Positions 1 to 64,000 of a DNA stretch of 64,000 nucleotides are shown piece after piece; position 1 is the stretch's first letter, and the number at the start of each line of letters is the position of its first letter. Below the pieces are notes generated by a model. It saw only the letters and a program-made list of their open reading frames with translations, was not told where the DNA came from and searched no databases. Source of the DNA: Spirochaetia bacterium (GTDB lineage: Bacteria > Spirochaetota > Spirochaetia > Treponematales > Rectinemataceae); the NCBI GenBank assembly GCA_029975555.1, contig JARKOY010000174.1, positions 1 through 64,000 on the forward strand, read 5' to 3'. Made by a program: the position numbers and the translations under genes.

Positions 1-108
1 TTCTCTCGCCTGTCCCTCGATCCCCTGGATGAAAAGTTCTGGAAACGCCGCTTCCCTACCCCTTTAAAAATATCTCCAGAATATCTGCCTCGCTATGCCC
101 TCGCTTAA
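1..108 (+). CDS. 3' end of an unidentified upstream gene (partial)
   Basis: Frame 1 is open from the first base for 35 codons and stops with TAA at 106-108. The tail reads as a plausible protein end with several charged and aromatic residues (for example EKFWKRRF near residues 11-18 of the visible part). The beginning lies outside the window, so no function can be assigned. It is on the same strand as secA, 72 bases upstream of its start, and the secA promoter lies in the gap. It could also be a chance open frame; 35 codons is too few to be sure. Confidence 0.35.
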   Translation, partial: FSRLSLDPLDEKFWKRRFPTPLKISPEYLPRYALA

Positions 109-145
109 CCATCCCCTCTGCAGGCTTCGGAACACTATGTATTCC

Positions 146-174
146 TTGACCCTTTGTAAGAACGAAAGTATTCT
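146..174 (+). promoter_or_regulatory. secA promoter, predicted leaderless
   Basis: TTGACC (146-151), a 17-nt spacer and TATTCT (169-174) fit a sigma-70 promoter. Only six bases (TAAGAC) separate the -10 box from the ATG at 181, so the expected transcription start is the A of the start codon. No Shine-Dalgarno sequence precedes secA, which agrees with a leaderless mRNA. Confidence 0.6.
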
Positions 175-180
175 TAAGAC

Positions 181-2946
<2,766 letters not shown>

Positions 2947-2973
2947 CGGAATGAACAAGATGGAGCGCTGAGG

Positions 2974-4413
2974 ATGTCGCTCAACTGCGAGGAGATCGAC
3001 CGTATTCTTTCAGAGGCTCCGCTTGACGGAACCAAGATACAGAATGTCTATCAGCCTTCGTTCGATTCTCTTGTGCTGGAGCTCTATGGCCACGGAAAGC
3101 TCACTTATTATCTCATCAGCATCGCTCACAACGCGTGCAGGCTCCATCCACTCAGCGCTCCACCTCCCCGAAATGAGCGGCCGCTGCGCTTTATGGAATG
3201 CCTGCGCTCCCGAATACGGGGAGGCACCATCCTCCATGCGGCACAGATTGCGAAAGATCGCATCATAAAGATTGAAATCGCGAGGGCAGACGAAGATGGC
3301 CTTCCGACACGGCTCTACCTCTATGCACGGCTCTGGAGCGGTGCAGGAAACGTGCTCCTCGTGTCGAATGAAGGCACCATCATCGACGCGCTCCGCCGCC
3401 TTCCTTCCAGAAACGAAGTCTCCGGTGCGCCTTTTTCTCCACCGCTCCCCCGCGATGCTCAAGGTACCCAACCGCAGTACGCCGTCCGCGACATCGCTGG
3501 AACTGGTCCTTTCTGGCAGCGTGTCGAGCGGTATTACGCGCAGTCGAACGGCCTACTCTCCCGCGAGACGCTGATAGCCCAGGCGCGAGAGATCTTTGAG
3601 CGCAAAAAGGGTGCCCTGGAGAACAGACTCTCGGTTCTTGTGTCTAAACAGAAAGAGTATTCACAGGCGGAGCGCTTTCGCCAAATAGGAGACATTCTCA
3701 TCGCCGGCTATGAGGTCGAGACGCAGGGCACAAAGACCTTTGCCCGCACCTTCGACTTCTATGAGAACAGAGAGCTGCTCGTCGAGATCGACCCGAAGGC
3801 CAGCCCTGCCCAAAATGCCACGACATACTACGAAAAATACCACAAAGCAAAGCATGGAATTGAAGAAATGGACGCGGAGATTCACCGCTGCGAAGCCTCC
3901 ATCAGGCAGCTTGAATCCTGGCTCGCGCAGATCGAGGCAGAAACGGATCCTCTTGTCATCGCCCGAATTCTGCGCAAGGGCGGAGCCGCACGGAGCAAAG
4001 AGAAGCCCCGTTATCCTTGCCAATATCTGGAATATAGGGGATGGACAATCCTCATAGGGAGATCAGGCAAAGAGAACGACGAGCTGCTGCGGCATATCGT
4101 GCGAGGCTCTGATCTCTGGCTGCACGCAAGAGACTACGCCGGCTCTTATGTGTTCATAAGAGCGCAGAAAAACAAATCCATTCCGCCCGAAGTGCTCCTG
4201 GCGGCAGCCCGGCTTGCCATCTATTATTCCAAGGCCCGAAAAAACCTGGGCGGAGACGTCCACGCGACCTTCGTCAAGAACCTCCGGAGGGTTAAGGGGG
4301 GACCTGTCGGCCTGGTGGTTCCATATTTCGAGAAAAATTTATATATTACCTTTACAGAGGCCCAAATCCGTGAGCTTCTCGAAGAGAATCGACGAGAGGA
4401 GGAGACACTATGA
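2974..4413 (+). CDS. NFACT family protein (Rqc2/RqcH-like, fibronectin-binding family)
   Basis: Proteins of this family bind the obstructed 50S subunit and peptidyl-tRNA and, in the RqcH type, add C-terminal alanine tails to stalled peptides. At 479 residues it is shorter than typical RqcH (about 570). Visible parts are an NFACT-N start (SLNCEEIDRILSEAPLDG), a central charged coiled-coil region around residues 210-310, and a C-terminal NFACT-R (DUF814) domain with the hallmark DLWLHARDYAGSYV near 380. The stop overlaps the next start by four bases (ATGA at 4410), so it is translationally coupled to a transporter operon with no obvious functional link. Whether it keeps tailing activity cannot be told from the sequence. 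Confidence 0.88.
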   Translation: MSLNCEEIDRILSEAPLDGTKIQNVYQPSFDSLVLELYGHGKLTYYLISIAHNACRLHPLSAPPPRNERPLRFMECLRSRIRGGTILHAAQIAKDRIIKIEIARADEDGLPTRLYLYARLWSGAGNVLLVSNEGTIIDALRRLPSRNEVSGAPFSPPLPRDAQGTQPQYAVRDIAGTGPFWQRVERYYAQSNGLLSRETLIAQAREIFERKKGALENRLSVLVSKQKEYSQAERFRQIGDILIAGYEVETQGTKTFARTFDFYENRELLVEIDPKASPAQNATTYYEKYHKAKHGIEEMDAEIHRCEASIRQLESWLAQIEAETDPLVIARILRKGGAARSKEKPRYPCQYLEYRGWTILIGRSGKENDELLRHIVRGSDLWLHARDYAGSYVFIRAQKNKSIPPEVLLAAARLAIYYSKARKNLGGDVHATFVKNLRRVKGGPVGLVVPYFEKNLYITFTEAQIRELLEENRREEETL

Positions 4414-5372
4414 GGCGCTTCATGGTCATTTTTACAACATTTCTATGTATTGTAAATATATCCATGGCAACTGCCGTCCCAAGCGACACCGTAACCATCT
4501 CGGTGCTCAAGGGGCCTTCCGGCCTCAGCGGCGCATGGATGATGAGCGAGCTTTCCCGAACGAGTCCTGGAGAGTTCAGGTTCATCACCGCCTCGAGCGC
4601 AGACATGGTCGTGGCGAAGCTCCTGAACGGCGAAATCGATGCCGGCGTGTTGCCTGTGAACGTTGCGGCCAAGCTCTACAACGCCGGGGTCCCTCTCCAG
4701 GCACTTGCTGTGGTAGGCAATGGGATGGTGAAATTTCTGACCACCGACCCCGCGATAGCGGACCTCCAAGACCTCAGAGGCAAAACGGTCTATGTGGCGG
4801 GGCAGAAGGCAACTCCCGACTACCTGTTCCAGTATCTCTGCGCCCAAAAGGGCTTGATCGCTGGGAAAGATTATGTGCCCGTCTACAGTCTCGCCTATCC
4901 AGAGATTGCCGCGGGTCTGGCGAGCGGTAAGATTGCATACGCCGTATTGCCAGAGCCCTTCGCCACTCAGGCGCTTCAGAAGAATCGAGCCATAAGGACG
5001 CCGATCGACCTCACCAAAGAGTGGCGGGCTGCGACTGGACAGAACGACTACCCGATGTCCCTCTTCGTTGTCCAGAAGGCTCTCGTCGAATCGTCCCCGG
5101 ACAAAGTCAGAATACTCCTCGATTCCTACCGAGCATCTATTCAGAGAGCCATCCAGGACCCTGCGGGCACAGGAAAGCTCGCAGAGAGCCTGGACCTGGG
5201 GGTGTCGGCCCAAGTGGCGACGATGGCAATTCCTCTCTCCAACTTTGTCTTCGTTGAAGCCATCCGCGCCGTTCCCAACATCGAGGCACTGCTGTCGGTA
5301 TTTTTGCAGTTCGACCCGGCGAGCATCGGCGGCGTCATACCGCCTTCTGCGTTCTATGCCAAGATCCAATAG
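4410..5372 (+). CDS. ABC transporter substrate-binding protein, NitT/TauT (SsuA/THI5-like) class
   Basis: This 320-residue protein begins with a hydrophobic signal sequence (residues 5-22, ending ATAVPSD), consistent with export to the periplasm. The body has the pattern of the NMT1/SsuA family: an early stretch on substrate entry, GEIDAGVLPVNVAAKL (about 70-85), DLQDLRGKTVYVAGQKATPDYL (112-133), and SGKIAYAVLPEPFAT (about 172-186). These proteins bind nitrate, taurine, sulfonates, thiamine precursors or similar small molecules; the ligand here cannot be named. The permease and ATPase genes follow directly, so it is the binding protein of a complete importer. The start overlaps the preceding stop by four bases. 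Confidence 0.9.
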   Translation: MRRFMVIFTTFLCIVNISMATAVPSDTVTISVLKGPSGLSGAWMMSELSRTSPGEFRFITASSADMVVAKLLNGEIDAGVLPVNVAAKLYNAGVPLQALAVVGNGMVKFLTTDPAIADLQDLRGKTVYVAGQKATPDYLFQYLCAQKGLIAGKDYVPVYSLAYPEIAAGLASGKIAYAVLPEPFATQALQKNRAIRTPIDLTKEWRAATGQNDYPMSLFVVQKALVESSPDKVRILLDSYRASIQRAIQDPAGTGKLAESLDLGVSAQVATMAIPLSNFVFVEAIRAVPNIEALLSVFLQFDPASIGGVIPPSAFYAKIQ

Positions 5373-6156
5373 CGTACAACCACAGCCGCTCTTGTGGCGG
5401 CTTTTGGGGGTGGCCGCATTCCTCGCAGTCTGGCAGTTGGCGGCAGCCCTCGTCAAAAGTAACCTAATCCTCCCTCGGCCGTGGGAAGCGGGCCTTGCCC
5501 TGTGGCATTTGCTGGGCGGGGCAGGATTTTGGGGTGCTGTGGCAGGCACCATGCTGCGCGTCTTGGAAGCGTTCGCATTCAGCCTCTGTTTTGGCCTTGG
5601 AAGCGGTGCGCTGAGCGGTTTTTATCCTGAGGTGAAGGCCTTCATGAGTCCTTTCATTACGGGGGTAAGGGCTACTCCTGTCTTGGCCCTCATTCTGCTC
5701 GCGATGTTCTGGTTCCCGTCGACGCAGGTTCCCGTCTTCAGCGCCGTTCTCATGGCCTTCCCTGTCATCTACACGTCGGCCGAAACAGGGGGTCACGCCG
5801 CGGAGCAAAGACTTGTCCAGATGGCGGAGCTCTTCCATGTGCCAAAGACAACGATTTTCTGGAGGCTCCGTGTGCCATCTGCACTTCCCTATCTGTTTTC
5901 CGGGGCAAAGAATGCACTGGGCCTGTCGTGGAAGGTCGTCGTCGCCGGCGAAGTCCTGGCGCAGCCCCGGATGGCCCTCGGCACCGGCATGCAGGATGCT
6001 AGACTCTCGCTCGAAACGCCGACCGTCTTTGCCTGGGCTATTACGACCATACTGCTCTGTGGGCTCACCGAATATTTTTTTGGACTTTTGGCAACCAAGC
6101 TCAGCGCCAAATTTCGGCAGATGGAGGAAGCGCCAGATAGGCGAGGCGAGCAATGA
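5356..6156 (+). CDS. ABC transporter permease (BPD_transp_1), NitT/TauT class
   Basis: A 266-residue integral membrane protein with several hydrophobic segments (about 16-34, 62-82, 98-125, 180-200 and 228-245). The EAA coupling region is seen near residues 151-180 (AEQRLVQMAELFHVPKTT). I use the ATG at 5356, which overlaps the binding-protein gene by 17 bases; the open frame extends upstream to 5068 but that part is antisense-like shadow of the previous gene. It belongs with the binding protein before it and the ATPase after it (ATGA overlap at 6153). Confidence 0.9.
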   Translation: MPRSNSVQPQPLLWRLLGVAAFLAVWQLAAALVKSNLILPRPWEAGLALWHLLGGAGFWGAVAGTMLRVLEAFAFSLCFGLGSGALSGFYPEVKAFMSPFITGVRATPVLALILLAMFWFPSTQVPVFSAVLMAFPVIYTSAETGGHAAEQRLVQMAELFHVPKTTIFWRLRVPSALPYLFSGAKNALGLSWKVVVAGEVLAQPRMALGTGMQDARLSLETPTVFAWAITTILLCGLTEYFFGLLATKLSAKFRQMEEAPDRRGEQ

Positions 6157-6905
6157 GTCTCTCCGTGAAAAATCTTCAAAAAAGTTTCGGTTCGCTGCAT
6201 GTGCTCCAAGATGTAAGCTTCGAGATGGAGGACTCCTCAATTGTCGCAATTCTTGGTCCGAGCGGCTGTGGAAAGACCACTATCCTGAACATCTTGTCAG
6301 GGATCATGCGCGCAGACTCAGGAGATCTCGCCGGCTTTGAAGGCAAACGTTTTTCGTACTGCTTTCAGGAGCCGAGGCTCCTTGGCTGGCTCAGCGCCGA
6401 AGACAATCTGCGCTTTGCGCTGTCTTCTCTTCTTCGATTCCGCAAGGAGTCCTCAAGCCTGGAGTGGCGCATCGAGCGCTTTTTGCGTGAGTCTGGCCTC
6501 TTCGAATTCAAGGGGTACAGACCAAACCAGCTCTCGGGTGGAATGCAAAAACGCCTTGCCCTGGCGAGGGCATTCGCGTTCCCTTCCGACATACTGCTGC
6601 TCGATGAGGCTTTCTCCGCAGTGGACCTCAGGCAGAAAATCGAGCTCATGCGCGCATTCCTCCGCCTGTGGGCCGACGAAAAACCGACGGTGATCATCGT
6701 CTCGCACGATATTCACGACGCGCTTTTTCTTGCGGATCAAGTCGTGGTTCTAAGTCAGCGCCCCGCCCGCGTCGAAGGAAGTCTGCACATCGACCTTCCC
6801 CACGAGAAAAGGACCTTTGCCTCTCCAGAGCTTTCGAGGTTCGAGGTGGAACTTTACCGGCTCTTGGGCTTCGATCATCTCGACAATCCCGTACCGCGCT
6901 GCTGA
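6153..6905 (+). CDS. ABC transporter ATP-binding protein, NitT/TauT class
   Basis: The 250-residue nucleotide-binding subunit that powers the importer. It has Walker A GPSGCGKTT (about 35-43), signature LSGGMQKRLALARA (127-140), Walker B DILLLDEAF (147-155) and the H-loop VIIVSHDIHDALFLAD (178-193). The start overlaps the permease stop (ATGA). Its 3' end runs 31 bases into the 3' end of the histidine kinase gene on the other strand, so the two transcripts are antisense to each other at their tails. Confidence 0.93.
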   Translation: MSLSVKNLQKSFGSLHVLQDVSFEMEDSSIVAILGPSGCGKTTILNILSGIMRADSGDLAGFEGKRFSYCFQEPRLLGWLSAEDNLRFALSSLLRFRKESSSLEWRIERFLRESGLFEFKGYRPNQLSGGMQKRLALARAFAFPSDILLLDEAFSAVDLRQKIELMRAFLRLWADEKPTVIIVSHDIHDALFLADQVVVLSQRPARVEGSLHIDLPHEKRTFASPELSRFEVELYRLLGFDHLDNPVPRC

Positions 6906-8776
6906 AAAAGGCCGGCGCACGTCAATGTGTCTGTACAGGCTTCGAGGAGCGCTCGGGCATCAAAGGGTTTATACAAGAGATGAACGCCCTGGGGAAGATC
7001 GAGCTCGTGGGATTCGTAGCCCGTCATGAAGAGACAGGCGGCAATCCGGCCGTCCCTCTGCAACCTCTCCCAGAGCTCCGTCCCATACATGCCCGGCAAA
7101 ACGACATCAGCAATCATCAAATCGAATTCCAAGCGTTCGGCGAGCAAGAAGGCCTCGCCCGCATTGATGCAGGTTTCAACGCTCGCCCCTACGCGCCTGA
7201 GGACTCGTGCGCACGATTCAAGGATCGATGCATCATCGTCGACGATGAGGATGCGCGTATGCTCCAGCACGTTTGACAATGTGTCGCCCACAAGAGTCGA
7301 CGTCGATATCCTTCGTTCCTTGGAACCGTTCAACGATGCGGGGTTCTGCAGGCGTGGAAGCCAGATACTGAACACGGTACCGCTGCCCACCTTGCTGTCC
7401 ACCGTGATGTGCCCGCCATTCAGCTCAGTAAGGGATTTTACGATCGAGAGGCCGAGCCCCGTCCCTTTGTCGGCTTCCTTTGTGGTAAAAAATGGGTCAA
7501 AAATCTTTGTGATATCACGGGCATCTATACCGACGCCGTTGTCCTTCACCTGTATGAGAGCGTATTGGCCGCGTGGAGAGGCGTCATCTTCTTGAATGTC
7601 GAGTTGAATAAAGATGCGCGGATTCTCTGTCTTCTCCAGGGCATCCCTCGCATTGACTACAAGGTTGAGCAGAATCTGTTCGACGTGGCCCACATCGACG
7701 CTCGCGAACACCGGCTCTTCCGGCACCTCCAGCGACAATGAAATCCGTTCTGGGAGCAGCCTCTTAAATATTTTGCAGCCATCATTCAGGACATCTCTCA
7801 GGTCCACGGTGCTCGGCGCATACGACTTGGGACGAGAAAAGCCCAGAAGCTGCTTCGTCAACGCGGATGTCTTCTGGACTACTCTTTCGATGCCCTGAAC
7901 ATCTTCCTGCGCCGCGCTGTCCGGGGGCAACTCCATCTTCACCATCTCGAGGAACCCCAGCATCGAGGTCATAAAATTATTGAGGTCGTGCGCGACTCCG
8001 CCCGCCAACCTGCCGATGGCCTCCAATTTCTGAGACTGAAAGAGTTCTTCCCTCAAACGCTTGGACTCCGTAATATCGACAAACTCACAGAGAATATTGG
8101 CCTTGCCGGGCTCCTCCTGAAAAAAAGAAAAATTGCAGACGAGGTCCCGTTGACCTTGACCAACATCGCGCGTGCGAATCTCCTCCTGAAAGACCTGGTT
8201 GTGGTGGAGGCTGGCGAGAATCTCCGCCCATTGCTCCTCTTCCAAAAACATGTCCTGGATCTTTTTTATTTCCTCAGATGTGGCGAAATTCGATTCAAAT
8301 GCTCTGTTGCGCTCCAGTATGGTACCTTCGGAGTCGACGACGCAGCGCGCGGAGAGGCTGTATGCAAATAAATTCCTATATCTGCGCTCGCTGTCCCTCA
8401 ATTTCTTTTCCATGGAAGCGCGGTAGAGTGCGGCTTCGACGTTGGCGGTGAGTTCCCGCGATGAGAAGGGTTTTATCAGTATCCCGAGGGGCTCAGCCTC
8501 GCGCAGTTTTGCCAGGGAGCTCGATATCGTGTGGTCGCTGATGACAAGGCAATATATGCCGACTTCGCGGTGAATCCTTACCGCTCCATCGATGACCGAC
8601 CGCTGATCATCTCCTATGTCCACAATGAGAAGCTCATAATCCAAACTTCTTGGCTCGCCGAGAATTTCATCGATACTGGAAAACACATCGACATCTGCAA
8701 GCTTCCCCCGTTCGATGCTCTTTGCGATATCGAGCGCAATAATGGGGTCCGGCTCCAAAACCGCGATTCTCGGCAT
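6875..8776 (-). CDS. Hybrid sensor histidine kinase with two receiver domains
   Basis: The order is receiver (about 1-120), PAS (about 128-240), HisKA with the phospho-His box VAHDLNNF (about 270), HATPase with DNGVGIDARD and GTGLGLSIV (about 410-450), and a second receiver (about 515-630). The N-terminal receiver keeps the acidic pair (EPDP), an Asp in LLIVDIGD and the IKPF Lys; the C-terminal one keeps DDD, MIADVVLPG and YKPF. No membrane segment is visible, so it is probably a cytoplasmic sensor. A start at 8776 is preceded by AAGAGG nine bases upstream. It follows the lipoprotein protease gene by 20 bases and probably shares its transcript. The signal is unknown; no DNA-binding output domain is present. 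Confidence 0.9.
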   Translation of the reverse strand: MPRIAVLEPDPIIALDIAKSIERGKLADVDVFSSIDEILGEPRSLDYELLIVDIGDDQRSVIDGAVRIHREVGIYCLVISDHTISSSLAKLREAEPLGILIKPFSSRELTANVEAALYRASMEKKLRDSERRYRNLFAYSLSARCVVDSEGTILERNRAFESNFATSEEIKKIQDMFLEEEQWAEILASLHHNQVFQEEIRTRDVGQGQRDLVCNFSFFQEEPGKANILCEFVDITESKRLREELFQSQKLEAIGRLAGGVAHDLNNFMTSMLGFLEMVKMELPPDSAAQEDVQGIERVVQKTSALTKQLLGFSRPKSYAPSTVDLRDVLNDGCKIFKRLLPERISLSLEVPEEPVFASVDVGHVEQILLNLVVNARDALEKTENPRIFIQLDIQEDDASPRGQYALIQVKDNGVGIDARDITKIFDPFFTTKEADKGTGLGLSIVKSLTELNGGHITVDSKVGSGTVFSIWLPRLQNPASLNGSKERRISTSTLVGDTLSNVLEHTRILIVDDDASILESCARVLRRVGASVETCINAGEAFLLAERLEFDLMIADVVLPGMYGTELWERLQRDGRIAACLFMTGYESHELDLPQGVHLLYKPFDARALLEACTDTLTCAGLFQQRGTGLSR

Positions 8777-8796
8777 AAATGCTGACCTCTTACTTT

Positions 8797-10716
8797 TTAA
8801 ATGACTGTAGCACTTTCAGCAGGGAACTCCAACCTGATTGTACGCTCCAAATAACCGCTCTGTCGAGATTTCGTGGAGAATTCGAGGATGAGCCTCTTGT
8901 CTTTTCTGTTGAGCAGAAACCTGGTGATCTGTACGGCATCGCCTTCTCCGAGACCGATTTCGTCGGCAGCCTCAGCGGGGCAGACCCACTGCACCGTATA
9001 GAGGCCTTCAACCTTCTTCGAACTGCCGAGTTGCGTCAGTCTTGCCCCCAGTACACCTTCCAGAATGATGTTTTTCGGGATACTGTCCCACGCGGGAATA
9101 AGGGATGCTCCAGTCTCGGACCCAAGGCGCCGCAGCCTTCCGATGGGCTGAAAATCGCGCTGAGCTTCAATATAGCAAAGCGCATCTTTTGGAATGGATG
9201 TGAGCTGAAGCTGAATCGAGGCGATGTCCTTCGAGAGCTTGCCATTGATGGCCGTAAGGACGTCGCCCGCCCGGAAGGCGGCCAGAGACTGGTCGAGATC
9301 GGCGAGCACCAGAGGATTCTGCCCGCTGCCCTTGCCCAGCATGAGGCCCAACCGGGGATGCGTAGCCGCCTTCCCTTCAAATAAGGCTGGGAGCGAAGCG
9401 ACGAGCCACTGCACAGGCAGCGCAAAATTTATGTTCTGAAAAGACGGCAGTCCTGCAAAGACCATGCCCACTAAAACGCCGCCCGCCGAAAAGAGCGGGC
9501 TTCCGGAATTGCCCTCGTTGACGGGAACATCGATCTGGGCAGCCTCTCCGTACGATATGATTTTCCTGCTCAATGAGCTCACAACGCCTGCAGTGACGCT
9601 GTTTTCAAGCCCCACAGGGGATCCTACCGCAAAAACCCTGTCTCCCGCCTGGAATTTCGTCGTCGCAGGCAAGAAGATTGTTCCCGGCGCCACCTCCTCC
9701 GACCTGATGAGCGCGAGGTCCATCTCCTCATCCCAGCCGATCACCTTGGCAGGCACCTTTATCTGAGGATTTTCCGAGGGACGGATGCTTACACGAGAAT
9801 AGCCTTTATAGCTAGGATCTACTTCACTCTGGACCACATGATAATTCGTGAGGTAGAGCCCCTTCGATATCTGAAATGCAGTTCCTAGCACCCGGTCGGG
9901 GACGCTGTAGCCCGACTGTATTTTGAAGCCACGATCGACATACACCGTGACCACGCTGGAGACGGCACGAGCAAGCCAATCGTCTCCAGGGGCCTGCAGA
10001 GGCTCAGAGCCGCCGCTGCCTTTATTGGCGGCCAGGGCCGTGAACCACGCCTCAGCATCGGTATCCCCATGCTCCTTTGCCCGTTGTGCCCAGCGCTCGT
10101 AATAGCGCAACGGTTCTTGAATATCGATGATGGATGTCAAGCTGTCCGGCCAATCCTTGCCGGTGGACAGAGAGGCCAGCTCCGGCGCTGCCGCAAGCGC
10201 AGTGGAAAGAGATGCCTTGCCTGCCACATAGCCGTACCTCTGAAACCTCTCTTCGGCATCCAGGAAAATAAGCTGCAGCCTTGTCTCTGGCGCGCCGATC
10301 GAGAGAAGGTCATCAGAAAGCAAGGCCTTAAGCTCTTCATGTCGCGAAGCGTAGCGACATATTGAAGAGGCCGAAAAAGAAAGGCGGTTCGCCGTCACAA
10401 TATCGTGGTCACGCAGTGCCCTCTTGAACGATGCGACGATGTTGTCCGACGAAGTCTTGAAGAGTGTCAGTGCCCGCTCTCCAATGACACTTCCTCTCAG
10501 AGGCCCACCTTTTTCTCTCTGTTTTTCAAAGATGTCCGAGAGAATCGCGATGCTCTGCTCCGGGTCTGTCTGTGAGAGCTCTTCAATGCGGCCGGCAACC
10601 GCCTCCGAGGGGGCGATGGTCGGGGGAGCTTCTTCGGGCGACGAGACACAGCCGTGCAGCACCACGGAGATGCCGCAAAAAGCACACAAGACCGCCGCTG
10701 AATATTTTTTTCTCAT
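8797..10716 (-). CDS. Trypsin-like S1C (HtrA/Deg-type) serine protease lipoprotein
   Basis: A 639-residue protein with a lipoprotein signal (lipobox VLHGC, Cys23), so it is probably anchored in the envelope. Residues 30-245 form an alpha-helical region that may be a helical-repeat scaffold. The protease domain follows with the triad His293 (TNYHVV), Asp333 (EMDLALI) and Ser404 (NEGNSGSPL). A PDZ-like region (about 445-510, LGLMLGKGSG and FRAGDVLTAINGK) comes next. It is larger than ordinary DegP/DegQ because of the N-terminal region and a C-terminal extra domain of about 110 residues. It starts nine bases after ftsH ends and precedes the histidine kinase, so three genes (ftsH, protease, kinase) form a quality-control-like operon. 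The function in envelope protein turnover is inferred. Confidence 0.88.
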   Translation of the reverse strand: MRKKYSAAVLCAFCGISVVLHGCVSSPEEAPPTIAPSEAVAGRIEELSQTDPEQSIAILSDIFEKQREKGGPLRGSVIGERALTLFKTSSDNIVASFKRALRDHDIVTANRLSFSASSICRYASRHEELKALLSDDLLSIGAPETRLQLIFLDAEERFQRYGYVAGKASLSTALAAAPELASLSTGKDWPDSLTSIIDIQEPLRYYERWAQRAKEHGDTDAEAWFTALAANKGSGGSEPLQAPGDDWLARAVSSVVTVYVDRGFKIQSGYSVPDRVLGTAFQISKGLYLTNYHVVQSEVDPSYKGYSRVSIRPSENPQIKVPAKVIGWDEEMDLALIRSEEVAPGTIFLPATTKFQAGDRVFAVGSPVGLENSVTAGVVSSLSRKIISYGEAAQIDVPVNEGNSGSPLFSAGGVLVGMVFAGLPSFQNINFALPVQWLVASLPALFEGKAATHPRLGLMLGKGSGQNPLVLADLDQSLAAFRAGDVLTAINGKLSKDIASIQLQLTSIPKDALCYIEAQRDFQPIGRLRRLGSETGASLIPAWDSIPKNIILEGVLGARLTQLGSSKKVEGLYTVQWVCPAEAADEIGLGEGDAVQITRFLLNRKDKRLILEFSTKSRQSGYLERTIRLEFPAESATVI

Positions 10717-10724
10717 TTATTTCC

Positions 10725-12608
10725 TCAGCACCGTGCAGTCCCTTCCTCCAAAAGAATCTTTCCTTCAGGTAAGCCGAGCAGTTCCCTCACTTCCTTATCC
10801 TCGAGGGTCTCAATCTGCATCAGCCTGTCGGCGAGCTTGAGCAAGCGATCCTTCTCGCGCTTCAGAATAGTCATCGCCTTTTCCAGCGCAGAGTTGAGAA
10901 TAGCCTGAATGGCGGCATCTATCTTCTGTGCCATCTGTTCTGAGTAGTCCTTGTGCTGTGCAATCTCGCGGCCGAGGAAGATCGGCTCCTCTTCTTCTCC
11001 TAAAGAGATGGGGCCAATGTCCTCCGCCATCCCCCACTCGCGGACCATCTTCCGCGCGATCTCTGTCGCCTGCTTGATATCCTGGGCTGTTCCGGTCGTG
11101 GTCTGGCCGTACACGATCTTCTCGGCCGCGTATCCTCCGTAGGAAATCACAATGCGGTCGTAGAGCCATCCGTACGTGCGCGAATATGTGTCCTTTTCAG
11201 GGAGAGAGAGCGCAAGCCCGAGGGCCCTCCCCCTCGGCACGATCGTCACCTTGTGCAGGGAATCCGAATTCGGCAGGAAATAATGCAGCAGCGCATGTCC
11301 GGACTCATGGATCGCGGTGGCACGCTTTTCTTCATCCGCGATGACCAGGCTCTTGCGGGCGACTCCCATCAGTATCTTGTCGCGGGCATCCTCAAAGTCG
11401 TCCATTTCGACAATCTCTTTATTTTTTCGGATCGCAAAGAGAGCCGCCTCGTTGACCATATTGGCCAGGTCGGCCCCTGAAGTGCCAGGGGTAGCCCGCG
11501 CGAGCTTCTCGATGTCCACGTTGCTGGAGACGGGAATTTTACTCATATGAATCTTAAGAATCTCTGCGCGCTCCTGAACGTCGGGCATGGCCACAACGAC
11601 CTGACGGTCAAAACGTCCGGGCCTCAGAAGCGCGGGGTCGAGGACGTCGGGACGATTGGTCGCCGCAAGCACGATGACGCCGTCCTTTGTGTCGAATCCA
11701 TCCATCTCCACGAGCATCTGGTTCAGCGTCTGCTCCCTCTCGTCGTGACCGCCGCCGAGCCCCGATCCGCGCGTCCGCCCTACCGCATCGAGCTCGTCGA
11801 TGAAGATGATGCATGGGGCGTGTTTGCGCCCCTGTTCGAAGAGGTCGCGGACCCTGCTCGCGCCGACGCCTACGAACATTTCGACGAAATCGGAGCCTGA
11901 CATATGGAAGAATGGGACGTTCGCCTCGCCGGCGGTCGCCTTTGCGATGAGCGTCTTTCCAGTGCCGGGCATGCCCACGAGGAGCACACCCTTCGGAATC
12001 TTTGCACCCATTTTGAGAAATTTTTTAGGGTTCTTCAGATAATCGACCACTTCCATAAGCTCATACTTGGCCTCTTTCTGGCCAGCGACATCGCTGAACG
12101 TGATCTTCTTGCCCGCGTCGTTGTAGAGCTTTGCTCGGCTCTTGCCAAAGCTGAAGGCCTTGTTGTTGCCCTGCATCTGCCGCATCATGATCCAGATGAG
12201 GATGAATCCAAAAACCCACGGAGTGAGCTCGAACAGTATCTGGAATGGACTTGCCCCACTGACCGAGCCGGTCACGCTTACACCCTTCTCCTCAAGTTTG
12301 GCCATGAGCTCCGAGTCAAAATACGGTATTTTTGTGGTGAACGGCATCTCCACCCCATTTTTCCCTCTCAAGGCCCCCTCGATGTCGCGCTGATCGATGA
12401 TGCGTACAGACTTCACCTCGCCAAGATCGAGATAGGACAAGAACGAAGAATACGGTATCTCCCTCGAGTTCTCCCTTTGTCCAAACAACAGATAGACACC
12501 GAACAAGACTATCAGCGAAAAAAATACTGCGAGGGCCGCCCTGTTCCCCTTCGGCGCCGGAGGCAGCTCTCGTCGATTGTCATTCCTATCATCATTCTGA
12601 TCAGACAT
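10725..12608 (-). CDS. ftsH: ATP-dependent zinc metalloprotease FtsH
   Basis: FtsH is the membrane-bound AAA+ protease that degrades misfolded membrane proteins and regulators. The 627-residue sequence has a first membrane helix (about 24-43), a short periplasmic domain, a second helix (about 128-142), the AAA domain with Walker A GMPGTGKT (about 213) and Walker [12 protein letters not shown], the second region of homology ([24 protein letters not shown], in part), and the zinc site HESGH. The start overlaps the end of tilS by eight bases, an arrangement (tilS-ftsH) also familiar from Firmicutes. Confidence 0.97.
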
Positions 12609-14064
12609 TGATGGTATAATCTCCTTTCATTGAGAGAAAAATATATACTATTTCACAGTCTTCGCCCAGCGAGGGCTTCCGGCACAGGGCAGCAAGGTTC
12701 TGTCCTTTAGCACCTGCATGCAGGAGCACTGCCGCGATTCCATACTTGTCTTCGAGCACAGGGACCATGTACCTCGCGTGTGCCGGCACTCTGGCTTCTT
12801 GGAGAAGCGCATCGATTCTTTTGAGGCCCGCTTCCGTGTGCAGGGCATCCCCTTCCTTTCTGCTCCGAACAATGAAGGGAAAAACGAGGGACAGCGCGAT
12901 ACCGGCGTTTTCTGGAATCCCATCGCTGCCTCGTGCGCGAGCCACGATGAACCGAAAATCACCGCATTCGTATTCACCGGGGGCCTGCACCTTGAGAAAA
13001 TACTGGTCTTCTTTATAGGAATCAAGCAAAAACGACGCGTTCCTGGCCTGTGGTGCCGAAGAGAACCGCGCCCTCCCCTTACACCGCAACAGCCCCTCGG
13101 AAAGGTCGAATTCGTATCCTCCTGCCTCTGTCTTGAGGGCCCCTGAGCTAATCGCCGCATCCAGGCCCCTAAGCGCATGATGGCCAAAACGATGCCCAAT
13201 GCCAAGGTCGTGGAGAAACAATCGCAATATCCTCTGACGGACTGCTGCCGGCTCTCTTTTGAAGAGGTCGAGGTCGAGGGCAGGCTCTCCTCGGCACTCT
13301 CTCTGTATTGCCACCATGCACCCCTTCGCAACGCTGCGCAGAGATGCCTCTGCCTCGCCTATCTGTGAGGCATACCCCATGACTGCGCGTTTCCACGAAG
13401 GAAACTGGCCGTCCAAGTGAGGAATGAGCATGTGGCGCACCCTGTTGCGGAGAAACACTGTGTCGTCGTTCGTGGAATCCTCCGACCAACGAAGGCCTTG
13501 TTCTTCGGCGTAATCGCGCAGCGCTCGCCGCTCTATCTGCAGAAGGGGACGCAGCACACGGAGATTGGAACCATTGACAAGAATCCTCGACGGGGTAATG
13601 CCCGCGAGGGAACTCAGCATCCCTCCCCGCAAAAGCCGCATGAGAAATGTCTCGACCTGATCGTCCGCATGATGGGCCGTGAGGATGGTGGAAATGCCCC
13701 ATCGCCGGGCGGTTCGGATGAGCGCACAATACCTAAAATGGCGCGCGGCGGCCTCGATGCCGCACTTCGCCCGTTTTGCATACCCTGCAATCGCCCCTTC
13801 CCTGATCTGCACCAGCGTGAGCCGGACTCTCTTCGTCCGGCACGCCTCCTTTATCAGCGACACCTCTCTTTCGAGCTCTTCCTTGGGCCTGAGGTTGTGG
13901 CACACATAGACGGCCCTCAGATTCTCGCTCCCCCGGATCCTCACGACTAAGTCGAGCAACACCGTCGAGTCGAGGCCACCGGAAAAGGCGACAATGACAG
14001 GCTGTTCACGATCGAGGCCAAGGCGGAAAAGGGCCTCCTTGACGACAGTTTCCAAAGTTTTCAT
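12601..14064 (-). CDS. tilS: tRNA(Ile)-lysidine synthetase TilS
   Basis: TilS converts C34 of the tRNA-Ile CAU anticodon to lysidine so that AUA is read as Ile. The N-terminal PP-loop motif SGGLDST is at residues 28-34 and the second signature (LTAHHADDQVETFLMRLLRGG) lies near 125-146; the C-terminal tRNA-binding region (KRIDALLQEARVPAHAR) is recognisable. At 487 residues it is a full-length type. GAGGTC lies 8 bases before the ATG at 14064. It opens the tilS-ftsH-protease-kinase run, after the terminator of rplY. Confidence 0.95.
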   Translation of the reverse strand: MKTLETVVKEALFRLGLDREQPVIVAFSGGLDSTVLLDLVVRIRGSENLRAVYVCHNLRPKEELEREVSLIKEACRTKRVRLTLVQIREGAIAGYAKRAKCGIEAAARHFRYCALIRTARRWGISTILTAHHADDQVETFLMRLLRGGMLSSLAGITPSRILVNGSNLRVLRPLLQIERRALRDYAEEQGLRWSEDSTNDDTVFLRNRVRHMLIPHLDGQFPSWKRAVMGYASQIGEAEASLRSVAKGCMVAIQRECRGEPALDLDLFKREPAAVRQRILRLFLHDLGIGHRFGHHALRGLDAAISSGALKTEAGGYEFDLSEGLLRCKGRARFSSAPQARNASFLLDSYKEDQYFLKVQAPGEYECGDFRFIVARARGSDGIPENAGIALSLVFPFIVRSRKEGDALHTEAGLKRIDALLQEARVPAHARYMVPVLEDKYGIAAVLLHAGAKGQNLAALCRKPSLGEDCEIVYIFLSMKGDYTINV

Positions 14065-14095
14065 AGGGTAGACCTCAGCCCCACCGGGACCGCGC

Positions 14096-14148
14096 TAAAA
14101 ACAAAGAATCCAGCTCTCCAGTCTCTACGAGACTGAAAAACCGGATTC
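14096..14148 (-). terminator. Rho-independent terminator after rplY
   Basis: On the minus strand the arms GAATCC...GGATTC (outer) and CAGTCTC GTA GAGACTG (inner) form a long hairpin between 14148 and 14106, directly followed by TTTGTTTTT. It lies 28 bases after the rplY stop and before tilS. Confidence 0.75.
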
Positions 14149-14175
14149 CTGCACGACGACGAACAAAGATGAAAA

Positions 14176-14832
14176 TTATTTTTGTGCAGCCTCACTTGTC
14201 CCTTCTGCTGCCGCTTCTTCAGCAGACGCGCTCCCTTCTGCCGCAGCGACCTCGGCCCCAGCGGGTTTCTCCACCGCCTCAGCGCGCGCAAACTTGATGA
14301 TCGCGATGACGGTCTCGGGATTGGTGAGCAATTTTACCCCGTGGGGTATTGAAATGTCTCGAAGATGCAGCGCATGGTTCGCCTCGAGTCCGGAAATGTC
14401 CACCTCAATCTTCTCGGGCAGAGCATCTGGGTCACATTCCACTTCAATGTCGTGAATTGCGTGTTCAAGAATGCCGCCCTCTCGGACGCCCTTCGCGATG
14501 CCGACAAGGTGAAGGGGAACCTTGACGTGTAACTTCTGGCCGCGTTCAACGAGGTTGAAGTCGATGTGCAGAATCTTACCGGAAAGAGTCTCTTTCTGAA
14601 CCTCTTTCATCAGGGCTGGGTATTTTTTCCCATCAAGATTCAGGTCGATGATCATGCTCTCGGTGATGTGCCTTGCGACGTTCGCAAATTCCTGGCCATC
14701 GAGAAACATTGACATCGGTGCGATTTCTTTTCCGTACAGCTGAGCAGGTATTTTGCCGCTCCTGCGCGCCTTGTTGAGTCCCCCCTTTGTCAACTTCTCC
14801 CTGGGAGAGACCTTCAGCTCAATATGCTCCAT
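14176..14832 (-). CDS. rplY: 50S ribosomal protein L25/Ctc
   Basis: L25 binds 5S rRNA in the large subunit; the long Ctc form (218 residues here) has a second beta domain and is linked to general stress in some bacteria. The sequence fits: KLTKGGLNKARRSGKIPAQLYG near residues 12-33, and LDGKKYPALMKEVQ near 62. The C-terminal ~30 residues are Ala/Glu-rich and low-complexity. I start it at the ATG at 14832, which has GAAGGAGAAGG just upstream; the open frame continues upstream but would run into the tRNA-Gln gene. It is probably co-transcribed with that tRNA from the promoter at 14952-14980 and ends at the hairpin at 14106-14148. Confidence 0.95.
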   Translation of the reverse strand: MEHIELKVSPREKLTKGGLNKARRSGKIPAQLYGKEIAPMSMFLDGQEFANVARHITESMIIDLNLDGKKYPALMKEVQKETLSGKILHIDFNLVERGQKLHVKVPLHLVGIAKGVREGGILEHAIHDIEVECDPDALPEKIEVDISGLEANHALHLRDISIPHGVKLLTNPETVIAIIKFARAEAVEKPAGAEVAAAEGSASAEEAAAEGTSEAAQK

Positions 14833-14860
14833 GTATCCTTCTCCTTCAGAATTACGCTCG

Positions 14861-14932
14861 CTGGGACGGCAGGATTCGAACCTGCGCATGCCGGAACCAA
14901 AATCCGGAGGCTTACCGCTTGCCTACGTCCCA
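14861..14932 (-). tRNA. tRNA-Gln (anticodon TTG)
   Basis: The minus strand folds as a full cloverleaf: acceptor TGGGACG/CGTCCCA with discriminator G, D-arm TAGGCAAGCGGTAAGCC, anticodon stem CCGGA/TCCGG with loop TTTTGGT (anticodon TTG), and T-arm GCAGG TTCGAAT CCTGC. No CCA is encoded. It lies between spoVG and rplY. Confidence 0.95.
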
Positions 14933-14951
14933 ATATGGCTGAATATGTTGT

Positions 14952-14980
14952 AATATACGCGGAAATTTAAAAAATGTGAA
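14952..14980 (-). promoter_or_regulatory. Promoter of tRNA-Gln/rplY
   Basis: On the minus strand TTCACA (14980-14975), a 17-nt spacer and TATATT (14957-14952) lie 19 bases before the tRNA-Gln 5' end, starting right after the spoVG stop. Confidence 0.55.
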
Positions 14981-14982
14981 GG

Positions 14983-15267
14983 TCAGTCAAACTCAGGCAC
15001 CGAAGTATCGCTGGGTTTGTCTGAATTGTAAGCAGCAAGAATCTTCTCCTGCAACTTAGACCTAAATTCCGGACAAATCGGATGGGCGATATCCTTGTAT
15101 TCTCCTGTTTTCGTCCGTCTGCTGGGCATTGCGATGAACATGCCGCTCTTCCCTTCGATGATCTTAACATTATGCACAACAAAGCACTCGTCGAAGGTGA
15201 CAGTGACGTACGCCTTGAGCTTACCTTCAGAGCTTACTTTCCGGATACGGATGTCAGTAACTTCCAT
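14983..15267 (-). CDS. spoVG: SpoVG family regulator
   Basis: A 94-residue protein that matches SpoVG over its length (MEVTDIRIRKV at the start, KAYVTVTFDECFVVHNVKI, and MPSRRTKTGEYKDIAHPI near 49-66). In spirochaetes such as Borrelia SpoVG is a site-specific DNA- and RNA-binding protein rather than a sporulation factor. AAGGAG precedes the ATG by about 10 bases. It overlaps the end of ispE by 14 bases, so it is translated from the ispE transcript. Confidence 0.95.
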   Translation of the reverse strand: MEVTDIRIRKVSSEGKLKAYVTVTFDECFVVHNVKIIEGKSGMFIAMPSRRTKTGEYKDIAHPICPEFRSKLQEKILAAYNSDKPSDTSVPEFD

Positions 15268-16270
15268 AGCAAGGACGCTCCTTGTCTGGCCTTGTATCTT
15301 CGTTGCAATTCTGACTATAACGTACCTTTATGCTTCGCGCAAGCGGTTGCACGGTAAATATATTCACAGAGGGAGAAAGACATGAACCATTCACCGTCGC
15401 TGCGCTGTCCCTCCACTTCTCTCCGGCCTCCACTGCTCTGTCGAGCGATTCAAATACCCCGAAGAGGCACGAGCCTGAGCCGGTTACGCTGACATATTCG
15501 GCGCCATAATCCCTCAAAATCGAGAACCACTTCCGGTATTCGGGGTGCCGTTCCTCGAGCACCGGCTGAAAGTCGTTCTTGAACGGCCATTGGGCAATGG
15601 GCAATCTGTACCGGCGCACCAATTCATTGTCCGGCAGATGCGAAACATATGGGGCCAGCTGCGTTTCTGGGCCGTATTGGAGATATTCCCCCAACTTATT
15701 CCGCAGGCAATCCAGCGCCTCGTACGCCTCTGGAGTCGAAGATGCCCATGGGGGTTGGACAATGATAAGCCCAAAATCGGTCCTCGGCACAATCGGAAGG
15801 ACTCTCTCTCCCCTTCCCCTCACGATCGCCGCCCCCCCGAACAGGAAAAAAGGCACATCGCTCGCAACCCGTTCACCGAGCCGCGCAAGCTCTGGCTGGG
15901 AAAATCGCGCTCCAAAGAGCTCATTGAGCCCCACAAGCGTAGCCGCAGCGTCAGCCCCCGCTCCCCCCAATCCAGCTCCGGAGGGTATGCCTTTTTTCAC
16001 ATGAATTGAAACGCCCTCTCTCCTCACAAGCCCACCGCATGCCTCATCGAAGACCATGGCCGCATGGTACATGCTGGATTTGCCGGGAGGGCAGTCGAGC
16101 TCCCCTTCAACCGCGATTGAACTGCGACCGTCTATGGAGAGTCGGAGGACATCCGCGAGGCTCACGTTCTGAAAAATACTCTCGATATCGTGGTAGCCCG
16201 TAGGCCTTCGCCCAAACACTTCCAGGCCGATGTTTATTTTGGCGAACGCATCGATCTCAATCTCTTTCAT
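15254..16270 (-). CDS. ispE: 4-diphosphocytidyl-2-C-methyl-D-erythritol kinase IspE
   Basis: IspE phosphorylates CDP-ME in the non-mevalonate isoprenoid pathway. The GHMP kinase motifs are clear: an N-terminal AKINIGLEVFGRRPTGYHDI (residues 9-28) and the ATP loop KGIPSGAGLGGAGADAAA (about 91-108); the C-terminal VTGSGSCLFGVF motif is near 270. At 338 residues it has an extension of about 40 residues past the usual end, ending in the spoVG start. Together with ispG at 39138 this shows that the cell uses the MEP pathway. The start codon is 7 bases after a -10 box, so the mRNA may be leaderless. Confidence 0.95.
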   Translation of the reverse strand: MKEIEIDAFAKINIGLEVFGRRPTGYHDIESIFQNVSLADVLRLSIDGRSSIAVEGELDCPPGKSSMYHAAMVFDEACGGLVRREGVSIHVKKGIPSGAGLGGAGADAAATLVGLNELFGARFSQPELARLGERVASDVPFFLFGGAAIVRGRGERVLPIVPRTDFGLIIVQPPWASSTPEAYEALDCLRNKLGEYLQYGPETQLAPYVSHLPDNELVRRYRLPIAQWPFKNDFQPVLEERHPEYRKWFSILRDYGAEYVSVTGSGSCLFGVFESLDRAVEAGEKWRDSAATVNGSCLSPSVNIFTVQPLARSIKVRYSQNCNEDTRPDKERPCYGSY

Positions 16271-16277
16271 TTTTTAT

Positions 16278-16306
16278 ACTCTACATTGAAAAAATTTTTT
16301 GGTCAA
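16278..16306 (-). promoter_or_regulatory. ispE promoter, predicted (nearly) leaderless
   Basis: On the minus strand TTGACC (16306-16301), a 17-nt spacer and TAGAGT (16283-16278) are followed by only seven bases before the ispE ATG at 16270. There is no Shine-Dalgarno sequence in between. Confidence 0.55.
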
Positions 16307-16343
16307 AAGGCATTGTAAAAAGAAGATTTTTGCAGATTTTTCC

Positions 16344-16372
16344 TTGACAGATTGCTATTCAACTTATAGATT
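16344..16372 (+). promoter_or_regulatory. Promoter of the acidic small protein
   Basis: TTGACA at 16344-16349 is followed by TATAGA (16365-16370, 15-nt spacer) or TAGATT (16367-16372, 17-nt spacer). The gene's ATG is at 16463, leaving an untranslated leader of about 85 bases. Confidence 0.55.
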
Positions 16373-16462
16373 TTGCCATGCCTCTGTATTGACGCAGTGG
16401 CCAATTCTCGTAATATTACACTTGCTTCAATACAGAGAGATACATTAAGGGAGGAGCGCATC

Positions 16463-16804
16463 ATGAGCCACAAGACCACAATGACCGCCGATCCGCGAGA
16501 AGAATTCGAATTAATCACCCTCACCAGCGGCGATTCTGCCGACACCATATATTCGCTTCGACCTACCGTTCGGTTCGATGGAGCCTACGATGACGAGTTT
16601 GATTTCGAAAACGACGACTTCGAAGATGATGAAGATCTAGAAGACGATGAGGACTTCGACGAGGACGAAGAGTTCGATGAGGATGAGGATATCGAAGAAG
16701 ACTTCGACGAGGACGAGGAAGACTTCGACGATGAGGAAGAAGATCTCGACGACGAAGATTTTGAAGACGACGACTTCGATTACGATGACGACACAGACGA
16801 GTGA
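16463..16804 (+). CDS. Very acidic small protein of unknown function
   Basis: A 113-residue protein. The first 40 residues are ordinary (SHKTTMTADPREEF, then a mixed stretch); from about residue 44 to the end nearly every residue is Asp or Glu with Phe/Tyr at intervals, giving an extremely negative tail of about 70 residues built from short DEDF/DDEE-like units. I do not recognise a domain. Acidic tails of this sort occur on DNA mimics, histone-like chaperones and the delta subunit of RNA polymerase, but the N-terminal part lacks the delta HARE-HTH domain. AAGGGAGGAG lies 5 bases before the ATG at 16463, which rules against the upstream in-frame starts. It stands alone between ispE (divergent) and the MarR operon. 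Confidence 0.75.
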   Translation: MSHKTTMTADPREEFELITLTSGDSADTIYSLRPTVRFDGAYDDEFDFENDDFEDDEDLEDDEDFDEDEEFDEDEDIEEDFDEDEEDFDDEEEDLDDEDFEDDDFDYDDDTDE

Positions 16805-16824
16805 TCGCTCGGCCGAATAAAAAA

Positions 16825-16855
16825 GCGGGGCCCGGCAACGAACTGCCGCGCCCCC
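16825..16855. terminator. GC-rich hairpin downstream of the acidic gene
   Basis: GCGGGGCCCGGCA and TGCCGCGCCCCC are near-perfect inverted arms (about 16825-16855). On the plus strand no clear T-run follows; on the minus strand the hairpin is followed by TTTTTTATT. It may stop transcription of the acidic gene, but the orientation of the T-run fits the minus strand better. Confidence 0.45.
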
Positions 16856-16917
16856 GTCTCTGATGTGTACGCCCGCCTATTACCATCTGTGTGAGTGAGG
16901 ATATGGTTTTCTCTCTA

Positions 16918-16952
16918 TTGACAACATCAATATAACGCTATATTGATGTTGT
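16918..16952 (+). promoter_or_regulatory. Perfect palindromic operator over the MarR promoter
   Basis: Bases 16921-16934 (ACAACATCAATATA) and 16939-16952 are exact reverse complements with a 4-base centre (ACGC), a 32-bp inverted repeat. A -35 box TTGACA (16918-16923) runs into its left arm and TATATT (16939-16944) in the right arm can serve as the -10. This is where a dimeric MarR protein would block its own promoter. Confidence 0.75.
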
Positions 16953-16997
16953 ATATCAAACAGTCATATGTTCAACATTAGTGCTGGAGAGATATAT

Positions 16998-17441
16998 ATG
17001 GAACTAAAGGCGAGAAAGAGGCTGATAGGACTCGAGCTTCGGTCGCTCAACAATCTCATAATGCGTAAATTCGAAAATTCACCCATTAAAAAACAAGTGG
17101 ATTCCATCACCGGCACAAACGGCTGGATCATCGGCTTTCTTTCTGAAAACTCAGATAAAGACATCTATCAGAAAGATTTAGAGGAACAATTCTCGATCAC
17201 TCGCTCAACCGCTTCTAAAGTACTCATGTTGATGGAGAAAAAAGGGCTGATCGAACGGCGCAGCGTCCCTCATGACGCCAGACTGAAAAAAATCACACTG
17301 ACAGAAAAAGCGCTCAAGATCAGTGAGCTGATGAGAGAAGACGCGATTCAAATGGAAAAAACGCTTACCAAGGGATTTACAGAGGAAGACATGGATTATC
17401 TCTACAATTGTATTCAGAAAATGAAAAATAACATGCAATAG
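16998..17441 (+). CDS. MarR family transcriptional regulator
   Basis: A 147-residue winged-helix repressor. The DNA-binding region reads EQFSITRSTASKVLMLMEKKGLIERR (about 67-92, helix-turn-helix) followed by the wing PHDARLKKITLTEKA, the typical MarR pattern. I use the ATG at 16998, which has GGAGAG 6 bases upstream; an in-frame ATG at 16968 has no ribosome-binding site. The gene is visibly richer in A/T than its neighbours. It lies 31 bases before the ABC exporter pair and behind a perfect palindrome, so it very probably represses itself and the exporter. The inducing compound is unknown. Confidence 0.9.
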   Translation: MELKARKRLIGLELRSLNNLIMRKFENSPIKKQVDSITGTNGWIIGFLSENSDKDIYQKDLEEQFSITRSTASKVLMLMEKKGLIERRSVPHDARLKKITLTEKALKISELMREDAIQMEKTLTKGFTEEDMDYLYNCIQKMKNNMQ

Positions 17442-17472
17442 ACCTTCGGTCGAACTGGAAAGGTTACACTCC

Positions 17473-19224
17473 ATGCTCAAAACGCTCGCTGCCAGCATAC
17501 GGGAATATAAAAAAGAATCCATCCTTGCCCCGGCATGTGTGACACTCGAATCGATACTTGAAATTATCATCCCTACACTGATGGCTCACTTAATCGATTA
17601 CGGCATCAGTCAGAAAAACATGGCCTATATCCTGTGGATCGGGCTCGCCTTGGTCGTCTCCGCAGCGGTCTCGCTGCTGGCCGGTTTTGGGGCAGGACGG
17701 TATGCGGCCATTGCATCGTCAGGCTTCGCGAAGAACCTGCGTCACGACATGTTCTACAACGTGCAGAGGTTTTCTTTCTCCAACATCGATAAATTCTCGA
17801 CCGCAGGCATCATCACGAGGCTCACCACCGACGTCACCAATATACAGAACGCCTATCAGATGCTGATTCGCGTTGCGGTGCGCTCCCCAATGATGATCGT
17901 GTTCGCGCTGATCTTTTCCTTCCGTATCGACGCCCACTTGTCGTTGATCTTTCTTGCGACCATCCCCGTGCTCGGTCTTGGGCTGTGGCTGATCATGTCT
18001 CGCGTCCACCCGATCTTCATGCGGGTATTCAAAACTTACGACAGGCTGAACAGCGTAGTGGAGGAAAACCTCCATGGCATCCGTGTGGTCAAATCCTACA
18101 CCCGCGAAGAGTATGAAATGCAGAAGTTCGCCGGTATTTCGCAGGCGATTTTTCAGGATTTCTCCAAGGCGGAGAAGAGGCTGGCATTCAATATGCCGCT
18201 GATGCAGTGCTGCCTTTACGCCAGCATGCTCCTCCTCTCGTGGTTCGGCGCCAAACAGATCATAGCCAGCGGCAACAATCCGGCGATGGGCCTCTCGACC
18301 GGCGAACTGACGAGCCTGATCACCTATGCCATGCAGATACTCATGAGCCTCATGATGCTCTCCATGGTGTTCGTCATGATCATCATTTCCCGCGCGTCGG
18401 CGGAGCGCATTGTGGAAATCCTGAATGAGGAGAGTGATCTAAAAAATGGAGAGAATCCAGTATACACCGTAAAAGATGGCTCGATCAGGTTTGAAAACGT
18501 CATCTTTGCATACTCCCAAAAGGCCGACAAGCCGGTCCTCGACGGCATCAATCTTTCCATCGAATCCGGTGAGGTGGTCGGCATTCTCGGCGGCACCGGT
18601 TCTTCCAAGTCGAGCCTCGTCCAGCTCATTCCGCGCCTGTACGACGTCGTGAGCGGCAAGGTGAGCGTCGGCGGGGTCGACGTGCGGAATTACGACCTCA
18701 CATCGCTCCGCAATCAGGTGGCGATGGTGTTGCAGAAAAACATACTGTTTTCGGGCACGATCAAGGAGAATCTCCGCTGGGGCAATGAAAGTGCGACGGA
18801 CGAAGAGATGATTCACGCCTGCAAGATTGCCCAAGCCGATGGCTTTATCCGGGAATTCCCCGCTCAATATGACACGTATATCGAGCAAGGGGGCACCAAC
18901 CTTTCCGGCGGACAGAAACAGCGTCTCTGCATTGCGCGGGCGCTGCTGAAAAGGCCCAAAATCCTCATCCTCGACGACTCCACCAGCGCGGTCGACACCA
19001 GAACCGACGCCTTGATCCGTCAGGCCCTTCGGAACGAGCTTCCGAATACGACGAAGATCATCATCGCACAGCGCGTGGCGTCGGTGCAGGACGCCGACAA
19101 GATCGTCGTGCTCGACGACGGCAAGATCAGCGCGGTCGGCACCCATGCGGAGCTGCTCCAGAACTGCGCCATCTACAGGGAGGTCTACGAGTCTCAGAAT
19201 AAGGGAGGCGTGCTCCATGAGTAA
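17473..19224 (+). CDS. ABC exporter half-transporter with degenerate ATP site (heterodimer subunit 1)
   Basis: A 583-residue permease-ATPase fusion of the multidrug/lipid exporter class: six membrane helices in about residues 15-310, then the nucleotide-binding domain. Walker A is GGTGSSKSS (about 374-382), signature LSGGQKQRL, Walker B ILILDDSTSAVD with Asp in place of the catalytic Glu (about residue 502), and the switch His is replaced by Gln (IIIAQRVAS, about 533). These changes mark the non-hydrolysing site of heterodimeric exporters such as TM287/288. The partner gene overlaps its end by 8 bases. With the upstream MarR gene it forms a likely drug- or metabolite-responsive efflux operon. 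Confidence 0.92.
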   Translation: MLKTLAASIREYKKESILAPACVTLESILEIIIPTLMAHLIDYGISQKNMAYILWIGLALVVSAAVSLLAGFGAGRYAAIASSGFAKNLRHDMFYNVQRFSFSNIDKFSTAGIITRLTTDVTNIQNAYQMLIRVAVRSPMMIVFALIFSFRIDAHLSLIFLATIPVLGLGLWLIMSRVHPIFMRVFKTYDRLNSVVEENLHGIRVVKSYTREEYEMQKFAGISQAIFQDFSKAEKRLAFNMPLMQCCLYASMLLLSWFGAKQIIASGNNPAMGLSTGELTSLITYAMQILMSLMMLSMVFVMIIISRASAERIVEILNEESDLKNGENPVYTVKDGSIRFENVIFAYSQKADKPVLDGINLSIESGEVVGILGGTGSSKSSLVQLIPRLYDVVSGKVSVGGVDVRNYDLTSLRNQVAMVLQKNILFSGTIKENLRWGNESATDEEMIHACKIAQADGFIREFPAQYDTYIEQGGTNLSGGQKQRLCIARALLKRPKILILDDSTSAVDTRTDALIRQALRNELPNTTKIIIAQRVASVQDADKIVVLDDGKISAVGTHAELLQNCAIYREVYESQNKGGVLHE

Positions 19225-21160
19225 GATGCAGCCGAAAGGATTTCCGAAGCTGTCCGATAAGAAAGGCGGCAGGCCGCCTCTGCAGCGTTTCAAGCCGGGC
19301 ACGGTCAAACGGCTTTTTTCTTATGTGGCCGAACACAAGCTACATCTGATGTTCGTCGTCCTCTGTATCCTTGTAAGTGCGGCCGCAAGTGCGGGATCCT
19401 CCGTGTTCCTCAGGGCAGTGATCGACGACTACATCGTTCCCCTGCTGGGGCAGAAAGAGCCGGTATTCACCGGGTTATTCAGGGCAATTTTTCTGATGGG
19501 GCTGATCTACCTCGTCGGCGTGCTTTCCACGTTGTTGTACAACAGGACAATGGTAGTAATCGGGCAGGGGACGCTCAAGAAAATCCGCGACAGAATGTTT
19601 GCGCACATGCAGAGCCTTCCGATCAAATATTTCGACACGCACACACACGGCGACATCATGAGCCGTTACACCAACGATACCGACACGCTGCGCCAGGCCA
19701 TTACGCAGAGCCTTCCGCAGATGTTCTCCTCGCTCGTCTCTATGGCGGCGGCGTTTTTCGCCATGCTCTATCTCAGCGTCGGCCTTACCGCCCTGGTTGC
19801 CATTTTTGCTGTTGTGCTGCTGAGGATCGTACGATCTTTAGTGGGCAGAAGCGGCGCCTTCTTCATGAAGCAGCAGCAGGCTCTGGGCGGGGTGAACGGT
19901 TACATCGAAGAGATGATCAATGGCCAGAAGGTTGTCAAGGTTTTCTGTCACGAGCGCAAAGTGGAGGAAGAGTTCGACAAGAAAAACGAAGAACTCTGCG
20001 ACGCTGCGACCAAAGCGAACACGTACGGTAACGTCACAATGCCGGTTGTCGGGAATATGGGGTATATGCTCTACGTGCTGCTTGCCATAATCGGAGGCGC
20101 AGCGGGCATCGCGGGTCTTCCCAACCTGAGATTGGGCGGTGTTCAATCTCTGACGATCGGGACGATCGTATCCTTCCTCACCCTGTCCCGCAGTTTTATC
20201 AACCCCATCGGGCAGATATCCATGCAGTTCAACATGGTGGTCATGGCACTCGCCGGCGCATCGCGAATCTTTGATCTGATGGATGAGGAGAGCGAACAGG
20301 ACGATGGATACGTCACGCTCGTCAACGCAAGAATAGAAGATGGCGAAGTCAGGGAATGCAGCGAAAGGACGGAAACATGGGCATGGAAACACCCACACGC
20401 CGACGGGACGCTGACCTATACTCCGCTGCGAGGAGAAATACGCTTCTTCGATGTGGACTTCGCCTACGAGGAAAACAAGCCCGTTCTGCACGACATCACG
20501 CTCTATGCAGAACCGGGTCAGAAGGTCGCCTTTGTAGGGCCGACCGGCGCCGGGAAAACGACGATCGCCAATCTCCTCAATCGGTTCTACGACATCGCCG
20601 ACGGGAAAATTCGGTACGACGGCATCAATATCAACAAGATAAGAAAGGCAGATCTCCGCCGCTCGCTCGGCATAGTCTTACAGGATGTGCACCTTTTTAC
20701 GGGAACGGTCATGGAGAACATCCGCTACGGCAAGCTGGACGCGACGGATGAAGAGTGCATTGCGGCCGCGAAGCGCGCCAACGCCGACGGATTCATCCGT
20801 ATGCTTCCCCAAGGATACAATACCGTAATCCAAGGCGACGGCAACGGCCTGTCGCAGGGGCAGCGGCAACTGATCTCCATCGCCCGCGCGGCGGTGGCCG
20901 ACCCCCCTGTCATGATCCTCGACGAGGCCACCTCATCGATCGACACTCGCACCGAAGCGATCGTCCAAAAGGGTATGGACGCACTGATGAAAGGCAGAAC
21001 GGTCTTTGTGATCGCCCACCGCCTATCCACCGTTCGAAATGCCGATGTCATTATGGTGCTGGAGGATGGGCGTATCATTGAGCGTGGCAGCCACGAGCAG
21101 TTAATGGCCCAAAGAGGGAGGTACTACCAACTCTATACCGGCGCATTTGAACTCGAATAG
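19217..21160 (+). CDS. ABC exporter half-transporter with consensus ATPase site (heterodimer subunit 2)
   Basis: A 647-residue partner of the preceding gene. It has six membrane helices (about 35-345), an insertion of about 40 residues before the ATPase domain (MDEESEQDDGYV and following), Walker A GPTGAGKTT, Walker B MILDEATSSID with the catalytic Glu (about 568), and the switch His (VIAHRLS, about 600). Its signature is LSQGQ rather than LSGGQ; because signature motifs act across the dimer, this variant faces the degenerate Walker site of subunit 1. AAGGGAGG lies 8 bases before the ATG at 19217; the open frame extends upstream to 19145 inside subunit 1. Confidence 0.93.
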   Translation: MSKMQPKGFPKLSDKKGGRPPLQRFKPGTVKRLFSYVAEHKLHLMFVVLCILVSAAASAGSSVFLRAVIDDYIVPLLGQKEPVFTGLFRAIFLMGLIYLVGVLSTLLYNRTMVVIGQGTLKKIRDRMFAHMQSLPIKYFDTHTHGDIMSRYTNDTDTLRQAITQSLPQMFSSLVSMAAAFFAMLYLSVGLTALVAIFAVVLLRIVRSLVGRSGAFFMKQQQALGGVNGYIEEMINGQKVVKVFCHERKVEEEFDKKNEELCDAATKANTYGNVTMPVVGNMGYMLYVLLAIIGGAAGIAGLPNLRLGGVQSLTIGTIVSFLTLSRSFINPIGQISMQFNMVVMALAGASRIFDLMDEESEQDDGYVTLVNARIEDGEVRECSERTETWAWKHPHADGTLTYTPLRGEIRFFDVDFAYEENKPVLHDITLYAEPGQKVAFVGPTGAGKTTIANLLNRFYDIADGKIRYDGININKIRKADLRRSLGIVLQDVHLFTGTVMENIRYGKLDATDEECIAAAKRANADGFIRMLPQGYNTVIQGDGNGLSQGQRQLISIARAAVADPPVMILDEATSSIDTRTEAIVQKGMDALMKGRTVFVIAHRLSTVRNADVIMVLEDGRIIERGSHEQLMAQRGRYYQLYTGAFELE

Positions 21161-21182
21161 CCAAGGGTCATCTTAAAGAAGT

Positions 21183-21542
21183 CTATTTTTGTCCGTCAAA
21201 GGCGATTGCGAAGCGAGGAGCGTTGAACCAGAGCGATTCCAAATCATAAAACCTCCTGGCCTCCTCGCTCATGATGTGGATGACGACGTTGCCCGCATCC
21301 ATCAAGAGCCATTTTTGATCATCGCTTACTTCGGGCTTATTGAGAAGAGAAATGTCTTCGGCCTTCAGAAATTCGTCGATGTGTTTTTGAAGTCCCCGCA
21401 TGTGGGTCGAACTTGTGCTTGTTGCTAGGACGAAGTAATCGGCCCATCCCGCAACTTCATGAATATCCATCACGAGAACATTGAGCGCGTTGTGCTGTGC
21501 CAAAATCTCTGCACTTTGATATGCAAACGCTTTACTGTCCAA
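21183..21542 (-). CDS. rsfS: Ribosomal silencing factor RsfS
   Basis: RsfS binds L14 and blocks 30S/50S joining when nutrients are scarce. The family core is present: LDIHEVAGWADYFVLATSTS-like stretch (MDIHEVAGWADYFV), then STHMRGLQKHIDEFLK and WLLMDAGNVVIHIMSEEARRFYDLESLW in the C-terminal half. I choose the TTG at 21542 (MDSKAF...) because GGGAGG lies 8 bases upstream; an in-frame ATG at 21572 lies inside the preceding gene with no ribosome-binding site. This gives 119 residues and an 11-base overlap with the LytR-type gene. It is the last gene of the obg-nadD-yqeK-lytR-rsfS run. Confidence 0.92.
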   Translation of the reverse strand: MDSKAFAYQSAEILAQHNALNVLVMDIHEVAGWADYFVLATSTSSTHMRGLQKHIDEFLKAEDISLLNKPEVSDDQKWLLMDAGNVVIHIMSEEARRFYDLESLWFNAPRFAIAFDGQK

Positions 21543-22722
21543 CGCAGTACCTCCCGTTGAAATCTTTTCCAAGAATCACCGTAATATTGGCCTTCCGCAG
21601 GCCAGGAAGAGCCGTGGCGTCGCCGAAATTTTTGCAGTTTATGACGTTCGCAACCTGCTGGAACGTCGTCTTGTCCCCATCGTTGTCATACATCACTGTC
21701 TTTGCATAATCGAACGATGGGGCATTTCCCACCGAAACCACCTGATACCCGTAGCTCTCGAAGAGGGTCGCGGCAGTATTCGCGAGCCCTTTTTCTCCCG
21801 AACCATTCAGAAGCTCTATCGTGACGGCAGTCTTCTGCATGGTCCCCACATCTTCGGCGCCAAGCGCCTTGGCCGTCTGACTCACTACATCGCGGGCAAG
21901 CTCCCCGTCATAATACGGGAAGAGCAACTTGCGTCCCTCAAATGTCCTGAAGGATCCGGAAATGAACTGTGTGATGATCATGTCGACGTCGATCTGCGCA
22001 AAATGCCTGAAGAGCTCTTCTCTGGTCTGAAGGCTAAAATTGCTGTGAGGCTCCTTTGCGATCAAGCGAATATTACCGTCCTTGTTGATCGTGTTCGATT
22101 CCTGCGCAAGTTGGGAGAGCAGGCTCAAGAGCATCTTCTGTTTTCGGCTTATCTCCTCTGAATATGTATCTGCGGCGAGCGAATAGCTCAGATATTGGTT
22201 GACTTTGTCGCCGTCGAGCAAAACGGCTCCCCCGGGGAGAGAGACATCCTTCATCCCTTCACTGTTCATCACGGGGTCGGGGATGAATATCTGCAGTCCT
22301 CCTAGGAGGTCCACGGTTCTGGAGAGCCTACTTTCGTCATATGAGAGCCAGCCGTTTATGGGAAATTTGAGATAATCGCTTATCTCTCTGACGAATTTGT
22401 TGGGATGCCGTGAGTCATAGACGCTGTCTATGCCGCTCATCTTGTCCGCACTCTTCAATATTATGCCCATGGAGCTGGGTATATCCATAATCGCAGCCTT
22501 GCGCCTGGACGGATACCATATCAGAAGCTGATTCGAGACTGGTTTTCCCTGTTTTTCGAAAATAAAAAGTATGCCCATCGGCTGGTCTTTTTTGATGATC
22601 GCCTGGACCATACCTCTCTGCACGAGCTGGACGACAAAGAATGCGCCGGTGATCACGACGAGGAGTATAGCCAACAGCGGCAAAGCGCTCCGCTTGAGCA
22701 GGCTCGATTGTAGATCGTTCAT
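21532..22722 (-). CDS. LytR-CpsA-Psr (LCP) family protein with LytR_C domain
   Basis: A 396-residue protein with one N-terminal membrane helix (about 14-34) and the rest outside the cytoplasm. The LCP domain (about 45-260) belongs to a family that transfers glycopolymers to peptidoglycan in Gram-positives; the C-terminal LytR_C domain is visible (VTIELLNGSGEKGLANTAATLF, in part, near 300-320). The catalytic Arg/Asp set of true ligases is not obvious, so ligase activity is uncertain. It overlaps yqeK by 4 bases and rsfS by 11. The same position in other spirochaetes and in Firmicutes makes the placement ordinary. Confidence 0.85.
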   Translation of the reverse strand: MNDLQSSLLKRSALPLLAILLVVITGAFFVVQLVQRGMVQAIIKKDQPMGILFIFEKQGKPVSNQLLIWYPSRRKAAIMDIPSSMGIILKSADKMSGIDSVYDSRHPNKFVREISDYLKFPINGWLSYDESRLSRTVDLLGGLQIFIPDPVMNSEGMKDVSLPGGAVLLDGDKVNQYLSYSLAADTYSEEISRKQKMLLSLLSQLAQESNTINKDGNIRLIAKEPHSNFSLQTREELFRHFAQIDVDMIITQFISGSFRTFEGRKLLFPYYDGELARDVVSQTAKALGAEDVGTMQKTAVTIELLNGSGEKGLANTAATLFESYGYQVVSVGNAPSFDYAKTVMYDNDGDKTTFQQVANVINCKNFGDATALPGLRKANITVILGKDFNGRYCVGQ

Positions 22723-23333
22723 GATTTCAATATCCTACTATAAAGATCGGCGGTGAAGGGCGAAAGAGATTCTCCTGATGAGGAGAACCAGTGCACCACA
22801 CATGCAACGGTATAAACAAAGAGGCTCTCCAAATCAAGCGCGTGCAATTTTTCCTCAGCCTCTTGGGGACGATTCCTAAGAGGCTCAAGTTTATCGGAGA
22901 TATACACAATCTTCGCCATATCGGACATCATTTCGTCCGCAACGCTGTGCAGGGCCACCGCTTCCAAAATATCCGGTTCTTCCACGCTGAACTCATGCCA
23001 GAGCATGCAGGCCGCCGCAGGGCCATGAAGCATTTTTCTCTTGTATTCGGCGTCGGCAAAGAGCGCCTCCAGCGATGGCCGACCGCGCAGGAACGCGATG
23101 CACGCGCCATAGCGCTCGACGAGTCGCTCCTGCGACTCAAAAGGCAACTCCCGGCACATATCGTGCGAAAGGCCTGCGAGGTAGCCAGCTCGTCTGTCCA
23201 CGCCGAATCTGACGGAGAGCATGGCGGCCGTTTCCCCCGTCGATCTGCAGTGGGCGTACCTTTTGCGCGACAGCGTTGCAGCCAGCTTTGTTTCGACGCG
23301 CAGCGTCGTTTCAGAGGTGTCTATATAATCCAT
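22719..23333 (-). CDS. yqeK: HD-domain phosphohydrolase YqeK (Ap4A hydrolase type)
   Basis: YqeK-type HD proteins cleave diadenosine tetraphosphate symmetrically. The HD motif appears as YLAGLSHDMCREL, with an earlier metal-ligand His in KRYAHCRSTGETAAML and a later HGPAAACML. I place the start at the ATG at 23333 (MDYIDTSE...), giving 204 residues and a 23-base overlap with nadD; the open frame reaches upstream to 23396 but only as nadD shadow. nadD-yqeK adjacency is standard. Confidence 0.9.
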   Translation of the reverse strand: MDYIDTSETTLRVETKLAATLSRKRYAHCRSTGETAAMLSVRFGVDRRAGYLAGLSHDMCRELPFESQERLVERYGACIAFLRGRPSLEALFADAEYKRKMLHGPAAACMLWHEFSVEEPDILEAVALHSVADEMMSDMAKIVYISDKLEPLRNRPQEAEEKLHALDLESLFVYTVACVVHWFSSSGESLSPFTADLYSRILKS

Positions 23334-23889
23334 AGGTCTCAATGATTTCGCGCACGGGCGGGGCGACGAGAGAACGCCATGCGCCCTCTTGGGCAATTCT
23401 TTCTCTGACGAGCGAGGAAGAAATATGAACTATGATGTTGTGGACATAGCGGTGTGGATACGGCAGGTCCACTTCCTCGGCATAAAGCCTGTGTGCGACG
23501 ACGACGTCGGCCAAATCCAAAATCTCTTCGGGGTTCTTCCAGACTGTCAGAAAATCCAGAGCCAAATCGTCTCCGATGACGAGCCCCGGCTTGCCGTCGC
23601 AGCGATACTTGCGGGAAATTTCGCCCAAGGTGTCGACCGTATAGGAGATGCCTTGCCGCTCGATCTCACATGGCTCAACGACGATCTGCGGCCATGCTTC
23701 GACACTCGCGCGGAGCATGGCAAGGCGCATTTCGGCCCCGGGGTCGTTCTGAGGGATTTTGTGCGGAGGCAGATTCGCGGGGATCATCAGCACAGTATCG
23801 TATTCACGGGTGGCAAGAATCTCTTCGGCAAGAATCAAGTGCCCGATATGCGGCGGGTTGAAGGAGCCTCCTAGTATCGCGATTCTCAT
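23311..23889 (-). CDS. nadD: Nicotinate-nucleotide adenylyltransferase NadD
   Basis: NadD makes deamido-NAD from NaMN and ATP. The 192-residue protein has the nucleotidyltransferase motif GGSFNPPHIGHLILAEE (residues 7-23, containing HxGH), the substrate loop IPANLPPHK, and the C-terminal ISSSLVRERI motif near 157-166. It overlaps obg by four bases and yqeK by 23, so it is translated within the obg operon. Confidence 0.97.
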   Translation of the reverse strand: MRIAILGGSFNPPHIGHLILAEEILATREYDTVLMIPANLPPHKIPQNDPGAEMRLAMLRASVEAWPQIVVEPCEIERQGISYTVDTLGEISRKYRCDGKPGLVIGDDLALDFLTVWKNPEEILDLADVVVAHRLYAEEVDLPYPHRYVHNIIVHISSSLVRERIAQEGAWRSLVAPPVREIIETYGLYRHL

Positions 23890-24965
23890 CCGCCCAGCCC
23901 TTCGTCGTCCAATACAATCTCATCGAACAGGCGTTCTGGAACACCCTCCTTAGTTTCCTCGGCGGTCTCATGCTCGACTACTTTTTCGAAAAATGCCTGC
24001 TTTAAGGCATCGAGGCCGAAACCAGAAAAAACGGAGATGCCGTACACTTGTTCGTCTGAGAAGGAAGCCTTAAACTGCGCAAATTGCTCCTGGGCCTCCG
24101 GTAAGTCCATCTTCGTCCCCACAAGAATGCGCGGTTTTTTTGCCAGTTCCGAGGAAAAAAGCTCGAGCTCCCTCAACAGTATCGGAAAGGCGGTGCGCCA
24201 GTTCTCGTCGGACAAATCCACAAGAAAGGCCAGACATGCTGTCCTGGCGATATGCTTCAAAAAACGAAGTCCAAGCCCCGCACCCTCGTGCGCACCCTCG
24301 ATGATGCCTGGGATATCCGCGAGGATAATGTCGCGCTCATGCACCGTCAGCACGCCGAGATTGGGTATTTTGGTGGTGAATGGGTAGGGAGCGATTTTAG
24401 GCCTGGCGTTGGTGAAATAATCGAGGAGACTCGACTTGCCCGCATTCGGAAAGCCGACAAGGCCAACATCCGCAATGAGGCTGAGCTCGAGCTTAAGCCG
24501 CCGCTCCTGGCCTGGCTGACCTGGCTGGGCGAAACGCGGGGCTTGATTGACAGAAGTCTTAAAATGGGTGTTGCCCCATCCGCCCCTGCCTCCCTTGAGG
24601 AACACCCATCTCTCTCCGTCCATGCCTCGACGCGCGCTGAAATCCTTCAACAGCTCTCCGGTCTCTGCATCGCGGACAATGGTGCCTGGGGGCACTTCGA
24701 TGACGACATCCTCTCCGTCGCGTCCGTGCATATTTTTCCCCATGCCTGGCTGGCCATTCTGTGCTCTGAAGACTTGACGGTACCGCAAATAGGCGAGTGT
24801 GCGGAGATTTCTTTTTAACACAAACACCACATCTCCTCCGCGCCCTCCGTCGCCTCCCGCGGGCCCCCCAAAGGGTATAAATTTCTCACGCCTAAAGGCA
24901 ACACACCCGTCGCCGCCCTTACCGCTCGCGACGGTAATGAGCACTTCATCGGCGAACTTGATCAC
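23886..24965 (-). CDS. obg: GTPase Obg/CgtA
   Basis: Obg is a ribosome-assembly GTPase of the 50S subunit. The glycine-rich N-terminal Obg fold is clear (ASGKGGDGCVAFRREKF, PAGGDGGRGGDV), followed by the G domain with G1 GFPNAGKSS (about 169-177), G3 DIPGIIEGAHEG and G4 GTKMD. At 359 residues it is short, so only a small C-terminal tail follows the G domain. The start is GTG at 24965 with CAGGGAG upstream. It opens the obg-nadD-yqeK-lytR-rsfS run, after the rpmA terminator; an inverted repeat (CTGATC/GATCAG at 24976-24990) lies just upstream of the start. Confidence 0.97.
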   Translation of the reverse strand: MIKFADEVLITVASGKGGDGCVAFRREKFIPFGGPAGGDGGRGGDVVFVLKRNLRTLAYLRYRQVFRAQNGQPGMGKNMHGRDGEDVVIEVPPGTIVRDAETGELLKDFSARRGMDGERWVFLKGGRGGWGNTHFKTSVNQAPRFAQPGQPGQERRLKLELSLIADVGLVGFPNAGKSSLLDYFTNARPKIAPYPFTTKIPNLGVLTVHERDIILADIPGIIEGAHEGAGLGLRFLKHIARTACLAFLVDLSDENWRTAFPILLRELELFSSELAKKPRILVGTKMDLPEAQEQFAQFKASFSDEQVYGISVFSGFGLDALKQAFFEKVVEHETAEETKEGVPERLFDEIVLDDEGLGG

Positions 24966-24991
24966 AAAGTACTCCCTGATCGATGATCAGC

Positions 24992-25028
24992 ATAATAAAA
25001 AACCGCCCCCTCTGCTACAGGGGCGGTT
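24992..25028 (-). terminator. Rho-independent terminator after rpmA
   Basis: On the minus strand a 9-bp stem AACCGCCCC/GGGGCGGTT (25028-25020 and 25009-25001) with a 10-base loop is followed by TTTTTTATT. It lies 26 bases after the rpmA stop and separates rplU-rpmA from obg. Confidence 0.85.
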
Positions 25029-25053
25029 CCCACGCTCGTCCAAAAGGCCCTGC

Positions 25054-25299
25054 TCATGCCTGAGCAACTGGCTCCACATCGACAAATTTCTTGCCTTTGT
25101 ACTCGCGGAACCGCACTGTCCCATCGACGAGGGCAAAGAGCGTATCATCCTTGCCCATGCCGACGTTCTTGCCCGCATTGATCCGAGAACCGCGCTGACG
25201 CACAATTATCGTTCCTGCATGGATCCACTCGCTCCCATAGGCCTTCACGCCGAGATGCTGAGGATTCGAATCGCGACCATTGACACCCTTGTGTGGCAT
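25054..25299 (-). CDS. rpmA: 50S ribosomal protein L27 with a shortened N-terminus
   Basis: L27 sits near the peptidyl-transferase centre; its flexible N-terminal tail reaches the tRNA ends. The 81-residue protein matches L27 from [16 protein letters not shown] onward, including [25 protein letters not shown]. The tail is unusual: E. coli has AHKKAGGSTRNGRDS, with NGRDS at residues 12-16, whereas here [11 protein letters not shown] puts it at 7-11, so about five residues (the Lys/Gly-rich part) are missing. No in-frame upstream start was found that would restore it. No Prp protease gene lies between rplU and rpmA. Confidence 0.95.
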
Positions 25300-25330
25300 A
25301 ATCGTTCCTCCGGTTAGTTGGGCAAAGCGC

Positions 25331-25642
25331 TCAGGCGCCTACAATTTCATTCACCGTAAGCACGGTGTAGGGCTGACGATGGCCCCGCGTCCTGCGATAC
25401 CCCTTCTTTGGCATATATTTGAAGACGACGACCTTGTCGCCTTTGATTTCTTCTTTGACTGTGGCCTTTACCGCGGCCCCCGCCACATACGGTGTCCCCA
25501 CCTCGGTCTTCTCTCCGCCGAGAAACACCACTTTTTCAAAAACGAGCGATTCACCAGAGGCTGCGCTGCAACGATCGATGACGAGCTCCTTCCCCTGTTC
25601 TGCCCGGTATTGCTTTCCATTGATCTCCACAATTGCGTACAT
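25331..25642 (-). CDS. rplU: 50S ribosomal protein L21
   Basis: L21 binds 23S rRNA. The 103-residue protein begins [20 protein letters not shown] and ends with the conserved [18 protein letters not shown] region. The ATG at 25642 has GTGAGG about 10 bases upstream; the frame extends five codons further but without support. rplU and rpmA are 31 bases apart with no gene between them. Confidence 0.96.
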
Positions 25643-25758
25643 ATGCACTATCCTCACGTAATGTTCATGTCAGGCGGAGATTTATACACTCTATCGCCCT
25701 TGTGTGTCAACAGGCGCACCAGCACACACCGAAGGCCACCTTCCTACCTTCTTGCCCG

Positions 25759-27552
25759 TCACATTGCTTCAAGGAAGGGCACGCAGAGCAACTCGCTTGC
25801 CCGCCTCAGCGTCGATTGTACCGCCATCACCAGCGCGACCCGGCTCGCCGACATGTTCGGATTCTCATTGTTGAGGACAGGATTGTCCCTGTACCACGCC
25901 GAGAACTCGCTTGCAACCGCGTGTGCGTAGCCAGCAAGAATCGACGGATCCCTGTTCTTAGCCGACTGCTCCACCGTGAAGGGCAATTCAATGAGCAGCC
26001 GCACAAGCGGCCAATCGGCGTCGGATACAAGGAGCGCGGGGTCCGGACTGCCTTGTGTGGCATTGCCTTCTCCCTGCTCATACTTGCGCAGGATGGAGCT
26101 TGCACGAGCCCCCATGTACTGGATATAAGGCCCTGTATCCCCGGTAAATGAGAGCGACTGTTCTGGGTTATAGAGCATGTCTTTATTCGGCGAAATCTGC
26201 AGAAGGTAGTAGTGCAGGGCCCCCAGCGCGATTTTCTCGGCGACAGACTGAATGTCGCCAACCGCCTCAGCCCTGCCCTTTTCGATGATTTCCTGAGCCG
26301 CCAGCTTCGCCAACTCGTCGATGAGATCGTCGGCATCGACCACCGTCCCCTCGCGGGTCTTCATCCTGCCGGAGGGCAGATTCACAAGCCCGTACGAGAG
26401 GTGGTAGAGGTTCGTCGCCCACGCATAGCCAAGCCGCCGGAGCACCTCGAAGAGAACCTTGAAGTGGTACTGCTGCTCCGAAGCCACGACGTAGATGAGC
26501 TCGTCGAAGGGCCAGGTCTCGTGGCGCATGATCGCCGTGCCTATGTCCTGGGTGATGTAGATGCTCGTGCCATCCTTCCTGAGGAGGACCTTTTTCCCGA
26601 GCCCCATGTCTTCCAGGTCTATCCAGATCGCCCCGTCTTCCCCGCGGTAAAAAATGCCGCGAGCCAGCCCATCGAGCACCTCTTCCCTGCCCAGCTTATA
26701 GGTGTCGTGCTCAAACTGAAACTCGTCGAAGCTGACCTGCTGCCTCTTGTAGGTCGCCATAATTCCCTCAACGGCCCAGTCGTTCATCTTTTTCCAGAGA
26801 GCGATGACTTCAGGATCGCCAGCCTCCCACTTCTGCAGCAGCTCCTGGGCCTTTTGCTCGGCCTGTGGGTCCTCTTGCTTCAATGTGTTGAAGAGCACGT
26901 AGTATTTTCCGACGAAGTGATCGCTCTTCAACCCCTCATCTTCGGGGGACCTGTGCTCTCCGTAGGCGAGATAGGCCAGCATCGACTTACAGATATGAAT
27001 GCCGCGATCGTTGATCAAGTTGACTTTTTTTACTTCGGCGCCGGCAGCTGCCGTGATTCTCGAAAGCGACTCGCCGAGCACGTTGTTCCGCAAATGGCCC
27101 AAATGAAGGGGTTTGTTGGTGTTCGGGCAAGAGAATTCCACCATGACCCTGCGGCCCCCGAGAGATGAGGTCGAGCCCCACGAGGCCTCTTTGGAATGCG
27201 CAAGAAGATATTCTACCGCACGAGCCCTGTCGAGATAGACGTTGAGGTATGGGCCCACGGCGTTGAGGTTCCCGGGCCAATCGCACGCGCTGGCCATCTC
27301 AACTTCGCTGCCTTCGCGCACAATCCTTCGTTCCCGTGCGACCACATCGAGGGCAATCTGGTTCGGGGCCATGCGGAATAGCTTCGCGTACGGAAACATA
27401 GGGAAGCCGACGTCCCCGAGTTCTGGCTTGGGTGGCTTTTCGGCAATGATTCTCTCTGGAGAAAAGGAAAGCTCATCGAGCCCTTTTTCCTTGGCAAGCG
27501 CGTTCAAATGTGCGGCGACAACCGATTTCCATTGATCTATGTAGTGTTCCAT
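25759..27552 (-). CDS. argS: Arginyl-tRNA synthetase
   Basis: ArgS charges tRNA-Arg. The class I signature HIGH appears as HLGH in CPNTNKPLHLGHLRNNVLGE, and the KMSKS position carries the variant MKTREG (GRMKTREGTVVDADDL), which is common in this enzyme. The C-terminal DALR anticodon-binding domain ends in SASRVALVMAVQSTLRRASELL. I start at the ATG at 27552 (597 residues); a TTG at 27600 is an alternative, and neither has a clear ribosome-binding site. It is the third gene of a ligA-yggU-argS run with a 22-base gap to yggU. Confidence 0.96.
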   Translation of the reverse strand: MEHYIDQWKSVVAAHLNALAKEKGLDELSFSPERIIAEKPPKPELGDVGFPMFPYAKLFRMAPNQIALDVVARERRIVREGSEVEMASACDWPGNLNAVGPYLNVYLDRARAVEYLLAHSKEASWGSTSSLGGRRVMVEFSCPNTNKPLHLGHLRNNVLGESLSRITAAAGAEVKKVNLINDRGIHICKSMLAYLAYGEHRSPEDEGLKSDHFVGKYYVLFNTLKQEDPQAEQKAQELLQKWEAGDPEVIALWKKMNDWAVEGIMATYKRQQVSFDEFQFEHDTYKLGREEVLDGLARGIFYRGEDGAIWIDLEDMGLGKKVLLRKDGTSIYITQDIGTAIMRHETWPFDELIYVVASEQQYHFKVLFEVLRRLGYAWATNLYHLSYGLVNLPSGRMKTREGTVVDADDLIDELAKLAAQEIIEKGRAEAVGDIQSVAEKIALGALHYYLLQISPNKDMLYNPEQSLSFTGDTGPYIQYMGARASSILRKYEQGEGNATQGSPDPALLVSDADWPLVRLLIELPFTVEQSAKNRDPSILAGYAHAVASEFSAWYRDNPVLNNENPNMSASRVALVMAVQSTLRRASELLCVPFLEAM

Positions 27553-27574
27553 CAAGCGTAGGATTGTATCGGTT

Positions 27575-27868
27575 TTAGCCTGTGCGTTGCAATAAGACAA
27601 ACTTGTTTCTGGAGGTCTGGCCCCGAAGCAGGCGAAGCGCCGAAGGGGCGGTGCCTAGAAACTCGGCGATCAGTTCCAGCACGGCCTCGTTTGCCTTGCC
27701 CCTTTCGGGGGCCGCAGAAACCTTGACGAGGAGCCGGCCGTTGCGCAACCCCGCCACGACGTTCTGCGGGGCGTGCGGCACGACGGTCACGGCAAGGACG
27801 GTGCCCTCTTTTTCCTGCCGAAGTGCTGGCTCGAGGTACCAGAGCTTGGCCTCAAGGTCATCCTGCAC
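27575..27868 (-). CDS. DUF167 (YggU/UPF0235) family protein
   Basis: A small protein of 97 residues, the normal size for the family, of unknown biochemical function. The core VTVVPHAPQNVVAGLRNGRLLVKVSAAPERGKANEAVLELIAEFLG is characteristic (VSAAPERGKANEA is the signature). I place the start at the GTG at 27868, which has AGAAAGGA 7 bases upstream and gives an 11-base overlap with the end of ligA; the longer frame upstream is ligA shadow. Confidence 0.88.
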   Translation of the reverse strand: MQDDLEAKLWYLEPALRQEKEGTVLAVTVVPHAPQNVVAGLRNGRLLVKVSAAPERGKANEAVLELIAEFLGTAPSALRLLRGQTSRNKFVLLQRTG

Positions 27869-29804
27869 GACCAGAGTCCTTTCTACCCAGCATCGCGAGG
27901 AACTGCGCCTCATCGATGATGCTGATGGAGAGTTCCTGCGCCCTGCGGTTTTTCTCCGAGCCCGAAGTGGGATCGTTAGTGACAAGATAATCGAGGTCCT
28001 TTGTCACGCTCGATCTTACAAATCCGCCGGCGTCTCTCACGAGTTTCTCGGCCTCAGCGCGCTTCATCGTGGCAAGTTCGCCTGTAAAACAAAAGTTTTT
28101 ACCTGCAACAGGACTTTTTTCTTCCGAAGCGGCGGTCATCGGCGGCCGAATACGCACACATCCCTTGTCCACGAGTTCGCGCATGTCCGCCTCCACGAGA
28201 CGCAGGCCTTGGTACAGCGCTTTGGCGGTGATCTCCGCGAAACCATCGATGTGCTCAAAATCGGACCAAGAGGCGAGAAGCAGCTTGTCCAGCGTGTCAT
28301 AGCCTGCGGCGACCAACTTCTCCGCCATGAGCACGCCGATTCCCTCAATGTCAAACCCCGCAACGAACTGGGCAAGGCTCACCTCTCTCTGTGCCCTAAT
28401 GTTGCGGATTATCTTCTGCGCGCTCTTATCGCCCATTCTCTCGAATGAGAGGAGGTCCTCCACCGTAAGCGAGTAGAGATCGGGGATACGCACGACCCTG
28501 CCGGCATCGAACAGCCTTCGCAGGAGCGCGGAACCGATATCTTTGATGTCGATGACGGAGAGCCACTTCTCCAGTCGGTGGTACGCCTTGCCAGGACACG
28601 CTGGATTCGGGCAGTAGAGACGCGTATCTTCGTCCACAAGCGGCGCCCCGCACAGCGAGCAGTGTGTCGGAATGGCAATAGGCGCAGCATCTGGCGGATT
28701 CTCCACGAGCGACTCTATTTTGGGGATGATTTCGCCCCGCTTAGTGATCACTACTTTAGATCTGATGCGCAGGTCCATGGCGCGGATCATCCCCGGGTTG
28801 GCGAGGTTCGCTCTCTGGACGGTGGTGCCCGCGAGGCGCACCGGTTCGACCAGACCTATCGGCGTCACAGATGTTCCGGATTCGCTCCATTCCACCCCAA
28901 CAAGCGTCGTCACCGCCTCTTCGGGACTGAACTTAAAGGCTATCTGAAGTTCTGGCCTGAGCTTGTTCGCATCCTCGGGGTCGATCCTGTCCCCCTTCAC
29001 CACGAGCCCGTCGATGTCGTACGGGAGGCTTGCCCGCAGATCCATGATTTTCGCCCGATACGCGACCACCTCTTCGGGGCTCTTGCACTCTGTCGTCGGC
29101 ACGACATGAAAGCCCATTCGCTCAAGCCAGGCAATCTTTTCCCGCTCTGTCGAAAAGGGAGAACCCGAAGGCACAAAACCCAGCGCATCGTAACAGATGA
29201 TGTCGAGGTCCTCGGCCCCTTTGCCATCCTTGCGCTTCATGAGCCCATTGGCCGCATTCCGGCAATTCGCCTTGTCCGCATATTTCTCCGCATGAGTCGT
29301 CCTGGACATGAGCACTTCGCCGCGCACGGCTCCCGTGAACGGTTCTGGGAGTTCCCTTGGGACGCCGTTCATGCGCACGACATTCTGAGTGATGTCATCG
29401 CCGATCTCTCCATCTCCCCTCGTGACGCCTCGCACAAAGCGCCCCTCGTCATACTGCAGCTCCATGCTAGCCCCGTCGAGCTTGTACTGGACAAGGTAGA
29501 GCCCAAAACTCATCTTTGCCGCCCATGCGAGGAATGATCCCGGATCAGCGGCCTTGGAGAGGCTTCCCATGGTCATTCGGTGCCTATATTTAGGCCAACG
29601 CTCTGAGCGGTCTGCACCGACAGAAGCCAACAGGGCATTTTCAGGGTCGATCGAGGCGAGTTCGTCCCAGAGCGCATCGAATTCCTCGTCCGAGATTTCA
29701 GGCTCGCCGTTGTAATAGAGCTCTTGGTGATGCCGAATCAAGGCCTCCAATTCTCTGACGCGCGAGGCGATTGCATCATCTTTTCCGCGTACTGTGTCCG
29801 ACAT
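27858..29804 (-). CDS. ligA: NAD-dependent DNA ligase LigA
   Basis: LigA seals nicks in replication and repair. The adenylated lysine is Lys108 in the KxDG motif (YKLDGASMEL). The OB-fold is followed by a four-Cys zinc site (CSLCG and YCPNPACPGK, about 375-400), a helix-hairpin-helix region, and a BRCT domain at the C-terminus (AGKNFCFTGELATMKRAEAEKLV). At 648 residues it is near full length. A consensus promoter places the transcription start on the ATG at 29804. The NusG-paralogue gene diverges from it across a 149-bp gap. Confidence 0.97.
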   Translation of the reverse strand: MSDTVRGKDDAIASRVRELEALIRHHQELYYNGEPEISDEEFDALWDELASIDPENALLASVGADRSERWPKYRHRMTMGSLSKAADPGSFLAWAAKMSFGLYLVQYKLDGASMELQYDEGRFVRGVTRGDGEIGDDITQNVVRMNGVPRELPEPFTGAVRGEVLMSRTTHAEKYADKANCRNAANGLMKRKDGKGAEDLDIICYDALGFVPSGSPFSTEREKIAWLERMGFHVVPTTECKSPEEVVAYRAKIMDLRASLPYDIDGLVVKGDRIDPEDANKLRPELQIAFKFSPEEAVTTLVGVEWSESGTSVTPIGLVEPVRLAGTTVQRANLANPGMIRAMDLRIRSKVVITKRGEIIPKIESLVENPPDAAPIAIPTHCSLCGAPLVDEDTRLYCPNPACPGKAYHRLEKWLSVIDIKDIGSALLRRLFDAGRVVRIPDLYSLTVEDLLSFERMGDKSAQKIIRNIRAQREVSLAQFVAGFDIEGIGVLMAEKLVAAGYDTLDKLLLASWSDFEHIDGFAEITAKALYQGLRLVEADMRELVDKGCVRIRPPMTAASEEKSPVAGKNFCFTGELATMKRAEAEKLVRDAGGFVRSSVTKDLDYLVTNDPTSGSEKNRRAQELSISIIDEAQFLAMLGRKDSGRAG

Positions 29805-29810
29805 ACGCTA

Positions 29811-29840
29811 ATACTATCGGCATCCATGCAGCGTTGTCAA
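29811..29840 (-). promoter_or_regulatory. ligA promoter, predicted leaderless
   Basis: On the minus strand TTGACA (29840-29835, full consensus), an 18-nt spacer and TAGTAT (29816-29811) are followed by six bases and then the ligA ATG at 29804. No Shine-Dalgarno sequence exists. Confidence 0.65.
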
Positions 29841-29917
29841 ATTGCTCCTTGGCTTGCCACGCAGTGAAGGCCGCTTCTTCAAGACTGCTTTCTTCAGGTG
29901 CGGCGTATACTTTCCTG

Positions 29918-29947
29918 CTGACTGATGGGTTGAGAATGTGCTATGCT
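29918..29947 (+). promoter_or_regulatory. Promoter of the NusG-paralogue operon, predicted leaderless
   Basis: CTGACT (29918-29923), an 18-nt spacer and TATGCT (29942-29947) are followed by six bases and the ATG at 29954. The -35 box is a partial match. No ribosome-binding site precedes the ATG. Confidence 0.5.
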
Positions 29948-29953
29948 TCGATC

Positions 29954-30472
29954 ATGCGCTATTTTGCGATTCAGGTTGCGACTCGCAAGGAACAGGAATG
30001 GCTGGAACGAATTCAGGGCCAATTAAAGGATGTCCGATTCCACAAAATAATGAAAAAAATGTTCATAAGAAGAAAGGGAAAGACAAAACTCGAAGAGGCG
30101 CCTCTCTTTCCAGGATACATCTTTTTCGAATATCGCGATGACGAACTGCCGACAAACATCATCCACGAGATACGACATTCTCAATTCTTTGTCCGATTTC
30201 TGCCGAACAATGAATCTCCGCACCCTTTGAATACTCGCGACAGCGAAATCATCCGCCATTTCATTCACTTCGGCAGCCTCATTCCCCCATCCCTGGTAAA
30301 ATTCGAGGAGGATCAAAAGATCAGGGTGATAGAGGGCCCGCTTCAGGGCATCGAGGGTTTTATCGTCAGGGTGAACCGCCGAAAACACCGCGCAAAAGTC
30401 AGACTGATCATCGCAGAATCCGTCATGGTCCTCGATCTGGCATTCGAGGTCATGGAGGCTGAGACCGTATGA
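29954..30472 (+). CDS. NusG paralogue (NGN-KOW, RfaH/LoaP-like)
   Basis: A 172-residue protein with an NGN domain (MRYFAIQVATRKEQEWLERI, then EAPLFPGYIFFEYRDD, the typical PGY motif) and a C-terminal KOW domain (FEEDQKIRVIEGPLQGIEGFIVRVNRRKHRAKVRL, in part). It is unlikely to be housekeeping nusG, which sits next to secE and L11. NusG paralogues usually antiterminate specific operons. Here it heads an operon with three xanthine-dehydrogenase-like genes, overlapping the first by four bases. I use the ATG at 29954, where a leaderless transcript would begin; the frame opens further upstream at 29771 without support. Confidence 0.85.
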   Translation: MRYFAIQVATRKEQEWLERIQGQLKDVRFHKIMKKMFIRRKGKTKLEEAPLFPGYIFFEYRDDELPTNIIHEIRHSQFFVRFLPNNESPHPLNTRDSEIIRHFIHFGSLIPPSLVKFEEDQKIRVIEGPLQGIEGFIVRVNRRKHRAKVRLIIAESVMVLDLAFEVMEAETV

Positions 30473-32544
30473 AAAGCAATGAATCGGTCGCGTTTGAGCA
30501 GCTCTCCGCGCCTGGCATGCTCTACGCGTGCATGGTCCGTACGGTTTCAGGCACAGGACAGATCCTTGCGATCAAAACTCCACCTTTGCCTTCTGGCTAT
30601 AGTCTGATCACCGCAGATCAACTTCCTTTCAAAAATGAACTCTGGATAGACGACATTCCGATTCCCTTGTTTGCGTCAAAATCCACCTCATACATAGGGG
30701 AGGCCGTGGGCCTCATCACAGGGCCGGATCCGCTGATGGTCGAAGAGCTGGCCTCAACCTCGCTGGTCGAATGTGAGGAACGCTCACCCACGACCGACTG
30801 GCACGCCTTTTCTTCTTCCGACATCGCCGCAAGAATCGATTTTTCTCGGGGACAGAAGCCCACGGCTGAGCAGACCGAGGGCGCAGCCCCCAAAACCCTC
30901 GAATTCAATTCTTATCTGAACATCGAGCCGCATGAGCTGACCTTCCACAGTGGTATCGGAGCGATCGCCGAATGGGATTACGACAAGCTGAAACTGGCAT
31001 GCCCTACCCTCTGGCCGGAACATACGCGCACCTGCATTGCCCGGATGCTGGGGGCATCCGTGGAGGATATCGAAATCTCCATGCTCCAGATGCACGACAG
31101 CTCAGAGATGTACTGCTGGTATCCGTCCATGCTCGCAGCCAGGGCCGCCGTCGCGGCGTGGGTCTTTAAAAAACCAGTTAAGCTCATCGTCTCGATTAAA
31201 CGGGAAAGAAAATACCTGCCCCGTATTCATGGAATATCCCTCCACGTACGATCCACTTGGTCAAAGGATACTCGCAGGCTCCTGCACGTAGACTGCCGTT
31301 TTGCGATCCCTGTCGGGGCATATCCCATATTGGCCAAGCTTCTTCTGGAAAAAACGGTGCGTTTTGCCGCAAGCAGTATTCCAGAAACGCCCCTTTCCAT
31401 CGTCGGGTTTGCGGTAAGGACCAACACGGTACCCATGGGAGCAGTTGAAAGTATATCCACGGCGGCTCTCTACGGCATGATCGAAGCCCACATCGCACGG
31501 GCAGCAAGGGCCATGGATTGTGATACCCTGGAACTCACGCAGTCGGTGTTTTTCAAAAGGGAGTCATCAAAAGCATCCCAGAAACGTCCGAACCGAAACG
31601 CCGAAAAAGAAAACGCCGCCATAAAAATCGCCAGACCACTGCTGCAGCGGACAGATTTTTATCGCAAATATGCGGCATACGAGCAGATATACAAAAGAAA
31701 TCCGGGTGAAAAAGAGACGACGCTCCGCGCAATCTCCTTCTCCACGGCATACCAGAATTCTCAAATTCTTTTGCCCTCTGCGGCGAATAAGGCCCAAATT
31801 CAACTGATGCTCGACAGAAACCTCAGGGCCGTGCTCGAATCTGATGCAGCCTACTCTTCGGAGCGCCTGAAGACAGCCCTCAAGCTCCAAATTTCTCAGC
31901 ATCTCAAGATACCGTCGGGACACATCGCGTTTGAAAATACACAGCAAGCGCATCCTGGGGCGATTCCTTTAATCTCTTCCTCGGGCATGGCGATACTGAG
32001 CGACCTCGTGCGGCGGGCGAGCGACCGCATCCAGCGCATGCGATTCAGAGAAGGGCTGCCGCTCACCGTTCGCACGTATTCTCTAGTAAAGCATGATGAG
32101 CCACTGGAGAAAATCTCAAAAAGTCTTTTGCGCCCCTCGATCGGCGCCGCGATTCTGGAAGTCGAATACGATACCAGAACCGCAATGATGCAGCATGTGC
32201 GACTGAATATTTCGGCGTATGTGGGGAAAATCCTTTCGCCCGCCCATGCGACATCCGCGATTCGCGCTGCGAGCCTCGAAGCTCTCCGCGCATGCCTTAT
32301 AGGCATGCACCCCGAACACGGAACCTTCAACGATGTGTATGCATCAATACTCTCCCAGGCCGACATCCGCGTGGACTTAATCGACGATGAAAAAGCCTCT
32401 GTATCCCGCCCTCTTGGGGACCTTGCCTATGCCCTTGTGCTCTCTTGTTTCTTGCAAGTCCTTCAGCAGTTGCGCGATTCCAATAGATCACTCCTCCCTT
32501 TTAGACCTGCTTCATCGATTTCCGTATGGGGAGATCGGCAATGA
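30469..32544 (+). CDS. Xanthine dehydrogenase large-subunit homologue lacking molybdenum-site residues
   Basis: A 691-residue protein that aligns by eye with the molybdopterin-binding subunit of the xanthine oxidase family: KSTSYIGEAVGLITGPDPLMVEELA (71-95) is the usual entry domain, and AARAAVAAWVFKKPVKLIVSIKRE (223-246) and MEAH-like IEAHIARAARAMD are recognisable. The cofactor-binding parts are lost. The glycine loop (GGGFGGK in the family) reads LQMHDSSEM (206-214), the GAFRGFG motif reads GAVESIS, and the C-terminal GVGE catalytic Glu region reads SVSR with Arg647 in its place. Family membership is fairly clear; catalysis as a hydroxylase is unlikely. It overlaps its neighbours by four bases on each side. 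Confidence 0.78.
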   Translation: MKSNESVAFEQLSAPGMLYACMVRTVSGTGQILAIKTPPLPSGYSLITADQLPFKNELWIDDIPIPLFASKSTSYIGEAVGLITGPDPLMVEELASTSLVECEERSPTTDWHAFSSSDIAARIDFSRGQKPTAEQTEGAAPKTLEFNSYLNIEPHELTFHSGIGAIAEWDYDKLKLACPTLWPEHTRTCIARMLGASVEDIEISMLQMHDSSEMYCWYPSMLAARAAVAAWVFKKPVKLIVSIKRERKYLPRIHGISLHVRSTWSKDTRRLLHVDCRFAIPVGAYPILAKLLLEKTVRFAASSIPETPLSIVGFAVRTNTVPMGAVESISTAALYGMIEAHIARAARAMDCDTLELTQSVFFKRESSKASQKRPNRNAEKENAAIKIARPLLQRTDFYRKYAAYEQIYKRNPGEKETTLRAISFSTAYQNSQILLPSAANKAQIQLMLDRNLRAVLESDAAYSSERLKTALKLQISQHLKIPSGHIAFENTQQAHPGAIPLISSSGMAILSDLVRRASDRIQRMRFREGLPLTVRTYSLVKHDEPLEKISKSLLRPSIGAAILEVEYDTRTAMMQHVRLNISAYVGKILSPAHATSAIRAASLEALRACLIGMHPEHGTFNDVYASILSQADIRVDLIDDEKASVSRPLGDLAYALVLSCFLQVLQQLRDSNRSLLPFRPASSISVWGDRQ

Positions 32545-33020
32545 ATATAGAATTTACACTGAATGGCAGCGTTCAAAAAGTGACCATCACCAGCGTCGAG
32601 CGGGCCCTCGATGTGCTCGCTCGACAGTGCGGCATAAAAAGCCTTTCAGGCACATGCTTCGAGGGGCAGTGCGGGAACTGCCTTGTTCTTTTCGACGGCA
32701 AGCCAGTCTACAGCTGCCTTATGCCCGCATTCATGTTGCGCGACCATAGGATCGAAACGACAGAATACTTCACGAAGACGCGGGAGTACAGTCTTTTGTA
32801 CTCCGAACTGACCAAAGAAGGAAGGTCGCTGTGCTCCTCCTGCCACAGTGGAATTATGCTCATGGGGATGGTCCTCGTCCGCAGTGCACCAACCCCGACG
32901 AGAGATGAAATCTTCCGCACACTGTCGAACGTGCACTGCGACAGCATCAGCCCCGACGATTTTGCAGATGCAGTGCTAAAGACAATCCAGCATCTGACAA
33001 CAGCGAGAAAAATACCATGA
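32541..33020 (+). CDS. Xanthine dehydrogenase-type [2Fe-2S] subunit with an incomplete second cluster
   Basis: A 159-residue small subunit. The plant-ferredoxin-type cluster is intact: Cys39, Cys44, Cys47 and Cys59 (GTCFEGQCGNCLV...YSC). The second, helical cluster normally has CxxC and CRC; here Cys98 and Cys101 (CSSCHSG) and Cys133 remain but the fourth ligand is Ser135 (HCDSISP instead of LCRCTGY). The second cluster is the one next to the molybdenum site, so its decay agrees with the loss of that site in the large subunit. The start ATG at 32541 overlaps the preceding stop (ATGA). Confidence 0.85.
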   Translation: MNIEFTLNGSVQKVTITSVERALDVLARQCGIKSLSGTCFEGQCGNCLVLFDGKPVYSCLMPAFMLRDHRIETTEYFTKTREYSLLYSELTKEGRSLCSSCHSGIMLMGMVLVRSAPTPTRDEIFRTLSNVHCDSISPDDFADAVLKTIQHLTTARKIP

Positions 33021-33850
33021 ACCTCAGCGAAATTCACTACCCGCGCACCCTGCAGGAACTCATGCTTCTCCTCGAACGAGAGCGGAACGTCCAAATAGTG
33101 GCCGGCGGAACCACCTTTGGCTGTATTCAGACCTCGCGCTATCTCTCGTTCGAGCCATCGATCGTGTATGTTCACCACATTCCGGAGCTCAGGTCGATCC
33201 ACAAGACAGAACGCATGATATCCTTCGGCGCGGCCTGCACCCTCAATGAACTTGAACATGTATACCCTTTTGAACATGAACAGGCCAAAAACCTGCTCCA
33301 TGCCATCGGAACTCCTGCGGTCCGGAATATCGCGACGATCGGAGGCCACCTCATGTATGAGAGGCGGTTTTTGAGTCTGTGGGCGCTCCTCGCATGCCTC
33401 GACGCCGAACTCGAATTCAGAACCGCTTCAAAGGCGAGCACAAAAAACATTTGGTATTTGGCCGACGAAACAGGCTTACCCCTTCTTGAACCCGGTAGAC
33501 TGTTGACAAGAATCAGAATTCCACTGCAATCCATAGATCATCTGTTCATACAACGGATCGGGGGGAGCGTATTCCCCTATGGGGACGGGGCCTGTCTCGT
33601 CTCCGCGGCGACCATCGACCGCCGCACGATTTCGAATTTTAAGCTGGTCATCGCCGGTGCCCGCGCGTACAGGAATTATGATGCCGAGCAGAGAATCATC
33701 GCCGCCCCTCATCCTTTGCCGGCAAGAATCATGCAGACTGTCATGAGAATGTATGCGGAGAGCCTGCGTAAAACCAATTTCTGGAACGTTGAGGTTCTTT
33801 TACCGCTCATTTCTGAGGCGCTGGAGGGGATCCAGCGATCCACTGTATAA
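33017..33850 (+). CDS. Xanthine dehydrogenase-type FAD-binding subunit
   Basis: A 277-residue homologue of the medium (CoxM/XdhB) subunit. The two FAD-binding loops are still present: VAGGTTFG (about 32-39, family AGGTDL) and ATIGGHL (about 107-113, family ATIGGN). The C-terminal CO_deh_flav_C-like part follows. Flavin binding therefore looks retained although the partner subunit has lost its molybdenum site. Four-base overlap with the [2Fe-2S] gene shows co-translation. Confidence 0.85.
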   Translation: MNLSEIHYPRTLQELMLLLERERNVQIVAGGTTFGCIQTSRYLSFEPSIVYVHHIPELRSIHKTERMISFGAACTLNELEHVYPFEHEQAKNLLHAIGTPAVRNIATIGGHLMYERRFLSLWALLACLDAELEFRTASKASTKNIWYLADETGLPLLEPGRLLTRIRIPLQSIDHLFIQRIGGSVFPYGDGACLVSAATIDRRTISNFKLVIAGARAYRNYDAEQRIIAAPHPLPARIMQTVMRMYAESLRKTNFWNVEVLLPLISEALEGIQRSTV

Positions 33851-33872
33851 CACCGGATACAACGGGGGGTTT

Positions 33873-34673
33873 ATGACAGAAAGACTGGAGCGCCGGGGAA
33901 GGCTTTTTCTCATCCCGACACCGCTGGCCCCTTATTCGCCTCAGAACTGGGAGCCACAACGCCTGTGTAGGATGATTGCTCCCAGCATCCTCGAGCGGCT
34001 GAGCCACATCTCGCTCTATGTGGTCGAGTCGGAAAAATCGGCCATACGCTTTCTCTCCAGGGTGCTGCCTCAGGACAGCTTCGCCAAGGTCTGTTTTTTA
34101 TTGCTCAATGAACACTCGACAGTCCATGATCTCGAAGCGCCTCTTGCGGCGCTGAAGGAGGGGACTGACTGCGCGATACTCTCTGAGGCGGGTCTACCCT
34201 GCATTGCAGACCCCGGCGCCGCCCTGGTTGCAGCCGCACACCGTGAGAACATAAGGGTAGTCCCGCTTGGGAACGACAGTTCTCTGCTCATGGCGCTCGC
34301 AGCATCGGGGCTCAACGGTCAACAATTCAGCTTTTTAGGGTACCTTCCGGTACGCGATGAGGAGCTGCGGAAAAAGCTCGCCTCCGAGGGCCTCGCAGCA
34401 CTGCGCGACGGAGCGGCGAGAATTTTTATCGAAACGCCGTATCGAAATGCGAGGGCTCTCGAAGCCTGTACAGAGGTCTTGCCGGAAACGCTCCACCTCT
34501 GCTGCGCCTCCGGACTCGGCACAGAAGAGCCCACGGTCCTCTCCATGCCGGTATCGAGGTGGAAAGCTGAGACCCCGGCAGCGCCTCAAGCGCCTGCGGT
34601 GTTCTGTTTCGGATTGCCAGCAAGGCTTGTAGAAAAGGGTAAACGCGTGAGGAAGCCGGGGACCCGCCTATGA
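33873..34673 (+). CDS. SAM-dependent methyltransferase, tetrapyrrole-methylase/RsmI-like
   Basis: A 266-residue protein with the outline of the RsmI class that methylates 16S rRNA or related substrates: RLFLIPTPLAP (10-20), ISLYVVESEKSAIRFL (45-60), the cofactor-region ILSEAGLPCIADPGAALVAAAH (102-123), VPLGNDSSLLMALAASGL and FSFLGYLP. It departs from genuine RsmI in the N-terminal GTPIGNL motif (here IPTPLAPYS), so it may be a paralogue. The ATG at 33873 has GGGGGGT upstream. It follows the FAD subunit by 22 bases and may share its transcript; a functional link is not evident. Confidence 0.8.
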   Translation: MTERLERRGRLFLIPTPLAPYSPQNWEPQRLCRMIAPSILERLSHISLYVVESEKSAIRFLSRVLPQDSFAKVCFLLLNEHSTVHDLEAPLAALKEGTDCAILSEAGLPCIADPGAALVAAAHRENIRVVPLGNDSSLLMALAASGLNGQQFSFLGYLPVRDEELRKKLASEGLAALRDGAARIFIETPYRNARALEACTEVLPETLHLCCASGLGTEEPTVLSMPVSRWKAETPAAPQAPAVFCFGLPARLVEKGKRVRKPGTRL

Positions 34674-34710
34674 TACGGCGCCTCTTTCGCTTCGTCACTC
34701 TCCCGCTTCG

Positions 34711-37700
34711 CTACTCCGTGCCGGCCAAAAACGAGAGCCGCTCCTTCAGATACGCGCTCTTTTCTTTGAGGCCGATCGCCTTGGTCTGAATCTGTATGGC
34801 ATTGGGCTTTTCGGGCGAAAGACGGATTGCGCCTGACGACTCTCGTATCAGGCGCAGTATCTTTTCGACCGAAATCTTGGACACCTTTGAGAACTCCACC
34901 GAAACGATGCCGTTGCGCTCTCTGAGGCTGCTGATGGAGAGCTTTCTGCAGAGGACGCGCATCTCCGCGAGCGAAAGCAGCGAAAGCGCCTCCTCCGGGA
35001 GGGGACCGAATCGTTCTACCAGTTCTTCCTGGAGGGAGTCGATCTCTTCTTGGCTCCGAACAGAGGCGATGCGCTTGTAAATCTCCATTTTTATCATGGG
35101 GATCGAGATGTAGCTGTCGGGGATGAAGCCCGAATATTCAAGCTCCAGATAGGGTTCCTCTTCCTCCTGCCCTAGGCCTGAAAGCCGGGAGACGGCCTCA
35201 TCGAGCAATTTCAAGTAGAGATCGAATCCAACCGCATAGATATCGCCGGACTGTTCGCGGCCAAGGAGGTTGCCTGCCCCGCGCACCTCGAGGTCCTTCA
35301 TCGCGATCTTGAAGCCAGAGCCCAGTTCGGTGAAATCCGAGATGATCTGCAGTCGCTTCATGGCGAGTTCGCTGAGCGCCCTCTTGTCCGGATAGAGCAG
35401 ATATGCATAGGCCTGTCTGTCCGAGCGGCCCACCCTCCCCTTCAATTGATAAAGCTGAGAGACCCCATAATTATCGGCCCTGTCGATGATGATTGTGTTG
35501 ACGTTTGGGATGTCGATGCCGTTCTCAATGATGGTCGTGGAGACGAGGACATGGAAGGCACCGTGGATGAAACGGTGCATGATCGATTCCAGATCGCGCG
35601 CATCCATCTGACCATGGGCGCTCTCCACGAGGGCTTCGGGCACGAGCCGCCGGATAAACGCTTCAACCTCGGGGAGCGTCTCCACGCGGTTGTGGAGATA
35701 GAATATCTGGCCGCCGCGCGCCATTTCATTCCGGATCGCGCGCGCGACCAGCTCCGGGGAAAACTCCTCGACAAAGGTCTGAATCGGCTGGCGCTCCAAG
35801 GGAGGTGTCTGCAGCACCGACATGTCGCGTATCTTGAGCAGGGACATGTGGAGGGTGCGCGGAATCGGCGTCGCAGTCAGGGTGAGGCAGTCGATGCTGG
35901 CCTTCATCTCCTTGAGGCGTTCCTTATCCTTGACGCCGAAGCGCTGCTCTTCGTCGATGACGAGGAGGCCGAGGTCTTTGAACCTGACATCTTTCTGCAA
36001 TATACGGTGCGTGCCGATGACCATGTCGATACTGCCGTCGCTCAGCCCCTTGAGCGTGGCCTTCTGTGCCTTCTTGTCGACGAGGCGCGAGAGCAGCGCG
36101 ACTTTTATGGGGAAGTCCCCTATGCGCTCGATGAAATTCTCGTAATGTTGCTCGGCGAGGATGGTCGTAGGCGCCAGAAATGCCACCTGCTTTCCGGCAG
36201 TGACAGCCTTGAAGCAGGCGCGCATCGCTATTTCCGTCTTGCCGAAACCCACGTCTCCGCACACCAGCCTATCCATAGGCCTTGTGCTTTCCATGTCACG
36301 CTTGACCTCTTCGATGCAGCGGAGCTGATCCTCCGTCTCCTCAAAAGGAAAGGTCGCCTCGAACTGTATCTGCCACTCGTTGTCGGGCGGAAAGGCAAAA
36401 CCACGCGCCGCTTTTCTGCGGGCATAGATGCGGATGAGCCGCTCAGCGAGTTCTTCCACCGATTTGCTGACCCTCTTTTTGCGGTTCTCCCACGCCTTTG
36501 AGCCCAGCGAATCGAGGCGGGGGGCCTCCCCCTCGTTCCCTATGTAACGTTGGACAAGATTCGCCTGCTCTATGGGCACAAAGACCTTTTCGTCGCCGGC
36601 ATAGTCGATGCGGATGTAATCCCGCTCGAGGCCGAGCACCGTGAGCCGCTCAATGCCGCTGAATCTGCCTATTCCGTAGTTGACGTGCACCACGTAGTCG
36701 CCCGGCGAAAGTTCGATGAAGCTCTCGATCGCCGCACTCTTCGCCCTGGCAAGGGAGCGCGGCACATGCTTGCGCCGGCCGAAGAGCTCATGTTCGGCGA
36801 GCACCCGCAATTTCAGTGCTGGAAGATTGAAGCCTGACGAAATGGGCCCCTGAACAATGGTGATCGAATCGTCCTGAATGAGCGACGCTATTCGCTCGGC
36901 CTGAGGTGCGCTCGAAGCGACGATCCACGTGTGATACTGCTCTCTCTTGAAACCGGCCAATTCTTCCTTGAACAGCCGAATGTTGCCAAAATACGAGCGA
37001 GGGGGCTCTGCCCCGAGCGATATCCTTTCGGCCTCTTCATCGATCCCTTTGAGCGCATAACAGAACAGTATCCCCGGCACTGAACTCAACAACTGAGAAA
37101 TATTGAAGACGATCTTGTGTGGCGGAGGCACGAGCGCCTCGCGGAGCGCAAGCCGGTACATGGAGGCGTACTCTTTGCGGATGGTTTCGGAGAGGGCCTC
37201 GATGCGCTCCCGGGCGACGACGACGCACAGGGTATTGGGGTCGGCATAATCGATGAGGCTGGAGGCTTTGTCGAAGGCGAGCGGGAACCAAAACTCTTCT
37301 CCTTCCATTTCTCTGGCCGAGTTCAGGGCCTCAACCACCTGATCTATGCGCGATTCCGGCTGCGCGAATTCACGCGAATGCTGGCGCAGGTGGGCGATGG
37401 CTTCTGAATCCCATACGACTTCCTTCAACGGCCGAATGCAGATCTGTTCTGCCTTCTCCTTTCCGGATTGGGTCGCTGGATCAAAGCGGACAATGCGTTC
37501 AATGCGGTCAAAATCGAAGTGGATGCGGACAGCGAGGTCGTCGCCTGGCACATAGACGTCGAGCACCTCGCCGCGGACTGCGTATTCGCCGGGCAGGCTG
37601 ACAGTGGGAACGCGGAGGTATCCAAGCTCCGCAAGCTGATTTGATATGATGTCCGGCTCGAAAACCGCCCTGACCTTGAGAAGAAGGGTGTGCGCGCGAA

Positions 37701-38112
37701 TGTAATCCGGAGGAGGTACGGGAATCGCTAACGTGCGCGCCGATACCACGGCGATTTCGAAATCGCCGTCGGCGAGCCTCGCAAGCGCGGAGGCCCTCTC
37801 GGAGAAGGTTCGGGATCGAGGGGGAACCGCCTTGTAAGGTGCCCCGGGCCACGAAGGGAACTTGAAAATATTGGCACCTGTCAGGGCAAGGTCCTCTTCA
37901 AACTCCTCAGCCTCCTGATCTGAGGGAAGAACGACGAGACATTTCTTGCCCGTGCGTTGAACAAGGGGGACTAGGCTGAAGGCCAGGAGAGGGTTCTCAG
38001 AGTTCTGTATATGAACAGGACGAGTGCCGCGCTGCAGTTGTTTCTCTATTGTTCGCAGGGCAGGGTTGCCAGATATTTTTTCGAATAACGCTTGCAGAGT
38101 ATTGGGTTTCAT
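34711..38112 (-). CDS. mfd: Transcription-repair coupling factor Mfd
   Basis: Mfd removes RNA polymerase stalled at lesions and recruits UvrA. The 1133-residue protein has UvrB-like N-terminal domains, the RNA-polymerase-interacting domain (SPGDYVVHVNYGIGRFSGIERL-like region, in part, about 480-500), Walker A CGDVGFGKTEIA, the DEEQ box (VIDEEQRFG), the TRG/translocase motifs (GRVGRSDRQAYAYLLYP) and a C-terminal TRCF domain. I place the start at 38112 (MKPNTLQALFEK), since a -10-like TATACT at 38148-38143 would lie inside the longer frame that starts at 38163. It converges on the methyltransferase gene. Confidence 0.96.
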   Translation of the reverse strand: MKPNTLQALFEKISGNPALRTIEKQLQRGTRPVHIQNSENPLLAFSLVPLVQRTGKKCLVVLPSDQEAEEFEEDLALTGANIFKFPSWPGAPYKAVPPRSRTFSERASALARLADGDFEIAVVSARTLAIPVPPPDYIRAHTLLLKVRAVFEPDIISNQLAELGYLRVPTVSLPGEYAVRGEVLDVYVPGDDLAVRIHFDFDRIERIVRFDPATQSGKEKAEQICIRPLKEVVWDSEAIAHLRQHSREFAQPESRIDQVVEALNSAREMEGEEFWFPLAFDKASSLIDYADPNTLCVVVARERIEALSETIRKEYASMYRLALREALVPPPHKIVFNISQLLSSVPGILFCYALKGIDEEAERISLGAEPPRSYFGNIRLFKEELAGFKREQYHTWIVASSAPQAERIASLIQDDSITIVQGPISSGFNLPALKLRVLAEHELFGRRKHVPRSLARAKSAAIESFIELSPGDYVVHVNYGIGRFSGIERLTVLGLERDYIRIDYAGDEKVFVPIEQANLVQRYIGNEGEAPRLDSLGSKAWENRKKRVSKSVEELAERLIRIYARRKAARGFAFPPDNEWQIQFEATFPFEETEDQLRCIEEVKRDMESTRPMDRLVCGDVGFGKTEIAMRACFKAVTAGKQVAFLAPTTILAEQHYENFIERIGDFPIKVALLSRLVDKKAQKATLKGLSDGSIDMVIGTHRILQKDVRFKDLGLLVIDEEQRFGVKDKERLKEMKASIDCLTLTATPIPRTLHMSLLKIRDMSVLQTPPLERQPIQTFVEEFSPELVARAIRNEMARGGQIFYLHNRVETLPEVEAFIRRLVPEALVESAHGQMDARDLESIMHRFIHGAFHVLVSTTIIENGIDIPNVNTIIIDRADNYGVSQLYQLKGRVGRSDRQAYAYLLYPDKRALSELAMKRLQIISDFTELGSGFKIAMKDLEVRGAGNLLGREQSGDIYAVGFDLYLKLLDEAVSRLSGLGQEEEEPYLELEYSGFIPDSYISIPMIKMEIYKRIASVRSQEEIDSLQEELVERFGPLPEEALSLLSLAEMRVLCRKLSISSLRERNGIVSVEFSKVSKISVEKILRLIRESSGAIRLSPEKPNAIQIQTKAIGLKEKSAYLKERLSFLAGTE

Positions 38113-38195
38113 CGTATGCTGTCCCACTGAGAGTGTTTTTCCAGTATACTCTTTATTCACCATGGATTTCTATGGGAGTCTAAGATCGGATTACC

Positions 38196-38597
38196 ATGCT
38201 TGTGCTAGTTTTGATTGAGGAGAACTCCATCGCGGACCTTGTTCTCAAGGCGCTGCGTGAGGCAGAGGTCGTTGCTTTCCGCTATCGTGATCCGCTGCGC
38301 GTGGTGGATTGTATTGCAGAGCTTGCGCCTGACATCCTCGTCGTGCGGCAGAAGGACTTCCCTCTGCATGCGCCGATGCTCGCGGCGATGATTCGATTCT
38401 ACAGACCCCTCCAGCGCTGCAAGGTCATAGTCTTGGGGGAGGGGGAGCCTCCTTTTCCCGGCTGTTCTTTTGTTGGGGAAGCATTGCTTTCGGAACAAGC
38501 TTCCGGTATTTGCTCGGCGCTCCTTGGTCCAAATTATGCCGCCCCCCACAGAGGCAGCAGACTTGTCGCCCGCGCCCAGCGCATGATGAAAGAATGA
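38196..38597 (+). CDS. Hypothetical receiver-like protein
   Basis: A 133-residue protein. The alternation of hydrophobic strands and helices (LVLVLIEENSIADLVLKAL, PDILVVRQKD, CKVIVLGEGEPP) resembles a CheY-type fold, but the phosphoacceptor Asp position reads RQKDF and the early acidic pair is EEN, so it would be a pseudo-receiver at best. I do not recognise the family. It diverges from mfd by 83 bases. TAAGAT (38181-38186) lies 9 bases before its ATG, with no Shine-Dalgarno sequence, so it may also be read from a near-leaderless mRNA. Codon positions look coding, but confidence is moderate. Confidence 0.6.
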   Translation: MLVLVLIEENSIADLVLKALREAEVVAFRYRDPLRVVDCIAELAPDILVVRQKDFPLHAPMLAAMIRFYRPLQRCKVIVLGEGEPPFPGCSFVGEALLSEQASGICSALLGPNYAAPHRGSRLVARAQRMMKE

Positions 38598-38735
38598 ATT
38601 CTGTACGTCGAACCCAGGGTGGAAGTCTCGGCAGGTCCAGGGCTGCTCTGCAGCGGAAGCATCTGACATTAAACCAATGGTGGCCGTCCACCATACGACT
38701 GTACAGCGCCAGCGCCACAACAAAATGGCTTCAGC

Positions 38736-38764
38736 TTGCATTTTTATAACTTTTGCTATATAAT
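38736..38764 (+). promoter_or_regulatory. Promoter of the ArsR-type regulator, almost leaderless
   Basis: TTGCAT (38736-38741), a 17-nt spacer and a full-consensus TATAAT (38759-38764) lie 9 bases before the ATG at 38774, so the leader would be about three bases. The short inverted repeat ATAAT/ATTAT (38760-38775 region) overlaps the start and could be an operator. Confidence 0.65.
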
Positions 38765-38773
38765 AATCGCATT

Positions 38774-39103
38774 ATGGATTCTAGTTCCAAACCTTGCAAT
38801 GAAAAGCAATTAGCTCCTTATGCCCAAAAGTATAAGGCGATCGGCCATCCCATTCGGCTGAAAATTCTCTGTCTTATCGCGCACCAAGAGGTGCCCTGCG
38901 TGGGGGATATCTGGCGCTGCCTCGATCAGCCCCAGCCCGTCGTGTCCCAGCACTTGGCCATCTTGAAACGCAACGGCATCGTCTCTTCAGAGGTGAAGAA
39001 GACCCGGCGGATCTATTCTATAAGCGATCCTTTCATCAAGAACCTGGTCGATGCCATGATTGCCGAAATACGCGCCAATGCAGACGAGATAAGTACAAAA
39101 TAA
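38774..39103 (+). CDS. ArsR/SmtB family transcriptional regulator
   Basis: A 109-residue winged-helix regulator: KYKAIGHPIRLKILCLI (about 17-33), then the recognition helix LDQPQPVVSQHLAILKRNGIVSSEVKKTRRIYSI (about 52-85). The ELCVCDL metal motif of arsenic sensors is replaced by EVPCVGDIWRCL, so Cys40 and Cys46 are present but the spacing differs; metal sensing is uncertain. No transporter or resistance gene is adjacent. It converges on ispG. Confidence 0.88.
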   Translation: MDSSSKPCNEKQLAPYAQKYKAIGHPIRLKILCLIAHQEVPCVGDIWRCLDQPQPVVSQHLAILKRNGIVSSEVKKTRRIYSISDPFIKNLVDAMIAEIRANADEISTK

Positions 39104-39137
39104 TCTTTGGGTCACTGATGCACGAAAGGGTCAGATT

Positions 39138-40226
39138 CTATTTCGCTTTTTCCTCGATGAGTTTATCGAGTTCTTCCTGAAATGCCTTGTCCGCGTCGCA
39201 CACATCAATTCGCCGGATTATCTTTCCATCCCTAAAAATCAATGCTGAATTTCCCGCCCCCGTGATGCCAAGATCGGCGTGACGAGCCTCTCCTGGCCCG
39301 TTCACGACGCAGCCCATGATGGCGATGGTTATGTCGGCGTCTGTGGCATAGAACCTATGCATCCACCTCGAAGTGAAGGCGTGCGTGTCGAACGACGCCC
39401 TGCCGCAGCGCGGGCAGGACACGATTCTCACGCCGCGCAGAGACTTTCCGGCGCATCCAAGAATCTCCTTGCCGGCCAGCACTTCCTGCTCCATCGAGTC
39501 GGATAGGGAGACGCGGATGGTGGCTCCTATTCCTTTCTTCAAAAGCGGTACAAGGGCCGCAGTGTTCCGAACGACGCCCGCGACGAGAGGTCCCGCCTCG
39601 GTCACGCCTAAGTGCAGGGGGTAGGGATAGCGCGAGGCAAACTCCTCGTTGGCGCGGACCACCTCGTCGGGCTCGTTCATCTTGAGCGAAATGACAATGT
39701 CGCCGAAGCGCATGGATTCCAGCACCTCGATCTCGCGCTCCGCAGCCGCGAGCGCGGCCTCCACGATGTCGGGCTCCTGGGCCAAATCTTTAGGAAGAGA
39801 ACCTCCATTGATGCCCACGCGGATCGGAATACCCTTGTCCATGGCCTTGGTGGCGACCTCGCGCACCTTCCATTCGGCGCCTATGTTGCCAGGATTTATC
39901 CTGATCTTGGCGATGGGGAAGTCCATGCAACGCAGCGCTATCCGCCAGTCGAAATGGATATCGGCGACCACGGGTATCGGGGACAAATCCGCGACCAGCC
40001 CGAGCGACTCCACGGCCGACATGTCGGGGACGGCGAAGCGAATAATCTGACATCCAAGTTTTTGTAAGTTCGCGATCCTTTCGATTATGGACGCGAGCCG
40101 TGGATCATCGGAGCCGGAGAATGCGGGGAGCGGATCCTTCCACATCGTCTGGACGCTCACAGGCCAGTCACCGCCCATGAAAAGACTTCCAACTTTTATC
40201 GTCTTCGTAGGCGACAAGGCAATCAC
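39138..40226 (-). CDS. ispG: (E)-4-hydroxy-3-methylbut-2-enyl-diphosphate synthase IspG (GcpE)
   Basis: IspG is the [4Fe-4S] enzyme of the penultimate MEP-pathway step. Present are VADIHFDWRIAL (about 88-99), INPGNIGAEWKVREV, the Cys ligands in VSCPRCGRASFD (Cys pair) and the third in GCVVNGPGEARHADLGI. At 362 residues it is the ordinary bacterial size. The start is a GTG at 40226 with AAGGGAG just upstream. It follows the V-ATPase K gene by 25 bases and probably shares its transcript. Confidence 0.96.
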   Translation of the reverse strand: MIALSPTKTIKVGSLFMGGDWPVSVQTMWKDPLPAFSGSDDPRLASIIERIANLQKLGCQIIRFAVPDMSAVESLGLVADLSPIPVVADIHFDWRIALRCMDFPIAKIRINPGNIGAEWKVREVATKAMDKGIPIRVGINGGSLPKDLAQEPDIVEAALAAAEREIEVLESMRFGDIVISLKMNEPDEVVRANEEFASRYPYPLHLGVTEAGPLVAGVVRNTAALVPLLKKGIGATIRVSLSDSMEQEVLAGKEILGCAGKSLRGVRIVSCPRCGRASFDTHAFTSRWMHRFYATDADITIAIMGCVVNGPGEARHADLGITGAGNSALIFRDGKIIRRIDVCDADKAFQEELDKLIEEKAK

Positions 40227-40251
40227 GCTCCCTTAAAAAAGAATCGACAGG

Positions 40252-40674
40252 TTATACTGCGCTGAAAGTGAATGCCAACACAAAAAGGGCGACGGTCTCG
40301 CAGAGGCCGACCACGATGATGTAGTTGGCGAAGCCCTTCCCGGTCTCTCCGTAGGCGTCGCAGCCTGCGGCCGCAGCCTTCCCTTGGGCCATCGCGGAGA
40401 CACCTTCCGCAATCCCCGACATGATGCCGGCCGCAAGAAGGAGCAGGGGGTCCTTCGTCGAGTTGATGATTCTACTCATCAATATAAAGCTGTAAATAGT
40501 CTGGGTAAGGGGAGCTCCTGCAAAAGCCACCAGCAAAAATGAGGCTGGCTTATTATTCAGATAGGAACGTTTCCACGAGCCTATTGCCGCCATGCCAGCA
40601 ATGCCTGCACCAATGCCAGAGCCTATGGCCCCCAACCCAAGCACACAAGCAGCGCCAATCAATCCGATGTTCAT
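40252..40674 (-). CDS. atpK: V-type ATP synthase subunit K (c-ring proteolipid)
   Basis: The membrane ring subunit that carries the ion. The 140-residue protein has four hydrophobic helices: GAACVLGLGAIGSGIGAGIAGMAAIG (about 6-31), then SFLLVAFAGAPLTQTIYSFILM, LLLAAGIMSGIAEGVSAMAQGKAAAAG and FANYIIVVGLCETVALFVLAF. Two hairpins point to a duplicated proteolipid, with the ion-site Glu in LCETVALF; the first hairpin instead has Gln in LTQTIYS, so possibly one carboxylate per two hairpins. GGAGAGAGGAG precedes the ATG. It is the last V-ATPase gene in the operon. Confidence 0.93.
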   Translation of the reverse strand: MNIGLIGAACVLGLGAIGSGIGAGIAGMAAIGSWKRSYLNNKPASFLLVAFAGAPLTQTIYSFILMSRIINSTKDPLLLLAAGIMSGIAEGVSAMAQGKAAAAGCDAYGETGKGFANYIIVVGLCETVALFVLAFTFSAV

Positions 40675-40694
40675 ACTCCTCTCTCCTTATTCTT

Positions 40695-42590
40695 TTATAG
40701 TGTAGATTCCATAGACGCTGAAAGGTGTTCTTCCTCCCTCAGCGGATTATATTTGTAACCAGACCACTCCATGCCGAGGTGTTGGGAAAACTCCAGCATG
40801 TTGAGTCGTACGCCATGGACGATGACCGAAAGCACGGTCAGCACAAAGTTGAGCGAATGAGCAACCACCAAGAGCACGGAAGCGATGATCAGTTTCAGTA
40901 TGAAGCCGATCAGAAACCCGAAAGGCCCGCTCAGAAGCCCTGCCGCCATCCCGTTGACAGTCTGCGCGAACGCGAGCCCGGCAAGCCCAACCGCCCAGAG
41001 ACGTATGTAGGAGACAATGTCGGCAAAGACGCTGACGGTGCCCAAAAATGTCGGAATAATGCCTTTCAGGCTCTCCACAAGGCTTGAGCCAAGTTTGCCA
41101 GTCCAGTTTCCGAACACAAATACAAGGATAAATCCTGCACCAATACATACAATTGCCCAATTCCCTATAGGAAACCGCTTCGCATCGATGACGAGATTCA
41201 GCGCCGCGTTGAACATCCCGGCGAGCAACAGCAACGAGCCGACCTGGGACAGAAACTTCAAGTTGGGGAAATCGCGCTTTATGTTCTTGATGTGGGCGAT
41301 TGAGAGCTGGACCAAGCCAATTGAGAAGCAAAGCACCTTGATGTTGTTTTCAGAATCCGGCGATTGGCCGTTGATGAGTGGCAGAGAGATATTTTGAAGC
41401 AGCTTCGGAAGATGATCGAACTGAATGCCGAACCACGTCGCCGTCAGCGCACCCCACAGAATGGTGGTTGCTCCCAAAAGGACGAACAGTTTCTGTGCAT
41501 CCCCGACGGGCCTGCCCTTTCTTTTCGCCGCGACTATCGAAGCGAGCGAGAGAAGCACGATGATCGTTCCGTAGCTGGCATCACCGAAGATCATCGCAAA
41601 GAATATCGCAAAGAATATGAGGAACCATGAGGATATGTCGTACTCGCGATAATTGGGCACTGTCCCTAAAAAATCGAATACGGGCTGAATGATGCGTATT
41701 GCCGGCGGATTTTCCACAAGCGTCGGCGGCTGGTCTTCCTCTGAAGGATCGTCGAAGACGATGCCCCATCCATACTTTATGGCGATTTTCTTTAATTTTT
41801 CACACTCCCGCGCGGGAACATAACCTTTTAAATATGCAAAGTGCTCATGTTCAGGCATCCCGGAGCGCACCTTTTCGAGAACAATCTTCGATTCTATCTC
41901 GTGAAGGTATGCCTTCAAGAGCGAGAGTTTGCCTGATTCCTCCTTGAGATTCTGGAATATTTCCTGTTTTCTCTTCTCGATTGCATTGAGCTCCTGGCGC
42001 ATCTGGGACAAGGAACGCTCAGGGGGGAGGAACTCCTGAAATGAAGGGGGTAACTCCGGCAATTTTTCGTCCTGGTCGAGAATGATGGCAATTCTCACCT
42101 TGCCCTTCGGCGCAAGAATCCTTATATACTCGAGTTCTTTAGGGATGGCGGAGATATCTCTCGGAGGAGCATCGAAGAGGCGAAGCGAGAATGTCCCCCC
42201 AAGCGCCTGGGCAAACGAATCTGCCGAGACTTCCCCCCAGCTCTTCGTCCTATCAATCTCGCGAAGAAGCTGCGTGGCCCGCTCGTGCAACGAATCCAAC
42301 TCACGCTTTAAACCTGAGACACGCAAGACAAGATCCCGTATGCCCTCGGCAGTCCACTGACCTTGGGCAGTTTCTGCGATGGCCACTTTCTTTTTTTTAT
42401 CCACATAATTCTGAAGAAAATAATACGCGGATTCAGCCTCGGCCTTCTCTCGCTCAAGGCTCTGATAGGCCTCCCCCCTGCCCTGCAGCTCCTCGACGTG
42501 GGCGACGCCGAGTTTCCTGAGACGCTCAGGCACTTTCGCCCTGTCCTTGTCGAGCACGATGAGGTAGAACTTCTTCATGGGCACGATCAT
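40695..42590 (-). CDS. atpI: V-type ATP synthase subunit I (a-type)
   Basis: The 631-residue stator/ion-channel subunit. The N-terminal ~300 residues are soluble and coiled-coil-rich (for example 88-120 and 195-255). The C-terminal half has about seven membrane segments beginning near SSWFLIFFAIFFAMIFGDASYGTII. The essential Arg of the channel is probably in DIVSYIRLWAVGLAG. It overlaps subunit D by four bases. Confidence 0.94.
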   Translation of the reverse strand: MIVPMKKFYLIVLDKDRAKVPERLRKLGVAHVEELQGRGEAYQSLEREKAEAESAYYFLQNYVDKKKKVAIAETAQGQWTAEGIRDLVLRVSGLKRELDSLHERATQLLREIDRTKSWGEVSADSFAQALGGTFSLRLFDAPPRDISAIPKELEYIRILAPKGKVRIAIILDQDEKLPELPPSFQEFLPPERSLSQMRQELNAIEKRKQEIFQNLKEESGKLSLLKAYLHEIESKIVLEKVRSGMPEHEHFAYLKGYVPARECEKLKKIAIKYGWGIVFDDPSEEDQPPTLVENPPAIRIIQPVFDFLGTVPNYREYDISSWFLIFFAIFFAMIFGDASYGTIIVLLSLASIVAAKRKGRPVGDAQKLFVLLGATTILWGALTATWFGIQFDHLPKLLQNISLPLINGQSPDSENNIKVLCFSIGLVQLSIAHIKNIKRDFPNLKFLSQVGSLLLLAGMFNAALNLVIDAKRFPIGNWAIVCIGAGFILVFVFGNWTGKLGSSLVESLKGIIPTFLGTVSVFADIVSYIRLWAVGLAGLAFAQTVNGMAAGLLSGPFGFLIGFILKLIIASVLLVVAHSLNFVLTVLSVIVHGVRLNMLEFSQHLGMEWSGYKYNPLREEEHLSASMESTL

Positions 42591-43201
42591 CGCTCGGCTC
42601 CTTCGACTTTCCGCTTCGCGATTTTTCCTCTGACGACCTGGGCGGTCTGCTGATCGCCGAGATAGATGCGTATCTTGCGGATGTCTGCGATCGTCTCGGG
42701 GATCTTCACCTTTTCGAACAGATTCACCCGCTGCGTCGTAATGCGCAGCTCATGGGCGAGCAACGCCCTCTGGTGCGTGACGACATCCAGCTCCATCTGC
42801 GTGCGCAAAAGCTGCTCAAGGAGCGTCAGCGCGGAATCGACCCAGGGAGGCGTGGTATAGAGATCGTAGACCTGGCGTTCGAACTCCACATCCTGAAAAA
42901 TCGGTATAACAACGCCGGCGATGTTGCCGGTATCGGTCTTCAGGGAAGAGACCCTCAAAAGCGGCTTCCCGTCAAGACTCCTCGCCTTCCCTTGTTCTGA
43001 AAACACCGCGATCCACGCATCGTACTCTTTCTCGAGGCTCGCTTTCCGGGCCTCGAGCTGCTCAAGCCGAGCCTGGACGCTCCGCACCTCGATCTGAAGC
43101 TGCTGCTTTTTAAGCTGAAGCGTCGGGAGATAGCGCTCGTACATCTTGAGCGCATCTTTTTTCTTCTTCAGCTCGTTCTTCGTCAGCTTAATCTTTGCCA
43201 T
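42587..43201 (-). CDS. atpD: V-type ATP synthase subunit D (central stalk)
   Basis: The 204-residue rotor shaft protein. It is almost entirely helical, starting KIKLTKNELKKKKDALKMYERYLPTLQLKKQQL (long coiled coil, about 3-60) and ending in a second helix (RVNLFEKVKIPETIADIRKIRIYLGDQQTAQVVRGKIAKRK). This two-helix pattern with RVNALE-like RVNLFEKV is diagnostic. It lies 32 bases after subunit B. Confidence 0.93.
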   Translation of the reverse strand: MAKIKLTKNELKKKKDALKMYERYLPTLQLKKQQLQIEVRSVQARLEQLEARKASLEKEYDAWIAVFSEQGKARSLDGKPLLRVSSLKTDTGNIAGVVIPIFQDVEFERQVYDLYTTPPWVDSALTLLEQLLRTQMELDVVTHQRALLAHELRITTQRVNLFEKVKIPETIADIRKIRIYLGDQQTAQVVRGKIAKRKVEGAER

Positions 43202-43233
43202 GCCGCATCGCCTTCCCTACCACAGGGGATCCT

Positions 43234-44532
43234 TCACTTGCCACCGACCCAGAATTTCTGGATCAAATCCGAACGCAGCCCGGTCTCTCGAGGCTCAAAG
43301 CATTCGGCGAGGATAGCCCAGCACTGGTCCAAGGCCTTTTCGAGGGGGATGTTGACCGAAAGATCCATCATCCGCTGCTCGAACAGTTCGCCGTATTTGA
43401 GAAGCTTCCGATCCCATGCGCTCATCTGGAAGCCCATCGATTTCTTTTCCAGCGTATCCCTGTAGGCCGCAAAGAGCTTGATCATGGCGTCCATGATGGA
43501 ACGGTGATCCTCGCGCGTCTTGCCGTTGACCATCTGCTTCAGGCGCGAGAGAGAGCCAAAGGGCTCGATGTGCCCTCCTCGCAGATAGAACTGACCTTCG
43601 GTGATGTACCCTGTGTTGTCGGGAATAGGATGCGTGACATCGTCGCCAGGCATCGTCGTGACGGCCAGGATCGTAATGGAACCGGCATCGGAGAAATCCA
43701 CCGCTTTTTCGTAGCGGGCCGCGAGCTGAGAGTACAGGTCGCCGGGGTAGCCGCGGTTCGACGGGACCTGCTCTTGGGTTATCGCGATCTCCTTGAGGGC
43801 GTCGGCGAAGTTCGTCATATCGGTGAGGAGCACGAGCACATTCTTGCCCTTGAGGGCGAAGCGTTCCGCAACCGCGAGCGAGATGTCCGGCACCATGAGA
43901 CATTCGACGATGGGGTCGGCCGCGGTGTGCACGAACATGATCGTCTTCGAGAGTGCTCCGCCCTGCTCCAGCGTATCGCGGAAAAAGAGGTAATCGTCGT
44001 ACTTAAGCCCCATGCCGCCCAGCACGATGAGATCCACTTCCGCCTGCATCGCGATGCGCGCAAGCAGTTGGTTGTAAGGCTCACCGGACACCGAGAAAAT
44101 GGGCAGTTTTTGGCTCTTGACGAGGGTGTTGAAGACATCGATCATAGGAATGCCGGTGCGGATCATCTCGCGCGGAATGATGCGCTTGTACGGATTCACC
44201 GAAGGTCCAGCTATCGTGATGAGGTTGTCGGTGAGAACAGGTCCGCCGTCCCGCGGCTCGCCGGCCCCATCGAAAATGCGCCCCATGAGGCTGTCCGAAA
44301 AACTCACCTGCATAGGGTGTCCCAAAAACCGGACCTCGTCCCCTGTGGAGACGCCCCGTCCGCCTGCAAAGACCTGGAGATAGACCATCTCCCCGTCGAG
44401 ACGGATAGTCTCGGCGAGCGACATCCCGTACCGAGTCTTCACCTGCGCAAGCTCGCCGTAGGCGACATTCTGCGCCTTCACGGCAATTACATTGCCCACT
44501 ATCGATTCAATTCTCGAGTATATCTTGTTCAT
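43234..44532 (-). CDS. atpB: V-type ATP synthase subunit B (regulatory)
   Basis: The 432-residue non-catalytic nucleotide-site subunit of the V1 head. It has the F/V-ATPase fold but lacks the GxxxxGKT P-loop (the region reads [15 protein letters not shown]), as expected for subunit B. The ATP-synthase signature region [18 protein letters not shown]-like stretch ([15 protein letters not shown]) is near 275. It is four bases downstream of subunit A. Confidence 0.96.
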
Positions 44533-44535
44533 GCC

Positions 44536-46299
44536 TCACTCCAGCGCCTTTATCGCTTTCAATCCGCGGTTTTCAAACTCGGGCTTTCTGTCTGCAAGCG
44601 CCTGCTCGACTTTTGTATAGAGCGAATCAAACATATCGCTGTCTTCCGGAGTGCCGTTCAGGTCGAGCATCGTCTGGCGCAGCTCGTAGAAGAAGTTCCG
44701 GGCATCTTCCTTATCTTGGAATGCGATGTGCGACGCAAGTATGTTCAGAACCAGCTTAAAGACGTGCTTCTGCCGCGAGGGCGACACCGCGGCATCGACA
44801 GGATCGAAGGAGTTTTGTTGGAGATAGACGGCATCGAGGAATTCGCTCTTGAGGTACACGACATAGTCTTCGAGGCTCGTGCCTTCCTCTCCGACAACCT
44901 TCATCATCGCGCCGACTTCTGATCCACGCTCAAGGAAGGAATGAGCATATTGGACGGCCTGTTTCGGCATTATCCCCTCATATTTCGACCAGGAGTCGAG
45001 AGGGTGGATCGCGGGGTACTTGCGCGCGTCCGACCGCTCGCGCGACAGGCCATGGAAGGCGCCGACGACTTTCAGGGTGGCCTGCGTGACGGGCTCCTCA
45101 AAGTTGCCGCCGGCCGGCGAAACTGTGCCGCCGATCGTGACGGAACCGGTCTTTCCATTGTAGAGTCGAACTATACCCGCTCGCTCATAGAAAGCGGCGA
45201 TGACCGACTCGAGGTATGCAGGGAAAGCCTCTTCGCCCGGAATCTCCTCGAGGCGGCCCGACATCTCGCGCATCGCCTGGGCCCAACGGCTCGTGGAGTC
45301 GGCGAGCAGAAGCACATCCAACCCCATCTGACGGTAATACTCGGCGATCGTCACCGCAGTGTACACTGAAGCTTCGCGCGCGGCGACCGGCATAGAAGAT
45401 GTGTTGCAGATGATCACTGTCCGCTCCATGAGCGACCGGCCAGTCTTCGGATCGATGATCTGAGGGAACTCTTTGAGCGTCTCCACGACCTCGCCTGCGC
45501 GTTCGCCGCACGCGGCGATGATCACGATATCGACCTCGGCGTGGCGACTCGTCACTTGCTGCAACACTGTCTTTCCCGCACCGAACGGGCCTGGAATACA
45601 GTAGGTCCCCCCCTTTGCCACCGGGAAAAACGTGTCGATGATCCGCGTCTTCGTGACAAGGGGTTCCGTCGGCTTGAGACGTTCCACATAACAGTCGACC
45701 GCGCGCTTCACCGGCCAGGAAAAACTCATCCGAACCTGCCTCGCATTTCCCCTTGCGTCGACCACTTCGGCGATAACATCGTCGAGCGTGTAGTCACCCT
45801 CGGGCAGTATCGTCGAGACGGTCCATTCGCCATAGAAATCAAAAGGAAGCATGATGATGTGCTTGAAATGCAGCTCGGGTACCCAGCCAAGGGCCATACC
45901 TCTCCGCAGCACATCCCCTTCTTTCGCCTGCGGCGTGAAGTGCCAGGTTCGGTCGCGTGGAAGCGCCTTCAGATAGAGCCCAGGCTCAAGGAAGTACCCT
46001 GCTCTCTCGGCGATCTCCGGAAGCGGGTTCTGAAGCCCATCGTATATCTGTCCCAGGAGGCCGGGACCGAGCTCTACCGACAAAAGTTCGTTGGTGAATC
46101 GAACCTTGTCGCCGACCCGGATACCTTTGGTGATCTCGTACACCTGAACCTGAACCGAAGTTCCGCGTATACGGATCACCTCGCTCTTCAAGCTCTTGCC
46201 CCCTGTTTCGATATAGGCGACTTCGTTCATGGTCACTATTCCGTCGGTGTTGACGGAAACCATATTGCCATTTACTGCGGTCACGAATCCTTCTGTCAT
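44536..46299 (-). CDS. atpA: V-type ATP synthase subunit A (catalytic)
   Basis: The 587-residue catalytic subunit. The P-loop GPFGAGKTVLQQ is near residues 235-246, the Walker B/E region ACGERAGEVVE near 261-271, and LLADSTSRWAQAMREMSGRLEEIPGEE near 340-366. The non-homologous insert typical of subunit A (about 110-190) is present. It overlaps the DUF2764 gene by four bases and is 3 bases from subunit B, so the head subunits are co-translated. Confidence 0.97.
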   Translation of the reverse strand: MTEGFVTAVNGNMVSVNTDGIVTMNEVAYIETGGKSLKSEVIRIRGTSVQVQVYEITKGIRVGDKVRFTNELLSVELGPGLLGQIYDGLQNPLPEIAERAGYFLEPGLYLKALPRDRTWHFTPQAKEGDVLRRGMALGWVPELHFKHIIMLPFDFYGEWTVSTILPEGDYTLDDVIAEVVDARGNARQVRMSFSWPVKRAVDCYVERLKPTEPLVTKTRIIDTFFPVAKGGTYCIPGPFGAGKTVLQQVTSRHAEVDIVIIAACGERAGEVVETLKEFPQIIDPKTGRSLMERTVIICNTSSMPVAAREASVYTAVTIAEYYRQMGLDVLLLADSTSRWAQAMREMSGRLEEIPGEEAFPAYLESVIAAFYERAGIVRLYNGKTGSVTIGGTVSPAGGNFEEPVTQATLKVVGAFHGLSRERSDARKYPAIHPLDSWSKYEGIMPKQAVQYAHSFLERGSEVGAMMKVVGEEGTSLEDYVVYLKSEFLDAVYLQQNSFDPVDAAVSPSRQKHVFKLVLNILASHIAFQDKEDARNFFYELRQTMLDLNGTPEDSDMFDSLYTKVEQALADRKPEFENRGLKAIKALE

Positions 46300-46883
46300 G
46301 TTGCCACCCCGGTGTCTAAGGCACTGCTCGCTGCCTCCGCAGCTGCATCGACAATATCCTGATATAATGTCCTGAACCCTTCCTTGCCGCGTTCCCTGTC
46401 GAATGAGGCGCAGCGGGTTGCGATGAGCAATTTCATCTTATAGGCAAGAATAGAATCGAGCTCAAAAGCGGAAAGAGAAATGAGCCTCTCCACGGCGTTC
46501 CAGCGTTCATGCTCAAACGTGAGTTCTACCTGAAGCGGATCAGAAGCCGCCGATACCGCCTGCGCAGACTGGAGCGCGTCGGACCCGACACTTCCTGGTC
46601 TTGTCCACTGCCCAGCATCCCACTTGTGGGCCCTGGCGCGGAGCACCACGAGAGCATTCCGGACACCCCTCTCCCACTCGAAATATCCCTTCAAAAAGGA
46701 TGACTTCTCTATGCAAGCCGAATATTCGCCCCTCCTCACCACGTCGACATGGCGAACCAGCACGAGATCTGCCTGATCCACAAACCTCGAACAGAGAACA
46801 TCGAATTCTTCCACGGAAAGAGGGGGCGGAGCGCCGAATGGAAAAGAGGTGAGCGTCGAAGCGAAATACCAGTAACGCCTCAT
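46296..46883 (-). CDS. DUF2764 family protein of the V-ATPase operon
   Basis: A 195-residue protein. The start RRYWYFASTLTSFPFGAPPPLSVEEFDVLC is typical of DUF2764, which is found between subunits E and A in spirochaete, chlamydial and Bacteroidetes V-ATPase operons. Its place is where subunit C would be in archaeal operons, so a central-stalk/connector role is a reasonable guess but not shown. The rest is helical. One base separates it from atpE and it overlaps atpA by four. Confidence 0.85.
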   Translation of the reverse strand: MRRYWYFASTLTSFPFGAPPPLSVEEFDVLCSRFVDQADLVLVRHVDVVRRGEYSACIEKSSFLKGYFEWERGVRNALVVLRARAHKWDAGQWTRPGSVGSDALQSAQAVSAASDPLQVELTFEHERWNAVERLISLSAFELDSILAYKMKLLIATRCASFDRERGKEGFRTLYQDIVDAAAEAASSALDTGVAT

Positions 46884-46884
46884 G

Positions 46885-47502
46885 TCAATCGAGGCTCCCT
46901 GCCGCTTCTTTCAAATATTCAGAGAGAAGAGCATTGACGCGCGCCGAAAGAATTTGCGCAAGACTCTCCGCCGAGAAATCATACTGGGCGGCAGAACCCG
47001 CCTGGGCCACGCGGAACCCCGCATCGATAGAGGGGTACGGCTTGAGCGTGACCCCCTTTGAAAGCTCCACTGAGAGCCTGGCAGAGAGAGAAGCATCTAT
47101 TTTTTTCATGAGATCGGGCGGAAGCAGAACCTCCACGTCACCCGCCTGGCCAAGGGCCAATGCCTTCAACACTTCCGGGATGACCTGTTCTGCCATCTTT
47201 TCGTCGAATGCTGCAGCGACATCGGCACGTATCGCTGCATCGAGAAAGCGCTGCACACTCTGTTTGAGCGCGATCATGGCATCACGCGAGGCCTGAAGCA
47301 GACTTTCGCGAGAAGCCGCCTCCATCGACTCGATGCGACGAGCGGCTTCATCTTGCGCCTCTTCGGCTTCCTTTTTTGCGCGATTCAGTATTTCTGAGGC
47401 TTCCGATTGAGCCTTACGGATGATCTCTTCGGCCTGCTGTTTTGCAGTTTCGACCCCTTCGCTCCGAATCCTCTCAAGGAGCTCCTGCAGTTGAATCTCC
47501 AT
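46885..47502 (-). CDS. atpE: V-type ATP synthase subunit E (peripheral stalk)
   Basis: The 205-residue outer-stalk subunit: a long N-terminal coiled coil (ELLERIRSEGVETAKQQAEEIIRKAQSEASEIL, about 7-90) and a globular C-terminal head containing EVLLPPDLMKK and AGFRVAQAGSAAQYDFSAESLAQIL. It is the first gene of the operon E-DUF2764-A-B-D-I-K. CAGGGGAAG lies 8 bases before its ATG; the region upstream is A/T-rich with several -10-like TATAGT/TATATT boxes but no clear -35. Confidence 0.93.
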   Translation of the reverse strand: MEIQLQELLERIRSEGVETAKQQAEEIIRKAQSEASEILNRAKKEAEEAQDEAARRIESMEAASRESLLQASRDAMIALKQSVQRFLDAAIRADVAAAFDEKMAEQVIPEVLKALALGQAGDVEVLLPPDLMKKIDASLSARLSVELSKGVTLKPYPSIDAGFRVAQAGSAAQYDFSAESLAQILSARVNALLSEYLKEAAGSLD

Positions 47503-47635
47503 GGTATTCTTCCCCTGGTTGAGTTCGATATATTAAAAATATACTATATTTCTTAAAACTGCCTTTTATAGCCCGATAGAGTGTATACTGAAAGCGCCTT
47601 TAGGGCAAGGGAGAATGGACATGTTTTGCCCCCTC

Positions 47636-47664
47636 TTGACAGGACGGCCGTCGTGCGATTAAAT
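47636..47664 (+). promoter_or_regulatory. Promoter upstream of the repeat/tRNA-Gly region
   Basis: A full-consensus TTGACA (47636-47641), a 17-nt spacer and TTAAAT (47659-47664). A transcript from here would carry a CCCTCG/CGAGGG hairpin (47667-47691), the first repeat copy and its decoy tRNA start before reaching the real tRNA-Gly. Confidence 0.5.
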
Positions 47665-47699
47665 CGCCCTCGTCTGTAGAGGTACCGAGGGTTACTGCA

Positions 47700-47755
47700 G
47701 GTTACTCCTCTAAGCTGTCGCGAAAAGCGACATATTTAAAAATGCGACCGTCGTA
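47700..47755 (+). repeat. 56-bp direct repeat, copy 1 (with decoy tRNA 5' end)
   Basis: Identical over 56 bases to 47821-47876, offset 121 bases. It contains the hairpin TGTCGC GAAAA GCGACA (47716-47732) and ends with the first 12 bases of tRNA-Gly (GCGACCGTCGTA at 47744-47755). After that the sequence changes to a GC-rich structured stretch, so no tRNA can form here. Confidence 0.9.
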
Positions 47756-47820
47756 CCGCGACGGCGCGCGTGCGAGTGCCCGCGTTGCCTGCACGCTGGC
47801 AAAAGCCGGAGCGGCACGAG

Positions 47821-47876
47821 GGTTACTCCTCTAAGCTGTCGCGAAAAGCGACATATTTAAAAATGCGACCGTCGTA
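47821..47876 (+). repeat. 56-bp direct repeat, copy 2 (leads into the real tRNA-Gly)
   Basis: Exact second copy of 47700-47755. Its last 12 bases are the 5' end of the functional tRNA-Gly. Both copies carry the same 6-bp hairpin with a GAAAA loop 15 bases before the tRNA start. A shorter third echo of the repeat start (GAGGGTTACT) lies at 47687-47696. Confidence 0.9.
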
Positions 47877-47936
47877 TAACGGCTATTACCCCAGCCTTCC
47901 AAGCTGGAGACGTGGGTTCGACTCCCATCGGTCGCT
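47865..47936 (+). tRNA. tRNA-Gly (anticodon TCC)
   Basis: Full cloverleaf: acceptor GCGACCG/CGGTCGC with discriminator T, anticodon stem CCAGC/GCTGG with loop CTTCCAA (anticodon TCC), and T-arm GTGGG TTCGACT CCCAT. No CCA is encoded. Its first 12 bases are duplicated 121 bases upstream. Confidence 0.95.
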
Positions 47937-48055
47937 TCATTTTCCCTGCAAAAACTTCAAAAAACACGAGCTGAAAGCATCACCAGCCACATGCCTGTCG
48001 GATTCCATCGCGCTCCGGCGCGATCTTAGTTGTCTCTTGCAGACGAGGCGATATC

Positions 48056-48085
48056 TTGACAGCTGCCCTCTTTTTCATCTAGTTT
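48056..48085 (+). promoter_or_regulatory. Promoter of tRNA-Pro/tRNA-Arg
   Basis: TTGACA (48056-48061, full consensus), an 18-nt spacer and TAGTTT (48080-48085), 13 bases before the tRNA-Pro 5' end. Confidence 0.5.
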
Positions 48086-48098
48086 ACAACGCTGAAAT

Positions 48099-48171
48099 CG
48101 GGACGTAGCCTAGGGGCTAAGGCGTCTGCTTTGGGAGCAGAAGATCGGAGGTTCAAATCCTCTCGTCCCGA
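48099..48171 (+). tRNA. tRNA-Pro (anticodon TGG)
   Basis: Full cloverleaf: acceptor CGGGACG/CGTCCCG with discriminator A, anticodon stem TCTGC/GCAGA with loop TTTGGGA (anticodon TGG), T-arm GGAGG TTCAAAT CCTCT. No CCA is encoded. Ten bases separate it from tRNA-Arg. Confidence 0.95.
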
Positions 48172-48181
48172 AATCGTGTGG

Positions 48182-48255
48182 GGGATCGTAGCTCAACTGG
48201 ATAGAGCAACTGCCTTCTAAGCAGTAGGTCGCGCGTTCGAGCCGCGCCGGTCCCA
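48182..48255 (+). tRNA. tRNA-Arg (anticodon TCT)
   Basis: Full cloverleaf: acceptor GGGATCG/CGGTCCC with discriminator A, anticodon stem ACTGC/GCAGT with loop CTTCTAA (anticodon TCT), T-arm GCGCG TTCGAGC CGCGC. No CCA is encoded. An integrase-like scrap follows 61 bases downstream. Confidence 0.95.
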
Positions 48256-48316
48256 TTGATTATCAGGAGTGTTTCTGATCCCCAGGACCGCAAAACCCAG
48301 GGGGTGTGACAAAAGT

Positions 48317-48409
48317 GTGACAAAGGACTTCTACCTCTACACGCGCGGGAAGTTCTGGTATGTGCGGTTCTGGGCCCCCGTTACACGGGAGATAGGGATT
48401 TCTCCTTGA
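48317..48409 (+). pseudogene. Possible N-terminal scrap of a tyrosine-recombinase integrase
   Basis: Thirty codons from a GTG at 48317 to a TGA at 48407 read TKDFYLYTRGKFWYVRFW and on, resembling the opening beta-hairpin of phage-type integrases (FYLYxRGKxWYVRFW style). The rest of such a gene is missing; another frame stays open past the stop to about 48480 without a recognisable domain. Its place just 3' of tRNA-Arg is where integrase genes of tRNA-integrating elements usually lie. The identification rests on a short match from memory and may be wrong. Confidence 0.4.
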
Positions 48410-48529
48410 CCACGCTTGGTCGGAATTTCCCCGCCAATGACCTATTATGGAGCAGTTCATGGTCGAGCAGACCGGTGTGAGGTGCTTGAACGCCGCGGAC
48501 ATATATTAAAGTAAATCATTTTTTTCGAC
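48410..48529. other. Non-coding stretch between the integrase scrap and the mgtA promoter
   Basis: No gene with a start and ribosome-binding site is visible on either strand; the minus-strand frame 48502-48263 looks like a chance ORF. It ends in an A/T-rich segment before the mgtA promoter. Confidence 0.5.
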
Positions 48530-48558
48530 TTGACTATGAGCGTTTTTTACTCCATAGT
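48530..48558 (+). promoter_or_regulatory. mgtA leader promoter
   Basis: TTGACT (48530-48535), a 17-nt spacer and CATAGT (48553-48558). The boxes are overlapped by the inverted pair ACTATG (48533-48538) and CATAGT (48553-48558), which could be a regulator site. The expected start is near 48565, giving a leader of about 220 bases before mgtA. Confidence 0.5.
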
Positions 48559-48612
48559 AAGTATGATTCAGTGCACGTTATTCCATAAATCCAGCAGAAA
48601 GGAGGATGTGTC

Positions 48613-48726
48613 ATGAACGACTCGGATGGCAGTCATAGTTATTGCATCTGTACCGAGCCCGAAGATCCATTCCCGCGGCCATCTTGCCTGACAGCTGGTA
48701 GCGATATGGTGAAATACCGCCTCTAG
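48613..48726 (+). CDS. Putative mgtA leader peptide with acidic/proline run
   Basis: A 37-codon ORF preceded by a near-perfect ribosome-binding site (AAAGGAGG, 48598-48605, 7 bases before the ATG) and ended by TAG at 48724. Residues 15-23 are EPEDPFPRP, a dense mix of Glu, Asp and Pro. Salmonella MgtL, which controls mgtA, has a comparable proline/acidic run, and such nascent chains are known to destabilise ribosomes when magnesium is low. There are no homologues I can name. The 3' third of the ORF (codons 25-34) encodes RNA arms A and D of the switch described at 48687-48784, so translation and RNA folding must compete. It is too short for certainty, but the ribosome-binding site and position argue that it is translated. 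Confidence 0.65.
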   Translation: MNDSDGSHSYCICTEPEDPFPRPSCLTAGSDMVKYRL

Positions 48727-48784
48727 GTTTTTAAGCCATTCACCTCCTGCTGTCAGGGGACGCGGCAGTCACGTGAGGTGAATT
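48687..48784 (+). promoter_or_regulatory. Two-state RNA switch controlling the mgtA ribosome-binding site
   Basis: Arms seen: A CCTGACAGC (48687-48695), D GGTGAA (48708-48713), B ATTCACCTC (48738-48746), A' GCTGTCAGG (48749-48757), C GGCAG (48764-48768), B' GAGGTGAAT (48775-48783, containing the mgtA Shine-Dalgarno). B pairs perfectly with B' over 9 bp, with CTGTC (48750-48754) and C as a nested helix: this hides the ribosome-binding site. Alternatively A pairs with A' over 9 bp and D with TTCACC in B as a nested helix: this frees it. The two sets exclude each other. A and D lie inside the leader ORF, so a ribosome that finishes the ORF would favour the closed form. The behaviour is inferred from pairing only. 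Confidence 0.65.
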
Positions 48785-51433
48785 ATGATCAAATTTCATC
48801 TGCTATTACCTTTCATCAAGAAAAAGAGTGAGACGAACAGCGTCTTCAGCGAAGATGAACACAGGCTGGTCTCCCTCTGCACTTCCTCGATGCAGAGCGC
48901 CTTTGCCGAGCTCGACACAGACCCGCGTGGGCTCTCCGAAAAAGAGGCGGGCAAGCGGCTCTCAGAATTCGGCAGGAATGAAATTTCTCAGCTGAAGGAG
49001 CTCAGTTTCTGGGAAGACATGCTGGAGCGGATCAAAAGTCCTCTCGTGGTCCAGCTTCTCACCATCGCGGTCGTATCGGCCATCATTGGGCAGACGTCGT
49101 CCGCACTCATCGTCGCCCTGATGATTCTGCTCAGCGTAGGCCTTTCCTACATTCTGGACAGCCGCTCGAACAGAGAGGTCGAATCGCTGGGAAAGCGCGT
49201 GCAGTCCCGCACCTATGTCCTCCGGGATGGGATAGAAACCGAGATCAGGATGTCTGAAGTCGTCCCCGGCGATGTCGTCTTGCTGCAGGCGGGGGCCATC
49301 GTCCCGGCCGACGTGAGGATAATCTTCGCAAAGGACTTCTTTGTCAGTGAATCGGCACTCACTGGAGAGTCGATGCCGGTCGAAAAGTCAGCGACCGCAC
49401 CATCTTCCCCTGTAAAATCGGTCCTCGAAATGCCCAACGCATGCTTCATGGGAACGAGTGTTACGAGCGGGACGGCGCGAGCGCTCGTTGTGGCGACAGG
49501 CACGCACACGCTCTTCGGCGCCATCTCGAAAAAACTCAGCGCTCGCAGGGAAGAAACAAGTTTCGACAAGGGCATCCGCTCCTTCACGTGGCTCATGATC
49601 CGCTTCATGCTGGTCCTGGTGAGCATCGTGTTTCTGATCGTGGGCCTCACCAAGGGCAACTGGCTCGAGGCGCTGCTCTTCGCCTTGTCGGTGGCCGTCG
49701 GGCTCACGCCGGAGATGCTCCCCATGATCGTCACGGTCAACCTCGCCAAGGGCGCGCTCGCCATGGCGAAGAAGAAGGTGATCGTCAAAAAACTGCCTGC
49801 GATCCAGAACTTAGGAGCCATCGACATACTCTGTACGGACAAGACGGGAACACTCACCCAGGACCGCGTCGTGCTCGAACACCACGTCGACATCATCGGC
49901 AACAAAAGCGACGAGGTCCTCAACTACGCCTACCTCAACAGCTACTTCCAGACAGGCCTCAAGAACCTGCTCGACAGGGCGGTGATCGAACATGTGGATC
50001 TCAACGTGGACGAATGTCGGCTCATCGACGAATTGCCCTTCGACTTTCAGCGTCGTCGCATGTCGGTGGTCGTCGAATACGAGGGCAACAACGTGCTCAT
50101 CTGCAAGGGTGCGGTCGAGGAGATATACAGCTGCTGCACGCATTACCAGATCGATGAAGAGATATACCCTCTCATCGACATGATCCGCGCAGACCTCTTC
50201 GAGGAAGTCCAGAAGCTCAACGAAGAGGGGTTCAGGGTTCTCGGCATAGCGTACCGTGAGTTCAGCCGCGACAAAACGACCTTCTCGGTGCAGGACGAGA
50301 GCCAACTGATTCTTCTGGGGTACATAGCCTTCATCGATCCGCCCAAGGAGTCGGCGACCGAAGCCATCCAGCTGCTCACGAAGGCGGGAGTCGAGGTCAA
50401 GGTCCTCACGGGAGACAACGGCCTGGTCACCGAAAAAGTCTGTAGGGATGTAGGTATTCCCTTCAAATCATCGATTACGGGCGCAGAATTGGCGTTGCTC
50501 GACAAGGAGGCATTCTCGGCAAAGGTCAAGGAATGCGAAGTCTTCGTCAAGCTGACGCCGAACCAGAAAGAAGAGATCGTCCAGGAGCTGCGGAGACAGG
50601 GGCACGTGGTCGGCTACATGGGCGACGGCATCAACGACGCGACGGCGCTCAAGGCTGCCGATGTCGGCATTTCGGTGGATTCGGCCGTCGACGTCGCCAA
50701 AGAGGCAGCGGACATCGTCCTCCTTGAAAAGAGCCTCCTTGTCCTCGAGGAGGGAATTATGGAAGGCCGACGCATCTTCGCCAACATCATCAAGTATATC
50801 CGCATGGGGGCGAGCTCAAATTTCGGCAACATGTTCAGCGTGCTGGGGGCGAGCTATCTTTTGCCCTTCCTGCCCATGAAGCCATTACAGATACTCACCA
50901 ACAACCTCCTCTACGACTTCTCGCAGACGGGCATCCCCATGGACAATGTCGACCCAGAACTCGTCGCTAAACCTGTCAGGTGGGATATCAACAACATCAA
51001 GCGTTTCATGATGTTCATCGGCCCCATCAGTTCCATCTTCGACTATGCCACCTTCGCCCTCATGTGGTTCTTCTTCCACGCAAGCGATTATCTTATTCCG
51101 GCATTGTCGGTCGGGCAGAAAGATGCCCTGGCTAGGCTCTTCCAGACAGGTTGGTTTGTCGAATCATTGCTGACGCAGACGCTCATCGTCCACATAATTC
51201 GAACCCGGCGCATTCCGTTCTTCCAGAGCCGAGCCTCGGCGCCGATGATGCTCACGACGTTGCTCGTGATGACAATTGGAATATGGCTACCATACTCCCC
51301 GATTGCGGCCGCGCTGGGCCTTGTACCTCTTCCCGGCATCTACTGGCCGTGGATCGTAGGTTTTCTCGTCGCCTACTCAATAATTACACATAAGGTAAAA
51401 CGCTGGTTTTTCAGGCGTTTTGAAGGAGCATAA
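48785..51433 (+). CDS. mgtA: Magnesium-transporting P-type ATPase MgtA (P3B type)
   Basis: MgtA imports Mg2+ at the expense of ATP. The 882-residue protein has the P-ATPase order: N-terminal cation-ATPase domain (DTDPRGLSEKEAGKRLSEFGRNEIS, in part), actuator with LTGESMPVEKSA (about 197-208), the phosphorylated Asp352 in CTDKTGTLTQD, the nucleotide domain, the hinge VGYMGDGINDATALKAADVGIS, and ten or so membrane helices. The N-terminus and the membrane motif ALSVAVGLTPEMLPMIV are those of MgtA/MgtB rather than Ca2+ pumps. The Shine-Dalgarno (GAGG, 48775-48778) lies in one arm of the leader switch. A PTS IIA-like gene follows after 2 bases. Confidence 0.93.
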   Translation: MIKFHLLLPFIKKKSETNSVFSEDEHRLVSLCTSSMQSAFAELDTDPRGLSEKEAGKRLSEFGRNEISQLKELSFWEDMLERIKSPLVVQLLTIAVVSAIIGQTSSALIVALMILLSVGLSYILDSRSNREVESLGKRVQSRTYVLRDGIETEIRMSEVVPGDVVLLQAGAIVPADVRIIFAKDFFVSESALTGESMPVEKSATAPSSPVKSVLEMPNACFMGTSVTSGTARALVVATGTHTLFGAISKKLSARREETSFDKGIRSFTWLMIRFMLVLVSIVFLIVGLTKGNWLEALLFALSVAVGLTPEMLPMIVTVNLAKGALAMAKKKVIVKKLPAIQNLGAIDILCTDKTGTLTQDRVVLEHHVDIIGNKSDEVLNYAYLNSYFQTGLKNLLDRAVIEHVDLNVDECRLIDELPFDFQRRRMSVVVEYEGNNVLICKGAVEEIYSCCTHYQIDEEIYPLIDMIRADLFEEVQKLNEEGFRVLGIAYREFSRDKTTFSVQDESQLILLGYIAFIDPPKESATEAIQLLTKAGVEVKVLTGDNGLVTEKVCRDVGIPFKSSITGAELALLDKEAFSAKVKECEVFVKLTPNQKEEIVQELRRQGHVVGYMGDGINDATALKAADVGISVDSAVDVAKEAADIVLLEKSLLVLEEGIMEGRRIFANIIKYIRMGASSNFGNMFSVLGASYLLPFLPMKPLQILTNNLLYDFSQTGIPMDNVDPELVAKPVRWDINNIKRFMMFIGPISSIFDYATFALMWFFFHASDYLIPALSVGQKDALARLFQTGWFVESLLTQTLIVHIIRTRRIPFFQSRASAPMMLTTLLVMTIGIWLPYSPIAAALGLVPLPGIYWPWIVGFLVAYSIITHKVKRWFFRRFEGA

Positions 51434-51435
51434 CA

Positions 51436-52230
51436 ATGGATTCCATACTTGACGCCCTCCAGGAAGGACGGCTGTTTGAATTACCAGAGAATGACAAGGA
51501 CCATGCGCTTCAATTTTTGGCGCACATAATCGAGGCCTTTCCTCAGATTCCGACGGGGACCGATATTGTCGGCAATGTGATGGCCCGCGAAAAGTCGATG
51601 AACACCGCGCTCGGAAGGGGCTGGGCATGCCCCCACGCACGCGTCGAGTTTGAGGAAGACCTCATGTGTGTCGTAGGATGGAGCCCCACAGGCATCGATT
51701 ATGGGGCTCCAGACGGCATCCCTGTCTCACTCATCACTATGTACCTCGTACCGTCGAACCAGCGCAACCACTATCTGCGGGAAGTCTCCATCATGGCGAA
51801 GGTGCTCAAGTCTTTGCCTGCGATAGACAGATTGCCTTCGATAAAAGAATTGAACGATGTGCGAAACTACCTCCTGGACTTAATCGCTGCGAGCAAAGAG
51901 ACCGTGGGGCCCGACGCGCGCGCCCGGATGATACGCCTACAGTCCAAGGCGGCCATGGCAACGCAACCGGTCTCGGACCTTTCCAACCTCATCATCGAAC
52001 CGGTCTCCATCATCGCCGGCGCCGGCATGAGGCCTCTCGCGCTCACGCAGAACCTGGAACTCATGCATTTCATTGAAAGCACGGCAGGCCTGGCAGAGCG
52101 GCTCGACACCGAAGGCACATACCAGAATGGACTGTGGCGCATCGTGCGGAGGAGCGCTACCGCATATCAGGGAGGCAGGACGGTCCTCGATTGCATCGCC
52201 CTCATGCCTGCAAAGGCTGTACAGAAATAA
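51436..52230 (+). CDS. PTS EIIA (type 2)-like protein in the mgtA operon
   Basis: A 264-residue protein. The N-terminal ~145 residues look like a fructose/nitrogen-type EIIA: REKSMNTALGRGWACPHARVEF with the phospho-His as His67 (in the usual PHA context), then VGWSPTGIDYGAPDGIPVSLITMYLVPS and HYLREVSIMAKVLK. The C-terminal ~110 residues (from about 155) are not recognised. No EIIB/EIIC gene is adjacent, so it probably acts as a regulatory phosphocarrier, like PtsN, rather than in sugar uptake. Two bases separate it from mgtA, so a role in magnesium transport control is plausible but unproven. Confidence 0.78.
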   Translation: MDSILDALQEGRLFELPENDKDHALQFLAHIIEAFPQIPTGTDIVGNVMAREKSMNTALGRGWACPHARVEFEEDLMCVVGWSPTGIDYGAPDGIPVSLITMYLVPSNQRNHYLREVSIMAKVLKSLPAIDRLPSIKELNDVRNYLLDLIAASKETVGPDARARMIRLQSKAAMATQPVSDLSNLIIEPVSIIAGAGMRPLALTQNLELMHFIESTAGLAERLDTEGTYQNGLWRIVRRSATAYQGGRTVLDCIALMPAKAVQK

Positions 52231-52256
52231 TTCGGCTTTGTTCAGAGGAACTGCTG

Positions 52257-52284
52257 TTGACACCTGCAATTTTTGAATTATAAT
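52257..52284 (+). promoter_or_regulatory. fusA2 promoter (consensus)
   Basis: TTGACA (52257-52262), a 16-nt spacer and TATAAT (52279-52284), both full consensus. The gene has a leader of about 54 bases and a proper ribosome-binding site (GTGAGGAG), unlike the leaderless genes of this window. Confidence 0.75.
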
Positions 52285-52344
52285 AGCTCGGCTTCCTTAT
52301 AATAAAAGGACAGTTGAATCCATCCCACCCTGTGAGGAGTAAGT

Positions 52345-54444
52345 ATGTCCTATACGACTGAACAGATTCGCAACATCGCCATCATCGGACATGGAGGCAC
52401 CGGCAAGACCACTTTGCTTGAACACATTCTCTTTCAGGGCGGAATGATATCGAAACCGGAAACGGTTGATTCGGGCAAAACCGTCAGCGACTACGGAGAC
52501 GACGAGATTGCGCGCAAGATATCAGTTCGCTCGAGCCTCACTCATGTCAACACCGATGACTGCAAGATCAATCTTCTCGATGCGCCAGGCGCTGGCGACT
52601 TTGTCGGCGAAGCTATTCTCGCGATCCGGGCGGCCGAAACCGCGCTCCTTGTGATCGACGGCAAGTCCGGCGTGCAGATCGAGACCGTCAAACTCTGGAG
52701 ACTTTTGGAGCGCCACCAAAAACCGAGGATGGTGTTCGTGACCCGACTCGACGAAGAGAGGGCTAATTATGCCGCCGTCCTTGCGGACATAAAAGAGAAA
52801 TTCAAGGTGACCCCCGTGCCCATCACTATTCCCATGGGAGAAGGCCCCTCTTTTAAAGGCGTCATCGATGTGCTCAACAACAAGGCCTACCTGCGCCCAT
52901 CCTCCCACGATCAAAAAGAGCAGACCGGAGAAGTCCCGGCGGAATTCGCCGATGCGGTGAAATCTGCCCGCGGCCAGCTCTTTGAAGCCGCAGCAGAAGG
53001 CAGCGACGAACTTATGGAGAAATACCTCATTGAAGGCGAACTCACGCAAGAGGATACCTTGGCAGGTCTTCAAAATGCCCTCGCTGCAGGTAAGATCGTT
53101 CCGGCCTTTGCCGGCTCCGGCCTGGCAAACAGCGGCACGTCTGCCTTCATCGACTTTGTGGCGCACAGCGCCCCCTCTCCCCTCCTCCGCGCCCCTGAAA
53201 AGGCCCAGGACCAGGAGGGCAATCAGGTCGAGATCACCATCGATCCTGCAAAACCGGCGTCGGCCTTCGTGTTCAAGACACAGATCGATCAGTTCTCCGG
53301 ACGCCTCTGCTACATCAAGGTCATGACGGGCACAATCCTTCCCGACATGGACATGATTATCGCAAGCGACACGCCGCACAAGGAGCGCATCGGAAAACTC
53401 TACACCATGCAGGGCAAAAAACTTGAGGACATTCCTGCGCTTCCTGCCGGAGACATCGGCATTCTCGCCAAGATTGCGACGCTCAAGACAAACGACACCC
53501 TGAGCCAGTTCGACAAACCCTTCTCCTATTCGCCACTGCATCTACCTTCGCCGGTCCACATGCTCGCCATCTCGGCAGTCAACAAGAAGGAGGAGGACAA
53601 GCTCAGCGAACTTCTCTACAAGGCCGCCGAGGAGGATCTCACCTTCAGCGTCCACTATAATCCGGAGACCAAGGAGACGGTCATCGCCGGCATGGGCGAG
53701 CAGCAGATCACCATGATTCTCGACAAGATCAAAGCTCAGTCCAAGATCGCCGCGGAAACGAGAATACCTCGCGTGGCCTATCGTGAAACGATCACCAAGA
53801 AGGCCACGGCCGAGTATACGCATAAAAAGCAAACCGGCGGCCACGGACAGTATGGCCGCGTCGTGTTCGAAATAGAGCCGCTGGAACGGGGAAAGGGCTA
53901 TGAGTTCGAGAATAGGATTTTCGGCGGCGCGGTGTCCAAAGGATACATGCCCGGCATCGAAAAAGGGATTCACCAGGCGATGGAAGCCGGCGTCCTGGCC
54001 GGCTACCCAGTCGTCGACGTAAAAACCGCGATCATCGACGGCAAAGAGCATCCCGTCGACTCATCGGAAATGGCGTTCAAGATCGCGGCGCGCGGTGCGT
54101 TCCGCGAGGCTATGAAACAGGCGAACCCCGTCCTGCTCGAGCCGATCATGAACCTTTCGGTCTTTGTCGAAGAAAAGTATCTCGGGGACGTCATGTCCGA
54201 TCTCTCCGGGCGTCGCGGCAAGATATCGGGGCAGAATCCCATAGGCGGAGGCATCGTTCAGATCGATGCCCAGGTTCCGCAGGCGGAGCTTTTGCGCTAT
54301 GCGATCGACCTGCGCTCCATGACATCGGGCACGGGATCCTTCGAAATCGAGTTCTCTCACTACGCGCCGATCTCCGGCAAGATCGCCGAGGATGTCATCA
54401 AGGCAGCACAGGCCTTTAAGACGCAGGAAGCGGAAGAAGAATAA
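52345..54444 (+). CDS. fusA2: Elongation factor G-like GTPase (EF-G2/FusA2 type)
   Basis: A 699-residue paralogue of EF-G with all five domains. The P-loop GHGGTGKT (15-22) is intact. Switch 2 reads DAPGAGDF (79-86) where EF-G has DTPGHVDF, so the catalytic His is Ala. The G4 NKxD motif reads TRLD (133-136), which should weaken guanine specificity. Domain IV (RVAYRETITKKATAEYTHKKQTGGHGQYGRVVFEIEPL, in part) is conserved. Such EF-G-like proteins occur beside true EF-G in spirochaetes and may act in recycling or special conditions. It has its own consensus promoter and a strong terminator, so it stands alone. Confidence 0.9.
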   Translation: MSYTTEQIRNIAIIGHGGTGKTTLLEHILFQGGMISKPETVDSGKTVSDYGDDEIARKISVRSSLTHVNTDDCKINLLDAPGAGDFVGEAILAIRAAETALLVIDGKSGVQIETVKLWRLLERHQKPRMVFVTRLDEERANYAAVLADIKEKFKVTPVPITIPMGEGPSFKGVIDVLNNKAYLRPSSHDQKEQTGEVPAEFADAVKSARGQLFEAAAEGSDELMEKYLIEGELTQEDTLAGLQNALAAGKIVPAFAGSGLANSGTSAFIDFVAHSAPSPLLRAPEKAQDQEGNQVEITIDPAKPASAFVFKTQIDQFSGRLCYIKVMTGTILPDMDMIIASDTPHKERIGKLYTMQGKKLEDIPALPAGDIGILAKIATLKTNDTLSQFDKPFSYSPLHLPSPVHMLAISAVNKKEEDKLSELLYKAAEEDLTFSVHYNPETKETVIAGMGEQQITMILDKIKAQSKIAAETRIPRVAYRETITKKATAEYTHKKQTGGHGQYGRVVFEIEPLERGKGYEFENRIFGGAVSKGYMPGIEKGIHQAMEAGVLAGYPVVDVKTAIIDGKEHPVDSSEMAFKIAARGAFREAMKQANPVLLEPIMNLSVFVEEKYLGDVMSDLSGRRGKISGQNPIGGGIVQIDAQVPQAELLRYAIDLRSMTSGTGSFEIEFSHYAPISGKIAEDVIKAAQAFKTQEAEEE

Positions 54445-54481
54445 TCGGGCCGCACCGCCCTGTCGAACAGAAGAGCCATTG

Positions 54482-54528
54482 GCGCGGACCTGCGCGGACC
54501 TCTGCAATCGCGCAGGTCCGCGCTTTTT
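54482..54528 (+). terminator. Strong rho-independent terminator after fusA2
   Basis: A perfect 14-bp stem GCGCGGACCTGCGC (54482-54495) and its complement (54510-54523) with a 14-base loop, directly followed by TTTTT (54524-54528), 37 bases after the fusA2 stop. Confidence 0.93.
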
Positions 54529-54558
54529 GCTGCCTTATAGCGCTATGTCCACGCAGCG

Positions 54559-55029
54559 TTAGGTTTCACGCTGTCCCTTCTCCAGGCGCTCAATCTCGTG
54601 GATGAATTCATCGAGAGTGTCGTATTTTCTATATACCGACGCGAAACGGATGTACGCAACTTTGTCGAGCGAGTAGAGCTTCTCCAGCACCATGCGCCCA
54701 AGCTCTTCGCTCGATATTTCGTTGGAAGCCTTGGCGTATTCCGCGGCTTCGTCCTCTATTTCGTTGATGAGGTTTTCGATGGACATCTGGGATACTGGCC
54801 GCTTTTCAAGCGCACGCACAAGGCCGCGCTCGATCTTCTGGCGCTCGAAAGGTTCACGGCGGCCGTCGCGTTTGATCACGAGGAGCGGCTTCTCCTCGAT
54901 GCGCTCGTAACTGGTAAACCTGAGACCGCAGGAGAGACATTCCCTGCGGCGCCGTATCGCTTCTCCGTTGGCCAGTGTCCGCGAATCGATGACCTTGTCT
55001 TCCATGCTTCCGCAGTAGGGACACTTCAT
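54559..55029 (-). CDS. nrdR: Transcriptional repressor NrdR
   Basis: NrdR senses ATP/dATP and represses ribonucleotide reductase genes. The zinc ribbon uses Cys3, Cys6, Cys31 and Cys34 (CPYCGS, RRECLSCGLRFTSYE), and the ATP-cone (LLVIKRDGRREPFERQKIERGLVRALEKRPVS, in part) follows. 156 residues is the usual size. It overlaps the slipin gene by four bases. No nrd gene is in the window. Confidence 0.97.
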   Translation of the reverse strand: MKCPYCGSMEDKVIDSRTLANGEAIRRRRECLSCGLRFTSYERIEEKPLLVIKRDGRREPFERQKIERGLVRALEKRPVSQMSIENLINEIEDEAAEYAKASNEISSEELGRMVLEKLYSLDKVAYIRFASVYRKYDTLDEFIHEIERLEKGQRET

Positions 55030-55946
55030 TCGGCATCCTTTCCCGCGAGCTTCGAGATGACCTTCAGCAATTCCATGGGCAGAGGGAATATGATCGTCGA
55101 GTTTTTCTCAACGGCGATTTCCGTCAATGTCTGCAAATAGCGAAGCTGCAAACTCGAAGGCGACTTGGACAGGACATCGGCCGCCTGCGCGAGCTTCTCC
55201 GAAGCCTGGAGCTCGCCCTCGGCGGCGATGATTTTTGCCCGCCGCTCACGCTCTGCCTCCGCCTGACGGGCAATCGCCCGCTTCATGGTCTCTGCGAGCT
55301 CAACCGCTTTTATTTCCACGGCCGAAACTTTGATGCCCCAGGGGTCCGTCGCCTCGTCGAGCAGTTTCTGCAGCACTTGGCCGAGCTCTGCCCGCTTTGC
55401 GAGCATATCGTCGAGTTCGTGTTGGCCGAGCACCGACCTGAGAATCGTCTGGGCGAGCAGGCTCGTGCTCTTGGTATAGTCGGCCACTTTGACGACAGCC
55501 AGGATCGGATCGAATACATTGAAGTACACGACAGCATCGACGATGACGGTCACATTGTCGCGGGTGATGACTTCTTGTTTAGACACATCGATGGTGAACG
55601 TGCGCATGTCGACTTTGCGCATAACGTCGAGGTTAAACGGTAAAATCAGATTAAAACCGGGCATCACCACCTTCTGCATACGGCCGAGGCGAAACAGCAC
55701 GCCCCGCTGATACTCGGGGATGACGCGCATCATCTGAATCAGAATGATAAACGGCACGACGAAAAGCCCAGCCGCAACCTCGTAATTCCTTGCAAGCAGC
55801 AGCACTTCAGACACCGCCCAGATCAGAAACAGCACGAGCAGGAATAGAAAGACAGGCCGCTGTTTGCGGGCGATTGCGATGGCGATAAAAATGACCCACC
55901 ACGCTGCGAACAGCACAAAACCGGCTATAATCAAGGACATTTTCAT
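55026..55946 (-). CDS. SPFH/band-7 protein (slipin/stomatin type)
   Basis: A 306-residue membrane-anchored protein with two N-terminal hydrophobic stretches (about 3-22 and 29-46), then the band-7 domain: EYQRGVLFRLGRMQKVVMPGFNLILPFNLDVMRKVDMR (in part, 84-121), VTVIVDAVVYFNVFDP, and the C-terminal coiled coil AIARQAEAERERRAKIIAAEGELQASEKLAQA. Slipins form ring-like membrane scaffolds and often pair with an NfeD protease; no nfeD is adjacent. AAGGAGG lies 5 bases before the ATG. Confidence 0.92.
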   Translation of the reverse strand: MKMSLIIAGFVLFAAWWVIFIAIAIARKQRPVFLFLLVLFLIWAVSEVLLLARNYEVAAGLFVVPFIILIQMMRVIPEYQRGVLFRLGRMQKVVMPGFNLILPFNLDVMRKVDMRTFTIDVSKQEVITRDNVTVIVDAVVYFNVFDPILAVVKVADYTKSTSLLAQTILRSVLGQHELDDMLAKRAELGQVLQKLLDEATDPWGIKVSAVEIKAVELAETMKRAIARQAEAERERRAKIIAAEGELQASEKLAQAADVLSKSPSSLQLRYLQTLTEIAVEKNSTIIFPLPMELLKVISKLAGKDAE

Positions 55947-56007
55947 TGCCTCCTTATAAAAACAAATATACTATAATTTCATGCATTTCACAAAGCACTG
56001 TGTTCTA

Positions 56008-56036
56008 TTGACTCTTTCTCTTCGTATGAGTATTGT
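56008..56036 (+). promoter_or_regulatory. Promoter of the small coiled-coil gene
   Basis: TTGACT (56008-56013), a 17-nt spacer and TATTGT (56031-56036), leaving a leader of about 40 bases that contains CGGAGG before the ATG at 56085. Confidence 0.55.
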
Positions 56037-56084
56037 ATTTATTAAAGTTATAGTCTAATTTTTCCAGCGAACCGGAGGATCACC

Positions 56085-56429
56085 ATGAATTTTTCAGAAA
56101 AGCTCAAGAAATTTATGGAAAACAGCATCGACGCTTCCAGGGAATTCCTCGAAAAAACATCCGATCAGGCACAGATATGGACCGAGATGGGAAAGCTTAA
56201 AATTGAGATTCTGCAGCTTAGGGCAAAGGCGCAATCGCTCACCGCAAAGCTTGGTACGGAAGTATATACTCTGTTGGTCGAGAAGGATGAGCCGATGATA
56301 GGGTCCTCTACTCCCGAAATCGAACCGATCATCAAGGAACTCCAAGAACTCGACCGTGCCATCGACGAAAAAGAGGCGCTCTACAGGTCAAAGGGCGGAA
56401 AAGACAAGGACCTCGACGAGAAAATGTAA
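56085..56429 (+). CDS. Small coiled-coil protein of unknown function
   Basis: A 114-residue, highly charged, helical protein without signal or membrane segment: FSEKLKKFMENSIDASREFL (about 3-22), then MGKLKIEILQLRAKAQSLTAKLGTEVYTLL (39-68) and EIEPIIKELQELDRAIDEKEALY (76-98), followed by a Lys/Asp-rich tail. I do not recognise a family beyond its likeness to small structural or stress-type coiled-coil proteins. It has its own promoter and a good ribosome-binding site (CGGAGG), which support expression. It converges on the methyltransferase gene. Confidence 0.78.
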   Translation: MNFSEKLKKFMENSIDASREFLEKTSDQAQIWTEMGKLKIEILQLRAKAQSLTAKLGTEVYTLLVEKDEPMIGSSTPEIEPIIKELQELDRAIDEKEALYRSKGGKDKDLDEKM

Positions 56430-56487
56430 GGATTCTTTCGCATGGCTGAGGCCCAATGAGAAGGGCCGATCTGGCCGCTCGACTGCC

Positions 56488-57297
56488 CTACTCTTCCATC
56501 CCGTTAGTCTTTTTGTGGATGTGTGCCACGTAGAGGGGGCCTGCGCCGCACGCAGCATCGGGGAGGACAATGGTTCCGAAAGAAGTCTTCTCTCCCCTCT
56601 CCACATCGAGTATCTCGCAATGCTCCCCATACTTTTCCACAAGACGCTGCACGACTCCATCGTTTTCCATCGGCGAGATGGAGCATGTCGAATATACGAG
56701 GCAGCCTCCTGGCTTCAGCATGAGGAAACAGCTCGAGAGCAACGACCACTGTCGCAGGGCAAGCTGACGAGTGCGCGCGCGCGTCCACTCCGAAAGCATA
56801 TGGGGAGAGTTGAGCACGTGCCGCTCCGAGGAACAGGGAGCATCGAGGAGAATCGCGTCATAGCGATTCTTTCTTATCCTGCAGAGCCGAGCTGCGTCGT
56901 ATCCTGTGACACTGACCCGCGCACGAGTCGCCTCGGGAAGCTGGCCATTGAGGACATCCCGCAGTCGCCGACGTCTCTCCGAAGACAGCTCATTGGCCTC
57001 GATGCGGACCTGTGGGCCGGAACGTCCCGCAAGGATGAGCGTTTTCCCGCCTGGGGCGGCGCAGGCATCGAGGATAGTGCCCTCCTTTGGAAGATGGAGC
57101 ATCTTGGCCGCCTCTATGGAGGCGCGGTCCATGCGATAGACTCCTTCAGGAGGGTCTTCGAGGAATTCGATCTCCCCTGCCGCATTGAAGCGCAGCCCCA
57201 AGGCGTCGTTGGGCGCACGCAGGGCCGCGCGCAGGCCTTCCCAGCGCTCGCCATAGAGACTCTTATAAAAAGCATCGAAATCTTCAGCGCCTGCCAT
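56488..57297 (-). CDS. RsmB/NOP2-family RNA cytosine-C5 methyltransferase
   Basis: A 269-residue SAM-dependent enzyme. The SAM site is ILDACAAPGGKTLILAG (about 94-110); the two Cys of the m5C mechanism are in DAPCSSERHV and in YSTCSISPMENDGV. At this size it holds only the catalytic core and lacks the NusB or PUA-type extensions of RsmB or RsmF, so the exact rRNA or tRNA target cannot be named. The ATG at 57297 has GGAGAA 4 bases upstream; a GTG at 57315 is the alternative. Confidence 0.88.
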   Translation of the reverse strand: MAGAEDFDAFYKSLYGERWEGLRAALRAPNDALGLRFNAAGEIEFLEDPPEGVYRMDRASIEAAKMLHLPKEGTILDACAAPGGKTLILAGRSGPQVRIEANELSSERRRRLRDVLNGQLPEATRARVSVTGYDAARLCRIRKNRYDAILLDAPCSSERHVLNSPHMLSEWTRARTRQLALRQWSLLSSCFLMLKPGGCLVYSTCSISPMENDGVVQRLVEKYGEHCEILDVERGEKTSFGTIVLPDAACGAGPLYVAHIHKKTNGMEE

Positions 57298-57406
57298 ACG
57301 GTTCTCCATAGGCACGAAAAAGCAAAAGAATCAATATCGCCATTGTCACCGCATTGACGATTTTCGGCTTTCTTGCTAGCGTCTTTATACTCTTCAGGAT
57401 TCTACA

Positions 57407-58075
57407 ATGATACCACTTCCAGAGCTTATCGTATTCGACCTCGATGGCACGCTCGCCGACACGATCGAGGATATCGCGGCTTCGGTGAACCGGGTGCTCT
57501 CCCGATTCGGGCTTCCCAGCTACGATTCAGCCACTTACAAACTGATGGTCGGCGACGGTTTTCGGGCCTTGATTGAACGCTGCATTCCTCCAGAAAGGCT
57601 ACACGACGAAGGGCTCTTTGACCAGGTATTCGAGAGTGCGACGCGCGAATATGCAGCGCACGCGCTAGAAAAGACCAAACCTTTCCCCGGCATGCTCCCT
57701 ACACTGGAGGCCCTATCCCGCAAGGGCATTCGCCTGGCCGTGCTCTCGAATAAACCGGACGACATGTCGAACGCAATTGTTCGGACTCTATTCAGTGCCA
57801 TCCATTTTGTCGCAGTCTGGGGCAACAGTTCCCAACGGCCACGGAAGCCCGATCCATCCGCGGTGTGGGAGATTTGCGGCATGGCAGAGGCCAGGCCCGA
57901 GCGCAGCCTCTTTGTGGGGGATTCTGGGGTCGATATGAAGACGGCGAAAGCCGCAGGCATGATTGGAATCGGCGCCCTGTACGGCTACCGGTCGAGGGAA
58001 GAGCTCAAGATGGCGGGAGCAGACTTTTACATTGCATCGCCACCGGAGCTGCTTTCGCTCATCGGCGCAACATGA
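57407..58075 (+). CDS. gph: HAD-family phosphatase, phosphoglycolate phosphatase-like
   Basis: A 222-residue HAD hydrolase: motif I VFDLDGTLADT (about 9-19), motif II LAVLSNKPDDM (about 113-123), Lys of motif III in RPRKPDPS, and motif IV LFVGDSGVDMKTAKAAGM. The domain order is that of Gph, which removes phosphoglycolate from DNA repair, though the substrate of this subfamily cannot be fixed by eye. AGGA precedes the ATG. Phosphoglucomutase follows after 138 bases. Confidence 0.85.
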   Translation: MIPLPELIVFDLDGTLADTIEDIAASVNRVLSRFGLPSYDSATYKLMVGDGFRALIERCIPPERLHDEGLFDQVFESATREYAAHALEKTKPFPGMLPTLEALSRKGIRLAVLSNKPDDMSNAIVRTLFSAIHFVAVWGNSSQRPRKPDPSAVWEICGMAEARPERSLFVGDSGVDMKTAKAAGMIGIGALYGYRSREELKMAGADFYIASPPELLSLIGAT

Positions 58076-58213
58076 GCCAGAAAAGGCATCTCCACGCACA
58101 CCAAAAGACTCGCTTTTCTTTTTGGAGAATGGAAGATATATTTCTAAGAGTCGCCATGAAAGCAAATCTATTCCTGCTGGTGCAGCCGGCTCCAGACATA
58201 CCGAGGAGATAGT

Positions 58214-59962
58214 ATGAACCGCGAAGAAATCATTGCACGGGCACAGGACTATATCGCCCATGAGACGGATACTTTCTTTTCCGACGAGGTGAAGGTGCTT
58301 TTGCAAAAAGAGGATTGGAAGGAGCTTGAGGACCGTTTCTACCGCGACCTTGAATTTGGCACCGGAGGTCTTCGTGGCGTCATCGGCGGGGGCTTCAACC
58401 GCATGAATACGCTTGTCGTCACGCGGGCCACTCAGGGGCTGTCCGATTACCTCAAGGAGCAGTTTCCTCATAAACCGCTTTCCGCGTGTATAGCCTACGA
58501 TTCCAGACGCAAATCGAAAGAGTTTGCGCTCGCCACGGCGCTGGTCCTTGCGGCCAACGGCATCAAGGCGTATCTGTTCTCCTCGCTGAGGCCGACGCCC
58601 GAGCTGTCGTATGCGATCCGGATGCTCGGCGCAGATACCGGCGTCGTCGTCACCGCAAGCCACAACCCACCTCAGTACAACGGCTACAAGGCATACTGGA
58701 ACGACGGCTCTCAGGTGGTCCCCCCCCACGACAGCGGCATCATCGAAAAAGTACTCAAGGTGAGGGCCGTCAAATCCATCGGCGAAGCCGAAGCCCGCGT
58801 CAAAGGCCTCTTGGTGAACATCGACAAAGACGTCGACGACGCCTATGTCGCAATGGTGAAATCCCACCTCATGAGGCCGGAACTCTTTGCCCAGCTCGGA
58901 AAATCGGTCAGCATTGTGTACACACCGCTTCACGGCACAGGGGCCATGCTCTTCGAGCGCATCATGGGGGAGCTTGGCCTTCATGTGCGCACCGTCCCAG
59001 AGCAGCGCGAACCCGATGGCGAGTTTCCCACGGTGTCTTATCCCAACCCCGAGGAATCGGCCGCGCTCGCCATGGCGATCGAACTTGGTAAAAAGACCCG
59101 CGCCGATGTCGTCATGGCCACCGATCCTGACGCCGACCGCCTTGGCATCGCGGTGCCCGACGGTGCGGGAGGCTTTGCGCTCCTCACAGGCAACCAGCTC
59201 GGAACGCTCCACCTCGACTACATCGCCCTCACCTTGAAGGAGCTCGGCAAGATGCCGGCCCGCCCCGCCGCCATCCGCAGCGTGGTCACCACTGAATTCC
59301 AGAAGGCAATCGCCGAGAAAAACGGTATCGCCAGCTTCGAGTGTCTCACGGGCTTTAAGTGGATCGCAGACCTCATGAGGCGCTTCGAGCGCGAAGGCTA
59401 CGATTTTGTCTATGCGACCGAAGAGTCGTACGGACACCTCATCGAGCATGAGGTCCGGGATAAAGACGGCATTTCCGCGGCGGCGCTGACTGCCGAAATG
59501 GCGCTCTATTGGCGATCCAAAGGTAAAAGTCTCCTCGACCGCCTCGAGGACCTTTACCGCGAGTACGGATATTACGAGGAAAAGGGCCTGAGCTTCTATT
59601 TCGAAGGGGCAGAGGGCATGGACATCATGAAAGGCATCATGGACTTCTACCGCAGAGAACAACCTCGGCAATTCGGCGGTCTGGCCGTGATTCGGACGCG
59701 GGACATCAAAACGGGGGTCGAGCGGGATACGGACGGAACACAGACCAAGGTGGACCTGCCGCAGAGCGATGTCATCCAGTGGCGCCTCGAAGATGGGACG
59801 CTCCTCACGGTGCGCCCATCAGGCACCGAACCGAAGATCAAATACTACATCCTGTGCCACAGTCAGGGCGAAGAACTCTCCGTCAGCAAAGAAATGACGA
59901 AGAAAAAAATCGCTCTGATCGAGGCAGATATCCGCACTCTGATCGATTCGCACCGCACATGA
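58214..59962 (+). CDS. Phosphoglucomutase/phosphomannomutase
   Basis: A 582-residue alpha-D-phosphohexomutase. The phosphoserine loop is TASHNPPQYNGYKAYW (about 150-165), the metal loop DPDADRLGIA (about 303-312), the sugar loop EESYGHLIEHEVRDKDG, and the phosphate loop RPSGTEPKIKYYI near the end. The N-terminal EFGTGGLRGVIG is typical of the longer PGM2-like type. It interconverts glucose-1- and glucose-6-phosphate, between the glucokinase and UDP-sugar pyrophosphorylase genes downstream. GGAG lies 6 bases before the ATG. It overlaps the exonuclease gene by four bases. Confidence 0.95.
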   Translation: MNREEIIARAQDYIAHETDTFFSDEVKVLLQKEDWKELEDRFYRDLEFGTGGLRGVIGGGFNRMNTLVVTRATQGLSDYLKEQFPHKPLSACIAYDSRRKSKEFALATALVLAANGIKAYLFSSLRPTPELSYAIRMLGADTGVVVTASHNPPQYNGYKAYWNDGSQVVPPHDSGIIEKVLKVRAVKSIGEAEARVKGLLVNIDKDVDDAYVAMVKSHLMRPELFAQLGKSVSIVYTPLHGTGAMLFERIMGELGLHVRTVPEQREPDGEFPTVSYPNPEESAALAMAIELGKKTRADVVMATDPDADRLGIAVPDGAGGFALLTGNQLGTLHLDYIALTLKELGKMPARPAAIRSVVTTEFQKAIAEKNGIASFECLTGFKWIADLMRRFEREGYDFVYATEESYGHLIEHEVRDKDGISAAALTAEMALYWRSKGKSLLDRLEDLYREYGYYEEKGLSFYFEGAEGMDIMKGIMDFYRREQPRQFGGLAVIRTRDIKTGVERDTDGTQTKVDLPQSDVIQWRLEDGTLLTVRPSGTEPKIKYYILCHSQGEELSVSKEMTKKKIALIEADIRTLIDSHRT

Positions 59963-60648
59963 CAGACGAAAAGAGTGCCCCTCTTTGGACATCGCTCTTC
60001 AGTGGGCCGGGAGAATCCCGCACTCCCCCTGCACCTTGGTATAAAAAAGAGGACGGGTGCTGGAAAGGATTGTCCTGGCCAGTGCCGGCATGCGATGAAG
60101 AGCCTTGGGAAGAACGTCGCTACATAGCACTGGATGTCGAGACGACGGGGCTGAACGCCGAGCTGGAGAAGATTGTCGAAATAGCGCTCGTTCGCTTCTT
60201 CTTCGATAGAGAAGGGGCTCTCAGCGAAGAAGACCGCTTTTCTACGCTGATCAATCCTGGCGTCGCCATCCCCGTCCAGGCGAGCCGCATTCACGGCATC
60301 ACCGAGGCAGATGTGGCCAATGCACCGCGCTTCGGAGACATTGCCCAAAAGATTTTCGACATCTGCGACAGACGAGTGATCGTGGGGCACAATGTGCTCT
60401 TCGATGTCGGGTTTCTCGAAAAAGAATTCGAACGGGCACGGGTCGGAGCAGGCTTTCAGGAATGTGCGGACACACTCGGCATGGCAAAACTGGCTTTTCC
60501 ATCCATGCCCTCATACAATCTTGGAAAGCTCGCGTTCACGATCGGGCTGCAGTCCGATGCCCAACACCGGGCGCTCGGGGATGCCCTCACCTGCATGAGG
60601 CTGTTCGCAGCATCGATCAGAATTCTCACCGAGAAATGCCGAAGCTAG
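59959..60648 (+). CDS. DnaQ-like 3'-5' exonuclease
   Basis: A 229-residue DEDDh exonuclease like the epsilon subunit of DNA polymerase III. Exo I has Asp59 and Glu61 (LDVETTG), Exo II VGHNVLFDVGFLEKEF and Exo III HRALGDALTCMRLF. An N-terminal ~50-residue Pro/Trp-rich stretch precedes the domain and is not recognised. The ATG at 59959 overlaps the preceding stop (ATGA); the open frame begins far upstream within phosphoglucomutase. It may be a proofreading, repair or RNase T-like enzyme. Confidence 0.88.
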   Translation: MTDEKSAPLWTSLFSGPGESRTPPAPWYKKEDGCWKGLSWPVPACDEEPWEERRYIALDVETTGLNAELEKIVEIALVRFFFDREGALSEEDRFSTLINPGVAIPVQASRIHGITEADVANAPRFGDIAQKIFDICDRRVIVGHNVLFDVGFLEKEFERARVGAGFQECADTLGMAKLAFPSMPSYNLGKLAFTIGLQSDAQHRALGDALTCMRLFAASIRILTEKCRS

Positions 60649-60672
60649 CAGCACGATTCGAAAGGTAAGACC

Positions 60673-61635
60673 GTGTGGTTCCGAATAAAGCACAGCGTAC
60701 AGATACTTTTCTTTATCATCTCGGTGATGTGCGTTCGGTTCGCGATGCTCTCATTGAACCCCTACCCAGGGGCATCGGGGGACACGCAGATCAGCGAAGA
60801 TGCCGTGAGAGAAGGCATCAAGAGAGGTTATGACCCGCAAGCGCTGGCGTCCACGCTCATCCCCTCCTCGGGCCACATCCTGGCGATGCTCATAGACGAC
60901 GAAGACTCCGAGGAATATCGGGACCTCGATGGCCTGTCGTACCCCGCGAGGCTGTACTACAGGCGCATCGCATCCCTGCACGAAAGCATGGGGGCACTCA
61001 GGCCACGCTACGAGGCGGTGTTCGATGCTCTGTATGCGGCCCTGAAAGACTATGCCCCGCCTATACCGCGCGTCTGGCTCGAAAAGGAGGCAGATTCCTG
61101 GCAAGGAGATGTTACGCTTCCACATCTCTTTACATTGCCAAGACTTCATGACCTCGATTATTCACACACCTTCGCCCTTGACATCTTCCTCAAAGGTGTG
61201 GAATATCTGCCCGGCAATGTTCAGCGCGGCCCCATGATCCATTCGCTGAGCGATGGCATCGTGGTCGCTGCAGCATCAGGTTGGGTTGGCTTTCCGAGGA
61301 CGGGCCCATCGCTGTCGTTTCTTAAAGGCGGAATCTCCCCGAAATCCGGCAACGGCGTCATCGTATATTCCCCTGATGAACGGCGTTACTTCCTCTATTT
61401 CCACCTCTACGATGTGCTCGTGGAGAAAGGACAGATCGTCCGGCGAGGACAGGCGATCGGACACGGCGGCAATACGGGCGTCAATGCGCGAAAAAAAGGC
61501 GGCGGAGATCATCTCCACCTCGAAATATTCGATGCGGCCAAGGGCAAGGCGTTCAGAAACACCCAGATCATCGCCTTCCTCAAGGAGTCCGCGCGAAAAG
61601 GGTCCCCCCTTCCCCCCGCAGTTCCATCGGAATGA
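60673..61635 (+). CDS. M23-family peptidase (LytM-like)
   Basis: A 320-residue protein with an N-terminal hydrophobic stretch (about 9-28) and an envelope-facing body. The C-terminal ~140 residues carry the M23 pattern: HTFALDIFLKG with the metal-ligand His and Asp (HxxxxD here, one residue longer than the usual HxxxD), LSDGIVVAA, GNGVIVYSP, and HLHLEIF with the second His set. Such enzymes cut cell-wall peptides or regulate those that do. The start is GTG at 60673 with AAAGG upstream. The gene follows the exonuclease by 24 bases. Confidence 0.85.
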   Translation: MWFRIKHSVQILFFIISVMCVRFAMLSLNPYPGASGDTQISEDAVREGIKRGYDPQALASTLIPSSGHILAMLIDDEDSEEYRDLDGLSYPARLYYRRIASLHESMGALRPRYEAVFDALYAALKDYAPPIPRVWLEKEADSWQGDVTLPHLFTLPRLHDLDYSHTFALDIFLKGVEYLPGNVQRGPMIHSLSDGIVVAAASGWVGFPRTGPSLSFLKGGISPKSGNGVIVYSPDERRYFLYFHLYDVLVEKGQIVRRGQAIGHGGNTGVNARKKGGGDHLHLEIFDAAKGKAFRNTQIIAFLKESARKGSPLPPAVPSE

Positions 61636-61650
61636 TTTTTTGGCTATAGT
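61622..61650 (+). promoter_or_regulatory. glk promoter, predicted leaderless
   Basis: TTCCAT (61622-61627), a 17-nt spacer and TATAGT (61645-61650). The second in-frame ATG (61657) lies exactly six bases after the -10 box, on the expected transcription start. The first ATG (61651) would touch the -10 box, so the second is the likely start. Confidence 0.55.
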
Positions 61651-61656
61651 ATGGGT

Positions 61657-62751
61657 ATGCGCAAAGTATTCCTTGTCGGCGATGTCGGCGGCACGAATAC
61701 GAATCTGGCCCTTGCACGACACGACCAATCCGGTATCCACCTCATCAAAAAGGCGCGGTTCTCGACCAAGCAGGAAAAATCCCTCCTAGACCCTGTCAGG
61801 CGCTTTCTCGAGGAAGCGCGGGCTGCCGGCTCCACAGACTCCATCGACTTCTGCTGCATTTCAGGCGCAGGGCCTGTGCTGCCGGACGAAAGCATCCCCC
61901 TCACCAATGCTCCCTGGAGCATCCATGCATCGGAGCTCTCTTCCCTGCTCAACATCCCTGTCAAATTGATCAATGACTTTACGGCCCTATCGTATGCGGT
62001 GACACTCCTCGACTACCGGGACACGGAGGCGGTGACGCAACTTCCGCACACGGACGGCTCTCTCTATGCACCGCGCGACGGAATCATGCTCGTCATCGGG
62101 GCTGGAACAGGGCTCGGCGTGGGCTTTGTAGACCGCACTGGCGACCACATCAAGGCCTTCCCCTCAGAGGGAGGGCACTCGGAAATGCCATGCTTCGACG
62201 ATCTCAGCAGGGCGATACACCACTGGCTGAGCGACAGATACGGCTACGCCGCCGGGGCCGAGATAGCCATCGCAGGACAAGGAATAGCGAACATCTTCGA
62301 ATTCATCTGTTCGGATGAATTCGACGTCAGGTTGCTGTCCGACGACTATGAAGTTCCGCGTACAGCGTTAGAAGCAGCGCCGTCCAACACGGCCCGGAAC
62401 ATTCTGGCTTCTCCGCGTCTGGACTGGCCCGCCCTCATTGCGCTCCACGCCGAGGACGATGCATTCTGCGCGCTCACCATGGAAGTCTTCGTCAGGCTCT
62501 ACGCGCTCAAGGCCGCCAATCTGGCTTCTATTTTTCTGCCTGCAGGCGGCGTATGGCTCGCGGGAGGCATCTCTTCTAAAAACGAGCGCTGGCTTCTCCA
62601 GAACGCCCGCTTCATGCGCTGGTTCGAGAAAAACTATGCGCCGCACATTCGCCAATTCCTTGCGCACACCCCAGTCATGATCGTAAAAAATTACGACATC
62701 TCGCTCTTGGGTGCGGCGGTTGCCGCCATTCAGTTCTCTGCCCACGAGTAA
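61657..62751 (+). CDS. glk: Glucokinase (Glk family)
   Basis: A 364-residue ATP-dependent glucose kinase of the bacterial Glk family. The phosphate-1 motif is VGDVGGTNTNLALAR (about 6-20), the sugar region LINDFTALSYAV (about 106-117), VIGAGTGLGVGFV (about 144-156) and EGGHSEMPCFDD (about 169-180), and GGVWLAGGISSKN near the C-terminus. I start it at the ATG at 61657, which the promoter geometry favours over 61651. With phosphoglucomutase and the next gene it supports a glucose-6-P/UDP-sugar route. Confidence 0.92.
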   Translation: MRKVFLVGDVGGTNTNLALARHDQSGIHLIKKARFSTKQEKSLLDPVRRFLEEARAAGSTDSIDFCCISGAGPVLPDESIPLTNAPWSIHASELSSLLNIPVKLINDFTALSYAVTLLDYRDTEAVTQLPHTDGSLYAPRDGIMLVIGAGTGLGVGFVDRTGDHIKAFPSEGGHSEMPCFDDLSRAIHHWLSDRYGYAAGAEIAIAGQGIANIFEFICSDEFDVRLLSDDYEVPRTALEAAPSNTARNILASPRLDWPALIALHAEDDAFCALTMEVFVRLYALKAANLASIFLPAGGVWLAGGISSKNERWLLQNARFMRWFEKNYAPHIRQFLAHTPVMIVKNYDISLLGAAVAAIQFSAHE

Positions 62752-62763
62752 TGCAGGAAGGCT

Positions 62764-64000
62764 ATGACAGAAGCAGACCTTGATCCGGCGCTGCGCGAAG
62801 ACATGATCGCAAAGCACGTCGACATCGGCCTCACGCTCGATATTCTGAATCGATACAACAGCGGCGATTTTGACCATTTCACCAAGGTGGTGCCCAGCGG
62901 TATCCCTCCGATCGACGGAGTCGGCGTGGTCGATATCCGCGACAGGAGCCCGGACAGAATCTTATTCAGGTTTTCGAGGGAACAAGCCCTCGCAAATCTC
63001 AAGAAACACGGCATTTCTCTCTCCGGCGACCTTGGCCCGGGGAAGGGCGCAGTATTCGAAGGACGAGATGGGGCGGAAGTCTTTCTCTCTTTTACGACAG
63101 AAGCCCTCAAGGCCATCGGCAGACAGATGCTTGGACGATGCGCATACGGCGTCCTCAACGGAGGCTCTGCGACGAGCTACGCCGACCTCAAAAAGAACCG
63201 GGCGGTCGACGAGGCTCTATTCTCCGCCCTTAAGCCCTCCTTCGAGCGCCTCGCAGCGCAGTGCAGAGACATGCCCAAAGGCCTGACTCCTGCCTACATC
63301 AATCCCGACGGCTCGCCGGGCGCAACCTTTCTTGAGCTCAAAATGCGGGCTCGTCTCCTCGCCGCACAAGAGCTTCCCCCGCCCCACCGGCGCGAGCCTT
63401 TCATGCCTCTCTTTCAGATGACCAGCACGGCGAACCATGAACAGCTGATGCGCGCGTACGAAGATATCCAGCGCTCGCCTTTTCTGGCGCATCTCGCGGC
63501 CGACGTTGGTCTGAAAGCTTCAGACTGGCTGAGCGGGATTCAGCCCATGATCGCCGCGTACACGCATTCCGCCGAAGGCCGCCCAAAGCGCATCTTCGAC
63601 AGGGCTTACGGCAGAGAACACTGTGCGCTCGCCCTCCCCGGCGGCCATGGACAAAGTTTCATGGTCCTCGCCGATGTATTCCGCGAGCTCCAGAGAGAAG
63701 GGATGCGCTACGCGATGCTGAGCAACGTCGACAACATAGGCGCCTATGCCGACCCTGTCGAGCTGGCCATCCTCGGAATTTCAGGTAAACCCGCAGGCTT
63801 CGATTTCTCCTTCAAAACCCCCGTGGACCTGAAAGGTGGCATTCTGGTGTGCACGCAGGACGGCTCGAAGAATGTCGTCGACATCGGTCCGGCAATCGAG
63901 CTGGAGGAGATAGAGCGCCTCGAACGAGGAGGCGCGCAGATACTGTTCAACTGCGCGACGGGCATTTTCGACCTCGACTGGCTCGTGCCGCACCTCGACG
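62764..64000 (+). CDS. UDP-sugar pyrophosphorylase (UDPGP family), 3' end cut by the window
   Basis: The 412 visible residues match the eukaryote-type UDPGP fold: a nucleotide-binding loop variant YGVLNGGSATSYADLKKNRAVD (about 128-149), the region GGHGQSFMVLADVFRELQREGMRYAMLSNVDNIGAYADP with the SNVDNIGA sugar motif, and GGILVCTQDGSKNVVDI. These enzymes make UDP-glucose or UDP-N-acetylhexosamine from the sugar-1-phosphate and UTP. AGGAAGG lies before the ATG at 62764; the gene follows glk by 12 bases. The frame is open to the end of the window. Confidence 0.87.
   Translation, partial: MTEADLDPALREDMIAKHVDIGLTLDILNRYNSGDFDHFTKVVPSGIPPIDGVGVVDIRDRSPDRILFRFSREQALANLKKHGISLSGDLGPGKGAVFEGRDGAEVFLSFTTEALKAIGRQMLGRCAYGVLNGGSATSYADLKKNRAVDEALFSALKPSFERLAAQCRDMPKGLTPAYINPDGSPGATFLELKMRARLLAAQELPPPHRREPFMPLFQMTSTANHEQLMRAYEDIQRSPFLAHLAADVGLKASDWLSGIQPMIAAYTHSAEGRPKRIFDRAYGREHCALALPGGHGQSFMVLADVFRELQREGMRYAMLSNVDNIGAYADPVELAILGISGKPAGFDFSFKTPVDLKGGILVCTQDGSKNVVDIGPAIELEEIERLERGGAQILFNCATGIFDLDWLVPHLD

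Follow-up and report, generated by a model that had tools for sequence, protein, structure and literature searches.

The window, which is the whole stretch of 64,000 nucleotides of Spirochaetia bacterium that was analysed (GenBank assembly GCA_029975555.1, contig JARKOY010000174.1), carries an operon related to the xanthine dehydrogenases (XDH). Judging from the comparison of sequences, its products probably form a molybdopterin-free FAD/[2Fe-2S] complex of the XDH fold, with a pocket that would be repurposed in the core lineages and eroded in the lineage of the window. The loss of the molybdenum site is ancient and class-wide, and not particular to the operon of the window. A whole bacterial class appears to keep the architecture of a molybdenum enzyme without the metal site, even where the cofactor cannot be made.

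Gene organization of the locus

Four genes were found on the forward strand in the order NusG, large, [2Fe-2S] and FAD subunit, each neighbouring pair sharing 4 bp according to the ORF coordinates. Together with the family matches, these overlaps are in accordance with the first-pass annotation, made from the letters alone, which had described overlapping genes for a NusG-type factor and three homologues of XDH subunits. The NusG paralogue is LoaP-like (29954..30472, +; 172 aa, with in-frame starts possible further upstream) and scored 39.7 bits against PF02357, 114.8 bits against the NCBIfam LoaP model (NF033641), below the curated cut-off of 125, 55.8 bits against nusG and 33.9 bits against RfaH. 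The XDH-like large subunit without molybdenum-cofactor motifs (30469..32544, +; 691 aa) matched MoCoBD_1 with 53.8 bits, the [2Fe-2S] subunit (32541..33020, +; ORF open from 32526) matched XdhC models with 67 bits, and the FAD subunit (33017..33850, +; 277 aa) matched FAD_binding_5 with 111.7 bits. The downstream neighbour is rsmI, encoding a 16S rRNA methyltransferase (33873..34673, +; TIGR00096, 83 bits), whose linkage to the operon is restricted by synteny to families f1, f2 and f4. Upstream and divergent is a ligA-type DNA ligase gene (27858..29804, -), named from its sequence and outside the system.

In flagellate relatives (loci L042, L045, L048, L058, L067, L070 and others), NusG is preceded by a divergently oriented gene whose product is a secreted protein, with a C-terminal SPOR domain by Pfam match in L070 and L067. 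The heptamer TATCGGC (reverse GCCGATA, resembling a sigma28 -10 element) was present in the intergenic region of 27 of the 55 genomes, compared with 2% in shuffled sequences; one copy of this type is kept beside ligA at 29814-29821, an 8-mer not above chance in the window alone. At loci L263 and L264 (genomes G411 and G510, of two sister families outside the order), dnaE, encoding DNA polymerase III alpha, is located 3' of the operon.

Loss of the molybdenum site in the large subunit

Alignment and a re-reading of the motifs gave LQMHDSSEM (residues 206-214; 31084..31110, +) where GGGFGGK was expected and GAVESIS (324-330; 31438..31458, +) where GAFRGFG was expected, both exactly as first reported. 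The alignment also placed DAAYSSERL (459-467; 31843..31869, +) at the EMGQG loop, GQG being the fourth lost landmark, and PTLWP (179-183; 31003..31017, +) at the Q767-type loop, which is STQ in XDH and TQWP in most relatives; this Gln is changed to Leu in the window. The catalytic Glu had been read as SVSR with Arg647 in place of GVGE, which is off by four residues. When the subunit is aligned with the canonical XDHs encoded in the same genome, and likewise in a profile match to the XDH of R. capsulatus, this loop falls at RPLGDLAY (647-654; 32407..32430, +), with Asp651 (PLGD) at the Glu position. Relatives often still have Glu there (GIGELPF), and mostly GxxxDGKLWYPS at the GGGFGGK position.

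The motif GG(G/A)FGGK, the Arg of FRGFG and GQG were retained in none of the 92 operon-type large subunits aligned, confirming that the site is lost; 15 canonical large subunits of the same phylum in the same alignment keep the molybdenum motifs with the usual variants. The AF2 model of the large subunit (pLDDT 85, pTM 0.86) was matched by Foldseek to xanthine oxidase (3etr_C) with a TM score of 0.83 and 16% identity, and profile matches were obtained to 3hrd, 1jro and 1t3q. Both an intact molybdenum site elsewhere in the protein and decay of the operon were looked for, and neither was found; the former is rejected on the basis of the profile match, the 92-sequence alignment and the genomes without MoaA, MoaC and MoeA.

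Molybdenum-cofactor genes

The check for cofactor synthesis genes proposed in the first-pass annotation found both MoaC and MoeA in the genome of the window, which also encodes four canonical MoCoBD_1 large subunits elsewhere (G000, contigs C137, C50, C124 and C43); because of these genes, this genome alone cannot settle the need for molybdopterin. MoaC was detected in 107 of the 294 genomes of the order (57 of the 181 of good quality) and MoeA in 2 of 36 genomes tested. Among the searched genomes, MoaA was absent from G012, G043, G240, G002, G013, G142, G025, G037 and G014, of which G012, G013, G002, G043, G240 and G142 consist of one contig each and are 94-100% complete. MoaA, MoaC and MoeA are all missing from G012, G043, G240, G002, G013 and others, which nevertheless keep the complex, and this argues that it works without molybdopterin.

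Binding of molybdopterin through other residues would be consistent with the fact that many core members still have the Q767-type Gln and the catalytic Glu, and with the MoaC and MoeA of the window genome, but it is hardly credible, since genomes that lack MoaA, MoaC and MoeA have conserved pockets of the core type and GGGFGGK, the FRGFG Arg and GQG are gone throughout the alignment (92/92).

Iron-sulfur clusters, FAD loops and pocket

The molybdopterin-free complex would consist of three subunits: one with FAD, one with two [2Fe-2S] clusters, and a large one whose former molybdenum domain has lost the cofactor site. In the core members (n = 49, comprising family f1 without g1, the genus of the window, and families f2, f4 and f5), all 8/8 iron-sulfur cysteines were kept in 49/49, and the pocket loops TQWP, LDGK, FxGxG and GIGELPF were more conserved than the other columns (p = 7.5e-8). 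These cysteines and the distinct conserved pocket argue for a flavin/iron-sulfur complex whose former cofactor site has been put to a new use. Most FAD loops in the alignment are retained apart from isolated differences, and those of the window are AGGT and ATIGG, as previously noted. In the core lineages, FAD and the two [2Fe-2S] clusters would exchange electrons with each other and with a substrate or cofactor in the repurposed pocket, presumably lined by the loops TQWP, LDGK-WYPS, FxGxG and GIGELPF.

The genus of the window represents a derived state, with an eroded pocket, one iron-sulfur Cys lost, and the sugar genes and flagellin gone. The [2Fe-2S] subunit of the window has 4/4 Cys of cluster I and 3/4 of cluster II. 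Throughout g1, cluster I is kept, full cluster II is found in only 2/7 members, and pocket identity to the consensus is 0.29, compared with about 0.8 in the core. In family f3, both clusters are kept in 16/25, and the Treponema pallidum-like genome G013 has 0/4 cluster-I cysteines; cluster ligands are also lost in G411 and G525. Pocket erosion and cluster erosion were correlated (Spearman 0.46, computed across related genomes and uncorrected for kinship).

The loss of ligands in several f3 genomes and in g1 indicates that the complex does not require electron transfer in every lineage. The first-pass view that the complex has another job is supported. Electron transfer, one of the suggested roles, is plausible in the core members, given their eight cysteines and conserved pocket; in the window genus, the lost cluster-II Cys and pocket consensus make it doubtful that electrons reach a substrate site. 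In the lineage of the window and some members of the Treponema family, the final electron step has probably been lost or altered, and the complex may survive with a reduced or structural role.

A non-redox scaffold or regulatory complex in the whole class, in which the fold would be a binding platform and the remaining clusters structural, is unlikely, although it would account for the persistence of proteins that have repeatedly lost cluster ligands (f3, g1, G411 and G525) and for the low omega of g1 after loss of the pocket loops. Against it stand the full set of cluster cysteines and the conserved pocket of the core members, and the wide retention of the FAD loops.

Selection on the operon

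Values of omega (NG86) were calculated against the two nearest relatives, G081 and G069, the more distant members of g1 being saturated at synonymous sites. They were 0.13-0.15 for the large subunit, 0.12-0.21 for the [2Fe-2S] subunit and 0.12-0.14 for the FAD subunit; NusG gave 0.20 against G081 and 0.06 against the NusG fragment of G069. The housekeeping genes ligA, argS and mfd gave 0.08-0.11 with the same relatives. All four genes of the operon are under purifying selection, looser than that on the housekeeping genes. The longer branch of g1 (1.2), a dN above that of housekeeping genes and the occurrence of NusG in two ORFs in G069 would fit XDH relics becoming pseudogenes in the genus of the window. 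Such decay is very improbable, with omega at 0.12-0.21 for the three subunits, no stops among the large-subunit homologues listed in the order search, and retention throughout the order, including a reduced genome of 1.14 Mb; the view that the complex is maintained is borne out by the same selection and retention.

Distribution and phylogeny

A match to the large subunit was present in 281 of the 294 Treponematales genomes (178/181 of good quality, 82/83 genera), a count from a single-protein search in which a few weak matches may be canonical XDHs. This occurrence and the fold match indicate that the locus is not due to chance. Holders by profile search were Treponema and Spirochaetaceae, and the same genes were found in other families of Spirochaetia. 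In the maximum-likelihood tree, a branch with a support of 100 separated all operon-type large subunits from the canonical XDHs; the tree has several long branches and its internal order outside Treponematales is unsure. The molybdenum-free state is ancestral to the sampled operon-bearing Spirochaetia.

Genome G013 is a reduced genome in a single contig of 1,139,633 bases, with the large-subunit homologue at 87 kb. It resembles that of T. pallidum, and the complex is thus apparently present in the syphilis bacterium. Somewhat more tentatively, the complex could represent an ancient, class-wide branch of the xanthine oxidase (XO) family without molybdopterin, in which FAD, two [2Fe-2S] clusters and a re-built pocket would catalyse a different redox reaction, and which would have descendants even in this T. 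pallidum-like genome. In the literature searched, no published account of the molybdenum loss was found, which is no proof of novelty, and nothing was found on T. pallidum TP0077-0081 beyond annotation.

Operon context and the NusG paralogue

A search for the NusG-XDH gene order in other spirochaetes, proposed in the first-pass annotation, mostly found NusG-CapD-DegT-Large-FeS-FAD, the usual order by synteny in the majority of genomes, which is common to other Spirochaetia and represents the ancestral operon. According to family searches, CapD is a Polysacc_synt_2/PseB-like 4,6-dehydratase and DegT a PseC-like aminotransferase. This sugar pair is missing in g1, g4, g11 and g14, which form one clade (support 99) and in which NusG abuts the large subunit; the adjacency is therefore secondary. 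The NusG paralogue had been thought to be dedicated to the XDH genes. This pairing is rejected, as CapD and DegT stand between NusG and the large subunit in most genomes: the paralogue belongs to the sugar operon, as is usual for LoaP-type factors, and in the window it is a remnant after CapD and DegT dropped out. In part of f3, including G013, which has a single NusG, there is no NusG at the locus. The XDH trio persists where CapD-DegT and, in some f3 genomes, NusG have been lost; its function can therefore not be read from the operon context.

The LoaP family matched 17/17 operon NusGs scanned with the lowest E-value of any family (best E 2.6e-44), and the genome of the window has a second, canonical-scoring NusG on contig C113. 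LoaP genes adjoin polysaccharide or secondary-metabolite operons and have been reported from Spirochaetota (PMC12691694). The LoaP/NusG protein would act in cis as a processive antiterminator of the sugar operon, and that of the window would now serve the XDH genes only. In the three groups examined, the region upstream of NusG showed no conserved RNA fold, and the 3 terminators found in the operon, against 5.1 expected, were not above chance. At locus L037 (5571-6124, G069), a frameshift or an assembly error divides the NusG paralogue into two ORFs, and at L090 (8117-8650, G125), NusG and CapD lie in inverted orientation with respect to the large-subunit gene.

CapD, DegT and flagellin

Of the 51 genomes tested, 30 have flagellin. 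A CapD ortholog (at least 54% identity) was found in 29/30 flagellin-positive and 0/21 flagellin-negative genomes, the exception being the flagellin-positive G522, with a CapD match of only 46%. The distribution implies three or more independent losses (a sub-clade of f1, G496 and G525), and the XDH trio was kept in all; CapD tracks flagellin, and the trio does not track flagella. This co-occurrence makes CapD and DegT candidate flagellin-glycan genes, which presumably make the flagellin sugar. Relocation of CapD within the window genome was considered and rejected, as G000 and G069 have only paralogues with 41-46% identity and none at ortholog level. In these aflagellate genomes, the FlaA1/CapD-type paralogues (G000, C172; G069, C19) probably serve other polysaccharides.

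The flagellins of T. denticola carry a novel 450.2 Da glycan required for filament assembly, according to a passage of PMC9481697 citing Kurniyati 2017, and for glycosylated flagellins in T. pallidum a 1998 paper is cited in a passage of PMC13144727. The operon supplies CapD and DegT as candidates for the T. denticola glycan, and their co-occurrence with flagellin makes the idea directly testable. The same glycan, and the close linkage of the trio to CapD and DegT in one operon throughout Spirochaetia, would suit the complex being an enzyme of the CapD-DegT nucleotide-sugar pathway, for example oxidising or reducing an amino sugar destined for flagellin. This is improbable, as the trio is kept in aflagellate genomes without CapD (g1, g4, g11, g14, G496 and G525).

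Comparison with known systems

The operon NusGs scanned all match the family of LoaP, the specialised NusG paralogue of Bacillota, Actinomycetota and Spirochaetota; they differ in that the window copy falls just under the cut-off, the operon carries XDH-like genes and antitermination is a predicted activity. CapD and DegT are of the same families as the PseB/FlaA1-type 4,6-dehydratase and PseC/DegT pairs of flagellin-sugar synthesis and likewise co-occur with flagellin, but do not reach the equivalog cut-offs of PseB and PseC, and the window lacks the pair.

T. pallidum TPASS_0079 and TPASS_0081 are annotated as 'xanthine dehydrogenase', that is, as molybdoprotein (PMC4403809). By operon position they are apparently the same large and FAD genes, whereas the matching genome G013 lacks both the molybdenum motifs and the molybdenum-cofactor genes; such an annotation would mislead metabolic models.

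The three-subunit bacterial molybdenum hydroxylases of the XO family (PucCDE, XdhABC, Qor and nicotinate dehydrogenase) have the same large, two-cluster [2Fe-2S] and FAD subunits, and share the large-subunit fold with the spirochaete complex (TM 0.83). The spirochaete complex differs from them in having no molybdenum-cofactor motifs, in its occurrence in genomes without molybdenum-cofactor biosynthesis and in its operon context.
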